From: Gammaproteobacteria bacterium
GTDB taxonomy: Bacteria; Pseudomonadota; Gammaproteobacteria; Steroidobacterales; MnTg04
Length of the DNA stretch: 46,221 bases
Direction of reading: 5' to 3'
Assembly: GCA_027292775.1 (NCBI GenBank)
Contig: JAPUGL010000057.1
Location: forward strand, 1-46,221
Below are positions 1-46,221 of this stretch, in pieces. Made by a program: the position numbers and the translations under genes. The notes beneath the pieces are model-generated. The model had not been told where the DNA came from, did no database searches, and saw only the letters and a program-made list of their open reading frames with translations. How positions within the stretch are numbered: position 1 is the first letter of the stretch; each line of letters opens with the position of its first letter.

Positions 1-162
1 TATGAGCAGCTCAAGGAGCTGTCCCGCGGCCGGCAAATTACCCGCGACCAGCTACAGGCTTTCGTCCGTGGTCTGGATATTCCGGAGCAGGCCCGCGCAG
101 CGCTGCTGGATCTATCGCCGGAGACCTATCTCGGCATGTCCAGATCGCGGCGGCGGACCTGA
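1..162 (+). CDS. purB: Adenylosuccinate lyase, C-terminal fragment
   Basis: Only the last 53 codons are present; the gene runs off the left edge. The fragment begins YEQLKELSRG and ends with the SPETYLG region, matching the C-terminal tail of gammaproteobacterial PurB (E. coli has YEKLKELTRG and later TPANYIG). PurB cleaves adenylosuccinate to AMP and SAICAR to AICAR in cytosolic purine synthesis. The final residues after YLG read MSRSRRRT in this frame, an unusual arginine-rich end. Reading on in the -1 frame from about position 138 gives a more PurB-like helix (HVQIAAADLIAENA), so a small frameshift or sequencing error near 136-140 is possible. The next gene starts 9 nt after this stop codon. 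Identity is firm from the YEQLKELSRG block; the exact C-terminus is not. Confidence 0.85.
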   Translation, partial: YEQLKELSRGRQITRDQLQAFVRGLDIPEQARAALLDLSPETYLGMSRSRRRT

Positions 163-171
163 TCGCGGAAA

Positions 172-660
172 ATGCCTGGCGAAAGCGGTCTGCCGGCAAC
201 GATCGAGACCCGTGACCAGGCCGTGGCTGCATTCGAGCAGCTGATACTCGCTGCGACGGCTGCGCTGAATATTGTGAGCGACCGGCTGAATCCTGCATTG
301 TTTAATGACCCCGTCCTGATCGAGGCTTTGCGCCAGAAAATTTTACAAAGAAGGCGAATGCTGATCAGGGTTCTTATCCGGCAGCCGCGCCAGCCCGTCA
401 TCAATGCGCCGAGATTTTTTGCCCTGGCCAGACGGCTGGGCAGTAACTTCGAAATGCGTGCAGCGCGGCGGGACACCAGCCTGACTGCATCGCTCATCAT
501 CCGCGACCGGCACTCGATGATTTATCGGCCATCGTTCGAACGTTGGGATGGCCAGCTGATTTCCGCAGACCCGATTGGCATAAAGGAATGGCTGGAAACC
601 TTCGATAGCGCCTGGGACAACGCCAGCGAAACGCCCGAGCTACGCGAAACAAGATTGTAA
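172..660 (+). CDS. Conserved hypothetical protein, DUF7931-like (PLD-like fold suspected)
   Basis: A 162-residue soluble protein with no signal peptide or membrane segment. The central pattern, an IVSDRLNPALF stretch followed by a basic ILQRRRMLIRVLI segment, an ARRLGSNFEMR segment and SLIIRDRHSMIYRPS, resembles small gammaproteobacterial proteins now grouped as DUF7931. These look like a reduced phospholipase-D-type half domain, but no HKD catalytic motif is visible here. It follows purB by 9 nt in the same frame and is probably cotranscribed with it. It converges with the minus-strand lipoprotein gene ending at position 700. Function unknown; the family name is from memory of the pattern, not a search. 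Confidence 0.75.
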   Translation: MPGESGLPATIETRDQAVAAFEQLILAATAALNIVSDRLNPALFNDPVLIEALRQKILQRRRMLIRVLIRQPRQPVINAPRFFALARRLGSNFEMRAARRDTSLTASLIIRDRHSMIYRPSFERWDGQLISADPIGIKEWLETFDSAWDNASETPELRETRL

Positions 661-699
661 AATCGTCTGTACCGGCTCGTTCATGAATAATCTGTGCCG

Positions 700-3018
700 T
701 CAGGGGCCGACCGTCAGCACGAATCCTTCACTGTGGCTGGGGTTCTCCGCACCGTTATCAAATGCGGTGATTATCATCAACTGGCTGCCAAACAGATCCG
801 GCAAGCGCGTAATCGTGACCTGGCCGGTGTTCGGGTCGATGCTGATCGCCGCGAAATCTATAGGCGGGCTGATCGTGTAGGTCACCGTCTGAGACGTTTC
901 ATCCGGGTTGACTGCGGCCGGCGTGACCGCGAAACCGACGACACCGGGGAAATTCAGGGGCAATACAATATCACCGGGGATACTGAAAACGGGCGCGTCG
1001 TTTATCGCCGTTACCGTAAAAAGAAAATTCTGCTGCCAGGTGTTGTTTACAGCCTGGCCATCGTCGGCCGTAATGGTGAAAATCTGGCCGCCATTCATGT
1101 TTGCCGCCGCGGTCGCGCTCAGCGTGCCGCTGGCAGGATCGAAAACCAGGTTTGCGAAGCCTGTCAGGGCCGGGTCGGGGCTGATGCTGTAAATGACACT
1201 CTGTCCGGACTCGTCCGCGGTCACCGGGCCGGGGACTACGCCACGCACCACGGTGCCAGCGAAATCTTCCGCCAGCAATAAATCTGCAACGCTGAATGCG
1301 GGCGGGTTATTGACGTCCGTCACCGACAATAAAAAGCTGTCGCTGACCGACTCAGCGAGGTCACTGGCCGAGACAGTCAGATTGAGCGGCCCGGACTTGG
1401 CATCGGAATCGGATGGAAACCCGCTGAGGATTCCACTGACCGGGTCAAACTGCAGACCGCTTCCCGTGGGCAGGCCAAGCAGCGCAAATGAAAGCGCGTC
1501 ACCATCGCTGTCGCTGAAAAAGGCCGCCAGGTTGATCGAGAAGAACTGGCCTTCGGTCGCCGTTGAATCCGGCACCGGTTGCAACAGTTGTGGCGCATTC
1601 GGCGTCGTAATCGTCAGCGACTGGCTGGCCGTGCTGATGAGGCCCGCCTCGTCCCGGACCGTCCAGACGACCGTATGCAAGCCAACGGGAAAGCCAGCGG
1701 CGGGTGCGTCGTTGCTAACGATCAGCAGACCCACGGTGGTGACGTTGTCCGCCACCACCGGTAGCCCCAGGTTGACCACGGTCAGCGCCCCATCTTGTAC
1801 CTGGGTAATATCCGCGGGCGCTTGTATGGATGGCGCCGCCTGGTCCCGGACCGCGACCCGCGTGGTAGCCAGCGATGTATTTCCCGAACTGTCGGTCGCG
1901 ATGAACGTGACCAGGGTTTCACCGAGCGCGAAGATCGGTGGCGCATCGTGAATAATCTGTACCGGATCACCGCTGTCGTCCACCGCCTGGACCTGGGCAA
2001 GCGTTCCCGCGATAGCCGGGTCTGCGGCCAGGGTTCCGTTTGCGTCGCTTGCGGCGACAGTAAAAGGCGGCGGTACTTGCAAGAACACCGGGGCGATGGT
2101 GTCACCGGATGGTGGATTGACGGAGCAAGCAGTCGGGTCGACCACTGGCACCGCGGTACCGGAAAATACCACGAAGTTGTTATTGCGGAACCTGATAACC
2201 TGACCGTTCAGATCGAGATCGGTCGGCAGTGCGACAAAACTGCCATTCAGGGAAAAATAGACGGTGCCAGCGGAGTCCTGACCGTTCAGCAAGCAATCGG
2301 ACAAATCCTGGCTGACCGCCTCTACCATGCTGAATATAGGAACCGGTATTCCATTTCTGACGGCGATATCGTTCAGGACATTGGCGAGCCCGCCGAGCAG
2401 CAGAGCATATTGTCTTTGTTCTTCCGGTGAGGCTGGGTCCGGTGCAATCGGATCCTGCGGCAGAACCGTAAAAATATCGAACCCGAAAACTTGTATCGCT
2501 TCGCTGCGGACCGCATCGACCGCAACCGGGAAACTCACTGGTCCGGTACGCATACGGGCCCTCGTCAACATGGCCTGGCTGATGATATTGATCGCAGCAG
2601 TGGAACTCCCCGACAAGGCCAGACCCTGCAATTCATCGTTGGCTGCCAATTGAATCACCCGTTTTAGCGCCGGGTCTGGCGTCGAATCGGATTCATCGAC
2701 GTAGCTGCCACCGCGGCTTGTGGCTATCAGCAATTGCGCGCCTGAATTGAGGGTAGCGAACCAGTGACCGGTGCCATCGGTGACAGTGCTTAGCAAAGAA
2801 CCCGAACCGCTCGGTTGACCGGCGACATCAGCAGGCCAAAGATCGATATTCGCATCCGCAATCGGCCCCTTTGACGCCACTCCTTCGATGCTTACCGCCG
2901 TTAACGTCTCGGTCGTTGCGCTGGCAGCATTATCGTCGCTGCCACTGCCGCAGCCGGTCATCGCCAGCAGAACGGCGGCCAGGCTCGTGCGCAATATTGT
3001 CGAATACGATAGGTACAT
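700..3018 (-). CDS. Putative surface lipoprotein with HYR and cadherin-like repeats
   Basis: A 772-residue protein. Residues 1-22 form a lipoprotein signal ending in LLAMTG before Cys23, followed by a Gly/Ser/Asp-rich linker. Residues about 45-110 (ASKGPIADANIDLWP...TDGTGHW) look like a carboxypeptidase-regulatory or transthyretin-like fold. From about 308 to 470 there are two HYR-like immunoglobulin repeats (DTIAPVF, QAAPSIQAPADI). From about 475 to 568 there is a dystroglycan-type cadherin repeat (FFSDSDGDALSFALLG, DPVSGILSGFPSD), and two more cadherin-like repeats run to the C-terminus (NNPPAFSV, INDAPVFSI). Such repeats usually make calcium-stiffened adhesive rods. No enzyme domain is seen. 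It has its own upstream region, because the preceding FecR gene ends in a terminator. Its proximity to a Slam-like exporter suggests surface display, which is inference. Confidence 0.85.
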   Translation of the reverse strand: MYLSYSTILRTSLAAVLLAMTGCGSGSDDNAASATTETLTAVSIEGVASKGPIADANIDLWPADVAGQPSGSGSLLSTVTDGTGHWFATLNSGAQLLIATSRGGSYVDESDSTPDPALKRVIQLAANDELQGLALSGSSTAAINIISQAMLTRARMRTGPVSFPVAVDAVRSEAIQVFGFDIFTVLPQDPIAPDPASPEEQRQYALLLGGLANVLNDIAVRNGIPVPIFSMVEAVSQDLSDCLLNGQDSAGTVYFSLNGSFVALPTDLDLNGQVIRFRNNNFVVFSGTAVPVVDPTACSVNPPSGDTIAPVFLQVPPPFTVAASDANGTLAADPAIAGTLAQVQAVDDSGDPVQIIHDAPPIFALGETLVTFIATDSSGNTSLATTRVAVRDQAAPSIQAPADITQVQDGALTVVNLGLPVVADNVTTVGLLIVSNDAPAAGFPVGLHTVVWTVRDEAGLISTASQSLTITTPNAPQLLQPVPDSTATEGQFFSINLAAFFSDSDGDALSFALLGLPTGSGLQFDPVSGILSGFPSDSDAKSGPLNLTVSASDLAESVSDSFLLSVTDVNNPPAFSVADLLLAEDFAGTVVRGVVPGPVTADESGQSVIYSISPDPALTGFANLVFDPASGTLSATAAANMNGGQIFTITADDGQAVNNTWQQNFLFTVTAINDAPVFSIPGDIVLPLNFPGVVGFAVTPAAVNPDETSQTVTYTISPPIDFAAISIDPNTGQVTITRLPDLFGSQLMIITAFDNGAENPSHSEGFVLTVGP

Positions 3019-3083
3019 CTTCCGGTCCGCTTTTTAGGCCTTACATAATCCTTGGCAGTGTGTCCTTATTGGTCCAAATTTTA

Positions 3084-3099
3084 CGTGTCTTACATCACA
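3084..3099 (-). promoter_or_regulatory. Degenerate CRP-type operator upstream of the cadherin lipoprotein gene
   Basis: The sequence CGTGT-N6-TCACA matches eight of the ten conserved half-site bases of the CRP/Vfr consensus TGTGA-N6-TCACA, with correct spacing. It is centred at 3091.5, about 73 bp upstream of the start codon at 3018 and downstream of the terminator of the FecR gene. Alone it would be weak, but the two upstream genes of the locus carry better copies. Confidence 0.4.
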
Positions 3100-3135
3100 C
3101 ATACGGCCGCCAACCCAATGGTTGTCATAGCCGCT

Positions 3136-3176
3136 AAAAAAAAGCAGGCGGCCGGACCGATGGTCACGACCGCCTG
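3136..3176 (-). terminator. Rho-independent terminator of the FecR-domain gene
   Basis: On the minus strand a 7-bp GC-rich stem (CAGGCGG/CCGCCTG, 3170-3176 with 3145-3151) encloses an inner GACC/GGTC stem with a 3-nt loop. It is followed by eight consecutive T (complement of A at 3136-3143). It begins 25 nt after the stop codon of the FecR-domain gene at 3201, so the lipoprotein gene at 700-3018 should be transcribed separately. Confidence 0.85.
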
Positions 3177-3200
3177 TCGTATTGGTTATCGCGGATTGAC

Positions 3201-4739
3201 TTATTCGCCGCCGGGCGGATCATCGGCACTAAATGCAGCAGCACCAGTCACTGAAGTCCCCTGGCCGTCGTCCAGCGAATAGCCGAAACCCGCACCTGAA
3301 ACATCGCCGTTTCCATCGCCGGTGAAAAACCCGCTAAGGCTTCCATCGCCCTGGCTAGCCGACCCGTCAGTGGTATCGGTAACGGTAACGTCATCGAATG
3401 AGCCGCCAAAGGTCGCATCCGCGTTGTCGATTGCAATATCGGTCGCCGACGCGCTCCAGATTTCGTTGTTGGAATCCATAGACAGCGAGACATCAGCGTC
3501 AACCGTCTGCCGGTCAAAATCGGCACTCAGGCTCGCGGAACCCAGGGTACCGACGTTGCCCGAATTATCGGTCGGGTTGGTATTACCGACCAGCGTGAAG
3601 CTTGCCGAGCCGGTGGTCGGCAGCACGGGTGTCGGCTGGCCGACAGACCCGGTTACCCAGTGCAGGCTCGAATTCCCGAGATCCTGGTCGGTGCTCGTGC
3701 CGCTGCCATCGATTACGGAAATCGAACCATTGGCCCAGCGACCCCAGCGAATACCGGACGCGGCGTCCTCGCCGCGGTCGAAAATCTCGGCACTGCCGAC
3801 GCTGTAAATGACATCGCTTGTATTGCCTTGGGGATCTGTCGGGATCGGTCCGCCAAACTGAATCAGGTCACCATCGTCGGTCATCAGGACCGATGCATCT
3901 GAACCGGACGTAACGCCGCTGAAATGGTCGGCTGTCGCCAACGGACCGGCTGCAAATCCGATCTGGCCCGACTGTGAGGCCTGGACCTCGTCGCCTTCGG
4001 TCAGGCTTGCCGACTGGCCGCTGCCATCGGTGCCGGAAACGGCTACCTGGACCACTGCGTCGGATTCTTCGCTCTCACCGGCCGAACCGATGCCTGAGGC
4101 GAGTACATCCGCGCCATCGTCCGACATCTCCGGGGCGCTGTCTTCATCCGCTACATAGCCGTACTGGCCGGGACCAAGCTCAAGCGATCCCGCTGCGTTA
4201 GTCAAGACGACGCCGCCTTCCGTTACACCGACATAGAGGCCGATGTTTCCTGGCTCACACGCAGTCTCACAAAAAACCGCATCATAATCTGTTCCGCGTA
4301 TGCCGATCGTAGCGACCGGAGTGCGCACACGGTAAGCGCTTTTATCTTTTTGCCCAATGGCGCCGGTTATTGATCGAAATCCGCCTTTTACCAGCCCAAA
4401 AAAGCTTCGATCCTGGCTATCGGCTACGCCGGCATCGGCATCGGCATCGGAGCCGGCATAGGAAAACTCTTCGATCACGAACTCCGTCGATGGCCTCAGG
4501 GCGATCAGTCCGCCGTCCGCCATTCGCAACTGCACCCGCCCGTTCGCAGCGGTGCTGAAATGATCTCCACTATCGAAGCTCATTCCCTTTACTACTTCCT
4601 GGTGGGTTCCATCCGTGCTATCCAGCCAAGCCTGTCCGAAAACAAACATGACTTTCCCTGCCTCTGCCGAAACAATCATCGGCAGCATCAGCATGGCTGT
4701 CAGGAGTAATCCCTTCGTCAATGCAAAATGTTTATTCAT
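3201..4739 (-). CDS. Secreted FecR-domain protein with TbpB-like C-terminal beta region
   Basis: A 512-residue protein. Residues 1-25 are a Sec signal peptide (hydrophobic LLLTAMLMLPMIVSAEA, signal peptidase I type, no lipobox cysteine). Residues about 28-180 form a FecR-type beta domain: a VFGQAWLDSTDG strand, GMSFDSGDHFST, DGGLIALRPST and the conserved TPVATIGIRGTDYD. Two cysteines (FCETACEP) sit close together in it. A Ser/Asp/Gly-rich acidic linker follows. From about 330 come WGRW and HWVTG motifs, then the GSASFTLVG/NPTD pattern and a C-terminal strand-rich region (SLSGFFTGD, GAGFGYSL, SVTGAAAF). The last part resembles the glycine-rich eight-stranded barrel of TbpB-like proteins, the element recognised by Slam exporters. 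The adjacent upstream gene encodes a Slam-like protein. The FecR call is firm; the barrel and its export partner are inference. It is not a classical iron-siderophore FecR, since no sigma factor or TonB receptor is nearby. Confidence 0.85.
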   Translation of the reverse strand: MNKHFALTKGLLLTAMLMLPMIVSAEAGKVMFVFGQAWLDSTDGTHQEVVKGMSFDSGDHFSTAANGRVQLRMADGGLIALRPSTEFVIEEFSYAGSDADADAGVADSQDRSFFGLVKGGFRSITGAIGQKDKSAYRVRTPVATIGIRGTDYDAVFCETACEPGNIGLYVGVTEGGVVLTNAAGSLELGPGQYGYVADEDSAPEMSDDGADVLASGIGSAGESEESDAVVQVAVSGTDGSGQSASLTEGDEVQASQSGQIGFAAGPLATADHFSGVTSGSDASVLMTDDGDLIQFGGPIPTDPQGNTSDVIYSVGSAEIFDRGEDAASGIRWGRWANGSISVIDGSGTSTDQDLGNSSLHWVTGSVGQPTPVLPTTGSASFTLVGNTNPTDNSGNVGTLGSASLSADFDRQTVDADVSLSMDSNNEIWSASATDIAIDNADATFGGSFDDVTVTDTTDGSASQGDGSLSGFFTGDGNGDVSGAGFGYSLDDGQGTSVTGAAAFSADDPPGGE

Positions 4740-4815
4740 GGTCTTACCTGTCTTCCCGCCTGGTTTGAGGCAATTTTTCCGGCAAGGATAAATTAGGGTA
4801 TTTCCTTAAAAGCGC

Positions 4816-4831
4816 TGTGAACGGCTTCACA
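4816..4831 (-). promoter_or_regulatory. Perfect CRP-type operator, proximal
   Basis: The sequence TGTGA-N6-TCACA is an exact match to the ten conserved half-site bases of the CRP/Vfr consensus. It is centred at 4823.5, 84 bp upstream of the FecR-domain start codon (4739). A TAATTT candidate -10 lies at 4790-4795 on the minus strand, which would put the site near -40.5. Only the palindrome itself is certain. Confidence 0.65.
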
Positions 4832-4878
4832 CTTGGTAAGACCTTCCCAAAAATATGTTCAATGGAACACGCTGAATG

Positions 4879-4894
4879 TGTGACTCGCGTCACA
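4879..4894 (-). promoter_or_regulatory. Perfect CRP-type operator, distal
   Basis: A second exact TGTGA-N6-TCACA, flanked by AAT-rich bases as in the extended CRP consensus. Its centre (4886.5) is 63 bp, six helical turns, upstream of the proximal site, so two bound dimers would lie on the same DNA face. It sits just after the stop codon of the Slam-like gene (4927), inside the 187-nt gap before the FecR-domain gene. Confidence 0.65.
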
Positions 4895-4926
4895 TTTCCC
4901 GGACCGGGCCGGGAATGGTCCATTTC

Positions 4927-6249
4927 CTACCGCCAGAATCGTCTCAGTGACAGGCCCGCGACGTCCCGATCGAAACCGAATATTTCGACGTTGGAATGAT
5001 TCTTTTGATGTGAGTAATAGTAATTTAACAACCAGTGCCGACTGACCTTCCAGGACATGCGTAGCGTGATTTGGCTCAGCGTGTCCCGGCGGTCGTTATT
5101 TACCTGTTGAGGGAAAAAAATATCGTCATATTCAGACCGGCTTACGCCCACCATCGTCTGGAATCTGACATTGCTATTGAAATTCCAGGCAACGAATACC
5201 TGCAAGCCGGCGATGTAACGGCTGTATTTCGAACTCGATAGTCGGGCATTGTCGCGGCCGAGCAACACTGTCGCACCTGTATTACCCAACCCCGAAGCGC
5301 CAAAAACCCGGCTGATCGTGGACCCGATAAGGAACTGGTCGACATCCCGAACATCCTGATTGTCGGCGAACCGAATCATGGTCAGTTTTCCTAGCACACC
5401 GAAATAGGTTTTCCTGTTCAGTTTGTGTTCGTAATCCCCTTCCAGACTGATGCCCTGGCTGTTTAATTCGCCATCGGTATTCAACCGATAACCCATCAGG
5501 CCGCCGGAGTATTGAATCGTGTCGCCGACCTTCCTGATTCGTGAGCGAATGCTACCCAGGGTCGTATTTACGAAGGAAGCATCCGGATAATTTTTTTGTC
5601 CCAGATCCGCTCGCGTGGTCCAGATCAGTCCTCTTTCGAAGGGCCGTTCAATCTCGCCTCCCAACAAATATGAAGTATAAGGGCTGTCAGTCTCCCTGCT
5701 TTCAGGATCAAGCAAAAAGCCAAGAAACGTACTGGTCTCTGTCGCCGCATTGGCATTGCTGTCAAAACCCGCGGCAATCTGCACGTACGACTGGTAACGG
5801 TTTTTCCCCGGTTGTGCCCTGCTGTCGATTCGAGCCAGTAGATTCCGAATTTCCCGTCGCGCTGCCGGTGGTGGATTCTCGTCACGAATTATCAGCAAAT
5901 GGAATCTTGCTTCCACCAAATTCTCTTCGACAAAATATGCGCGGGCAAGATCAAGACGCGCCGCGGCGAAAGATGGATCATTGTTGACGGTCCGTTGCAA
6001 AGCGAAAATCGCCTTGCCGGTATGACCTGTTTCGAGCAACGCCAGCCCGAACAGGTAATCGAACCGGCTGTTACCGGCCAGCTGCGGTTCGATGGGCGAA
6101 AGAATTTCGAGCGCCTGCGCAGGCTGCCCCACGTTCAACATTTCCTGTGCTTTTCGCAGACTTTCGTCGGAGGCCAAAGCCACGGCGCTATACGCCAGGG
6201 CCAGCATGGCCATCAGCGATTTGAAAATCCGATCAGAATTGGATGTCAT
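4927..6249 (-). CDS. Slam-like outer-membrane protein (TPR plus beta-barrel)
   Basis: A 440-residue protein. Residues 1-26 are a signal peptide ending ALA. Residues about 30-135 are helical TPR-type repeats (ALEILSPIEPQL, YLFGLALLETGHTGKAIFAL, ARLDLARAYFVEENLVEARF). After a PPPAARREIRNLL helix comes a long region of alternating amphipathic strands to the C-terminus, opened by YVQIAAGFDSNANAAT. Similar Gly-Asp/Tyr-Ser-Asn-x-Asn motifs open the barrel of Slam proteins (surface lipoprotein assembly modifier, formerly DUF560), which move TbpB-like lipoproteins or soluble relatives across the outer membrane. The order signal, TPR, barrel and the length (Slams are about 450-500 residues) fit. The neighbouring FecR/TbpB-like protein is the natural candidate cargo. 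A different TPR-barrel porin cannot be excluded without a structure search. Confidence 0.75.
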   Translation of the reverse strand: MTSNSDRIFKSLMAMLALAYSAVALASDESLRKAQEMLNVGQPAQALEILSPIEPQLAGNSRFDYLFGLALLETGHTGKAIFALQRTVNNDPSFAAARLDLARAYFVEENLVEARFHLLIIRDENPPPAARREIRNLLARIDSRAQPGKNRYQSYVQIAAGFDSNANAATETSTFLGFLLDPESRETDSPYTSYLLGGEIERPFERGLIWTTRADLGQKNYPDASFVNTTLGSIRSRIRKVGDTIQYSGGLMGYRLNTDGELNSQGISLEGDYEHKLNRKTYFGVLGKLTMIRFADNQDVRDVDQFLIGSTISRVFGASGLGNTGATVLLGRDNARLSSSKYSRYIAGLQVFVAWNFNSNVRFQTMVGVSRSEYDDIFFPQQVNNDRRDTLSQITLRMSWKVSRHWLLNYYYSHQKNHSNVEIFGFDRDVAGLSLRRFWR

Positions 6250-6320
6250 GCAGTATCAGCCTCCCTGGCTGCCAATGCTCCCTGCATCCGATATTTTACA
6301 TAACAACGCAGTTGTATAGC

Positions 6321-6326
6321 AGAATA
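6321..6326 (-). promoter_or_regulatory. Candidate -10 element of the Slam-like gene
   Basis: The minus strand reads TATTCT. If it is used, transcription starts near 6314, placing the two upstream CRP-type sites exactly at -41.5 and -62.5, the classical tandem class II plus class I arrangement. No good -35 is present, as expected for class II promoters. An alternative TATACA lies at 6313-6318. Confidence 0.4.
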
Positions 6327-6347
6327 GACAATATGGCAGGCGGCAAA

Positions 6348-6363
6348 CGTGAAGGAATTCACA
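6348..6363 (-). promoter_or_regulatory. CRP-type operator (9 of 10) upstream of the Slam-like gene
   Basis: CGTGA-N6-TCACA, one mismatch from the CRP/Vfr half-site consensus, centred at 6355.5. It lies in the divergent region between the Slam-like gene (start 6249, minus) and nudJ (start 6427, plus), so it could serve either. The spacing to the TATTCT box favours the Slam-like gene. Confidence 0.5.
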
Positions 6364-6368
6364 GTTTG

Positions 6369-6384
6369 TGCGAAGGGATTCACG
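6369..6384 (-). promoter_or_regulatory. Second CRP-type operator (8 of 10) in the same divergent region
   Basis: TGCGA-N6-TCACG, two mismatches from consensus, centred at 6376.5. That is exactly 21 bp (two helical turns) from the neighbouring site, and the two sites share a GAAGGRATTCAC-like core as a near direct repeat. Weak alone; the phasing with the other site makes it credible. Confidence 0.4.
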
Positions 6385-6426
6385 GATTGCTCAGCTGCCT
6401 GGTTGTGCTGACGGTATACTTCCGGG

Positions 6427-6903
6427 ATGTCGTGGATTCCTCATGTAACAGTCGCTGCGGTCATCCACAAGGATGGCCGTTTTTTATTGGTCGAAGAGTT
6501 CGCCAACGATCGAGAGGTTTTGAATCAGCCTGCCGGTCATCTCGATCCAGGCGAGAGCCTGGTCGAGGCGGTGGTTCGTGAAACGCTGGAAGAAACAGCC
6601 TGGCGTTTCGAGCCAAAAGCTCTATGCGGCATATACCAGTGGACCCATCCTGAGAAACAAAAGACTTTTATTCGGTTTGCCTTTACCGGTGATGTCCTTG
6701 AGCATCTTCCGGGTTGCGATCTGGATGCCGGCATCATACGTGCGGTCTGGCTGGACAGAGGGCAGGTGCTTGCCCGTTCCGGCCAACTTCGCAGCCCAAT
6801 GGTCATGCGTTGTATCGATGACTATCTCGCGGGCCAACGGTTTCCCCTGAATCTGGTAAGACATCTGCCATTGACCGGCAAAAATCGCGAGCAGGCTTCC
6901 TAA
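6427..6903 (+). CDS. nudJ: NUDIX hydrolase, NudJ type
   Basis: A 158-residue NUDIX protein close to E. coli NudJ (YmfB): both open with PHVTVA, have NQPAGHL and LVEA in the box, and share an LRSP segment and AGQRFPL near the C-terminus. NudJ removes phosphate from nucleoside di- and triphosphates and hydroxymethylpyrimidine pyrophosphate. The NUDIX box spans residues 37-59, with the metal-binding RE...EE residues Arg51, Glu52, Glu55 and Glu56 intact. The usual glycine after EET is Ala58. It lies 62 nt upstream of mnmA, the same order as in E. coli (nudJ-mnmA-hflD-purB), which supports the name. No strong ribosome binding site is seen before the ATG. Confidence 0.92.
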   Translation: MSWIPHVTVAAVIHKDGRFLLVEEFANDREVLNQPAGHLDPGESLVEAVVRETLEETAWRFEPKALCGIYQWTHPEKQKTFIRFAFTGDVLEHLPGCDLDAGIIRAVWLDRGQVLARSGQLRSPMVMRCIDDYLAGQRFPLNLVRHLPLTGKNREQAS

Positions 6904-6924
6904 CCCGCAAAAAAGAATTGCGTT

Positions 6925-6930
6925 TATAAT
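6925..6930 (+). promoter_or_regulatory. Consensus -10 box upstream of mnmA
   Basis: A perfect TATAAT lies 35 nt before the mnmA start codon, in the short AT-rich gap after nudJ. No convincing -35 hexamer is found 16-18 nt upstream, so this is a candidate internal promoter only. Confidence 0.4.
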
Positions 6931-6965
6931 AAGGTCTTTGCCAACCCGATTCGGATTGCAGACCA

Positions 6966-8105
6966 ATGCCTGCCAATAGCCCAGAACGAGTAATAGTTGG
7001 AATGTCCGGTGGTGTAGATTCATCGGTCGCCGCATTTCAGTTGTTAACGGCTGGCTACGATGTACACGGCTTGTTCATGAACAACTGGGAGGACGATGAG
7101 GACGGCTATTGCCAGTCGGCGCAGGACTATCAGGATGCACGGCAGGTATGCGGGAAACTCGGTATCCCGTTGCACAAGGTGGATTTTGCGGAGGAATATC
7201 GCGAGCGCGTTTTCAGCTACTTCCTTGAAGAGATTCAAGCCGGAAGAACTCCAAACCCGGATGTGCTGTGCAATCGCGAAATCAAGTTCGGCACTTTCCG
7301 CGAATATGCCATACGTCTCGGCGCCCGCTACATCGCAACCGGTCACTATGTCAGAGTCGATCACCCGCCTTCCGGTACCAGACTGCTAAAAGGACTGGAT
7401 CGGGCAAAAGATCAGAGCTACTTTCTGAATTCGGTCCCCGTGGAGGCTCTCCGCGATGCGATTTTCCCAATCGGAGAAATGCAGAAAGCAGAGGTCCGAT
7501 CGATCGCCCGCCAGCAGGGTTTTGATAATTTTGGAAAGAAAGATAGCACCGGCATTTGCTTTATCGGCGAACGCCATTTCCGCAGCTTTCTGGAAACCTA
7601 TCTGCCAGCCACCCCTGGCGATATTCGCAATCCGGATGGCGAGCTTTTGGGTCGGCACGATGGCCTGATGTATTACACGCTTGGTCAAAGACAGGGGCTG
7701 GGTATTGGCGGTCGCAAGGGACACGCCGAGTCACCGTGGTATGTCGCCCACAAGAATCTGGAGAGCAATACGCTGACGGTTGTCCAGGGGCACGATCATC
7801 CGTTGTTGTACAGCAATAGTCTGCGGGCGAGCGACGGTCGCTGGATAGGCACGCGACCCGAAAATGGCGCCCGCCTTGCTGCCAAGACACGATACCGGCA
7901 GAAAGATCATCCTTGCACGGTAACGATAGATGATCAGGGGAACTTCGAACTGATTTTCGATGCTGCTCAAAGAGCAGTAACACCAGGCCAGTTTGCGGTG
8001 CTCTACGATGGCGAACAATGCCTGGGCGGCGGCGTCATTGAATCGACCATGCCGCTCGTAGCGGACCAAGTCTATCTTAGCACCGGCCAACGCGATGCCG
8101 TATAA
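6966..8105 (+). CDS. mnmA: tRNA-specific 2-thiouridylase MnmA
   Basis: A 379-residue enzyme that thiolates U34 of tRNAs for Lys, Glu and Gln, taking sulfur relayed by the IscS/Tus system. The N-terminal PP-loop ATPase motif [10 protein letters not shown] is at residues 13-22. The catalytic cysteines are Cys102 (NPDVLCN) and Cys198 (TGICFIGE), corresponding to the disulfide-forming pair of E. coli MnmA. The [15 protein letters not shown] and [14 protein letters not shown] blocks are all present and the length is normal. It follows nudJ and precedes acnA by 32 nt, so the three probably form one operon. A tRNA-Lys(UUU), one of its substrates, lies at 24051-24126. Confidence 0.98.
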
Positions 8106-8137
8106 TTTGCGGCTTAGCCTTTCATACCGGAGACCTC

Positions 8138-10816
8138 ATGACGGACTCTTTTGACGCACGCTCGATACTGAAAGTAGGCGACAAGGAATACCAGATTTAC
8201 CGGTTGGACGCCCTTACAGGCACCAATTACAAACGCCTGCCCTTTTCGCTGAAGATTTTGCTCGAAAACCTTCTCCGGCACGAAGATGGTTTGGAAATTA
8301 CGGCGGATGATATCGAGGCTGTGGCGAACTGGGAAGCCAGTGCCGAGCCCAGCCAGGAGATTGCTTTCACGCCGGCGCGCGTTATTTTGCAGGACTTTAC
8401 CGGGGTGCCCGCAGTGGTCGATCTCGCGGCGATGCGTGATGCCGTTGTCAGGCTCGGCGGAAAGGCCGATGACATCAACCCTCAGTCACCCGCCGAACTG
8501 GTTATCGATCACTCGGTCCAGGTCGATAATTATGGTTCAGCCGATGCACTTGACCTGAATAACATCATCGAGTTCCGACGCAACAAGGAGCGATATTCGT
8601 TCCTGCGCTGGGGACAAAACGCGTTTGACAACTTCAAAGTGGTTCCCCCCAACACCGGAATCGTTCACCAGGTCAATCTGGAGTATCTCGCACGGGTCGT
8701 CTTTGGGGTTAAAAGGGATGGAGTACTACAGGCATACCCGGACACACTGGTTGGCACCGATTCCCACACCACGATGGTGAATGGACTGGGGGTGCTTGGC
8801 TGGGGAGTCGGTGGCATTGAGGCCGAAGCGGCCATGCTGGGTCAGGCGATCACGATGTTGATCCCACAGGTCATCGGTTTCAAACTAAGCGGCAATTTGC
8901 CTGAAGGCGCCACCGCGACCGACCTGGTACTCACCGTTACCCAGATGTTGCGTGAAAAAGGCGTGGTTGGAAAATTCGTCGAATTCTTTGGCGATGGTCT
9001 GGCGAACCTGCCGCTCGCCGATCGTGCGACGCTGGCCAATATGGCGCCAGAGTTCGGCAGTACCTGCGCAATATTCCCGATCGATGGTGAGACGCTCCGT
9101 TACCTCGAATTGAGCGGACGCGATGCGCACACCATTGAATTGGTCGAAGCCTATGCCAGGGCGCAGGGTCTCTGGCGTGAAGACGGACAACCCGATGCAG
9201 ATTACAGTGACGTTCTGGAACTGGACGTAGGCAGCGTCGAACCCAGCATCGCCGGGCCGAAGCGTCCGCAGGATCGTATCGCGCTGAAATCGGCGTCCAC
9301 GGTATTTCAGGACCACCTGGCCAGGGAGACCAGCGGCAGAAAAGGTAACGGCCAGGCAGAAGTCAGCATGGATGGCGAGGACTTTGAACTTCGCGATGGG
9401 TCGGTGTTGATCGCGGCCATTACCAGCTGCACGAATACATCGAACCCGGCCGTGATGATGGCGGCTGGCATGCTGGCACGAAACGCCGCTGCAAAAGGGC
9501 TAAAAGCCAAGCCGTGGGTGAAGGGCAGCCTTGCACCGGGCTCACGGGTGGTCACCGACTACCTCGAGAAAGCGGATTTGCTGGACGATCTGGAGAAAAT
9601 GGGATTTTATCTGGTCGGTTATGGTTGCACGACATGTATCGGAAACTCCGGCCCGCTGCGACCGGAAATTCATGAAGCGGTGGTAAAAAACGACCTGGTG
9701 GGTTGTGCAGTGCTCTCGGGCAACCGAAATTTCGAGGGTCGCATTCACCCGTTGGTCAGAATGAATTTTCTCGCTTCACCGCCGCTTGTAGTGGCCTATG
9801 CGCTGGCCGGCAATATGAACGTCGACGTGGCCAACAGCTCGCTGGGAGAAGATGCGGACGGCAAGCCCGTTTATCTGCGGGATATCTGGCCCAGCCAGCG
9901 TGAAATTCACGAAATGATAAGCGCCTGCGTCAGCCGTGAAATGTTCAAGCATGAGTACGGACAGGTATTCGAAGGCGACAACAACTGGAATGGATTGAAG
10001 GTCGCCGATGGAGAACTCTACCAGTGGGAAGCGGATTCGACCTATGTCAAGAATCCACCTTATTTTGAGGGTATGACGATGGAGGCTGCGCCGGTCGACG
10101 ATATATCCGGCGCGCGAGTGCTGGCCCTGCTGGGTGACTCGGTAACCACCGACCACATTTCACCGGCAGGCAGTATTGCGAGCGACAGCCCGGCCGCCGA
10201 TTACCTGCGGGCAGAGGGCGTCAAGCCGGCCGACTTCAATTCCTACGGCTCCCGGCGCGGTAACCACGAAGTCATGATGCGCGGCACATTTGCGAATATC
10301 CGCTTGCGTAACCAGCTGGCTCCGGGCACCGAGGGCGGCTGGACCTGCTATCAACCTGCTGGCGATCAAATGTCCATCTACGAAGCAGCCATGCGATATC
10401 GTAAAGAGGAAACTCCACTGGTCGTAATCGCCGGAAAGGAATACGGTACCGGCTCCTCTCGCGACTGGGCGGCCAAGGGAACCAAACTGCTCGGCGTGCG
10501 GGCGGTAATCGCAGAAAGTTATGAGCGAATCCATCGTTCTAACCTGATCGGAATGGGTGTATTGCCGCTGCAGTTCCTGGATGGAGAAAATGCGGGAAAA
10601 CTCGGTATCACGGGCCAGGAGAGTTTCACGATCAACGGCCTGGGCGACCCGCATGCGGAATCGGTAAGTGTGCTCGCGACGGCGGAATCGGGCGAGACGA
10701 TACGTTTTTCCGCGCGGGTCCGCATCGACACGCCAAAAGAACGTGAGTACTACACGAATGGAGGTATTCTCCACTACGTTTTGCGCCAATTGGCGGGGCG
10801 GAAAAAAGCAGCCTAA
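8138..10816 (+). CDS. acnA: Aconitate hydratase A
   Basis: An 892-residue aconitase of the AcnA/IRP1 class, converting citrate to isocitrate in the cytosolic TCA cycle. The [4Fe-4S] ligands are Cys431 (in SCTNTSNP), Cys497 and Cys500 ([10 protein letters not shown]). Other family signatures include [19 protein letters not shown], the swivel-domain [13 protein letters not shown] and [13 protein letters not shown] with the catalytic serine and arginine. Full length, with no breaks. The start is supported by a CCGGAGA ribosome binding site 5 nt before the ATG. It is unusual to find it directly behind mnmA. Downstream is a large palindromic element rather than a typical terminator. Confidence 0.98.
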
Positions 10817-10837
10817 TGCGGGCCTGCCCACATATAT

Positions 10838-10972
10838 CACCAGGGATCGCGGATTCTGGGTGAAGGCTCGGGCGGCTGAGGGCGGGGCTGGAGCGAAACC
10901 CATAGCGGTGACTATGGGTTGAGTGAAGACCAAGCTCAGCTGTCCGAGAACCAGCCAGGGTCACGATAGGTG
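10838..10972. repeat. Long imperfect palindrome between acnA and the sirtuin gene
   Basis: The 248-nt gap after acnA holds a structure centred near 10908. A perfect 9-bp stem AACCCATAG/CTATGGGTT (10897-10905 with 10912-10920) closes a 6-nt loop. Further out, CTCGGGCGGCTGAG (10867-10880) pairs with 10935-10948 at 12 of 14 positions. CACC, ATCGnG and TGG blocks at 10838-10860 match complementary blocks ending at 10972. There is no T-tract, so it is not a standard terminator. The CATAG...CTATG apex recurs in the palindromes at 18720 and 36583. Confidence 0.6.
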
Positions 10973-11064
10973 GACACCGGAGTAAAAACTGTAATCAGCA
11001 ATCAACGGATCGATGCCTAAATCTTCCGTTTCTTACACTCTGGCGGCTACCGCCCTGGTGAAAT

Positions 11065-11823
11065 ATGCGGGCTGACATCCCCGGCGAGTTAACGAAGCGA
11101 CTGGCGGCGGCACAAAGCGTGTGCGTTCTTACCGGCTCCGGCGTATCGGCGGAAAGTGGTGTGCCAACCTTTCGCGATGCGCAGACTGGACTGTGGGCGA
11201 AATTTCAACCGGAAGAGCTCGCTACGATGGAGGCTTTCCAGCGGGATCCATCGTTGGTCTGGGAATGGTATCAATGGCGCAGGAAGCTGGTGCGCCAGGC
11301 CAGGCCAAACCCGGCCCATTCCGCGCTGGCCGACCTGGAGCAGATGTTCCCCCATTTCAGCCTGATCTCGCAGAACGTTGACGGTCTGCACCAGGCGGCG
11401 GGCAGCCGGAATATGATCGAATTTCACGGCAATATCATGCGGACGATCTGCGCCGATGAAGGCTGCGTGATTGAGGACTATGACGCCAGTGAGTCGCCCC
11501 CACCCTGCCCCAACTGTGGCGCATATTTACGTCCGGACGTAGTCTGGTTTGGAGAGCAAATAGACAAGCAGGCCCTTGACGCAGCTATCGCATATGCAAG
11601 TGCCTGTGACGTGTTTTTCGCCATTGGCACATCGGCGCAGGTTCAGCCTGCCGCGGGGCTCGCGGAACTCGCGATTCAGTCGGGTGCCTGTATGGTCGAA
11701 ATAAATCCGCAGCAGACTTTGCTAAGCGATCGTGTTAGCTATGCGATTCATGGCAACGCGGCCCAGGTTTTGCCAGCGCTCATCCGGGCACTGCGCGGCC
11801 GTTTCCGCGAGCGTAAACAATAA
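11065..11823 (+). CDS. cobB: NAD-dependent protein deacylase, sirtuin CobB type
   Basis: A 252-residue Sir2 protein that removes acyl groups from lysines using NAD. The NAD-binding LTGSGVSAESGVPTFR is at residues 22-37, QNVDGLH at 103-109, catalytic His121 (EFHGN) and zinc ligands Cys129, Cys134, Cys148 and Cys151. Tyr69 and Arg72 (WYQWRR) match the YxxR pair that lets SIRT5 and E. coli CobB bind succinyl- and malonyl-lysine, so desuccinylase activity is predicted. GTSAQVQPA and the final NPQQT segment are typical. The start codon lacks a clear ribosome binding site. The SDR gene follows by 22 nt and is likely cotranscribed. Confidence 0.95.
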   Translation: MRADIPGELTKRLAAAQSVCVLTGSGVSAESGVPTFRDAQTGLWAKFQPEELATMEAFQRDPSLVWEWYQWRRKLVRQARPNPAHSALADLEQMFPHFSLISQNVDGLHQAAGSRNMIEFHGNIMRTICADEGCVIEDYDASESPPPCPNCGAYLRPDVVWFGEQIDKQALDAAIAYASACDVFFAIGTSAQVQPAAGLAELAIQSGACMVEINPQQTLLSDRVSYAIHGNAAQVLPALIRALRGRFRERKQ

Positions 11824-11845
11824 GCCTGCCAGAGGTGCATAACTC

Positions 11846-12667
11846 ATGACGACATTGGAAGGAAAGACTCTTTTTATCACCGGCGCGAGCCGTGGTATTG
11901 GCAGGGCGATCGCTTGTCGAGCGGCGCGTGACGGCGCAAACATCGTGATCGCCGCAAAATCTGAACGCCCGCACGCGAAACTTCCCGGCACTATTTCCAG
12001 TGTTGCGAAAGAAATAGAACAAGCTGGCGGCAACGCACTGCCGATCAGGACTGATATCCGCGACGAAGCACAGGTGAGCGCAGCGGTTGACCAGGCGGTT
12101 GGTCATTTTGGCGGCATCGATATGCTGGTCAACAATGCCAGCGCGATCTACCTGGCAGGTACTCTGGACACGCCGATGAAACGCTTTGACCTGATGTTTG
12201 ACGTCAATGTGCGGGGGACTTACCTGTGTTCCCAGACCTGTTTGCCGCATCTCTTGAAATCTGAATGCTCGAAGATACTCAATCTGGCGCCGCCACCCAA
12301 CCTGGACCCGAGGTGGTTTAAAGAGCATGTCGCATATTCTATCGCCAAGTACGGAATGAGCCTGTGTGTGCTCGGTATGGCCGAAGAGTTTGCCGACAGA
12401 GGTTTATCGGTCAGTGCGTTGTGGCCACGCACGGTGATAGCAACGGCCGCGATACAGATGTTGGGTGGACGCGTGAAACCCGAGCAATGCCGTCATCCGG
12501 AAATCGTTGCCGACGCGGCTCATCTGATTTTGTCGGCTTCGGACCAAAGATACAATGGGAAGTTTCTGATCGACGAGAATGTGCTCAGGGAATCTGGCAT
12601 TAGCGATTTTTCGCGCTATTTGGTCAGCCCGGGCACCGCACTGGCGCCCGATTTGTTTCTAGACTAA
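11846..12667 (+). CDS. HSDL2-type short-chain dehydrogenase/reductase
   Basis: A 273-residue Rossmann-fold SDR. The cofactor motif TGASRGIG is at residues 12-19, NNASAIY follows, and the catalytic YxxxK is Tyr164/Lys168 in the YSIAKYGMS segment. The stretch from NLDPRWFKEH through VLGMAEEF to FLIDENVL is very like the N-terminal domain of HSDL2, a peroxisomal/mitochondrial SDR of lipid metabolism with poorly known substrate. The C-terminal SCP2 lipid-binding domain of animal HSDL2 is absent, as in most bacterial relatives. In the ILNLAPPP stretch Ala148 replaces the serine found at that place in HSDL2 (ILNISPP). An AGAGGT ribosome binding site precedes the ATG. Probably acts on a fatty-acyl or steroid-like substrate; that is inference. 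Confidence 0.9.
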   Translation: MTTLEGKTLFITGASRGIGRAIACRAARDGANIVIAAKSERPHAKLPGTISSVAKEIEQAGGNALPIRTDIRDEAQVSAAVDQAVGHFGGIDMLVNNASAIYLAGTLDTPMKRFDLMFDVNVRGTYLCSQTCLPHLLKSECSKILNLAPPPNLDPRWFKEHVAYSIAKYGMSLCVLGMAEEFADRGLSVSALWPRTVIATAAIQMLGGRVKPEQCRHPEIVADAAHLILSASDQRYNGKFLIDENVLRESGISDFSRYLVSPGTALAPDLFLD

Positions 12668-12692
12668 ATTGCTTCGGGCAGGAGCGGAAATA

Positions 12693-13700
12693 ATGAAAAA
12701 CATGTGGCAATGGCAGGAACCCGGTACGGAGAAAAGTCCGTGGCTGATCGGTGCCGGTGTTGCGCTCGCAGTCTTGCTCGTCATTATTCTTGTGCTGGCC
12801 TTCTGGTGGTCACGCGCGCCAAAACCGTTCTGGGTGACATCGGATGTATCCGGGCAACGCGCACCAATCGGTTTTTCCACGACCCAGACGCTGATCGAAG
12901 TGACCGAACTACTCCTCGACAAGCCGGGGGGGTTTCTGAGTAACGACATCGCCCCTCCCGGAATTTTTCTCGACAACATTCCAAGCTGGGAATTCGGTGT
13001 CGTGGTGCAGGTGCGCGATCTCGCCCGGGCCCTGCGAAATGACTACAGCCGCTCTCAGTCACAGTCGACGGAAGACGTCGATCTCGCTCGCGCGGAACCC
13101 GTACTGAATTACGATCACAACTCATGGATGCTGCCATCGAGTGAGGGGCAGTACCGGAAAGGAATTCGTTATCTCAAAGCCTATCGTGATCGCCTCAGCG
13201 ACCCGGGAAACCCTAACGCCCAGTTTTACGCACGGGCGGACAATTTCCGGGAATGGCTGGCGGTGGTTGAGAAAAGGTTGGGCAGTTTGTCTCAAAGACT
13301 CAGTGCCAGTGTCGGGCAGGTTCGGGTAAACACCGATCTTGCCGGTGAACGGGCCGCGGAAAACACCGATATTCTGCCCGACTACGTTTCGGTCAAAACG
13401 CCATGGTTAAAAATCGACAACGTATTTTTTGAGGCGAGAGGAACCGCCTGGGCGCTGGTGCATTTTCTCAGGGCCGCACAGTTTGATTTCGAGGAGGTCC
13501 TCAGGGACAAGAACGCGATTGTGTCGCTGCGCCAGATCATCCGTGAACTGGAGGGCGGCCTGCGTCCCATCAACAGTCCATTGATTATGAATGGCTCGGG
13601 CTATGGAGTTTTTGCCAATCACTCACTGGTGCTTGCATCGTATCTGTCGCGCGCCAATTCGGCAGTCATCAATCTCAGGGAATTGCTGGACCAGGGATAA
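12693..13700 (+). CDS. DUF2333 family inner-membrane protein
   Basis: A 335-residue protein with one N-terminal membrane segment (about residues 18-42, GAGVALAVLLVIILVLAFWW). A large soluble part, expected to be periplasmic, follows. The conserved DFREWL-like segment (ADNFREWLAVVEKRLGSL) and the C-terminal NHSLVLASYLSRANSAVINL fit DUF2333, a proteobacterial family of unknown function. The ATG at 12693 is chosen because an AGGAGCGG ribosome binding site stands 7 nt before it; an upstream TTG at 12669 has none. It follows the SDR gene by 25 nt and converges with the YgjP-like gene at 13726. Confidence 0.8.
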   Translation: MKNMWQWQEPGTEKSPWLIGAGVALAVLLVIILVLAFWWSRAPKPFWVTSDVSGQRAPIGFSTTQTLIEVTELLLDKPGGFLSNDIAPPGIFLDNIPSWEFGVVVQVRDLARALRNDYSRSQSQSTEDVDLARAEPVLNYDHNSWMLPSSEGQYRKGIRYLKAYRDRLSDPGNPNAQFYARADNFREWLAVVEKRLGSLSQRLSASVGQVRVNTDLAGERAAENTDILPDYVSVKTPWLKIDNVFFEARGTAWALVHFLRAAQFDFEEVLRDKNAIVSLRQIIRELEGGLRPINSPLIMNGSGYGVFANHSLVLASYLSRANSAVINLRELLDQG

Positions 13701-13725
13701 GCACAAAGCAGCGATAGGTGCGTAC

Positions 13726-14493
13726 TCATAACTCTGTAAGCAGCCAGCCCGGTATACGGGTCCAGCCATCGTTCAGATTCCTGTCGAGCATCCTGCCTCC
13801 CGGCGAAAATTGTTCGACGAGTGCCCAAAAACGCGGCGAGTGATTCATGTGCCTGAGGTGGCACAATTCATGAATCAGCAGGTAGCGAACCAGTTCCGGT
13901 TCCAGGAACAACAGACACAAATTCAAACTGAGCGTTTTATTCGTTGAACAGCTTCCCCAGCGCGAACGCTGTGCCCGAATCTGGATTACTTTTGGACGCA
14001 AACCGGTTTTCAATGCCAATTTACCAACCGCTGGTATCATGAATGCTCGCGCCTTTCGTCTGAGCCAGTTCAACAGCGCCCGCCGCCGTGCCACATCATC
14101 ATTGGCGCCAAATACCTCGAGACCGGTTTTAGATTCAGCCACTCGCAGCCTGGCACGCGGTTTCGCGTTATAGCTGACTGACCATTCCCGATCCAGCACG
14201 GCCAGCTTGATTTGCGACGGCGGCACCGTACCCGGCTCACGGTGACGACGGCTCATTCCTTCGCAGGTTTCCCGAATCCAGGTTGCATGCGCGCTGACAA
14301 ATGATTCCACTTCCTGCGCAGGGACACGCCTGGGGACGACGATCTCGACAACTCCCGGTGGATGTACCTGGATGCTCAGGTAACGCGCTCGACTGGAGCG
14401 CCGAATTCTGAAATTTGCAACGCCTTCCACAAATTCCAGCAACGGTAGCTGGCTTGTATCTAGCGACGACGGCGGTATGTAAGAGGTCTTCAA
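13726..14493 (-). CDS. YgjP-like metallopeptidase-domain protein
   Basis: A 255-residue protein of the YgjP/SprT-like group (DUF45, zincin fold). The zinc motif HELCH is at residues 208-212 with the third ligand likely in the following HMNHSPRFW segment, and the family hallmark QRSRWGSCS lies about 35 residues earlier. E. coli YgjP is reported to hydrolyse UTP, so the peptidase name may mislead. The N-terminal half (RRSSRARYLSIQV, VVEIVVPR) is the usual beta region. The coordinate used has a TTG start with no visible ribosome binding site, so the true N-terminus is uncertain. The nearest upstream gene on this strand, fadH, ends 43 nt earlier. Confidence 0.88.
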   Translation of the reverse strand: MKTSYIPPSSLDTSQLPLLEFVEGVANFRIRRSSRARYLSIQVHPPGVVEIVVPRRVPAQEVESFVSAHATWIRETCEGMSRRHREPGTVPPSQIKLAVLDREWSVSYNAKPRARLRVAESKTGLEVFGANDDVARRRALLNWLRRKARAFMIPAVGKLALKTGLRPKVIQIRAQRSRWGSCSTNKTLSLNLCLLFLEPELVRYLLIHELCHLRHMNHSPRFWALVEQFSPGGRMLDRNLNDGWTRIPGWLLTEL

Positions 14494-14536
14494 TTTATGT
14501 CAAACATTAGGTATTTAAGATAACTACTTGTTTATA

Positions 14537-16606
<2,070 letters not shown>

Positions 16607-16725
16607 TCATACGACACCTTTGGCGCTCGCATACAAGCCCGCTGCTGCCGGTATAGGTTGTTGCTGACGGGTAGCAAAATCCCCTAAGCTATCCACTACT
16701 TTTAGACGGATTCCCGGGAGCGCTG

Positions 16726-16818
16726 ATGATTCGCTGTCCATTGCAATCTACGATTTTTCATCTGTTGGTCGCGGCACGCGGCTCGCCTGCCCACAAAAAC
16801 GAACAAATTGGCCAATGA
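16726..16818 (+). CDS. Possible 30-codon leader peptide coupled to the ABC ATPase gene
   Basis: An ATG at 16726 follows a GGGAG ribosome binding site by 5 nt and opens a 30-codon ORF (starts MIRCPLQSTI, ends EQIGQ). Its TGA overlaps the ATG of the ABC ATPase gene in an ATGA arrangement. The ATPase gene has no ribosome binding site of its own, so translation may be coupled. No family similarity is recognised and the ORF may be chance. Confidence 0.35.
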   Translation: MIRCPLQSTIFHLLVAARGSPAHKNEQIGQ

Positions 16819-17699
16819 GCGAAATCCTGGAAGTTCGCAACCTGGTTAAAGAATATCCCGGCATAACCGCAGTAGCCGGAATCAGTTTTTCCGTAGAGGA
16901 AGGTAGTTGTTTTGGCATGCTGGGCCCCAACGGCGCCGGTAAGACCACGACTGTGGAAATCATGGAGGGCATAAGATCGGCCAGCAGTGGAGAAATGCTT
17001 TACCGCGGAAAACCGATCGGGGCGAATTTCAGGAATGAAGCGGGAATGCAATTTCAGTCCACGGCACTGCAGGATCACCTGACCGTACGGGAATCGCTGC
17101 AGTTGTTTCACGGCCTGTACCAACACGGTGCGGATCTCGACGAATTGATCGAATCCTGCTCGCTGAAACAACTTCTCGACAGGGATAACCGTAAACTCTC
17201 AGGCGGTCAGCGTCAGCGCCTATTGCTGGCAATCGCGCTGGTCAACGATCCGACAATCTTGTTCCTTGACGAGCCCACGACTGGTCTGGATCCGCAGGCC
17301 AGGCGCAATTTCTGGGACCTGATCGAAAAAATCAAAAAACGCCGCACGACAATTCTGTTGACCACCCACTACATGGACGAAGCCTATATCCTCTGCGACA
17401 CCATCGCGATCATGGACCACGGCGAGATTATCGCGCGCGGGTCACCGGAATCGCTGCTCAAGGAGCACTTCAGCGATGTAATTATCGAACTGCCACGCGA
17501 GGCTTTTACGGTATCACCGGCAAGTTTGCCCTGGACTATTCACGAGAAAATCGATTCAGTCGAGATATCGGTCGCAAGTGTCAGCGAAGCGGTGACGAAA
17601 TTGCTCGAGCTTGGCGTCGGTATCGACCGGATAAGAATCCGGCCACGCAACCTGGAAGACCTTTTCCTCGAACTGACCGGCACGGAGCTCAGGGCATGA
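16815..17699 (+). CDS. ABC transporter ATP-binding protein (ABC-2 exporter)
   Basis: A 294-residue ATPase of the DrrA/CcmA/NodI type. Walker A is GPNGAGKTT with Lys43, the signature is LSGGQRQR, Walker B is ILFLDEPTTGLD, followed by the TTHYMDEAY switch histidine region. The C-terminal 80 residues are the extra domain typical of drug or lipid exporters, ending RPRNLEDLFLELTG. It overlaps the permease gene by 4 nt (ATGA), a firm sign that the two form one transporter. Substrate cannot be inferred from the sequence. Confidence 0.95.
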   Translation: MSEILEVRNLVKEYPGITAVAGISFSVEEGSCFGMLGPNGAGKTTTVEIMEGIRSASSGEMLYRGKPIGANFRNEAGMQFQSTALQDHLTVRESLQLFHGLYQHGADLDELIESCSLKQLLDRDNRKLSGGQRQRLLLAIALVNDPTILFLDEPTTGLDPQARRNFWDLIEKIKKRRTTILLTTHYMDEAYILCDTIAIMDHGEIIARGSPESLLKEHFSDVIIELPREAFTVSPASLPWTIHEKIDSVEISVASVSEAVTKLLELGVGIDRIRIRPRNLEDLFLELTGTELRA

Positions 17700-18715
17700 G
17701 TGCTCGAATATTGTCCATCCTGCATGCGCGAAATATCGAGTTCCTCAGGGACCGCTCGGCGCTGGGCTGGAATATCCTGTTGCCGGTGCTGCTGGTTGTC
17801 GGCATGGGCGTTATTTTTTCGGGCGATGGCAGGGCCATGTTCAAGGTCGCGGTACTCCAGGAGTCCGAAGTGGTTGACGTAACGGCGCACCCCTTCCTGC
17901 AAACGCGGTACATCGATTTCTATGCAGTCAGCGACCTGGATGATGCGTTGGCCAAATTGTCACGCCACCAGATGGACATGCTGATCAGTCCCGCCGATCA
18001 ACCACCGCAATTCTGGGTCAATGAATCGGCGCCGAAGGGCTACATACTGGAGAAGTTGATCGCCAGCACCGGCACAAGCGATTTCAGCCGTGGCACGGTT
18101 ACCGGAACCGCGATTCGTTATGTGGACTGGCTGCTACCGGGAATTCTCGGCATGAACATGATGTTCAGTTGCCTGTTTGGCGTGGGTTATGTCGTGGTTC
18201 GCTATCGCAAGAACGGCTTCCTGAAGCGACTGAAGGCGACCCCGCTGACGCCGTTCGAATTTCTAACCGCACAAGTGCTGTCGCGCCTGGTGCTGATTAT
18301 TGGTCTGACGGCGATGGTTTTCGCAGGTACCAGCTACCTGATCGGTTTCAAAACGTCGGGCAGCTATGTCGCACTAATCGTCGTTGCCACGCTGGGCGCG
18401 ACCTGCATGATTTCCACGGGATTGCTGGTAGCGGTTCGCACGGCCAGCGAAGAACTCGCCGGCGGCCTGCTCAATATGATTTCCTGGCCGATGATGTTGC
18501 TGTCGGGAGTCTGGTTTTCGCTTGAAGGAACGCCCCAGTATGTGCAGAAAATTGCCGGCCTATTTCCGCTGACACCACTGCTCAGTGCGGCCCGCCATAT
18601 CATGCTGGATGGGGCGGGCCTGTCTGAGGTGATGCCCCAGGTCATTCAGCTTGCACTCATGACCGTGGCGTTACTGGCGATCGGCGCCTGGTTGTTCCGC
18701 TGGCAAGAAGACTAA
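17696..18715 (+). CDS. ABC-2 type transporter permease
   Basis: A 339-residue membrane protein. A first membrane segment (about 23-38, WNILLPVLLVVGMGVIF) is followed by a long periplasmic domain of roughly 110 residues. Five further hydrophobic segments then run from about 140 to 335. YRKNGFLKRLKATPLTPFEF is the coupling-helix region found in ABC-2 permeases, and FPLTPLLSAARHIMLDG is the usual C-terminal signature. The large periplasmic loop puts it with YhhJ/NatB-like exporters. It is coupled to the ATPase gene by a 4-nt overlap. A long palindrome follows its stop codon. Confidence 0.93.
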   Translation: MSARILSILHARNIEFLRDRSALGWNILLPVLLVVGMGVIFSGDGRAMFKVAVLQESEVVDVTAHPFLQTRYIDFYAVSDLDDALAKLSRHQMDMLISPADQPPQFWVNESAPKGYILEKLIASTGTSDFSRGTVTGTAIRYVDWLLPGILGMNMMFSCLFGVGYVVVRYRKNGFLKRLKATPLTPFEFLTAQVLSRLVLIIGLTAMVFAGTSYLIGFKTSGSYVALIVVATLGATCMISTGLLVAVRTASEELAGGLLNMISWPMMLLSGVWFSLEGTPQYVQKIAGLFPLTPLLSAARHIMLDGAGLSEVMPQVIQLALMTVALLAIGAWLFRWQED

Positions 18716-18719
18716 AGGA

Positions 18720-18874
18720 GCCTGCACGGTAAAAAGTATTCCTACTGCGAAAGCGCCATAACGGTCCATTCTCCCAATCTTTTTCGTTGCATAGAACCAC
18801 TATGCGCCTCAAAAGATTGAAAAACTGCCCTCGCTCTGGCGTTTTCTCGTTGCGGAAATTTCTACCGTGCAGGC
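18720..18874. repeat. 155-bp imperfect palindrome between convergent genes
   Basis: Outer arms GCCTGCACGGTA (18720-18731) and its exact complement (18863-18874) are 12/12. Inside, CGCCA (18754-18758) pairs with TGGCG (18837-18841), CAATCTTTT (18775-18783) pairs with 18811-18819, and GCATAG (18789-18794) pairs with CTATGC (18800-18805) around a 5-nt loop. It fills the gap between the permease stop (18715) and the DUF4389 stop (18899). The 28 bases from 18764 match 36618-36645 in the palindrome next to lpdA at 18 positions, so the two are probably related. Confidence 0.75.
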
Positions 18875-18898
18875 CCCTCTAGTCTTACATCCTATTGA

Positions 18899-19261
18899 TT
18901 ATTTTCCGCCGGGTTTTTTCTTTGCCGCTTTCTTCTTGGTGGTCGTTTTGCCGGTGGCTTTGTTCTGGCCGCTTTCAACCCTGGGCCAGGCCCCGAACGG
19001 AAAAGGCAGGTACTCGTCGCTATAGCACAGAAAATCGATCACCTGACGGTAGTAAATGCCGAGCTGCCGGCCGAACTCCAGCAAGTTATCGTTACCTTTG
19101 CCGGTAATCAGCACGTGCACAAACTGTAAAACGACGACCAGCGTCAGGACGACGCTGCCAAGCCAGAAGATAAAGCCAAACAGCAACATATAGACCAGCC
19201 GTACCCAGGTATTGCGCGATGTAAGATTCTGTTCCAGTTCGCTCTTTTCGTTATCGCTCAT
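18899..19261 (-). CDS. DUF4389 family membrane protein
   Basis: A 120-residue protein. Residues 20-50 form a hydrophobic segment (LVYMLLFGFIFWLGSVVLTLVVVLQ, split here only for reference as LVYMLLFGFIF and LGSVVLTLVVV). It is followed by the conserved LLEFGRQLGIYYRQVIDFLCY region and the FPFGAWP motif of DUF4389, and a lysine-rich tail (KKKAAKKK). The start at 19261 is preferred because a GGCAGGA ribosome binding site precedes it; longer readings would run antisense through tatD. Divergent from tatD. Function of the family is unknown. Confidence 0.85.
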   Translation of the reverse strand: MSDNEKSELEQNLTSRNTWVRLVYMLLFGFIFWLGSVVLTLVVVLQFVHVLITGKGNDNLLEFGRQLGIYYRQVIDFLCYSDEYLPFPFGAWPRVESGQNKATGKTTTKKKAAKKKPGGK

Positions 19262-19363
19262 TTTCCTGCCCTCGGTGTTTCTGTTGCGGGTCGGTTCCCG
19301 TGACTTCACTGGGATACAATGCCCTTCCCTGATACAAATGGTACAAGACTTTTGCCCACGCGT

Positions 19364-20152
19364 ATGCAACTTATAGACATTGGCGCCAATTTGACCCACA
19401 AAAGTTTTGACCCGGATCGCGACCAAGTCATCAGCAGAGCTCACGACGCCGGTGTTGGCCGGATGATAGTCACCGGGAGCTCGGTGCACTGCAGCCGGCA
19501 GGCCGAGGAATTGGCGGCGGGCAATCCTGGCGTCCTGTACTCGACCGCCGGCATTCATCCTCATCATGCGGCCGAAACCCAGGCTATTGATCGTGAAGCG
19601 CTGTCCGATCTGTTGCAACTGGAAACCGTTGTTGCGGCCGGTGAGTGCGGTCTGGATTACTTTCGTAACTTCTCCCCAAAAGAAGATCAGCGTCGGGTCT
19701 TCTCCATGCAACTGGAAATGGCGGCCGAGCACAAGATGCCGGTCTTTTTACACCAGCGCGATGCGCATGAAGATTTCATCGCGATATTGAAAGAATACCT
19801 GCCTGCTATCCCCCGTGCTGTGGCACATTGTTTTACCGGCGACAACGACGAACTCGATGCGTGTCTGGATCTGAATCTGTATATCGGTATCACCGGTTGG
19901 ATATGCGACGAACGCCGCGGCGGTCACCTGAAAGACATAGTCGCAAACATTCCGCTGGACCGGTTGATGGTCGAAACCGATGCACCCTATCTTCTCCCGA
20001 GGGACCTCGACCCCAAACCGGGCGGCCGTCGAAACGAGCCCATGTACCTGCCGCACATCGTGCAAAGTATCGCCGAGGCACGCGGACTTGAGACGCCTGA
20101 GCTGGTTTCGTCGACAGCCAGGACCAGCGAGCAGTTTTTCGCGCTGCCCTGA
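19364..20152 (+). CDS. tatD: TatD-family metal-dependent DNase
   Basis: A 262-residue TIM-barrel hydrolase. It starts with DIGANLTH like the true TatD subgroup. AGIHPHHA, GECGLDYFRNFS, FLHQRDAHE, HCFTG, GITGWICDERRG and ETDAPYLLPRDL supply the metal ligands. TatD is a 3'-5' exonuclease linked to DNA repair after oxidative damage. The ATG at 19364 matches the E. coli start; an ATG 45 nt upstream would add an unconserved tail. No tatABC genes are nearby. The short gap to the DUF4389 gene must hold divergent promoters, but no clear boxes were found. Confidence 0.95.
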   Translation: MQLIDIGANLTHKSFDPDRDQVISRAHDAGVGRMIVTGSSVHCSRQAEELAAGNPGVLYSTAGIHPHHAAETQAIDREALSDLLQLETVVAAGECGLDYFRNFSPKEDQRRVFSMQLEMAAEHKMPVFLHQRDAHEDFIAILKEYLPAIPRAVAHCFTGDNDELDACLDLNLYIGITGWICDERRGGHLKDIVANIPLDRLMVETDAPYLLPRDLDPKPGGRRNEPMYLPHIVQSIAEARGLETPELVSSTARTSEQFFALP

Positions 20153-20224
20153 GCGCCGATTTGGTACGCATTGTGGTCTCCCTGGGTTAAATTACCGCCA
20201 TCTCCGACTAAGGACAGATATTCC

Positions 20225-21643
20225 ATGGATACAGAAAAAATCAGCCAGTTCGTCAACGGCCTGTGGGACGACTCGATCATCCCCGAACTGCGTGAATATA
20301 TAAAAATTCCCTGCAAGTCGCCGGCCTTCGATGCCGACTGGGAAAAACACGGCTACCTGGACGATGCTGTCGCCCTGATGGAAAAATGGGTGCGCGCACA
20401 GCCAATCAAGGGTATGGAAGTCGAAGTGGTTCGGCTTGAAGGCCGCACACCCCTGATTTTTTGTGATATTCCGGGAGACTCGGACGACGTGGTCCTGTTG
20501 TACGGTCACCTGGACAAGCAGCCCGAAACGACGGGCTGGAAAGACGGCCTGGAACCCTGGAAGCCGGTATTGCGGGATGGCAAGTTGTACGGGCGCGGTG
20601 GAGCCGACGATGGCTACGCCGTGTTCGGGTCGCTGACCGCGATCCGCGCCCTGCAGGAGCAGGGAATTCCGCACGCCCACTGTAAGGTCATTATAGAAGG
20701 CTGCGAAGAAAGTGGAAGTTTCGACCTGCCCTATTATATCGATGTGTTGCGGCCAAAACTGGGCCACCCCAGCCTGGTTGTCTGCCTAGATGCGGAGTGT
20801 GGTAATTACGATCAGCTGTGGTGCACGACTTCATTGCGCGGCAACCTGATCGCAACGATAACCGTCGATGTGCTGACTGAAAGCGTCCATTCGGGAGCCT
20901 CGAGCGGAATTTGTGCATCGAGTTTCCGGGTGATCCGCAGTTTGCTCGACCGCGTCGAAAACAGTGAAACCGGTCAGATTCTGGTCGATGAATTGCATGC
21001 CGACATTCCGGAACAAAGAATCGAGCAGGCCAAAAAGGCAGTGAGCATACTGGGCGATATGATTCACCGGAAACTACCGTTTTTCGGTGACACGCGACCG
21101 ATTGTCGATGACCTGGTCGAACTGCAGCTCAATAATACCTGGCGGCCAACGCTCAGCGTGACCGGCATGGACCGCATCCCCTCGGTAGCCGATGCCGGCA
21201 ATGTCCTGCGCCAGGGAACCACCGTCAAGGTTTCGTTTCGATTGCCGCCGACGGTGGATGCGAAAGTCGCAGGTGCCGCGCTGACCAGGATTCTCGAAGC
21301 CGATCCTCCCTACGGCGCATCGGTCAGTTTCTCGATTGATTCGGCGGAAAGCGGTTGGAACGCGCCGGAAGTTGCTGAATGGCTGGAAAATTCGATGCAA
21401 AAAGCGTCGAAAGAATATTTTAACGCCGATTCAATGTACATGGGTACCGGGGGAACTATTCCGTTTATGAGCATGCTCGGAAACGAATTCAGCGGAGTAC
21501 AGTTTCTGATTACCGGCCTGCTGGGGCCGCATTCAAACGCTCACGGACCCAACGAATTTTTGCATATCGAGACCGGTAAACGCCTGACTTCCTGTGTCAG
21601 CATGGTCCTGGCGGATCACTACCGGCACATGTCCGGCAATTAG
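20225..21643 (+). CDS. M20 family metallopeptidase (dipeptidase-like)
   Basis: A 472-residue zinc peptidase of the M20 family, nearest in pattern to CNDP-type dipeptidases. The metal and catalytic motifs are present in order: LLYGHLDKQPE, GRGGADDGYA, EGCEESGS, CLDAECGNYD, and a C-terminal GPHSNAHGPNEF histidine. The inserted lid/dimerisation domain (about 205-330) includes ESVHSGASSG. No signal peptide, so probably cytosolic. An AAGGA ribosome binding site supports the ATG at 20225. Substrate unknown. It converges with the NERD gene. Confidence 0.93.
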   Translation: MDTEKISQFVNGLWDDSIIPELREYIKIPCKSPAFDADWEKHGYLDDAVALMEKWVRAQPIKGMEVEVVRLEGRTPLIFCDIPGDSDDVVLLYGHLDKQPETTGWKDGLEPWKPVLRDGKLYGRGGADDGYAVFGSLTAIRALQEQGIPHAHCKVIIEGCEESGSFDLPYYIDVLRPKLGHPSLVVCLDAECGNYDQLWCTTSLRGNLIATITVDVLTESVHSGASSGICASSFRVIRSLLDRVENSETGQILVDELHADIPEQRIEQAKKAVSILGDMIHRKLPFFGDTRPIVDDLVELQLNNTWRPTLSVTGMDRIPSVADAGNVLRQGTTVKVSFRLPPTVDAKVAGAALTRILEADPPYGASVSFSIDSAESGWNAPEVAEWLENSMQKASKEYFNADSMYMGTGGTIPFMSMLGNEFSGVQFLITGLLGPHSNAHGPNEFLHIETGKRLTSCVSMVLADHYRHMSGN

Positions 21644-21683
21644 CGTTAGCCTGCTGGCGGGATTTGGCAGTGCTAACCTGGAG

Positions 21684-22262
21684 TCACTGTTCTTTAGCCG
21701 CTCGCAGGGCCGAGTGAATCTTTTGCCAATATGGCAGGAACGCATCGAGCAGCTTGTCGTCGCCATTTTTTGAAGCCGGCGCATATTTTTCCTCCAGCTG
21801 ACTGACCGTCAACACATGGCTGGGGGTTCCCCTGGTAAATTCGCTGCTGTCGGTGAATACAACAAAACCCGAGACCGGCACGCCTTCGGCCAGCGCACGT
21901 ACGGCCGCCAGCCTGTCGAAAAGGGCCTCCTGCGGGTTTTTCATTCCATAACGCCCGGTCGGTCCCATTACAGCCCACTCATCCATTCGATCGCCTCCAA
22001 ACACGGTACCGGGCGCATTTCGCATATCCAGTACGAGGATTCCCTTGCTGGTCAACAACAGATAATCAAGCTGAATCTGGCCACCCATGCCATCCGGAAT
22101 CATCAGGTCACGATCGGATTCCTTGGCAACCCGCTGCAAAATCCTTTCGAAGTGATACCAGGGTTTTTTGCGTCGCCTCCAGGAGACGAGGCCGCCTGTC
22201 GCGAGTATGGCAATGCTGACAAATACCGCTGCCACCGAATACCCATGTCCTATAAATTCCAT
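21684..22262 (-). CDS. NERD-domain protein with N-terminal membrane anchor
   Basis: A 192-residue protein. Residues about 7-27 are a membrane segment (YSVAAVFVSIAILATGGLV) followed by WRRRKKPW, which places the rest in the cytosol. The DYLLLTSKGILVLDMRNAPG core, then GG and W, is the nuclease-related NERD domain pattern (the usual form is D..ll...GifviE.KN..G). The canonical Glu is Asp and Lys is Arg here, so nuclease activity is doubtful. It lies 23 nt after thrB and probably ends that operon. Confidence 0.8.
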   Translation of the reverse strand: MEFIGHGYSVAAVFVSIAILATGGLVSWRRRKKPWYHFERILQRVAKESDRDLMIPDGMGGQIQLDYLLLTSKGILVLDMRNAPGTVFGGDRMDEWAVMGPTGRYGMKNPQEALFDRLAAVRALAEGVPVSGFVVFTDSSEFTRGTPSHVLTVSQLEEKYAPASKNGDDKLLDAFLPYWQKIHSALRAAKEQ

Positions 22263-22285
22263 TAGTGATTTATTACTTATTGATA

Positions 22286-23236
22286 TTAAAAATTATTGTC
22301 GTTTTCCAGTAGCCTGACGCCCGGCGCATCGATAGCCGATATATAGGCTTTCGATGCCAGACCTGATCGGTCAAATGCTGACTGCATCGCAGTCGCTATT
22401 GTCTCTGCATCAGAGCTCCTGCACCAGGCAAAAACGGATGGCCCACTCCCCGATAGCGAACAACCCAAGGCCGAACTGTTCATCGCCGCCTCTTGTACAT
22501 TAGCAAATCCGGGGATGCCGGAGGAGCGTTGGGGCTCGATGAGTACATCACGCAAGGACCGGGACAACAAGTCAATATCACCCAGGTGACACGCAGATAC
22601 GAATGCCGCCAGCAGGCCAGCTTGCTTCGTAGCTATGGCCAGCGGAAATTCTTCATTCAATTCGGCTCTGGATTGGCGAGTCTCTATGCTGCAGGCCGGA
22701 CAAACCAGGACACATTGCAGATCGTTTGGAACCGGCAATGCTATCGGTGTTCCTCCATCCGGATGCGCGAGACGCAAACCACCAAGCAACTGCGGCGCGA
22801 CATTGTCGATCGGTGCCGCACCCGTTGCGGCGGCCTCTCCTGCCAGAGCGAATGGCAATAAGTCCTCGATCTCCAGTGGTTCATCCAACAGCTTATTCGC
22901 GGCAAAAACGGCGGCTACGGCGCACGCACCCGAGCCCCCCATGCCGGACCCCAACGGTATGCCTTTTCTGATCCTCAACGAAAAACCGGCATCCAGACCG
23001 AGATGCTCCCTCATCGCTATCAGCGCTGCGCCCGCCGAATTTTCTTCTGCCATCATTGGCAGGTCGCTAGCAACGCCAGTGATCTCTTCGATCAAAACCT
23101 TGCCGTGACTCGCATGCCGAATCGACACTATATCTCCCGGTTCGTCGATCGCATGGCCCAGTAAATCGAAACCAACCGCAACATTGCCTATCGCCGCCGG
23201 AGCGTAGGCAACAGCCATGTCGCGTTTCAATTCCAC
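22286..23236 (-). CDS. thrB: Homoserine kinase
   Basis: A 316-residue GHMP kinase that phosphorylates homoserine in threonine synthesis. VAYAPAAIGNVAVGFDLLG at the N-terminus, the ATP-binding PLGSGMGGSGA, the DNVAPQLLGGL segment and the C-terminal SGSGPSVFAW are homoserine-kinase signatures. The coordinate uses a GTG start overlapping the upstream gene by 10 nt; an ATG at 23218 is also plausible and would still include the first strand. It is not beside thrA or thrC here but between a glutamine amidotransferase and a NERD protein. Confidence 0.94.
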   Translation of the reverse strand: MELKRDMAVAYAPAAIGNVAVGFDLLGHAIDEPGDIVSIRHASHGKVLIEEITGVASDLPMMAEENSAGAALIAMREHLGLDAGFSLRIRKGIPLGSGMGGSGACAVAAVFAANKLLDEPLEIEDLLPFALAGEAAATGAAPIDNVAPQLLGGLRLAHPDGGTPIALPVPNDLQCVLVCPACSIETRQSRAELNEEFPLAIATKQAGLLAAFVSACHLGDIDLLSRSLRDVLIEPQRSSGIPGFANVQEAAMNSSALGCSLSGSGPSVFAWCRSSDAETIATAMQSAFDRSGLASKAYISAIDAPGVRLLENDNNF

Positions 23237-23967
23237 AATCGGTTTTCCTGTCCGCGATCGTGAGTCGTGCCGATCGCAACGTCGACCAGCCGGTCCAGGA
23301 TTTTTTTCATGACTTCATTGGCGCGGGCGAATTTTTCGACTGGCGACAACATTTGCTGCCTGGTCTGGATGTAGGCGGCGTCTACGAGCTGGTCCTCGTC
23401 ACGTCGGGCGAGCTTGTCCACCCAACCCGGTGTCGCCTCGAGGTGAAATTGTAAACCCAGCACGCGGTCTCCGTATTGAAAGGCCTGCTCATTACACGCG
23501 TCGCTGTACGCCAATCTGACCGCTCCCGAGGGTAGGTCGTAACGGTCACCGTGCCAGTGAAACGCGGTCAACTTGTTCGGCAGTAATCCGCCGAGCAGGC
23601 TTTGCTCTGCTTCGGTCGTTAGCTCGATGTCGAACCAGCCGATCTCTTTTTCTCCATTGGCCTCGACGGAGCCGCCCAATTCGGCAGCAATCAGCTGGGC
23701 GCCAAGACAGATGCCCAGCACGACTTTGCCACTGTCTATCGCCTGTCGAATCATGCGTCTTTCCTGGAGTATCCATGGCCAGCGGTCTTCAAGATAAACA
23801 CTCATCGGACCACCCAGAATTATCAGCAGATCGAAATCGTCAGGCACCGGAAAATCTTCCTTCAGGTCCAGCCGGGTCGTCGAACAGTGATACCCGCGCG
23901 AAGCAGCCCATTCGGGGATGCAGGCGGGCCCTTCATACTCCACATGTTGCAGGCAATGAATTTTCAT
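23227..23967 (-). CDS. Class I glutamine amidotransferase-like protein
   Basis: A 246-residue flavodoxin-like protein with the GATase triad: nucleophile Cys87 in VLGICLGAQ, and the His-x-Glu in LQFHLEATPGW. The LIILGGPMSVYLED segment is typical of the stand-alone GMP-synthase-like amidotransferases, some of which are gamma-glutamyl hydrolases or act in polyamine degradation. The partner synthetase domain is absent. It overlaps thrB by 10 nt, so expression is coupled. Substrate unknown. Confidence 0.92.
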   Translation of the reverse strand: MKIHCLQHVEYEGPACIPEWAASRGYHCSTTRLDLKEDFPVPDDFDLLIILGGPMSVYLEDRWPWILQERRMIRQAIDSGKVVLGICLGAQLIAAELGGSVEANGEKEIGWFDIELTTEAEQSLLGGLLPNKLTAFHWHGDRYDLPSGAVRLAYSDACNEQAFQYGDRVLGLQFHLEATPGWVDKLARRDEDQLVDAAYIQTRQQMLSPVEKFARANEVMKKILDRLVDVAIGTTHDRGQENRLWN

Positions 23968-24050
23968 ATCGGAAATCTCACTGTATGCAGTCTATGCAAA
24001 GACCCGGGTCGGGTACAGGCGGCGCTGAAACAATGCTTGAACGAGGAAAA

Positions 24051-24126
24051 TGGTGGGGCGTATAGGATTCGAACCTATGACCAGCGGGTTAAAAGCCCGA
24101 TGCTCTACCAACTGAGCTAACGCCCC
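24051..24126 (-). tRNA. tRNA-Lys (anticodon UUU)
   Basis: A 76-nt cloverleaf on the minus strand beginning GGGGCGTTAGCTCAGTTGG and ending with an encoded CCA. Acceptor stem GGGGCGT pairs with ACGCCCC, the D loop has the AGCTCAGTTGGTAGAGC consensus, the anticodon loop is CTTTTAA and the T arm carries GGTTCGAATCC. It follows queC, the usual position of tRNA-Lys behind the tol-pal/que cluster in Pseudomonas-like genomes. Confidence 0.98.
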
Positions 24127-24153
24127 ATTGCAAAGAACCTGCGAGGAGGCGGC

Positions 24154-24181
24154 ATGATACCGATTTGCCGCCAAATCGCAA
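24154..24181 (-). promoter_or_regulatory. Candidate sigma-70 promoter of tRNA-Lys
   Basis: On the minus strand TTGCGA (24176-24181) and TATCAT (24154-24159) are separated by 16 bp. A GC-rich discriminator (GCCGCC) follows, typical of stringently controlled tRNA promoters. The tRNA begins 27 nt further on. Confidence 0.55.
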
Positions 24182-24215
24182 GCTCGCCCATGCGTATGCG
24201 GCGGCCGGAAAACGT

Positions 24216-24899
24216 TCAGACATACGTTGTCACGTCAGCAATTCCGGCCGCCTCAAAACCCGCCCGGCGAAAGCGGCAGGAATCGCAAACGCCGCAGGCG
24301 CGACCCTGACTATCCGCCTGATAACACGAAACGGTCATCGAGTAATCGACCCCCAGTTCGACCCCCGTCTTGATGATCCGGGATTTATCCATCGCCATCA
24401 ACGGCGTCTGTATCCGCATTCGCTGACCTTCCACCGCCGCCTTTGTTGCAACATTTGACAGTACTTCGAATGCATCGATAAATTCGGGTCGGCAATCCGG
24501 ATAACCGGAGTAATCCACGGCATTGACGCCGATAAAAATATTACTGGCGCCAATCACTTCGGCATAACCCAGTGCCAACGCCAGAAACACGGTGTTGCGT
24601 GCCGGGACATAAGTGACCGGTATCCCCTGTTGAGGAGTCTCAGGTACTGCGATATCCGTATCGGTCAGTGCAGAACCGCTGGGGCCGCCGCTGTCGATCT
24701 TCATGACCCGGTGTTCGGACACTTCGAAAAACTCCGCTATGTTCCCAGCTGCAGTCAGTTCGCTCTGATGTCGTTGCTGGTAGTCGAAACTCAGCGCATA
24801 GCAGTCAAAACCCTGGTCTTTCGCGATAGCTAGCATCGTTGCGGAATCCAGCCCGCCGGAGACCAGCACAACGGCTTTTCTTGTGTTCTCGTTGCTCAA
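24216..24899 (-). CDS. queC: 7-cyano-7-deazaguanine synthase
   Basis: A 227-residue enzyme converting 7-carboxy-7-deazaguanine to preQ0 in queuosine synthesis, using ATP and ammonia. The PP-loop is [21 protein letters not shown] and [11 protein letters not shown] bind nucleotide and substrate, and the C-terminal zinc site is SCYQ...[11 protein letters not shown]. No ATG is available before the PP-loop. A TTG at 24899 overlaps the queE stop codon by 4 nt (TTGA) and is preferred over a TTG at 24920, which lacks a ribosome binding site. Confidence 0.96.
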
Positions 24900-25570
24900 T
24901 GCCCCGGGTCCGTTCCCCAAAGGTATTTGTGCAACTGCAACTGTAAACGGACCGGCAATCTTTCCTGCAAAATCCAGTCAGCAATATCCACTGGCTTGAT
25001 CTGCTCATAGCTGGGTGAAAACCAGACCGTGCAAATACCGTCCAGACGCCGCTGTCGCACCTGCTCTCCCGCCCATTCGAAATCCGCCCGGTCACAAATC
25101 ACGAATTTGATCTGATCGTCTTTCGACAGCAGGCGCAGGTTTTCCCAGAGATTTCGATTCACCTCGCCGGAGCCGGGCGTTTTCAGATCCATCACCTTGA
25201 TCACGCGCGAATCAACAACCGACAGGTCGGCAGCTCCACTGGTCTCCAGCGAGACCCGATAACCGTCGTCGCACAAATCGCGCAATAGACCGGCGCAATT
25301 TTTTTGAGCCAGCGGTTCGCCACCGGTGACGCAAACATGCCGGCAGCGGTACTCCCGGGTTTTCTCCAGGATGGAATCGAAAGCCATCCACCGGCCACCG
25401 TGAAATGCGAAAGCGGTGTCACAATACTGACATCGCAGCGGACAGCCGGTCAGGCGAATAAAAACGGTTGGCACACCGGTAGTGTCCGCCTCGCCTTGCA
25501 GTGAGTAAAAAATTTCCGTTATCCGGAGTCGCGTATCCGGAGCCAGATCATCCCTTGCTGTTTCAGCCAT
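24896..25570 (-). CDS. queE: 7-carboxy-7-deazaguanine synthase
   Basis: A 224-residue radical SAM enzyme making 7-carboxy-7-deazaguanine from 6-carboxytetrahydropterin, the step before QueC. The cluster motif is CPLRCQYC (Cys-x3-Cys-x2-Cys), IFYSLQGE lies before it, and VTGGEPLAQ and LETSGA follow as in the family. An ATG at 25570 is used; a GTG codon directly upstream gives one more residue. It overlaps queC. An AT-rich gap of about 120 nt separates it from cpoB and probably holds its promoter. Confidence 0.96.
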
Positions 25571-25691
25571 CACAGATTGGCCCGTATGTTTCTTTTTCTA
25601 CAGTCTACCAGGAGATAATTGATCTTAAAAATCAGGATGATAGAGACTTATATTAAAGTGATATATTGGTTCGGTTTTTTTGGCTTCCGGG

Positions 25692-26489
25692 TCAGTGGCC
25701 CTCGCCAGTCATTTGCTCCATGCGCCGTTGCGCCAGGTGTGCAGCGGTCGTATCCGGGTATTCATTGGTAACACGGGTCAACGCCGCCCTGGCCGCATCC
25801 CAGTAGCCGAGTTCATAATCGCAATAGCCGATCTTGAGCAGGGCGTCCGGGACCTTTTGCGATCGTGGGTAAATCGATACGACATTCTGAAAAGCGGCCA
25901 GCGCTTCGGAGAATTTTCGAGTGACGTAGAAAGTCTCCCCATACCAATACTGGGCATTGTCGGAAAACTGGCTATCTGGATACTGTCCGAGAAACTGTTC
26001 GAATTGTACGGACGCGTCCTGATAGTGGCCTTCTCTAAGCAACGCTATGGCGGCCTGGTACGCGTCACGATCATTGATTTCCTGGTTGTCCGAACCAGAG
26101 ATGCTCGTCGCAGTCGGTGTTGTGACCGTAGGTGACGGGGACACAGCCGGTCGTCGGCTTCGCCTGCTTGTCGCACTTGCGGAACTTTCCAGCTTCTGCA
26201 GCCGACCATCAACATCAATATAGAGATTGCGCTGGCGTTGACTGGTGCCATCGAGATCATGCTGTACTTCTTCCACCGAACCGCGCAGCTCCCTCATATC
26301 ACCTTCAAGACCCTGTACCTGACCTACCATCCCGGCTTGGTTTCGAACCGCCTGTTCGATACGGTTGAGGCGTGCTTCCAACTGATCCAGCCTGATTATC
26401 ACCGGGTCTTCCGGACCGGGCATGGTCGCACATGCGCCGATCATCAGCGCCAGCAAGACCGTGCTACAGCCACGAATTCGTTGGTCCAT
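25692..26489 (-). CDS. cpoB: Tol-Pal system protein CpoB (YbgF), probable lipoprotein
   Basis: A 265-residue protein that coordinates outer-membrane constriction with PBP1B peptidoglycan synthesis at division. Signal sequence to residue 19, then a coiled-coil segment (about 30-100, heptads such as LDQLEARLNRIEQAV) for trimerisation, a Ser/Thr/Pro linker, and three C-terminal TPR repeats from about 140 (AYQAAIALLREGHYQDA, ARAALTRVTNEYPDT). The signal ends in LMIGA before Cys20, a lipobox, whereas E. coli CpoB is a soluble periplasmic protein. Its ATG overlaps the pal stop by 1 nt (TGATG). Confidence 0.95.
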   Translation of the reverse strand: MDQRIRGCSTVLLALMIGACATMPGPEDPVIIRLDQLEARLNRIEQAVRNQAGMVGQVQGLEGDMRELRGSVEEVQHDLDGTSQRQRNLYIDVDGRLQKLESSASATSRRSRRPAVSPSPTVTTPTATSISGSDNQEINDRDAYQAAIALLREGHYQDASVQFEQFLGQYPDSQFSDNAQYWYGETFYVTRKFSEALAAFQNVVSIYPRSQKVPDALLKIGYCDYELGYWDAARAALTRVTNEYPDTTAAHLAQRRMEQMTGEGH

Positions 26490-27022
26490 CAGTAAACGAT
26501 CTCCACCCTTCTGTTCATGGTGTAAGCAGCCTCATTGCTTGCTTCCCGCGCCGGCCTTTCCTCACCAAAACTTACGGTCGTAATCTGGCTCGATGACACT
26601 CCCTGGATCATCAGGACCTGACGGACCGCCTGCGCACGCCTTTCTCCCAGACCAATATTGTACTCCCGCGTCCCTCTTTCGTCGGTATGTCCCTCCAGCC
26701 TTACCCGAATCTGTGAATTATCCGCAACGTACAAGGCATGTTGAGTCAGGACATTGCTGTACTTGCCAAGGATTTCGGATTTGTCGAACTCAAAATAAAT
26801 GACGACGTCTTGCGGTCTGCCGTCATCACGGCCATCGCTGCCGAATTCGTCAAGCTGGCCACTCGACCGGTCGCCCATTCCCGCCTGACTGCTGCCGGGT
26901 CCGTCCTGGCCGCTCGTGTCCGGTGAATCGCCTGGTCGGGTGGTTGCCTGTCCGCCACAGGCGGCCAGGAAAAGACCGAGGGTCAATAGAATACTGATTC
27001 TGATCGCTTTGGATACCTGCAT
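26489..27022 (-). CDS. pal: Peptidoglycan-associated lipoprotein Pal
   Basis: A 177-residue outer-membrane lipoprotein. Lipobox LAAC with Cys22, a Gly/Ser/Asp linker of about 50 residues, then an OmpA-type peptidoglycan-binding domain (VIYFEFDKSEI, GHTDERGTREYNIGLGERRA, Asp and Arg that hold diaminopimelate). Pal anchors the outer membrane to the wall and is released or concentrated by TolB. An AGAGGAAG ribosome binding site precedes the ATG. The 84-nt gap to tolB is the largest inside the tol block. Confidence 0.98.
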   Translation of the reverse strand: MQVSKAIRISILLTLGLFLAACGGQATTRPGDSPDTSGQDGPGSSQAGMGDRSSGQLDEFGSDGRDDGRPQDVVIYFEFDKSEILGKYSNVLTQHALYVADNSQIRVRLEGHTDERGTREYNIGLGERRAQAVRQVLMIQGVSSSQITTVSFGEERPAREASNEAAYTMNRRVEIVY

Positions 27023-27105
27023 TGTTACGCTTCCTCTATGTGAATTCCTGTGACTCAGACAAAACTCAGTCCGGGGCGTTCCCCGCCACGCATAGTTTAG
27101 CCTAT

Positions 27106-28413
27106 TTAAAAATCGGGATATGGCGACCAGGCCGGTTCGCGAACATCACCCTCCTGGGCGGCAATTCTGCGTTGTACGCGGCCGTCGATGGACACGGTTG
27201 CCAAAACGCCACGCCCGTTGACCCGCGTCGCATAAATAATAGTTTCCCCGTTGGGGGCAAAACTGGGCGACTCGTCCAGTTGGCCCCCAGTCAATACCAG
27301 GAGATTACCGTTATCGGGATTGACCCGGGCAATTCGAAACGCGCCCTGGTCATTGTGAACAACGGCCATTTCCTCGCCGTTAGGGGTGAGCCGTGAACGC
27401 CCGTTGTAACTCCCTTCATAGGTGACGCGGCGCTTGTTGCCGCCATCGACATCGGCCCTGTAGATCTGGGGGCCGCCGCTGCGATCCGAAGTGAAAAATA
27501 TTTTCGATCCGTCGGTACTCCAGGTCGCATCGGTATCGATAGCCGGGTTACGCGTAATCCTGGTCAAGACCTGGTTGGCCAGGTTCAGCACATAAATATC
27601 CAGGTTTCCTGGATCGCGTGACAGAGTCAGCGCCAATTTTCGTCCATCCGGCGAAAAAGCCGGCGCACCGTTGACCCCCTCGCGTGCCGATACCCTGATT
27701 CGCTCGCCGGTGCTGAGTTCCTGTATATAGATGGCCGATTTGTTGCTCTCGAAGGAAACATAAGCGATCCGGTCACCATCGGGCGACCAGGCTGGAGACA
27801 TCAGTGGCTCCGGCGATTCCAGAATAATATTGTGGTTCGAGCCATCGGCATCGGCAATAACCAGCCGGTATCGTTTCGCCGGGCCTTGCCCCTGAACCGT
27901 GATAAAGGCGATCCTGGTAGCGAATGCACCCTTGATACCGGTCAGCTTTTCATAGATCAGGTCGCTGATCCGATGCGCGGCCGCACGCAATCCAGTGCTG
28001 GTACTCGACAGGCGGAATCCAAGCAGCTTTTGCTGATTGAACAGATCGAACAACTCGAACTGGATCACATAGTTGCCGCCGCTTTGCGGCAATAGCCGGC
28101 CGACCAGGATGGTCTCAAGTCCCAGCAGGCGCCAGTCCTCGAAATCGATACCCTGTTCATCGACCGGCCGTTCCAGCATGTCGCGTGTATCCATCGGGTC
28201 GAAACGCCCGCTGTTGGCCAGGTCTGCGGCGATAATGGCCGACACATCCAGTGGCGGCCTGACCAGCCCACCCTGCCATTCGAACGGTACGACAGCGATT
28301 GGCAGCGCCTGGTCGACGCCTTCGGTAATTTCAATGGTTAACTGGGCCACGGCCGGGACAGCGAATCCGGATAAAAAAGCCGCGCCAAGTAAATAAACAA
28401 AAAGCTTTTTCAA
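27106..28413 (-). CDS. tolB: Tol-Pal system beta-propeller protein TolB
   Basis: A 435-residue periplasmic protein. Signal peptide to residue 23 (AVPAVA), an N-terminal alpha/beta domain (about 25-160) and a six-bladed propeller with the repeated PAWSPDGDRIAYVS-type strands (SPDG, STDGSKIFFTSDRSG, APNGETIIYATR). The propeller binds Pal and the N-terminus binds TolA. The start codon is TTG, supported by a GGAG ribosome binding site 7 nt upstream and by MKKLFVYLL opening a signal peptide. It follows tolA by 12 nt. Confidence 0.97.
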   Translation of the reverse strand: MKKLFVYLLGAAFLSGFAVPAVAQLTIEITEGVDQALPIAVVPFEWQGGLVRPPLDVSAIIAADLANSGRFDPMDTRDMLERPVDEQGIDFEDWRLLGLETILVGRLLPQSGGNYVIQFELFDLFNQQKLLGFRLSSTSTGLRAAAHRISDLIYEKLTGIKGAFATRIAFITVQGQGPAKRYRLVIADADGSNHNIILESPEPLMSPAWSPDGDRIAYVSFESNKSAIYIQELSTGERIRVSAREGVNGAPAFSPDGRKLALTLSRDPGNLDIYVLNLANQVLTRITRNPAIDTDATWSTDGSKIFFTSDRSGGPQIYRADVDGGNKRRVTYEGSYNGRSRLTPNGEEMAVVHNDQGAFRIARVNPDNGNLLVLTGGQLDESPSFAPNGETIIYATRVNGRGVLATVSIDGRVQRRIAAQEGDVREPAWSPYPDF

Positions 28414-28425
28414 AGCGCGACTCCG

Positions 28426-29271
28426 TTAGTTTTCAGGCTTGAAATTAAAGATGATATTTCTTTCGAACAGGTTCGGGTCGGGCGGCTCGGGCAACGGCGA
28501 TGCCTTGAAAACAGCCGCCTCGATCGAACGACGGGTTACTTCGTCGGCATTGCATTCCGCGATGCGAACATCGATTACCTCGCCACCCGGAATCTGGCTG
28601 ATATTCACCGTGCACTCGACCCCGGCGCCGGCGCTCGGTGGCCGAATCCAGTTACGCCGAACCTTTTGTTCAATCATCGCCTTGTAAAGGTCCAGCAGAC
28701 CGGCCTCTTCTGCATTCAGTCTGGACTGTTCCAAATCCAGCTCTGCCTGGAGATCCGTCTCGATTTGTGCCTGTATCCGTGCATCGGTCTCGGCCTGTGC
28801 CCTTTGGCGTGCTTTCTCGGCCTCCTCCTGCTCTTCGCGTATGCGCGCCAGGCGGATTTGCTCCGCGCTCCGTTTCTCTTCCAGGACCTTCAGCTCTCGC
28901 GCTGACCTGGCCTCCGCCTCGTCGCGTCGCCGCTTGTCTGCCGCCGCACGTTTTTGTTCGCTCAGCAGGTCCTGACGGCGCTTATCCTCAGCCGCTTTCG
29001 TCCGGCGCTCTTCTTGCTGTCTTTGCCGCCGAGCTTCCTCGAGCTTCGCGTCCGCCTGACGTTGCACTTCCTGTTCAGCTTCCTCCAGCGCGGCGATTTC
29101 CTGCTGTATTCGTTGCTCGTCCACCACTGTCGCCTTTATCGTGATCTGTGGCGGCGGCGGGGTGAATGCAGCGCCACGCGCAAGGCTAAGGCTAAGCAAT
29201 CCGAACAACACGAGGTGCAAGCCGACTGACTTGATTAAGGCACCACGATATTCGCGATAAAAGCCAAACAT
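28426..29271 (-). CDS. tolA: Cell-envelope integrity protein TolA
   Basis: A 281-residue inner-membrane protein. Membrane helix at about 14-34 (VGLHLVLFGLLSLSLARG), a long charged coiled helix (about 50-190, Lys/Arg/Glu/Ala/Gln rich) spanning the periplasm, and domain III (about 195-281, YKAMIEQKVRRNWIRPP, CTVNISQIPGGEVIDVRI) that contacts TolB, Pal or colicins in relatives. Two cysteines form the usual domain III pair. Shorter than E. coli TolA (421) because the helical domain is shorter. Confidence 0.96.
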   Translation of the reverse strand: MFGFYREYRGALIKSVGLHLVLFGLLSLSLARGAAFTPPPPQITIKATVVDEQRIQQEIAALEEAEQEVQRQADAKLEEARRQRQQEERRTKAAEDKRRQDLLSEQKRAAADKRRRDEAEARSARELKVLEEKRSAEQIRLARIREEQEEAEKARQRAQAETDARIQAQIETDLQAELDLEQSRLNAEEAGLLDLYKAMIEQKVRRNWIRPPSAGAGVECTVNISQIPGGEVIDVRIAECNADEVTRRSIEAAVFKASPLPEPPDPNLFERNIIFNFKPEN

Positions 29272-29277
29272 TCGCTG

Positions 29278-29727
29278 TCACTCCCTCCTGACCGGGAGCT
29301 GTTCCAATGGGTCGGTGACAAATCCGACTTTTTCCGCACCGGCTTGTTGCAGCAGCACCATGGCTGTCACCACCCGCCCAAAAGCGACTGTCTCATCGGC
29401 CCGAACCAAAACAGGCGTTTCCGGCTGACGGCGCAGAACCGCCAGCGTTCGTGCGACTACCGTCGCCTCGTCGATGGCCTGGTCTTCATCCTTGCCAATA
29501 TTCATAAAGAGATCGCCACTGGCATTGATGCTCAAAATCAATGGCTGATGATCGCGTAACAGGTCGTCGGCCAGTGGTTCGGCCGCGGCATCAGGCAATT
29601 CCACTTCTATCCCCTGGGTTAGCAGCGGCGCCGTCACCATGAATATGATCAACAACACCAGCATGACATCGATATAGGGAACGACATTTATCTCGCCCAT
29701 CAGTTTTAGTTGCTTGTTTCTTACCAT
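29278..29727 (-). CDS. tolR: Tol-Pal system proton-channel subunit TolR
   Basis: A 149-residue ExbD-family protein. One membrane helix (about 18-36) carries the proton-path aspartate Asp20 in VPYIDVMLVLLIIFMVTAP. The periplasmic part has the VELPDAAAEPL segment and the VLVRADETVAFGRVV strand-helix. With TolQ it uses the proton gradient to energise TolA. It lies 2 nt after tolQ and 6 nt before tolA. Confidence 0.97.
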   Translation of the reverse strand: MVRNKQLKLMGEINVVPYIDVMLVLLIIFMVTAPLLTQGIEVELPDAAAEPLADDLLRDHQPLILSINASGDLFMNIGKDEDQAIDEATVVARTLAVLRRQPETPVLVRADETVAFGRVVTAMVLLQQAGAEKVGFVTDPLEQLPVRRE

Positions 29728-29729
29728 GA

Positions 29730-30419
29730 TCAGCTCCCGGTTTTAGCGCGCGGCGCATGGCGTTGCAGTATTGATACGAACTCCTCGGCAAAAGTGTCGT
29801 AGCGGTTTTCGAGACGCAATACCTGATCGGCATATCGGTTATAGGCAATCACAGCAGGTATCGCGGCAAACAGACCCATGGCGGTCGCAACCAGTGCCTC
29901 CGCGATACCGGGTGCGACCATGGCAAGCGTCGCATGCTTGACGTTACCCAATTGAGTGAACGTGTTCATGATCCCCCAGACGGTTCCAAACAAGCCGACA
30001 TACGGGCTTGTTGAGCCGATCGTGGCGAGCATAGCCAGATTGCGTTCGAGACGGTCGACCTCGCGCATCTGGGAGACCCGCATCGCCCTTTGGCTGCCGT
30101 CTATCATCTTGGCCTGGTCGATTCCCGGTTCGGAGCGCAGTCGAACAAACTCGCGGAAACCGCCCTCGAAAATGCTTTCCATGCCCGTGGCCGCCTGTTT
30201 CCGCTTGTTGATCTTCTGATACATTGCAGTCAAGTCGCCCCCGGACCAGAACTGTTGCTCAAAGGAATCGGCCAGGCTGATCGCCAGGTTGAGCACGCGG
30301 CGTTTTTTCAGGATGACCGCCCATGATGCTATCGACGCGACCGCCAGCATCAGCAACACCAGCTGTACGATAACGCTCGCCTCGATGATCAGGCGCAGAA
30401 ATGATAAATCGCTGCTCAT
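29730..30419 (-). CDS. tolQ: Tol-Pal system proton-channel subunit TolQ
   Basis: A 229-residue ExbB/MotA-family protein with three membrane helices: about 12-34 (ASVIVQLVLLMLAVASIASW), 130-155 (YVGLFGTVWGIMNTF) and 165-190 (APGIAEALVATAMGLFAAIPAV). The Thr and Glu/Ala-rich channel residues typical of TolQ are in the last two helices. Together with TolR it forms the pentamer-dimer motor. Its ATG directly follows the ybgC stop codon with no gap. Confidence 0.97.
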   Translation of the reverse strand: MSSDLSFLRLIIEASVIVQLVLLMLAVASIASWAVILKKRRVLNLAISLADSFEQQFWSGGDLTAMYQKINKRKQAATGMESIFEGGFREFVRLRSEPGIDQAKMIDGSQRAMRVSQMREVDRLERNLAMLATIGSTSPYVGLFGTVWGIMNTFTQLGNVKHATLAMVAPGIAEALVATAMGLFAAIPAVIAYNRYADQVLRLENRYDTFAEEFVSILQRHAPRAKTGS

Positions 30420-30863
30420 TCAGTCGCTCTCCTTGCTAACCCGCATAATGGCCGGTAGTGACCGTGGCTTCAGACTATCTGCATAAACGCAGGCCGCTTT
30501 TATACGACCGCTGCATAACAATTTGCCTTCTGCATCGTCCCGGCGGACTTGTTGCTCGAAAATCAAAGCGCTGCGGCCGCGCTCGATCATCGCGGAGCTG
30601 ACCCATAACTCGTCATCCAGCCTCGCCGGTTCGTGATAACCGATATTTGCATTGACCACCACGAACGCAAGATTCTCCCCGCTCTTCAGGTCTGCGTGGC
30701 TTATACCCATCGATCGTAGGTGATCGGTTCTCGCGCGCTCCATGAATTTCAGGTAATTCGCGTAATAGACAACGCCCGCGGCGTCTGTATCTTCATAGTA
30801 AACGCGAACTCGAATGGAAAAGGGATTTGCTTGTTCTGATTGCTCAGCAGGGTCCGCCATCAT
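30420..30863 (-). CDS. ybgC: Tol-Pal system-associated acyl-CoA thioesterase YbgC
   Basis: A 147-residue hotdog-fold thioesterase. The catalytic motif YYEDTDAAGVVYYANYLKFMERAR includes the Asp of the 4-hydroxybenzoyl-CoA thioesterase family. YbgC binds acyl carrier protein and hydrolyses acyl-CoA in the cytosol; its link with Tol-Pal is conserved by gene order but not fully explained. It is 11 nt after ruvB and abuts tolQ. Confidence 0.96.
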   Translation of the reverse strand: MMADPAEQSEQANPFSIRVRVYYEDTDAAGVVYYANYLKFMERARTDHLRSMGISHADLKSGENLAFVVVNANIGYHEPARLDDELWVSSAMIERGRSALIFEQQVRRDDAEGKLLCSGRIKAACVYADSLKPRSLPAIMRVSKESD

Positions 30864-30874
30864 GCCAGGTTCCT

Positions 30875-31918
30875 TTATTTATCATCGAACAAGAGCAGGC
30901 TATCCGTGCGCTCTTTGGCTGGTGGCTCCAGACCGAAATGGCGATAGGCATTGGCGCTCGCCATCCGTCCGCGCGATGTGCGAATCAGGAAGCCCTGCTG
31001 AATAAGAAAAGGCTCAAGCACGTCCTCAATCGTACCCCTTTCTTCGCTCAAGGCAGCCGACAGGCTGTCAATTCCTACCGGACCCCCATCAAATTTTTCG
31101 ATAATCGTCAACAGCAGTTTGCGGTCCTGCAGATCGAATCCTTCCTGATCCACTGCCAGCATATCCATCGCCGCAATTGAAACATCCGCTGTGACGACAC
31201 CATCGGCCTCGACCTCGGCATAGTCCCGAACCCGTCTCAGCAGGCGATTGGCGATTCTGGGTGTCCCCCTGGACCGCGACGCAATCAGCTTCGCGCCCTG
31301 CTCCTCAATATCCAGATTCAAAATGCTGGCCGAGCGTTGCACGATACAAGCCAAATCATCGGCGCTGTAAAATTCCAGGCGCTGGACGATGCCGAATCGA
31401 TCCCTAAGCGGCGAAGTCAGCAGTCCAGCTCTGGTCGTTGCACCAACCAGTGTGAATGGCGGCAGGTCGAGCTTGATAGAACGCGCCGACGGGCCTTCGC
31501 CGATCATGATATCGAGCTGGAATTCCTCCAAAGCCGGATACAGCACTTCTTCGACGATCGGGCTCAGCCGGTGAATTTCGTCGACGAACAAAACGTCACG
31601 AGGCTCCAGATTGGTGAGCAAAGCCGCCAGATCTCCAGCGCGCTCCAGAACCGGGCCAGAGGTATGTCGCAGATTGACGTTGAGTTCATTGGCGATGACA
31701 TGCGCCAATGTCGTCTTGCCCAAACCGGGGGGACCGAATATAAGCACATGATCCATGGCCTGCTCGCGATTACGGGCAGCCCGGATAAATATATCCATCT
31801 GCTTCTTGACCGGTGCCTGACCGACGAATTCCTTTAGCAGGCGGGGACGAATCGCCCGGTCAAAAGCCTCGTCTTCGGGAGTGCCGCCGGTACTGATGAG
31901 TCTGTCTTGTTCCAGCAT
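30875..31918 (-). CDS. ruvB: Holliday-junction branch-migration helicase RuvB
   Basis: A 347-residue AAA+ ATPase that drives branch migration with Ruv[12 protein letters not shown] at the start, Walker [12 protein letters not shown] (about 65-75), Walker [11 protein letters not shown], the sensor GATTRAGLL and the C-terminal winged helix (GVGIDS-like [15 protein letters not shown]-like RTSRGRMA). Full length. It lies 4 nt after ruvA. Confidence 0.98.
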
Positions 31919-31922
31919 AAGT

Positions 31923-32513
31923 TTATCGCGCAGCCTGTTTCAGAATCTGCCGAATCAGTTCCTTGGTATCCATGTCCGCACCATCGACACTGGCTATCAT
32001 ACGGGTGACCTCGGCCGGTTTGTATCCCAGCGCGACCAGCGCACCGAATGCCTCGTCAGCCGGTTCGCTGGTGACGGATCCGGATCTGCCTGCGCCCGGA
32101 ATATGGCCGAGACCTTGTAACCGGTCGCGCATTTCCATAATCAGCCGTTCCGCGGTCTTTTTACCGACCCCTGGAATCCTGATCAGCGTGCCTATGTCTT
32201 TTTCTTCAACACAACGAACGAAGCCGTCGACGCTGGTACCCGACAATATCGCCAGGGCCAGTCGCGCCCCAACGCCGGAGATTTTCAACAGGTTTCGAAA
32301 AAGACTGCGTTCAGCATCGCTGGCAAAACCGAACAGGACATGAGCATCTTCCCGCACCAGAAGATGCGTTTTCAAGGCGACTTCTTGGCCGGCTTCCGGT
32401 AATTCGTACAGGGTCGACAACGGCACCTCTATTTCGTATCCGATACCGGCGACATCCACCAATAGCAGCGGCGGTTTTTTCTCGACGAGTCGACCACGAA
32501 TGAAGCCAATCAT
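31923..32513 (-). CDS. ruvA: Holliday-junction DNA-binding protein RuvA
   Basis: A 196-residue protein that binds the four-way junction as a tetramer and loads RuvB. Domain I is the OB fold ([15 protein letters not shown]). Domain II has two helix-hairpin-helix motifs ([16 protein letters not shown] and [15 protein letters not shown]). Domain III (about 145-196) contacts RuvB. The ATG at 32513 gives the universal MIGxIxG start and overlaps the ruvC stop by 4 nt; a longer reading would extend into ruvC. Confidence 0.97.
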
Positions 32514-33022
32514 GCGTGCACCTGCGCCGCAGCGAGTCGAATGGCGCTGCCTCTCATGTTGGCATGACAAAGCGCCACGGCCAACGCATCGGCGGCGTCG
32601 CTCTGAATCTGGCCTTTGAGTTGTAACAGCACTCTGACCATGTGCTCGACCTGGACCTTTTCCGCCTTGCCTGTGCCCACGACGGATTGCTTGATTTGTC
32701 TGGGAGCATATTCGAAAACCGGCAGTTCAAGCGCAAATGTCGCACACATTGCTGCTGCTCTCGCCTGCCCCAGTTTTAACGCTGTCGCTGCGTTCTGGCT
32801 TACGAAAACGCCTTCGATCGCTACTTCGTGAGGCTGGTGTTTTCGGCTTACTTCACCGACTTGCAGATAGATTTCCCGCAGGCGATCGGCAAAATCGCCG
32901 GACGGTGTCCGGATGCACCCGGATGCGACATAGCTGTACCTGGTACCGTCGGCAACTATCAGGCCAAACCCGGTCACCTGTGAACCGGGGTCAATGCCCA
33001 GTATGCGAACACCGCCACTCAT
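32510..33022 (-). CDS. ruvC: Holliday-junction resolvase RuvC
   Basis: A 170-residue RNase H-fold nuclease that cuts four-way junctions. The four acidic residues are Asp11 (ILGIDPGS), the Glu of VAIEGVF, and the two Asp of SDAADALA. LGQARAAAM and VFEYAPRQIKQ are the dimer and DNA-binding parts. The ATG at 33022 is preferred since residues upstream have no counterpart in RuvC. Confidence 0.97.
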   Translation of the reverse strand: MSGGVRILGIDPGSQVTGFGLIVADGTRYSYVASGCIRTPSGDFADRLREIYLQVGEVSRKHQPHEVAIEGVFVSQNAATALKLGQARAAAMCATFALELPVFEYAPRQIKQSVVGTGKAEKVQVEHMVRVLLQLKGQIQSDAADALAVALCHANMRGSAIRLAAAQVHA

Positions 33023-33053
33023 TGTGGACGTCTTGACCGCTGCAGTTTCATGA

Positions 33054-33797
33054 TCATAGGCTCGCCAGGATTTCTTCCGAAATGTCCGCGTTGGAGTAGA
33101 CGTTCTGGACGTCATCCAGATCCTCGAGCACTTCAAGCAACTTGATCATCCGCATGGCATCTTTTTCGCCCAGTTCGGCGGATGTGCTGGCCCGGTGCGT
33201 TACTTCTGCCGATTCGGCTGCAAGACCGGCTGCCGCCAGTGCATCCCTGATCGACTCGAATTCCAGCGGGTCGGTGATCACATCAAACGAAGAATCATCA
33301 TTGCTGATGACATCCTCTGCTCCTGCCTCGAGCGCGACTTCCATGACCTGATCTTCATTGACGCCTCCCGGCAGGCTGATCTGGCCAACCTGATTGAACA
33401 GATAGGCAACCGACCCGTCCGCGCCCAGATTACCACCGTACTTGGTAAACGCATGCCTGACCTCGGCGACCGTCCGGTTACGATTGTCGGTCAGGCAATC
33501 CACGAGGACCGCGACCCCTCCGGGACCATATCCTTCATAACGAATCTCCTCGTAATCGGTACCGTCCGTATCACCACCACCGCGCTTGACCGCCCTCTCG
33601 ATATTGTCTTTGGGCATGCTTTGGCCCCTGGCTTTGTCAATCGCAGTTCGCAATCTCGGATTGGCATCCGGGTCAGGTCCACCCATCCGCGCAGATATCG
33701 TGATTTCACGTATCAGCTTTGTAAACAGCTTGCCGCGTTTCTTGTCCTGAGCTCCCTTACGATGCTGAATATTCGCCCACTTGCTGTGACCGGCCAT
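33054..33797 (-). CDS. yebC: YebC/PmpR family regulator
   Basis: A 247-residue protein beginning [18 protein letters not shown], the family hallmark, with GRVAIVDCLTDN-like [15 protein letters not shown] in domain II and the acidic C-terminal [10 protein letters not shown]. Members were described as DNA-binding regulators (PmpR) and more recently some as translation factors relieving ribosome stalling at prolines. It leads the ruv genes by 31 nt, its usual place. Confidence 0.96.
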
Positions 33798-33805
33798 AGC
33801 GAGCC

Positions 33806-34363
33806 CTAAAACCTCATCTTGATGCCAATGTTCAGGCCGGTATCAAAATTCACGTTCGGAACCAGGTCATAAGCAACATGGATATTTCGAAAACCCAGGA
33901 AAAGCTCTGCATCATCTATCACCGAGTAATACAAGCGAAGCTCTATTTCCCGATATGTCTCGTTGTCGCCGAAAGTCAGGATATCGGGTGCGAAATACAA
34001 ATGCCCGTATAGCGTGAACCGGTTCGAGTTTGGAAAGGTGTAGGAAACGAAACCACCCGGCGCCACTGCGCCGCCATCGCGACCAAAGTTATCCGAATCG
34101 GCGTACACAAGCTTTACGCCCAGGCCTGCTTCGACCGGGCTCTGACCACTACTGGCGAAACCCGTCACGTTAACGCCCATACCGATCACTTCACCTTTGT
34201 CCTGGTGATGGAGCCAGGAAGCGTCTAATGCCAGGCGTTGCTGGCCCAGGTAAAAGCCGATCCCCAATTTGGCGGCGTCGTCATTCGCACTGATTTCAAG
34301 GATCTGCGAATTACTACCCAACGGCAACAGCAATAGACCCGCAAACAACAGAAAACCCCGCAT
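33806..34363 (-). CDS. YfaZ-like outer-membrane protein
   Basis: A 185-residue protein with a signal peptide to about residue 19 ([10 protein letters not shown]) and amphipathic strands through to a C-terminal MRF phenylalanine, typical of an outer-membrane barrel. The pattern ([53 protein letters not shown]) fits the YfaZ family, whose role is unknown. It ends 8 nt before yebC, so it is the first gene of the long minus-strand operon, an uncommon partner. Divergent from relA. Confidence 0.8.
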
Positions 34364-34461
34364 TCAGAACCCCTTGGCGGTAAGATATTATGAAGCCGCA
34401 TATGATACCGGTATTCCCCCGGCCAAACACGAAAAAAGTACGCCCTTAAACGACCCGAAAA

Positions 34462-36579
34462 ATGTCCGAAAAACACGCAGAAACCTTTGCAGCCACGATG
34501 GTCTGGCTCGCGGACAAGCTGGCCGCAAAAGGCGAGACAGGCCAATCCTGCCTCGATCGAGCTGCCGCGGTTTCGGATACCGTGGCAGAGCTGAGCGAAG
34601 ACCAGGCGATAATCAGTGCGGCCGCCCTTTTCCCAGCCATTTCATCCGGCTGCCTGTCGCGTGACCAGGTTGAAGCCAAATTTGGCGTCTCCGTTGCCAG
34701 ACTGGCGGACCAGCTCGTTAAACTGGATCGCACCCGTATCCCGGGCGATATTCCGGAACATGGTGGGCTAGGCGGGGACCAGGCCGAGGCGCTCAGAAAA
34801 ATGTTGCTGACCGTCGTTAGCGATGTCCGGCTGGTGCTGGTTCGTCTGGCAGACCAGCTCTATCAAATGCGCACTTTGAAGAAATCGCCGGTCGCCGAGC
34901 AGCGTCGTGCGGCGACAGAAACGCGGATCGTTTTCGCCCCTTTAGCCAACCGCCTGGGAATTTGGCAACTGAAATGGGAACTTGAGGATCTGGCGTTTCG
35001 CTATCTCGAACCCGAGCACTATCGCCGGATAGCACGTGACCTCCGGGAACGACGAAAAGATCGCGAGACATATATTGGGCGTATACAGACTTTGTTACAT
35101 AAAGAACTGGAAAAAGTGGGAGTCAGGGCAGAAATCAGCGGCCGGCCAAAGCACATCTACAGCATCTGGCGGAAAATGCAGTGCAAGAACCTTGCCTTCG
35201 AACAGGTGTTTGATATCCGGGCGATCCGCATCATGGTAGACAGCGTAGCCGATTGTTACGCTGCGTTGGGCATCGTGCACGGCATCTGGCCATACATTCA
35301 GGGCGAATTTGACGATTACATCGCAACGCCAAAAGAAAATCTGTATCAGTCGCTGCATACGGCGGTCAATGGCCCACACGGCAAACCGCTGGAGATTCAG
35401 ATCCGTACGGCGGAAATGCATCAGCATGCCGAGCTTGGTGTGGCCGCACATTGGCAGTACAAGGAAGGTGGCAAACGTGACAGCGCTTTTGAACAGAAAG
35501 TTGTCTGGCTGCGCCGTTTGCTGGAGCCGGTTAAGAACGACACAAGCGACGAAGATTTTCTGAGTCGCGTACAAAGCGAAATATTCGAAGACCGAATCTA
35601 TGTCATCAGCCCACGCGGCGATGTTGTCGATCTGCCGATGGGCGGCACGCCACTGGATTTTGCCTACCACATACACACCGATATCGGACATTGCTGCCGG
35701 GGCGCCAAGGTCAACGGGAAGATGGTTCCATTAACCTACAAACTGGCCAATGGCCAGCAGGTCGAGATTTTGACCGGCAAGGAACCCAGGCCCAGCCGTG
35801 ACTGGCTGATTACGCAACTCGGATTTCTGGCTTCATCACGCGCCCGGGTCAAGGTTCGTAGCTGGTTCAGGCGACAGGACAAGGAACAAAATCTTCGACA
35901 GGGCCGCGCAATGCTGGACCGGGAACTGTCGCGGTTGGGATACAAGAAATTCGAGCACGAAAAACTGTCCCGGTTGTTGCATTTTGGTACCCCGGACGAG
36001 ATGTACATTGCGCTGGGCACCGGTGAAATAACCGTTATGGCCGTTGCCGGTGCGATCCAGAGATTCGAACAACCGGCAGAAAAATTTACGCCGAAAGCGC
36101 GGAAAACCCAGCCTAGTACTCGTACAGGTAAAGGAAAGGTGAGCATTCAGGGTGTTGGCGATCTGATGACAGGATTCGGACGCTGTTGTCAGCCCGTTCC
36201 CCCGGAGCAGATTCGTGGATACCTGACCCAGGGACGAGGGGTCACGATCCACCGGGACGATTGTGGCAATCTCCTGCGTTTACTGGCGAAGCGGCCGGAG
36301 CGAGTCCTCGACGTATCCTGGACCAGCACAGAGGAGGACCTTTATCCTGCCAGCATCAGCGTTCGGGCTTATGACCGGGCGGGACTCGTCAAGGATGTAA
36401 CGACATTACTGGCCGATGAAAAAATTCGCATTTTCAGCCTGGACACTTTGACTGATTCAGTACACAACACCGCCGAAATTCGATTGGGCATAGAAGTCAA
36501 CGGCCTGGACAAGCTCAGCCGTGTTTTGCACCGCCTGACATCCCTGGCCAATGTCGTTAGCGCAAAAAGAAACCCCTGA
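34462..36579 (+). CDS. relA: GTP pyrophosphokinase RelA
   Basis: A 705-residue ribosome-associated (p)ppGpp synthetase. The N-terminal hydrolase domain is degenerate: the HD metal motif is replaced by AAALFPAISSG. The synthetase domain (about 215-350) has GRPKHIYSIWRKM, the EFDD signature of RelA-type enzymes (about residue 282, versus RFKD in SpoT) and YQSLHT. A TGS domain (about 377-440), a zinc-finger region with GRCCQP, and an ACT domain (about 626-705) follow. It is therefore a synthetase-only RelA. Full length for the family (E. coli 744). It ends against a palindrome shared with lpdA. Confidence 0.97.
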   Translation: MSEKHAETFAATMVWLADKLAAKGETGQSCLDRAAAVSDTVAELSEDQAIISAAALFPAISSGCLSRDQVEAKFGVSVARLADQLVKLDRTRIPGDIPEHGGLGGDQAEALRKMLLTVVSDVRLVLVRLADQLYQMRTLKKSPVAEQRRAATETRIVFAPLANRLGIWQLKWELEDLAFRYLEPEHYRRIARDLRERRKDRETYIGRIQTLLHKELEKVGVRAEISGRPKHIYSIWRKMQCKNLAFEQVFDIRAIRIMVDSVADCYAALGIVHGIWPYIQGEFDDYIATPKENLYQSLHTAVNGPHGKPLEIQIRTAEMHQHAELGVAAHWQYKEGGKRDSAFEQKVVWLRRLLEPVKNDTSDEDFLSRVQSEIFEDRIYVISPRGDVVDLPMGGTPLDFAYHIHTDIGHCCRGAKVNGKMVPLTYKLANGQQVEILTGKEPRPSRDWLITQLGFLASSRARVKVRSWFRRQDKEQNLRQGRAMLDRELSRLGYKKFEHEKLSRLLHFGTPDEMYIALGTGEITVMAVAGAIQRFEQPAEKFTPKARKTQPSTRTGKGKVSIQGVGDLMTGFGRCCQPVPPEQIRGYLTQGRGVTIHRDDCGNLLRLLAKRPERVLDVSWTSTEEDLYPASISVRAYDRAGLVKDVTTLLADEKIRIFSLDTLTDSVHNTAEIRLGIEVNGLDKLSRVLHRLTSLANVVSAKRNP

Positions 36580-36582
36580 GGT

Positions 36583-36741
36583 GAAAGCTCTGATCTATAC
36601 ATGAACTCGTATCCTGCGTCCAAAATATCCAGCTTCAGCGTTGCAAAGCTTCTCAATAGCTAGCTATTACGTGCACTTCGCGCCTTGAATCTGAACATTT
36701 CGGATCACAATCTACTTCCCCATGTATAGACCAGAGCTTTC
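36583..36741. repeat. 159-bp near-complete palindrome filling the relA-lpdA gap
   Basis: Arms 36583-36603 and 36721-36741 are 21-bp inverted repeats with one mismatch. The exact centre (36662) is a perfect 14-bp palindrome AATAGCTAGCTATT (36655-36668). The bases between also pair along most of their length, with many mismatches being transitions that become G-U pairs in RNA. It occupies nearly the whole gap between the two convergent stop codons: the right arm ends at the base before the lpdA stop and the left arm starts 3 nt after the relA stop. It shares 18 of 28 positions with 18764-18791. Confidence 0.8.
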
Positions 36742-38169
36742 TCATTTATTGATCGCGTGGATCGCCCTATCATCCGCCGCCAGGGCCGCTTCGTGTAGCG
36801 CCTCGGACAGAGTCGGATGACCGTGTATTGTCCGTTGAAGATCTTCGGCGCTGGCTGAAAACTCCATCGCCAGGACCGCCTCCGCAATAAGCTCGCCGGC
36901 CATCGGACCAGCGATATGTACACCGAGTATTTCGTCGTCATTTCGCGCGGCGATGATTTTTACCAGGCCCGCAGCCATCTCCATCGCTTTCGCCCGGCCG
37001 TTTGCTGCAAATGAAAAAGTGCCGACCTTGTAGGCTCGCCCGCTTTTTTTGACTTCTTCCTCGGTCTTGCCAACCCAGGCAATTTCTGGGGCCGTGTAAA
37101 TAACAGACGGGATGGTGTTGTAATTGACTTCGCTGATTTCGCCGGCAATCAGGTCGGCGACCATTACGCCCTCTTCGGATCCTTTGTGCGCGAGCATGGG
37201 GCCGCGGACCAGATCGCCGATCGCCCATACATTGGCGACATTCGTGCGGCATTCATCGTCCACTTCGACAAACCCGCGTGAGTCGGTCTTCACGCCACAA
37301 TCCTTCTCGAACAAATCAACGCTGTTAGCCTTGCGACCGACGCAAACAATCACCTTGTCGACTTCGACGTGGTGTTCGCCCTTATTATCGACATAAGACA
37401 ATTTTATTCCTGACTTACCGTGTTTAGCGCCGTTGACTTTCGCACCGAGGCGAATGTCCAGGCCCTGCCGTTTGAACTGACGTTGCGTGTCCTTGGCGAT
37501 CTGCCGGTCAATCATGAACAGAAAATCGTCCATCGCTTCGAGCACGACCACCTCGGCGCCCAGGCGCTGCCAGACACTACCAAGTTCCAGCCCGATTACG
37601 CCGCCACCGATTACACCTAACCGCCTTGGTACGGCGTCAAACTCCAGCGCACCCCAGGAATCGACCGTGTTCTCGTCATCGAAAGGAACCTGCTTGAGTT
37701 CCATCGGAACCGAGCCCGAGGCTAGAATTACGTTTTTACCGCTCAGAATTTCTGCCTTGCCGCCGTGTGGCGTGAATTCTACTTTGAGATTTTTCAGCAA
37801 GCGGCCACGACCCTGCATTCCTGTGACCTTATTCGCTTTGAACAGCGCAGCGATACCACCAGTCAGCTGTTTCACGATGCCTGCCTTACGCTGCTGCATC
37901 CTGGCCAGGTCGACCTTGATCGGGCCAGTGCCTATGCCATGGGCTGCAAATTCGTGTTTGGCCCTGTGTACCAACTCCGATGATTCCAGAAGCGCCTTTG
38001 ATGGTATACAGCCGGCGTTCAGACAAGTGCCGCCATAGGACAGGCTGCCGTCGCGGTTCTTCCAGTCGTCTACGCAGGCAACCGTCATGCCAAGCTGGGC
38101 CGCCCGAATGGCAGCGACATAGCCGGCCGGACCGGCGCCAATAACGACAACGTCAAAATTCTTGCTCAT
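36742..38169 (-). CDS. lpdA: Dihydrolipoyl dehydrogenase (E3)
   Basis: A 475-residue FAD enzyme that reoxidises dihydrolipoamide of the 2-oxoglutarate dehydrogenase complex. FAD-binding IGAGPAGYVAAIRAAQLG at the N-terminus, redox pair in GGTCLNAGCIPSK, NAD-binding VIGGGVIGLELGSVWQRLG, and the C-terminal HGHPTLSEALHEA with the catalytic histidine. The ATG at 38169 has an AAGGGGAGAG ribosome binding site. It is the third gene of sucA-sucB-lpdA, 34 nt after sucB, which points to 2-oxoglutarate dehydrogenase rather than pyruvate dehydrogenase. Confidence 0.97.
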   Translation of the reverse strand: MSKNFDVVVIGAGPAGYVAAIRAAQLGMTVACVDDWKNRDGSLSYGGTCLNAGCIPSKALLESSELVHRAKHEFAAHGIGTGPIKVDLARMQQRKAGIVKQLTGGIAALFKANKVTGMQGRGRLLKNLKVEFTPHGGKAEILSGKNVILASGSVPMELKQVPFDDENTVDSWGALEFDAVPRRLGVIGGGVIGLELGSVWQRLGAEVVVLEAMDDFLFMIDRQIAKDTQRQFKRQGLDIRLGAKVNGAKHGKSGIKLSYVDNKGEHHVEVDKVIVCVGRKANSVDLFEKDCGVKTDSRGFVEVDDECRTNVANVWAIGDLVRGPMLAHKGSEEGVMVADLIAGEISEVNYNTIPSVIYTAPEIAWVGKTEEEVKKSGRAYKVGTFSFAANGRAKAMEMAAGLVKIIAARNDDEILGVHIAGPMAGELIAEAVLAMEFSASAEDLQRTIHGHPTLSEALHEAALAADDRAIHAINK

Positions 38170-38203
38170 GCTCTCCCCTTGCTCGGAATCGAATCGCGCC
38201 AAA

Positions 38204-39406
38204 CTAAATCTGCAGCATTAATCTGGCTGGGTCTTCCAGCGTTTCCTTGATGCTGACCAAGAACTGCACCGCTTCCCTTCCATCAATGATCCGGTGGTCA
38301 TAGGTCAGTGCTATATACATCATCGGCCGCACGACAATTTCCCCGTCAACTGCGACTGGCCTGTCCTTGATCGCATGCATGCCAAGTATGGCGCTCTGCG
38401 GCATATTGAGAATCGGTGTCGACATCAGCGAGCCAAACACGCCGCCATTGGTGATCGTAAAGGTGCCGCCTGTCAGGTCCTCGATGGTTATGTTTCCGTC
38501 TCGCGCGCGACCGGCGAAACCGACGATGGCTTTTTCAATACCCGCGTAACTAAGCAGATCCACATCACGCAGGATCGGCACCATCAGGCCGCGATCCGTC
38601 GAGACCGCAACGCCGATGTCATAGTAGTCGTGGTAAATGATGTCGCTGCCTTCGACCGATGCGTTCACCGACGGAAACTTTTTCAGCGCTTCGACAGACG
38701 CCTTGGCGAAAAAGGACATGAAACCAAGCCGCACGCCATATTTCTTCTCAAAATTTCCCTGGTATCGTTGCCGCAACTCCTTCACGGCACTCAGATCCAC
38801 TTCGTTGAACGAAGTCAACATCGCGGCCGTACTTTGCGCCTCCACCATTCTGTCGGCGATACGCGAGCGCAGCCGCGTCATCGGTACGCGACGATCCTGT
38901 CGGGACCCGGAGGGCTCAGCCGGTGATGTCACGGCCGTCGGTCTTTCATCCGCAGACTCCGAGCTACTTTCAACATACTTCATGACGTCCGACTTGCTGA
39001 TCCGCCCGCCCCGGCCGCTTCCGGTGATCTCACCCGGATCTATATCGCGCTCTTCGAGCAGACGTCTGACCGAAGGGCTGAGTTTATGCGCTGATTTTTG
39101 TTGTTGTTCTGATCCGACCGATCCACTGGCTGCTTCAGAAACGGGCTTTTCGACCGCGGCCACGACCGCGCCCTCTTCGATGATCGCGAGCACCTCACCA
39201 CTAACAACAGTCGCGCCATCTTCTTTCACGATTTTTTTCAATACACCCGCTACGGGCGCTGGCACCTCGAGAACCACTTTGTCGGTTTCCAGGTCGACCA
39301 GGTTTTCGTCACGCTGCACCGAATCGCCCAGCTTTTTATGCCAGTTCACCAAGGTCGCGTCGGCGATCGATTCGGGTAAATGGGGGACTTTGACTTCTTT
39401 AATCAT
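38204..39406 (-). CDS. sucB: Dihydrolipoamide succinyltransferase (E2)
   Basis: A 400-residue core subunit of the 2-oxoglutarate dehydrogenase complex. One lipoyl domain (1-77) with lipoyl Lys43 in ETDKVVLEV, an acidic/Ala linker, a peripheral subunit-binding domain (about 110-145, [28 protein letters not shown]), a second linker, and the acyltransferase domain with the C-terminal [15 protein letters not shown] catalytic His-Asp. The ATG at 39406 has an AGGAAAAAGC ribosome binding site and overlaps sucA by 8 nt. Confidence 0.97.
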
Positions 39407-42281
39407 GCTTTTTCCTGGCGGTCGTCGGATTCCTACCCGCTCGTTTTGCTGATTTACCCGTGGATTGATTGTCATCCAGCGCCAGGGCATCAGCAATCAA
39501 CGCCCGCTGTTGTTTTACGTGCAGTGCAAATATACCCGATGCCGGGGCAGCCGCTGCGTCTGGGCCGGCATACGACAGCATGTGGACGGATCGATCAAGC
39601 GGCTTCTGCATGCGATGCCTGATTTGATACCAGGCGCCCTGGTTTTTTGGCTCTTCCTGACACCAGATTATTTCCCTGGCCTTTGGCCAGCCTGCAACAG
39701 CGGCTTGGTACTCTTCCACCGGAAACGGATAAAGTTGCTCGATCCGCACAATCGCCACGTTTTCCAAATGGTTTTCGTCGCGAGCGCCAATGAGATCGAA
39801 ATAAATCTTGCCGCTGCAGAAAACGACCCGATCGACTGTATCTCGACTGATTGAATTTGAATCATCTATAACCTTCTGAAAACTCCCACGAGACAGATCT
39901 TCTATCGTCGATACCGACAACTTGTGCCGCAACAAGCTTTTCGGTGTCATGACGATCAGCGGAACGCGCTGCGGATTGATCATCTGCCTTCTCAGCATAT
40001 GAAACATCTGTGCCGGGTTCGATGGCACACACACCTGCATATTGTGTTCCGCACAGAGTTGCAGGAACCGCTCGAGCCGCGCGGAGGAATGCTCCGGTCC
40101 CTGGCCTTCATAACCATGCGGAAGGAAAAGCGTCAGACCGCATAGGCGGCCCCATTTCGCCTCGCCGGAGCTGATGAACTGATCGATAAGTACCTGCGCA
40201 CCATTGGCAAAGTCGCCAAACTGTCCTTCCCAGATTACCAGTGCATTGGGCTCGGTAGTCGCAAAGCCATACTCGAACCCCATGACCGCTTCTTCCGACA
40301 GCAATGAATCGGTAATCGTGAATCTGCCCTGGCCGGCCGACAGGTTTTCCAGTGGCACATAGATTTCCTGATCCGATTGATTGTGCAGCACCGCGTGGCG
40401 GTGGAAGAAAGTTCCGCGCGCACTGTCCTGGCCGGTCAGCCTGACTTCGTAACCTTCTTCGAGCAGGCTCGCATAGGCAATAGTCTCTGCGAAGCCCCAG
40501 TCGATAGGGATTTCGCCGGCCGCCATTTTCTCACGGCTTTCCAGGATCCGCTGTACCCTGGGATGGACGGTAACATTCGCGGGAAGATCGAGTAGCCTAG
40601 CCGAATATTTCCTCAGCTTTCGTTTGCTGACTGCAGTTTTTGCTTTTGGAGAGGTAGTGCCATTTTGATACCGGGTCCAGTCAACGGTAAATTCGTTGCC
40701 ACCCGTGCCTAGCAATTTGCGTGGCAACGGATGGCCTTCCTCCAGGTCTTGCCTGTACTGCTCGATCATCTGATCGGATTCGGCCTGAGTAAGCACCGAC
40801 TCGCGGATCAGTTTGTCTGCATACAACTGTCTTGTGGTCGGGTGTTTTCTGATCGCCGCGTACATTTGCGGTTGAGTAACGGCCGGTTCATCCGCCTCGT
40901 TATGCCCCAGACGGCGATAGCAGACCAGGTCGATAACGACGTCTTTACCAAATTCCTGCCGGTAGCGCAGCGCCAGCCTGGTCGCCAGAATCACCGCTTC
41001 GGGGTCGTCGGCGTTGACATGGAAGACAGGCGCCTCGATCATTTTCGCGACATCGCTGCAGTAAAGTGTCGAGCGGACGTCTGCTGGATCGCTGGTCGTG
41101 AATCCAATCTGGTTGTTACACACGATATGTATGGTTCCACCAACTGCAAACCCCCGCGCCTGCGACATCTGCAAGGTTTCCATCACGACGCCCTGGCCGG
41201 CGAAAGCCGCATCACCGTGAATCAGTACCGGCACGACTCGCTCATGATCCCCATCCCCACGACGATGCTGTCTGGCCCTGACCGAGCCGACAACGACCGG
41301 ATTAACAATCTCCAGGTGCGAGGGGTTGAATGCGAGCACGATGTGAACGTCGCCGCCCGGCGTGTGCATGTTGGATGAGAATCCCTTGTGATACTTGACG
41401 TCGCCAGAGCCTTTCAGCTGCGTCAGGTCGTAGTCGCCCTCGAATTCTGAAAACAGTTCGGACGGCGCCTTGCCGAGGATGTTCACCAGTACATTGATTC
41501 GACCACGGTGAGCCATGCCAACGACAAGCTCCTTGACGCCCGTGGTGCCACCTTGCTGTATCAGATCCTCAAGCAGCAAAATCATGCTTTCGCCGCCTTC
41601 CAGCGAAAATCTTTTCTGGCCGACAAAGCGTGTATGCAGGTATCGCTCCATACCTTCGGCCGCGGTCAGTTGATAAAGTGCGTCACGCTTTTCAGCGGGC
41701 GTCAGTTTCTGCCCGACAACCGCCAATTCGTATTCCCTTTGCAACCAGAGCCGCTCAGTCGACCGGGAAACATGGGCAAATTCGACCCCTATTTTCCCGC
41801 AATAGACTTTCTGCAACAGATCGATGATATTTCTCAGCGTCATCGGACCGGAGGCCGAGGCCAGTCCTTCGGGTTGGAAAACCCGGACCAGATCGGCCTC
41901 TCCCAGTCCAAAATATTCGAGATTGAGAACCTGCGGCGTCGGCCGCTCCAGCAAACCCAGCGGATCTATATCGGCGATCAGGTGCCCACGGGCTGCGTAG
42001 ACCTGAATAAGCCGGGATACCAGGCCCTGATGCGTCTCGGAAATAGAAACTGGCTGGGCGAGCCGCGATACACGTACTGACATCGCCTTTTGCGCCAGCT
42101 CTTTTTCGATTGGCCGACGTGGTACTTGCCCGTTGCCGTCGAATTGGTCGAACCATTCAGCCCAGTGGCCGGGCACCGAGGAACGGTCCGCGAGGAACTG
42201 CTCGAACAAGCCTTCGACCAGCGGCGCATTGCCGCCGGACAAGGGTGTAGTCTGGTATTTTTTTTCCAGCGTGTTGCTCAT
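39399..42281 (-). CDS. sucA: 2-oxoglutarate dehydrogenase E1
   Basis: A 960-residue thiamine-diphosphate enzyme that decarboxylates 2-oxoglutarate. The N-terminal E2-binding extension is present ([29 protein letters not shown]). The ThDP region includes [34 protein letters not shown] and [13 protein letters not shown], and the C-terminal part has [13 protein letters not shown] and [14 protein letters not shown]. Full length (E. coli 933). sucCD and sdh genes are not adjacent. A palindrome lies 39 nt before the start codon. Confidence 0.98.
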
Positions 42282-42319
42282 TATTCTTCAGGTAAGTCGT
42301 TGCTTGTACTGGCAAACCG

Positions 42320-42337
42320 GGCTCGCTTGAGCGAGCC
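42320..42337. promoter_or_regulatory. 18-bp palindrome in the sucA leader
   Basis: GGCTCGCT and AGCGAGCC face each other across a TG dinucleotide, a perfect 8-bp inverted repeat 39 nt upstream of the sucA start codon. No T-tract follows on either strand, so it is not a simple terminator for the DUF5658 gene. It could be an operator or a hairpin in the sucA leader. The binding protein is unknown. Confidence 0.4.
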
Positions 42338-42417
42338 GCGCATTCTATCGCAAGCGTGAAAAATAAGAAATGAGCCCTGGCCTGGTAGCCCCTGGCTGGG
42401 ACGACCTCAGTGAATCA

Positions 42418-42933
42418 TCAGATCAGCCTGTAAAGCACAACCTCGTAGCCGATCAGGGCGAAATATGCAACGAAGAAAATGCGCAGGAGATTTTGCACAC
42501 TGATGAGCCGAAAAAGGCGGAATGGAGCATACATAACCATCAGGATAAGACCAAGGCCAGTCAGCGCCATTTTGGTCGCACCGAAAAGAAACTCGTCAGT
42601 TTCGATCAGGTGGGCCATGAAAATATTGGCTTCCTGAGCTCCCATCCTAAGCAGATTCAAGGTAATGATTGCGTCAGCCGTGCAAAGTACCAGGATTCCC
42701 ATTGTCAGGTAGAGCAATTCGGAGTCCAGCCAGTCTGTCTGAACACCGATACCGTCTCCCTGGCGCCGATTAGCCCTCCTTCGTGGACGGATGCCGCCAT
42801 AACACAATGACCACCAGGTTTTTTCGCGGCGATCACGGCGCAATCGCCGGTTGCCTGCTTTACAGACCGGGGACCGGCTGTCCGAATCAAAAACCGCTAC
42901 GTCAATATCCGGACTGCTTGATGAATTGGACAT
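42418..42933 (-). CDS. DUF5658-like small membrane protein
   Basis: A 171-residue protein with an Arg-rich soluble N-terminal part (RRLRRDRREK, RPRRRANRRQ) and three hydrophobic helices (LLYLTMGILVLCTADAII, FGATKMALTGLGLILMVMY, LLRIFFVAYFALIGYEVVL). The order and the conserved NLLRMGAQEANIFMA segment between helices 1 and 2 fit DUF5658, of unknown function. Start uncertain: ATG at 42933 or 42951, or a TTG at 43011, none with a ribosome binding site. It is 136 nt upstream of sucA on the same strand. Confidence 0.65.
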   Translation of the reverse strand: MSNSSSSPDIDVAVFDSDSRSPVCKAGNRRLRRDRREKTWWSLCYGGIRPRRRANRRQGDGIGVQTDWLDSELLYLTMGILVLCTADAIITLNLLRMGAQEANIFMAHLIETDEFLFGATKMALTGLGLILMVMYAPFRLFRLISVQNLLRIFFVAYFALIGYEVVLYRLI

Positions 42934-43292
42934 AATTTCAATCTTAGCCATAGCTTGTATAACCAGCTTGAATGATGCAAAATCCGCGCCGCAATTTGTG
43001 CAGGTGAACAATATCAGTGGTTTAGATCAGTTCGCCTCACATAGCCTGGACACAAGTGTAAATCTTGTCGACGCTGTGTCCGTCAAAAATCCGTTCAGCT
43101 TGTATTCAGGTACAACTGATTAATCTGCAACGGATTTAGAACTTTTGACAAGCGTCGGAATCGTAAGTATCGAGAATACCACAGGGTTTTTATCTTTCAT
43201 GTATTTATTTGGGATAAACAGCCTATACTTGGTTTTCAGACTTCACACGGACGACAAATAGATTCGCTAAAAGCGAAAAGGATGACAATTTT
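42934..43292. other. Divergent intergenic region with no recognised gene
   Basis: About 359 nt between the DUF5658-like gene and the small barrel gene. It is AT-rich toward the right end. A TATACT at 43224-43229 could be the -10 of the barrel gene, but no matching -35 is seen at the right distance. An AAAGGATG ribosome binding site lies 8-14 nt before the ATG at 43293. Nothing else is recognised. Confidence 0.5.
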
Positions 43293-43877
43293 ATGAAGAT
43301 TTTCAATGCAATGATTCGATATGGCGCGATCGCGTCACTGGCCTTGGCTCCCGCCGCGGTCCTGGCGGCTTCGCCAGATTACACGTATATCGAAGGTTCT
43401 TACGTCAATATAGATCTTGATGGTGTTGACGACGGCGGCGGCTTCGGTATCGCTGGGTCAGCGGAAGTTGGCGAAAATATCTATATCTTTGCCGATTATT
43501 CCTCTGTCGGTTTTTCTGGCCCCTTTGACTTCAGCATATACAACGTCGGTGTCGGCTATAAGAGCGCCGTTTCAGACACCACCGATGTCAATGTGAGCAT
43601 CGCATATATCAATGCGGAGCTAGACGCCGGCATTCTTGGTAGTGCGGATGAAGACGGTTATAGCCTGGACGTCTCACTGCGCAACATGGTGAGCAACGAG
43701 TTCGAGCTCAATGGCGGAATCAACTATATCGATTTTGGTGGCAGTGGCGGTGACGACACCTTATTTCATGTCGGTGGCGTATATTCCTTTAACGACAGCT
43801 TTGCCGTTACCGGCGATTTTAGCGTCGGCGAGGACATCACGACTTTTCTGATTGGTGGCAGGTTTTATGTGAAGTAA
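43293..43877 (+). CDS. Small outer-membrane beta-barrel protein
   Basis: A 194-residue protein with a signal peptide to residue 25 (ALAPAAVLA) and eight or so amphipathic strands rich in Gly, Asp and Tyr (YTYIEGSYVNIDLDG, YIFADYSSVGF, NVGVGYKSAV, FLIGGRFYVK). The size fits an eight-stranded porin-like or OmpW/OmpX-type barrel. The mature part is acidic, suggesting calcium or salt adaptation. It stands alone: own ribosome binding site upstream and a strong terminator downstream. Function not recognised. Confidence 0.8.
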   Translation: MKIFNAMIRYGAIASLALAPAAVLAASPDYTYIEGSYVNIDLDGVDDGGGFGIAGSAEVGENIYIFADYSSVGFSGPFDFSIYNVGVGYKSAVSDTTDVNVSIAYINAELDAGILGSADEDGYSLDVSLRNMVSNEFELNGGINYIDFGGSGGDDTLFHVGGVYSFNDSFAVTGDFSVGEDITTFLIGGRFYVK

Positions 43878-43910
43878 TTTCACAACCGAAATCCAAAAGC
43901 GAAAACTGGA

Positions 43911-43938
43911 AAGCCCCTCTACCGAGGGGCTTTTCTTT
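43911..43938 (+). terminator. Rho-independent terminator of the small barrel gene
   Basis: A perfect 9-bp stem AAGCCCCTC/GAGGGGCTT (43911-43919 with 43924-43932) with a TACC loop runs into TTTTCTTT. It lies 34 nt after the stop codon, and the A-rich left flank could also terminate in the other direction. Confidence 0.92.
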
Positions 43939-44021
43939 GCCTGTAGACAATTCGACGCCACCTTTTCTAGGTGTTGCCCTCCATTTGAGTTAGTCTCGGC
44001 GCTCTCACCCGCACCAGGAAA

Positions 44022-45995
44022 ATGCGATTGAACAAGCATCCAGGTCTGTCAGACGCGGCACACCGGCCATTGAGAGACGGTGAAATCTATCAACCCTATG
44101 TTTCAGCCGCGGAGTCGCCAGCGGAATTCACGCTGAAAGCGCTGTTCTTCGGCATTCTTTTTGGCGTGATTTTTGGCGCCGCCAACGCCTACCTCGGTCT
44201 TCGTGCCGGCCTGACTATATCCACATCGATACCGGTTGCCGTCATGACAGTTGCCGCGTTCCAGGCACTCAAAGGAATTGGCATCCAGTCTCATATCCTT
44301 GAAGCCAACATGTCGCAAACCATCGGTTCGGCTTCGAGTTCGGTGGCCAGCGGCGTCATTTTTACATTGCCGGCGCTATTTCTATGGGGGGTAGCGCCGA
44401 CCTTGATGCAGATGACCTTGCTGGCAATGGCGGGTGGCCTGATCGGAGTCCTGTTCATGATTCCACTAAGGCGTTTCCTGATCGAACGTGAGCACGGTCA
44501 CCTGCCCTACCCCGAAGGTACTGCCTGCGCCCATGTTCTGGTTGCCAACGAAATCGGCGGCAGCCAGGCACGCCAGGTTTTCTGGGGCCTGGGCATTGGC
44601 GCCGCTTTCAAGGCGTTGACCTCATGGGCCAAGCTACTTCCGACGGAGTTTCACACCAATATCCCCTTCCTAAAAAAAGGGGCTATCGGTATAGATCTGT
44701 CAGCCGCCCTGTTTGGGGTTGGCTTCATACTCGGACCGCGTATCGCGACCATCATGGTAGGCGGCGGATTGCTGTCATCGCTACTCATTATTCCGGCGAT
44801 CGCGATCTGGGGTGACGCGCGAGCTATTCCACTGTTTCCCGAGGCCGAGCTGCTGATTCGCGATATGTCCCCGTCGCTGATCTGGACGCGCTATGTCCGC
44901 TACATTGGCGCGGGTGCGGTCGCCACCGCAGGCATTATTACGCTGGCCAGAAGTTTGCCTGTCATACTGCAAAGCTTCCGTATCGCCGCCACCGAATTAT
45001 CCGAGCGCGTTGTCCCTGGCTCTTCCATGCAGGTAAATGCGCCAAGGACCTCGCTTGACCTGCCGCTAAAAGTTGTCGGTATCGGCATATTGCTGATCGT
45101 CGCGGTACTCGCGTTGGTGCCGGCACCGTTTGGGGCCCTGGAAAGCGCCTTGCAACGGGTGGTTGCCGCGATCATGGTCGTGATTTTCTCGTTCTTTTTC
45201 GTCACCGTCGCGTCGCGCATCGTCGGACTGGTCGGCGTGACCTCGAACCCGACCAGCGGGATGACGATCGCCTCATTGCTGGGTACGGCGGGCGTATTTC
45301 TCGTCATGGGCTGGACCGATATGACCGGCAAGGCTGCCGCATTGACGGTCGGTTGTGTTGTCGCAATTGCGGCGTCTATTGCCGGTGACACGTCCCAGGA
45401 TCTGAAGACCGGTTACTTGCTGGGAGCGACACCAAAGCGCCAGCAGACCGGCGAACTCGTCGGCGTTCTGACGTCCGCTACCTTCGTCTGCCTTTCCGTG
45501 TTGTTGCTGGCCGAGACCTTTGGTTTTGGCGGGCAGGAGCTGCCGGCGCCGCAGGCGACGCTTATGAAACTGGTTATCGATGGCGTGCTCGATCAATCGT
45601 TGCCGTGGGGTCTGGTCGCAATCGGCGGGTTGATCGCTGTTGCCTGCGAGCTTTTCAAAATTCCCTCCTTACCATTCGCCGTCGGCGTTTATTTGCCGGT
45701 TTCGACGATGACACCCGTGTTTCTTGGCGGAGCCATCCGCTGGTTTTTCGCCCGACGCGCGAAGAACAAAGAGCAGGAAATCGACCAGCGAGACCGAGGC
45801 GTCTTGCTTGGATCGGGTTTCGTCGGTGGCGAAGGACTGCTCGGAGTCGCCATCGCCGCTGTAGCATTCGTACAAAACAAAAAACCCGATGGTTTCGGCA
45901 CCGACTGGCTCGGTCCGGACTGGATGGTTCAGATTGGCGGCCTGATCGGTTTTGGCTTGCTGTTAAGCTGGTTCGCCCGGCGGGTCAGGGGATAA
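44022..45995 (+). CDS. OPT family oligopeptide transporter
   Basis: A 657-residue inner-membrane protein with about 14-16 hydrophobic segments. The N-terminal LPYP-type motif is HGHLPYPEGTACAHVL, and NAYLGLRAGLTISTSIPVAV and GVTSNPTSGMTIASLL are typical of bacterial OPT proteins, proton-driven carriers of oligopeptides or metal-chelate complexes. AGGAAA stands just before the ATG. It is separated from the upstream barrel gene by a terminator and is probably monocistronic. The transported substrate cannot be told from sequence. Confidence 0.95.
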   Translation: MRLNKHPGLSDAAHRPLRDGEIYQPYVSAAESPAEFTLKALFFGILFGVIFGAANAYLGLRAGLTISTSIPVAVMTVAAFQALKGIGIQSHILEANMSQTIGSASSSVASGVIFTLPALFLWGVAPTLMQMTLLAMAGGLIGVLFMIPLRRFLIEREHGHLPYPEGTACAHVLVANEIGGSQARQVFWGLGIGAAFKALTSWAKLLPTEFHTNIPFLKKGAIGIDLSAALFGVGFILGPRIATIMVGGGLLSSLLIIPAIAIWGDARAIPLFPEAELLIRDMSPSLIWTRYVRYIGAGAVATAGIITLARSLPVILQSFRIAATELSERVVPGSSMQVNAPRTSLDLPLKVVGIGILLIVAVLALVPAPFGALESALQRVVAAIMVVIFSFFFVTVASRIVGLVGVTSNPTSGMTIASLLGTAGVFLVMGWTDMTGKAAALTVGCVVAIAASIAGDTSQDLKTGYLLGATPKRQQTGELVGVLTSATFVCLSVLLLAETFGFGGQELPAPQATLMKLVIDGVLDQSLPWGLVAIGGLIAVACELFKIPSLPFAVGVYLPVSTMTPVFLGGAIRWFFARRAKNKEQEIDQRDRGVLLGSGFVGGEGLLGVAIAAVAFVQNKKPDGFGTDWLGPDWMVQIGGLIGFGLLLSWFARRVRG

Positions 45996-46023
45996 AACAG
46001 AGCCGGCAACCGATCTTCTTCAC

Positions 46024-46111
46024 GAATGTCCGCTTTGGGTCGTTAGCGGCCGTTCGTTTCAGGCTGCATCTTAGCGCCTGAATGTCCGCTAACGGCCACA
46101 AGCGGACGTTC
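46024..46111. repeat. 88-bp inverted repeat downstream of the OPT gene
   Basis: Two 32-bp arms (46024-46055 and 46080-46111) are inverted copies with 26 of 32 matches, containing GTCCGCTT and CGTTAGCGG words. The 24-nt spacer has its own TTCAGGC/GCCTGAA stem (46058-46064 with 46076-46082). No T-tract. GTCCGCTT-type palindromes resemble dispersed repeats of other proteobacteria, but this could not be checked. Confidence 0.7.
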
Positions 46112-46119
46112 TGTAACCA

Positions 46120-46221
46120 TTACTCCTCGCCCGTGAGCCTCGTGTCCATGACCCACTGCGGCGTCCGCCCTTCGGTAACAGGTGGATCGAGTTGCGGTCG
46201 CTTCGCGCCCGCTGGTGGCGG
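46120..46221 (-). CDS. C-terminal fragment of an unidentified protein
   Basis: An open minus-strand frame enters from the right edge and stops at 46120, giving 33 codons (Pro-rich start, then EGRTPQWVMDTRLTGEE). The composition is like a real C-terminus, but no family is recognised and a chance frame is possible at this length. Confidence 0.35.
   Translation of the reverse strand, partial: PPPAGAKRPQLDPPVTEGRTPQWVMDTRLTGEE

Follow-up and report, generated by a model that had tools for sequence, protein, structure and literature searches.

What is the palindrome that separates the convergent genes relA and lpdA in this gammaproteobacterium: a mobile element, a terminator serving both transcripts, or a structured 3′ UTR? 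The original prediction offered all three. Here we follow the sequence from its position in the window (the whole 46,221-nucleotide stretch of DNA that was analysed) to its copies, ends, insertion sites and folding.

A palindrome occupies the relA–lpdA gap

An imperfect 159-bp palindrome at 36583–36741 takes up the entire gap between relA (34462–36579, plus strand; RelA/SpoT family, TIGR00691) and lpdA (36742–38166, minus strand; dihydrolipoyl dehydrogenase, TIGR01350). The gene families and stop codon positions agree with the original description of this fit, as the lpdA stop (36742–36744) directly adjoins the palindrome and the relA stop (36577–36579) lies 3 nt before its start. The 21-bp arms, 36583–36603 and 36721–36741, differ at 1 of 21 positions, as had been noted. 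A perfect 14-bp palindrome (AATAGCTAGCTATT, 36655–36668, without strand) is likewise present in the hairpin loop region, as seen in the sequence and its folds, half a base off the exact centre that it had been assigned. Copies and empty sites delimit the whole element; the minus strand, the one with the G-U pairs, is taken as the forward orientation of the family. Copy comparison assigns the left terminal inverted repeat in this orientation to 36721–36741 (minus strand; GAAAGCTCTGGTCTATACATG, family consensus GGAAGCTCTGATCTATTCATG) and the right one to 36583–36603 (plus strand; GAAAGCTCTGATCTATACATG).

The element is repeated in its own genome and in relatives

A search of the genome, a 2.07-Mb draft assembly that is 79% complete, identifies 7 full copies with 73–86% pairwise identity over the aligned element. 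In total, we find 49 near-full-length copies, from the same genus, including the genomes G001, G002 and G004, and from a second genus of another family (g17), in which matches number up to 40 in a single genome. Across an evenly drawn sample of the order, the element occurs in 15 of 396 genomes and 6 of 72 genera. Its length in the 49 copies is almost always 159–161 bp, and intact copies carry no gene, so that the family is short, non-coding and multi-copy, as in an IS5-group MITE. These numbers bear out the mobile palindromic element, the first of the options originally listed, and they dispose of the possibility that the palindrome is single-copy, unstructured and unconserved, as the 7 copies in its own genome and the dozens in relatives are all structured.

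In short forms of 59 bp both ends are retained but the middle is missing, and single forms of 75 bp and 43 bp also occur. One type of short form may have arisen by deletion between GGGCG repeats. The 59-bp forms of G001 and G002 lie at L144:2965-3023, L146:2243-2301, L147:2013-2071, L148:2010-2068, L150:2043-2101 and L151:2065-2123. The L144 locus of G001 was considered as a 2-kb autonomous element and turned out to be an isolated single end together with a 59-bp short form. In the draft genome G045 of genus g17, about 40 matches are spread over many contigs, with at least two fragments close together on C15 and on C418, which suggests a large expansion with nested or tandem copies. Separately, G034 and G021 have a seemingly identical insertion (TTTGCTAG...CTAGAAGC; L104:1472-1637 and L094:523-688), and some copies would therefore be older than species splits.

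Ends, target duplications and empty sites

Copies from the same genus end in terminal inverted repeats of about 18 bp, GGAAGCTCTGATCTATTC, and the g17 copies in GGAGCC/GGAACCTCTGATTTATTC. Exact 4-bp YTAR duplications (CTAG/CTAG, CTAA/CTAA and TTAG/TTAG) surround intact copies. A first reading from 7 copies had pointed to an IS630-like duplication of TA; the comparison of 49 copies gave YTAR. Orthologous empty sites with a single YTAR exist for the insertions L107, L112, L180 and L193 (in G021), as expected for an IS5-group MITE.

At relA–lpdA the duplication has decayed beyond recognition, the left site (36742–36745, minus strand) reading ATGA, which includes the lpdA stop TGA, and the right site (36579–36582, minus strand) reading ACCT. 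The gap itself is without the element in three relatives (L009, L010 and L011). In the first two of these, the TAA stop of lpdA lies within a TTAA tetramer at the position of the left duplication, and this TTAA is the likely original target.

Insertion sequences with matching ends

Genomes of the same order contain complete insertion sequences of 1.15–1.2 kb that encode an IS5-family transposase (NF033581; DDE_Tnp_1 plus DUF772), have ends like those of the MITE over 15–24 bp and are flanked by YTAR duplications. Terminal inverted repeats are thus common to the MITE and an autonomous IS5-family element, and YTAR is the known target of IS5 (PMC10359306). The L268 element reads CTAG|GGAAGGTCTGATCAATTC...GAATAAATCAGAGCTTCC|CTAG, and the first 15 bases of the L292 element are those of the consensus repeat. 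In one genome, G321, the MITE (88% to a g1 copy) occurs together with an insertion sequence of this type.

No matching IS5-type transposase was found in the palindrome's own genome (G000, 79% complete) or in the other draft assemblies of g1 and g17, and a search of g1 and g17 for DUF772 and DDE_Tnp_1 returned no matching element. The copies there may therefore be relics, or the insertion sequence may have been lost from the drafts, as draft assemblies lose repeats. A resident insertion sequence in g1, if present, would bear GGAAGCTCTGATC ends. The interior of the MITE has no similarity above shuffles to the interiors of the insertion sequences, so the MITE did not arise from them by simple deletion.

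RNA folding and alternative explanations

Both strands fold far beyond their shuffled counterparts, none of 200 shuffles equalling either fold, and the lpdA-sense minus strand does so much more strongly (−83.5 kcal/mol, z −10.55) than the plus strand (−50.6 kcal/mol, z −4.92). This asymmetry arises because the G-U pairs are on the lpdA-sense strand, which upholds the earlier remark that many mismatches are tolerated as G-U in RNA. The selection on a transcript at which it was said to hint is not well supported by orientation, substitutions or consensus mismatches.

Such selection would fit a domesticated 3′-UTR hairpin, kept on the lpdA-side transcript, whose long stem protects the sucAB–lpdA mRNA, processes it through RNase III or ends it. 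Besides the very stable lpdA-sense fold, the same strand folds better in 47 of 47 well-aligned copies, distinct substitution events in pairs within the genus favour G-U over A-C (26 against 9, p 0.006), pairing is restored by a double change in 11 single-copy cases, and ERIC and Correia hairpins are precedents for an effect on mRNA (PMC2229807; PMC10969869). However, the event counts are not independent because repeat copies have common ancestry, and the bias is not significant among changes private to a single copy in the genus (G-U 12, A-C 7), among pair changes in g17 (31 and 20) or among mismatches of the family consensus (8.5 and 3). Where the neighbouring genes run in the same direction, moreover, the stable G-U-rich strand is antisense to them in 20 of 29 cases, and the relA–lpdA gap is empty in close relatives, so nothing essential resides at that place. 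We therefore regard a domesticated hairpin as unlikely. Inheritance of the strand asymmetry from the founder element is the simplest reading, and a minor effect on transcripts may exist at some sites.

A bidirectional terminator for relA and lpdA would explain why a hairpin sits exactly in the gap of two convergent genes. Yet the 36400–36950 region contains no terminator-like site on either strand, that is, no short G+C-rich stem with a T run behind it; the stem here is far longer than that of an intrinsic terminator and no T run lies next to it, the element is absent from relatives, and other copies lie between genes of the same direction. This second of the original options is accordingly very unlikely. 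A REP/REPIN- or ERIC-type repeat of independent origin has the same general plan, a short intergenic palindrome in many copies, but the 4-bp YTAR duplications and the ends common to IS5-family insertion sequences exclude such membership and leave it a negligible probability. The Rfam 15 models also give no match to the element, only a chance-level hit outside it. ERIC, YPAL and Correia/NEMIS are TA-target elements; the duplication here is a 4-bp YTAR and not a TA dinucleotide, and membership in that group was rejected as well.

The palindrome is best explained as a copy of a non-autonomous IS5-group MITE, with a probability of about 0.95 for the reading as a whole. The long hairpin follows from the element being palindromic by build, and any effect on lpdA mRNA would be incidental.

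The window also contains a second palindromic repeat, built to the same plan but unrelated, at 18712–18884, immediately following the TAA stop codon of a gene for an ABC-2 transporter permease. Its ends are AGGAGCCTGCACGGTA / TACCGTGCAGGCCCCT, its minus-strand fold reaches −96.7 kcal/mol (z −11.8), and several copies occur in its own genome, with others in G001–G004 and G229; it is probably a second MITE family. Both palindrome families have one strand that folds better in every copy, and G-U and A-C mismatches of the consensus do not differ significantly.

Insertion sites and stop codons

Of the 49 copies, 22 lie exactly against the stop of an adjacent ORF, compared with 26 of 112 control YTAR sites taken from non-coding DNA or stops at the same loci (Fisher p 0.008), an approximately twofold higher frequency that is suggestive only, given the mechanical ORF calls, the small number of controls and the apparent orthology of L094 and L104. 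Four copies have stops on both sides, the tetramer being common to two convergent stops. Background YTAR sites lie within ORFs in 249 of 361 cases; nearly all copies lie between ORFs.

In the mechanism that we propose from these sequence comparisons, an IS5-family DDE transposase encoded elsewhere would recognise the ends of about 18 bp, move the element as DNA in trans and join it at a YTAR tetranucleotide, which would thereby be duplicated. That site may coincide with a TAA or TAG stop, or with two overlapping convergent stops. Because YTAR can be a stop codon, duplication would spare the neighbouring genes and copies could survive at gene ends such as those of lpdA and relA, which may be why stop codons are favoured. 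The relA–lpdA copy itself has diverged and no longer bears its target duplication, and it resides in a genome in which no matching transposase was found; it is therefore probably a fixed relic, an old and now immobile insertion. A further-reaching version holds that the family is specialised for stop codons: YTAR would supply TAA/TAG stops, including overlapping convergent ones, the duplication would rebuild a stop on each side so that gene ends are colonised undamaged, and long 3′-UTR hairpins favoured on one strand would alter mRNA fate in several lineages. We consider this version unlikely.

A striking palindrome at a locus of central metabolism and the stringent response is thus explained as transposon debris, and such hairpins should not be taken for terminators or conserved RNAs. 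The stop-codon pattern offers a simple explanation, open to testing, for the persistence of such elements in gene-dense genomes. Our analysis also documents an IS5-group MITE family, with its ends, target, empty sites and candidate partner insertion sequence, in uncultured gammaproteobacteria.

Comparison with known systems

The family is new, with no earlier description found in the literature searched, and its kind, the IS5-group MITE, is well known. The ERIC, YPAL and Correia/NEMIS families are similarly palindromic intergenic repeats of about 105–170 bp that form long hairpins in transcripts (PMC2229807), but they differ in sequence and host, and the present family has a 4-bp YTAR target. 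The IS5-family insertion sequences of the NF033581 (IS5_4) type (L268, L272 and L292) match the MITE in their ends over 15–24 bp and in their YTAR duplications, and differ from it in their length of 1.15–1.2 kb, their encoded transposase and their dissimilar interior. MITEPsy1 of Pseudomonas syringae, a 100-bp IS5-related element derived from ISPsy2, has been caught transposing (PMC3189936). Like the relA–lpdA family, it is non-coding, has terminal repeats of about 18 bp starting GGAAGGTCTGA and has an IS5-family partner, and its 4-bp duplication of CTAG or YTAA resembles YTAR. In contrast to the 100-bp MITEPsy1, whose transposition has been seen, the family described here is about 160 bp long, mostly palindromic and of other sequence, and would have moved, to judge from its copies and their insertion sites.
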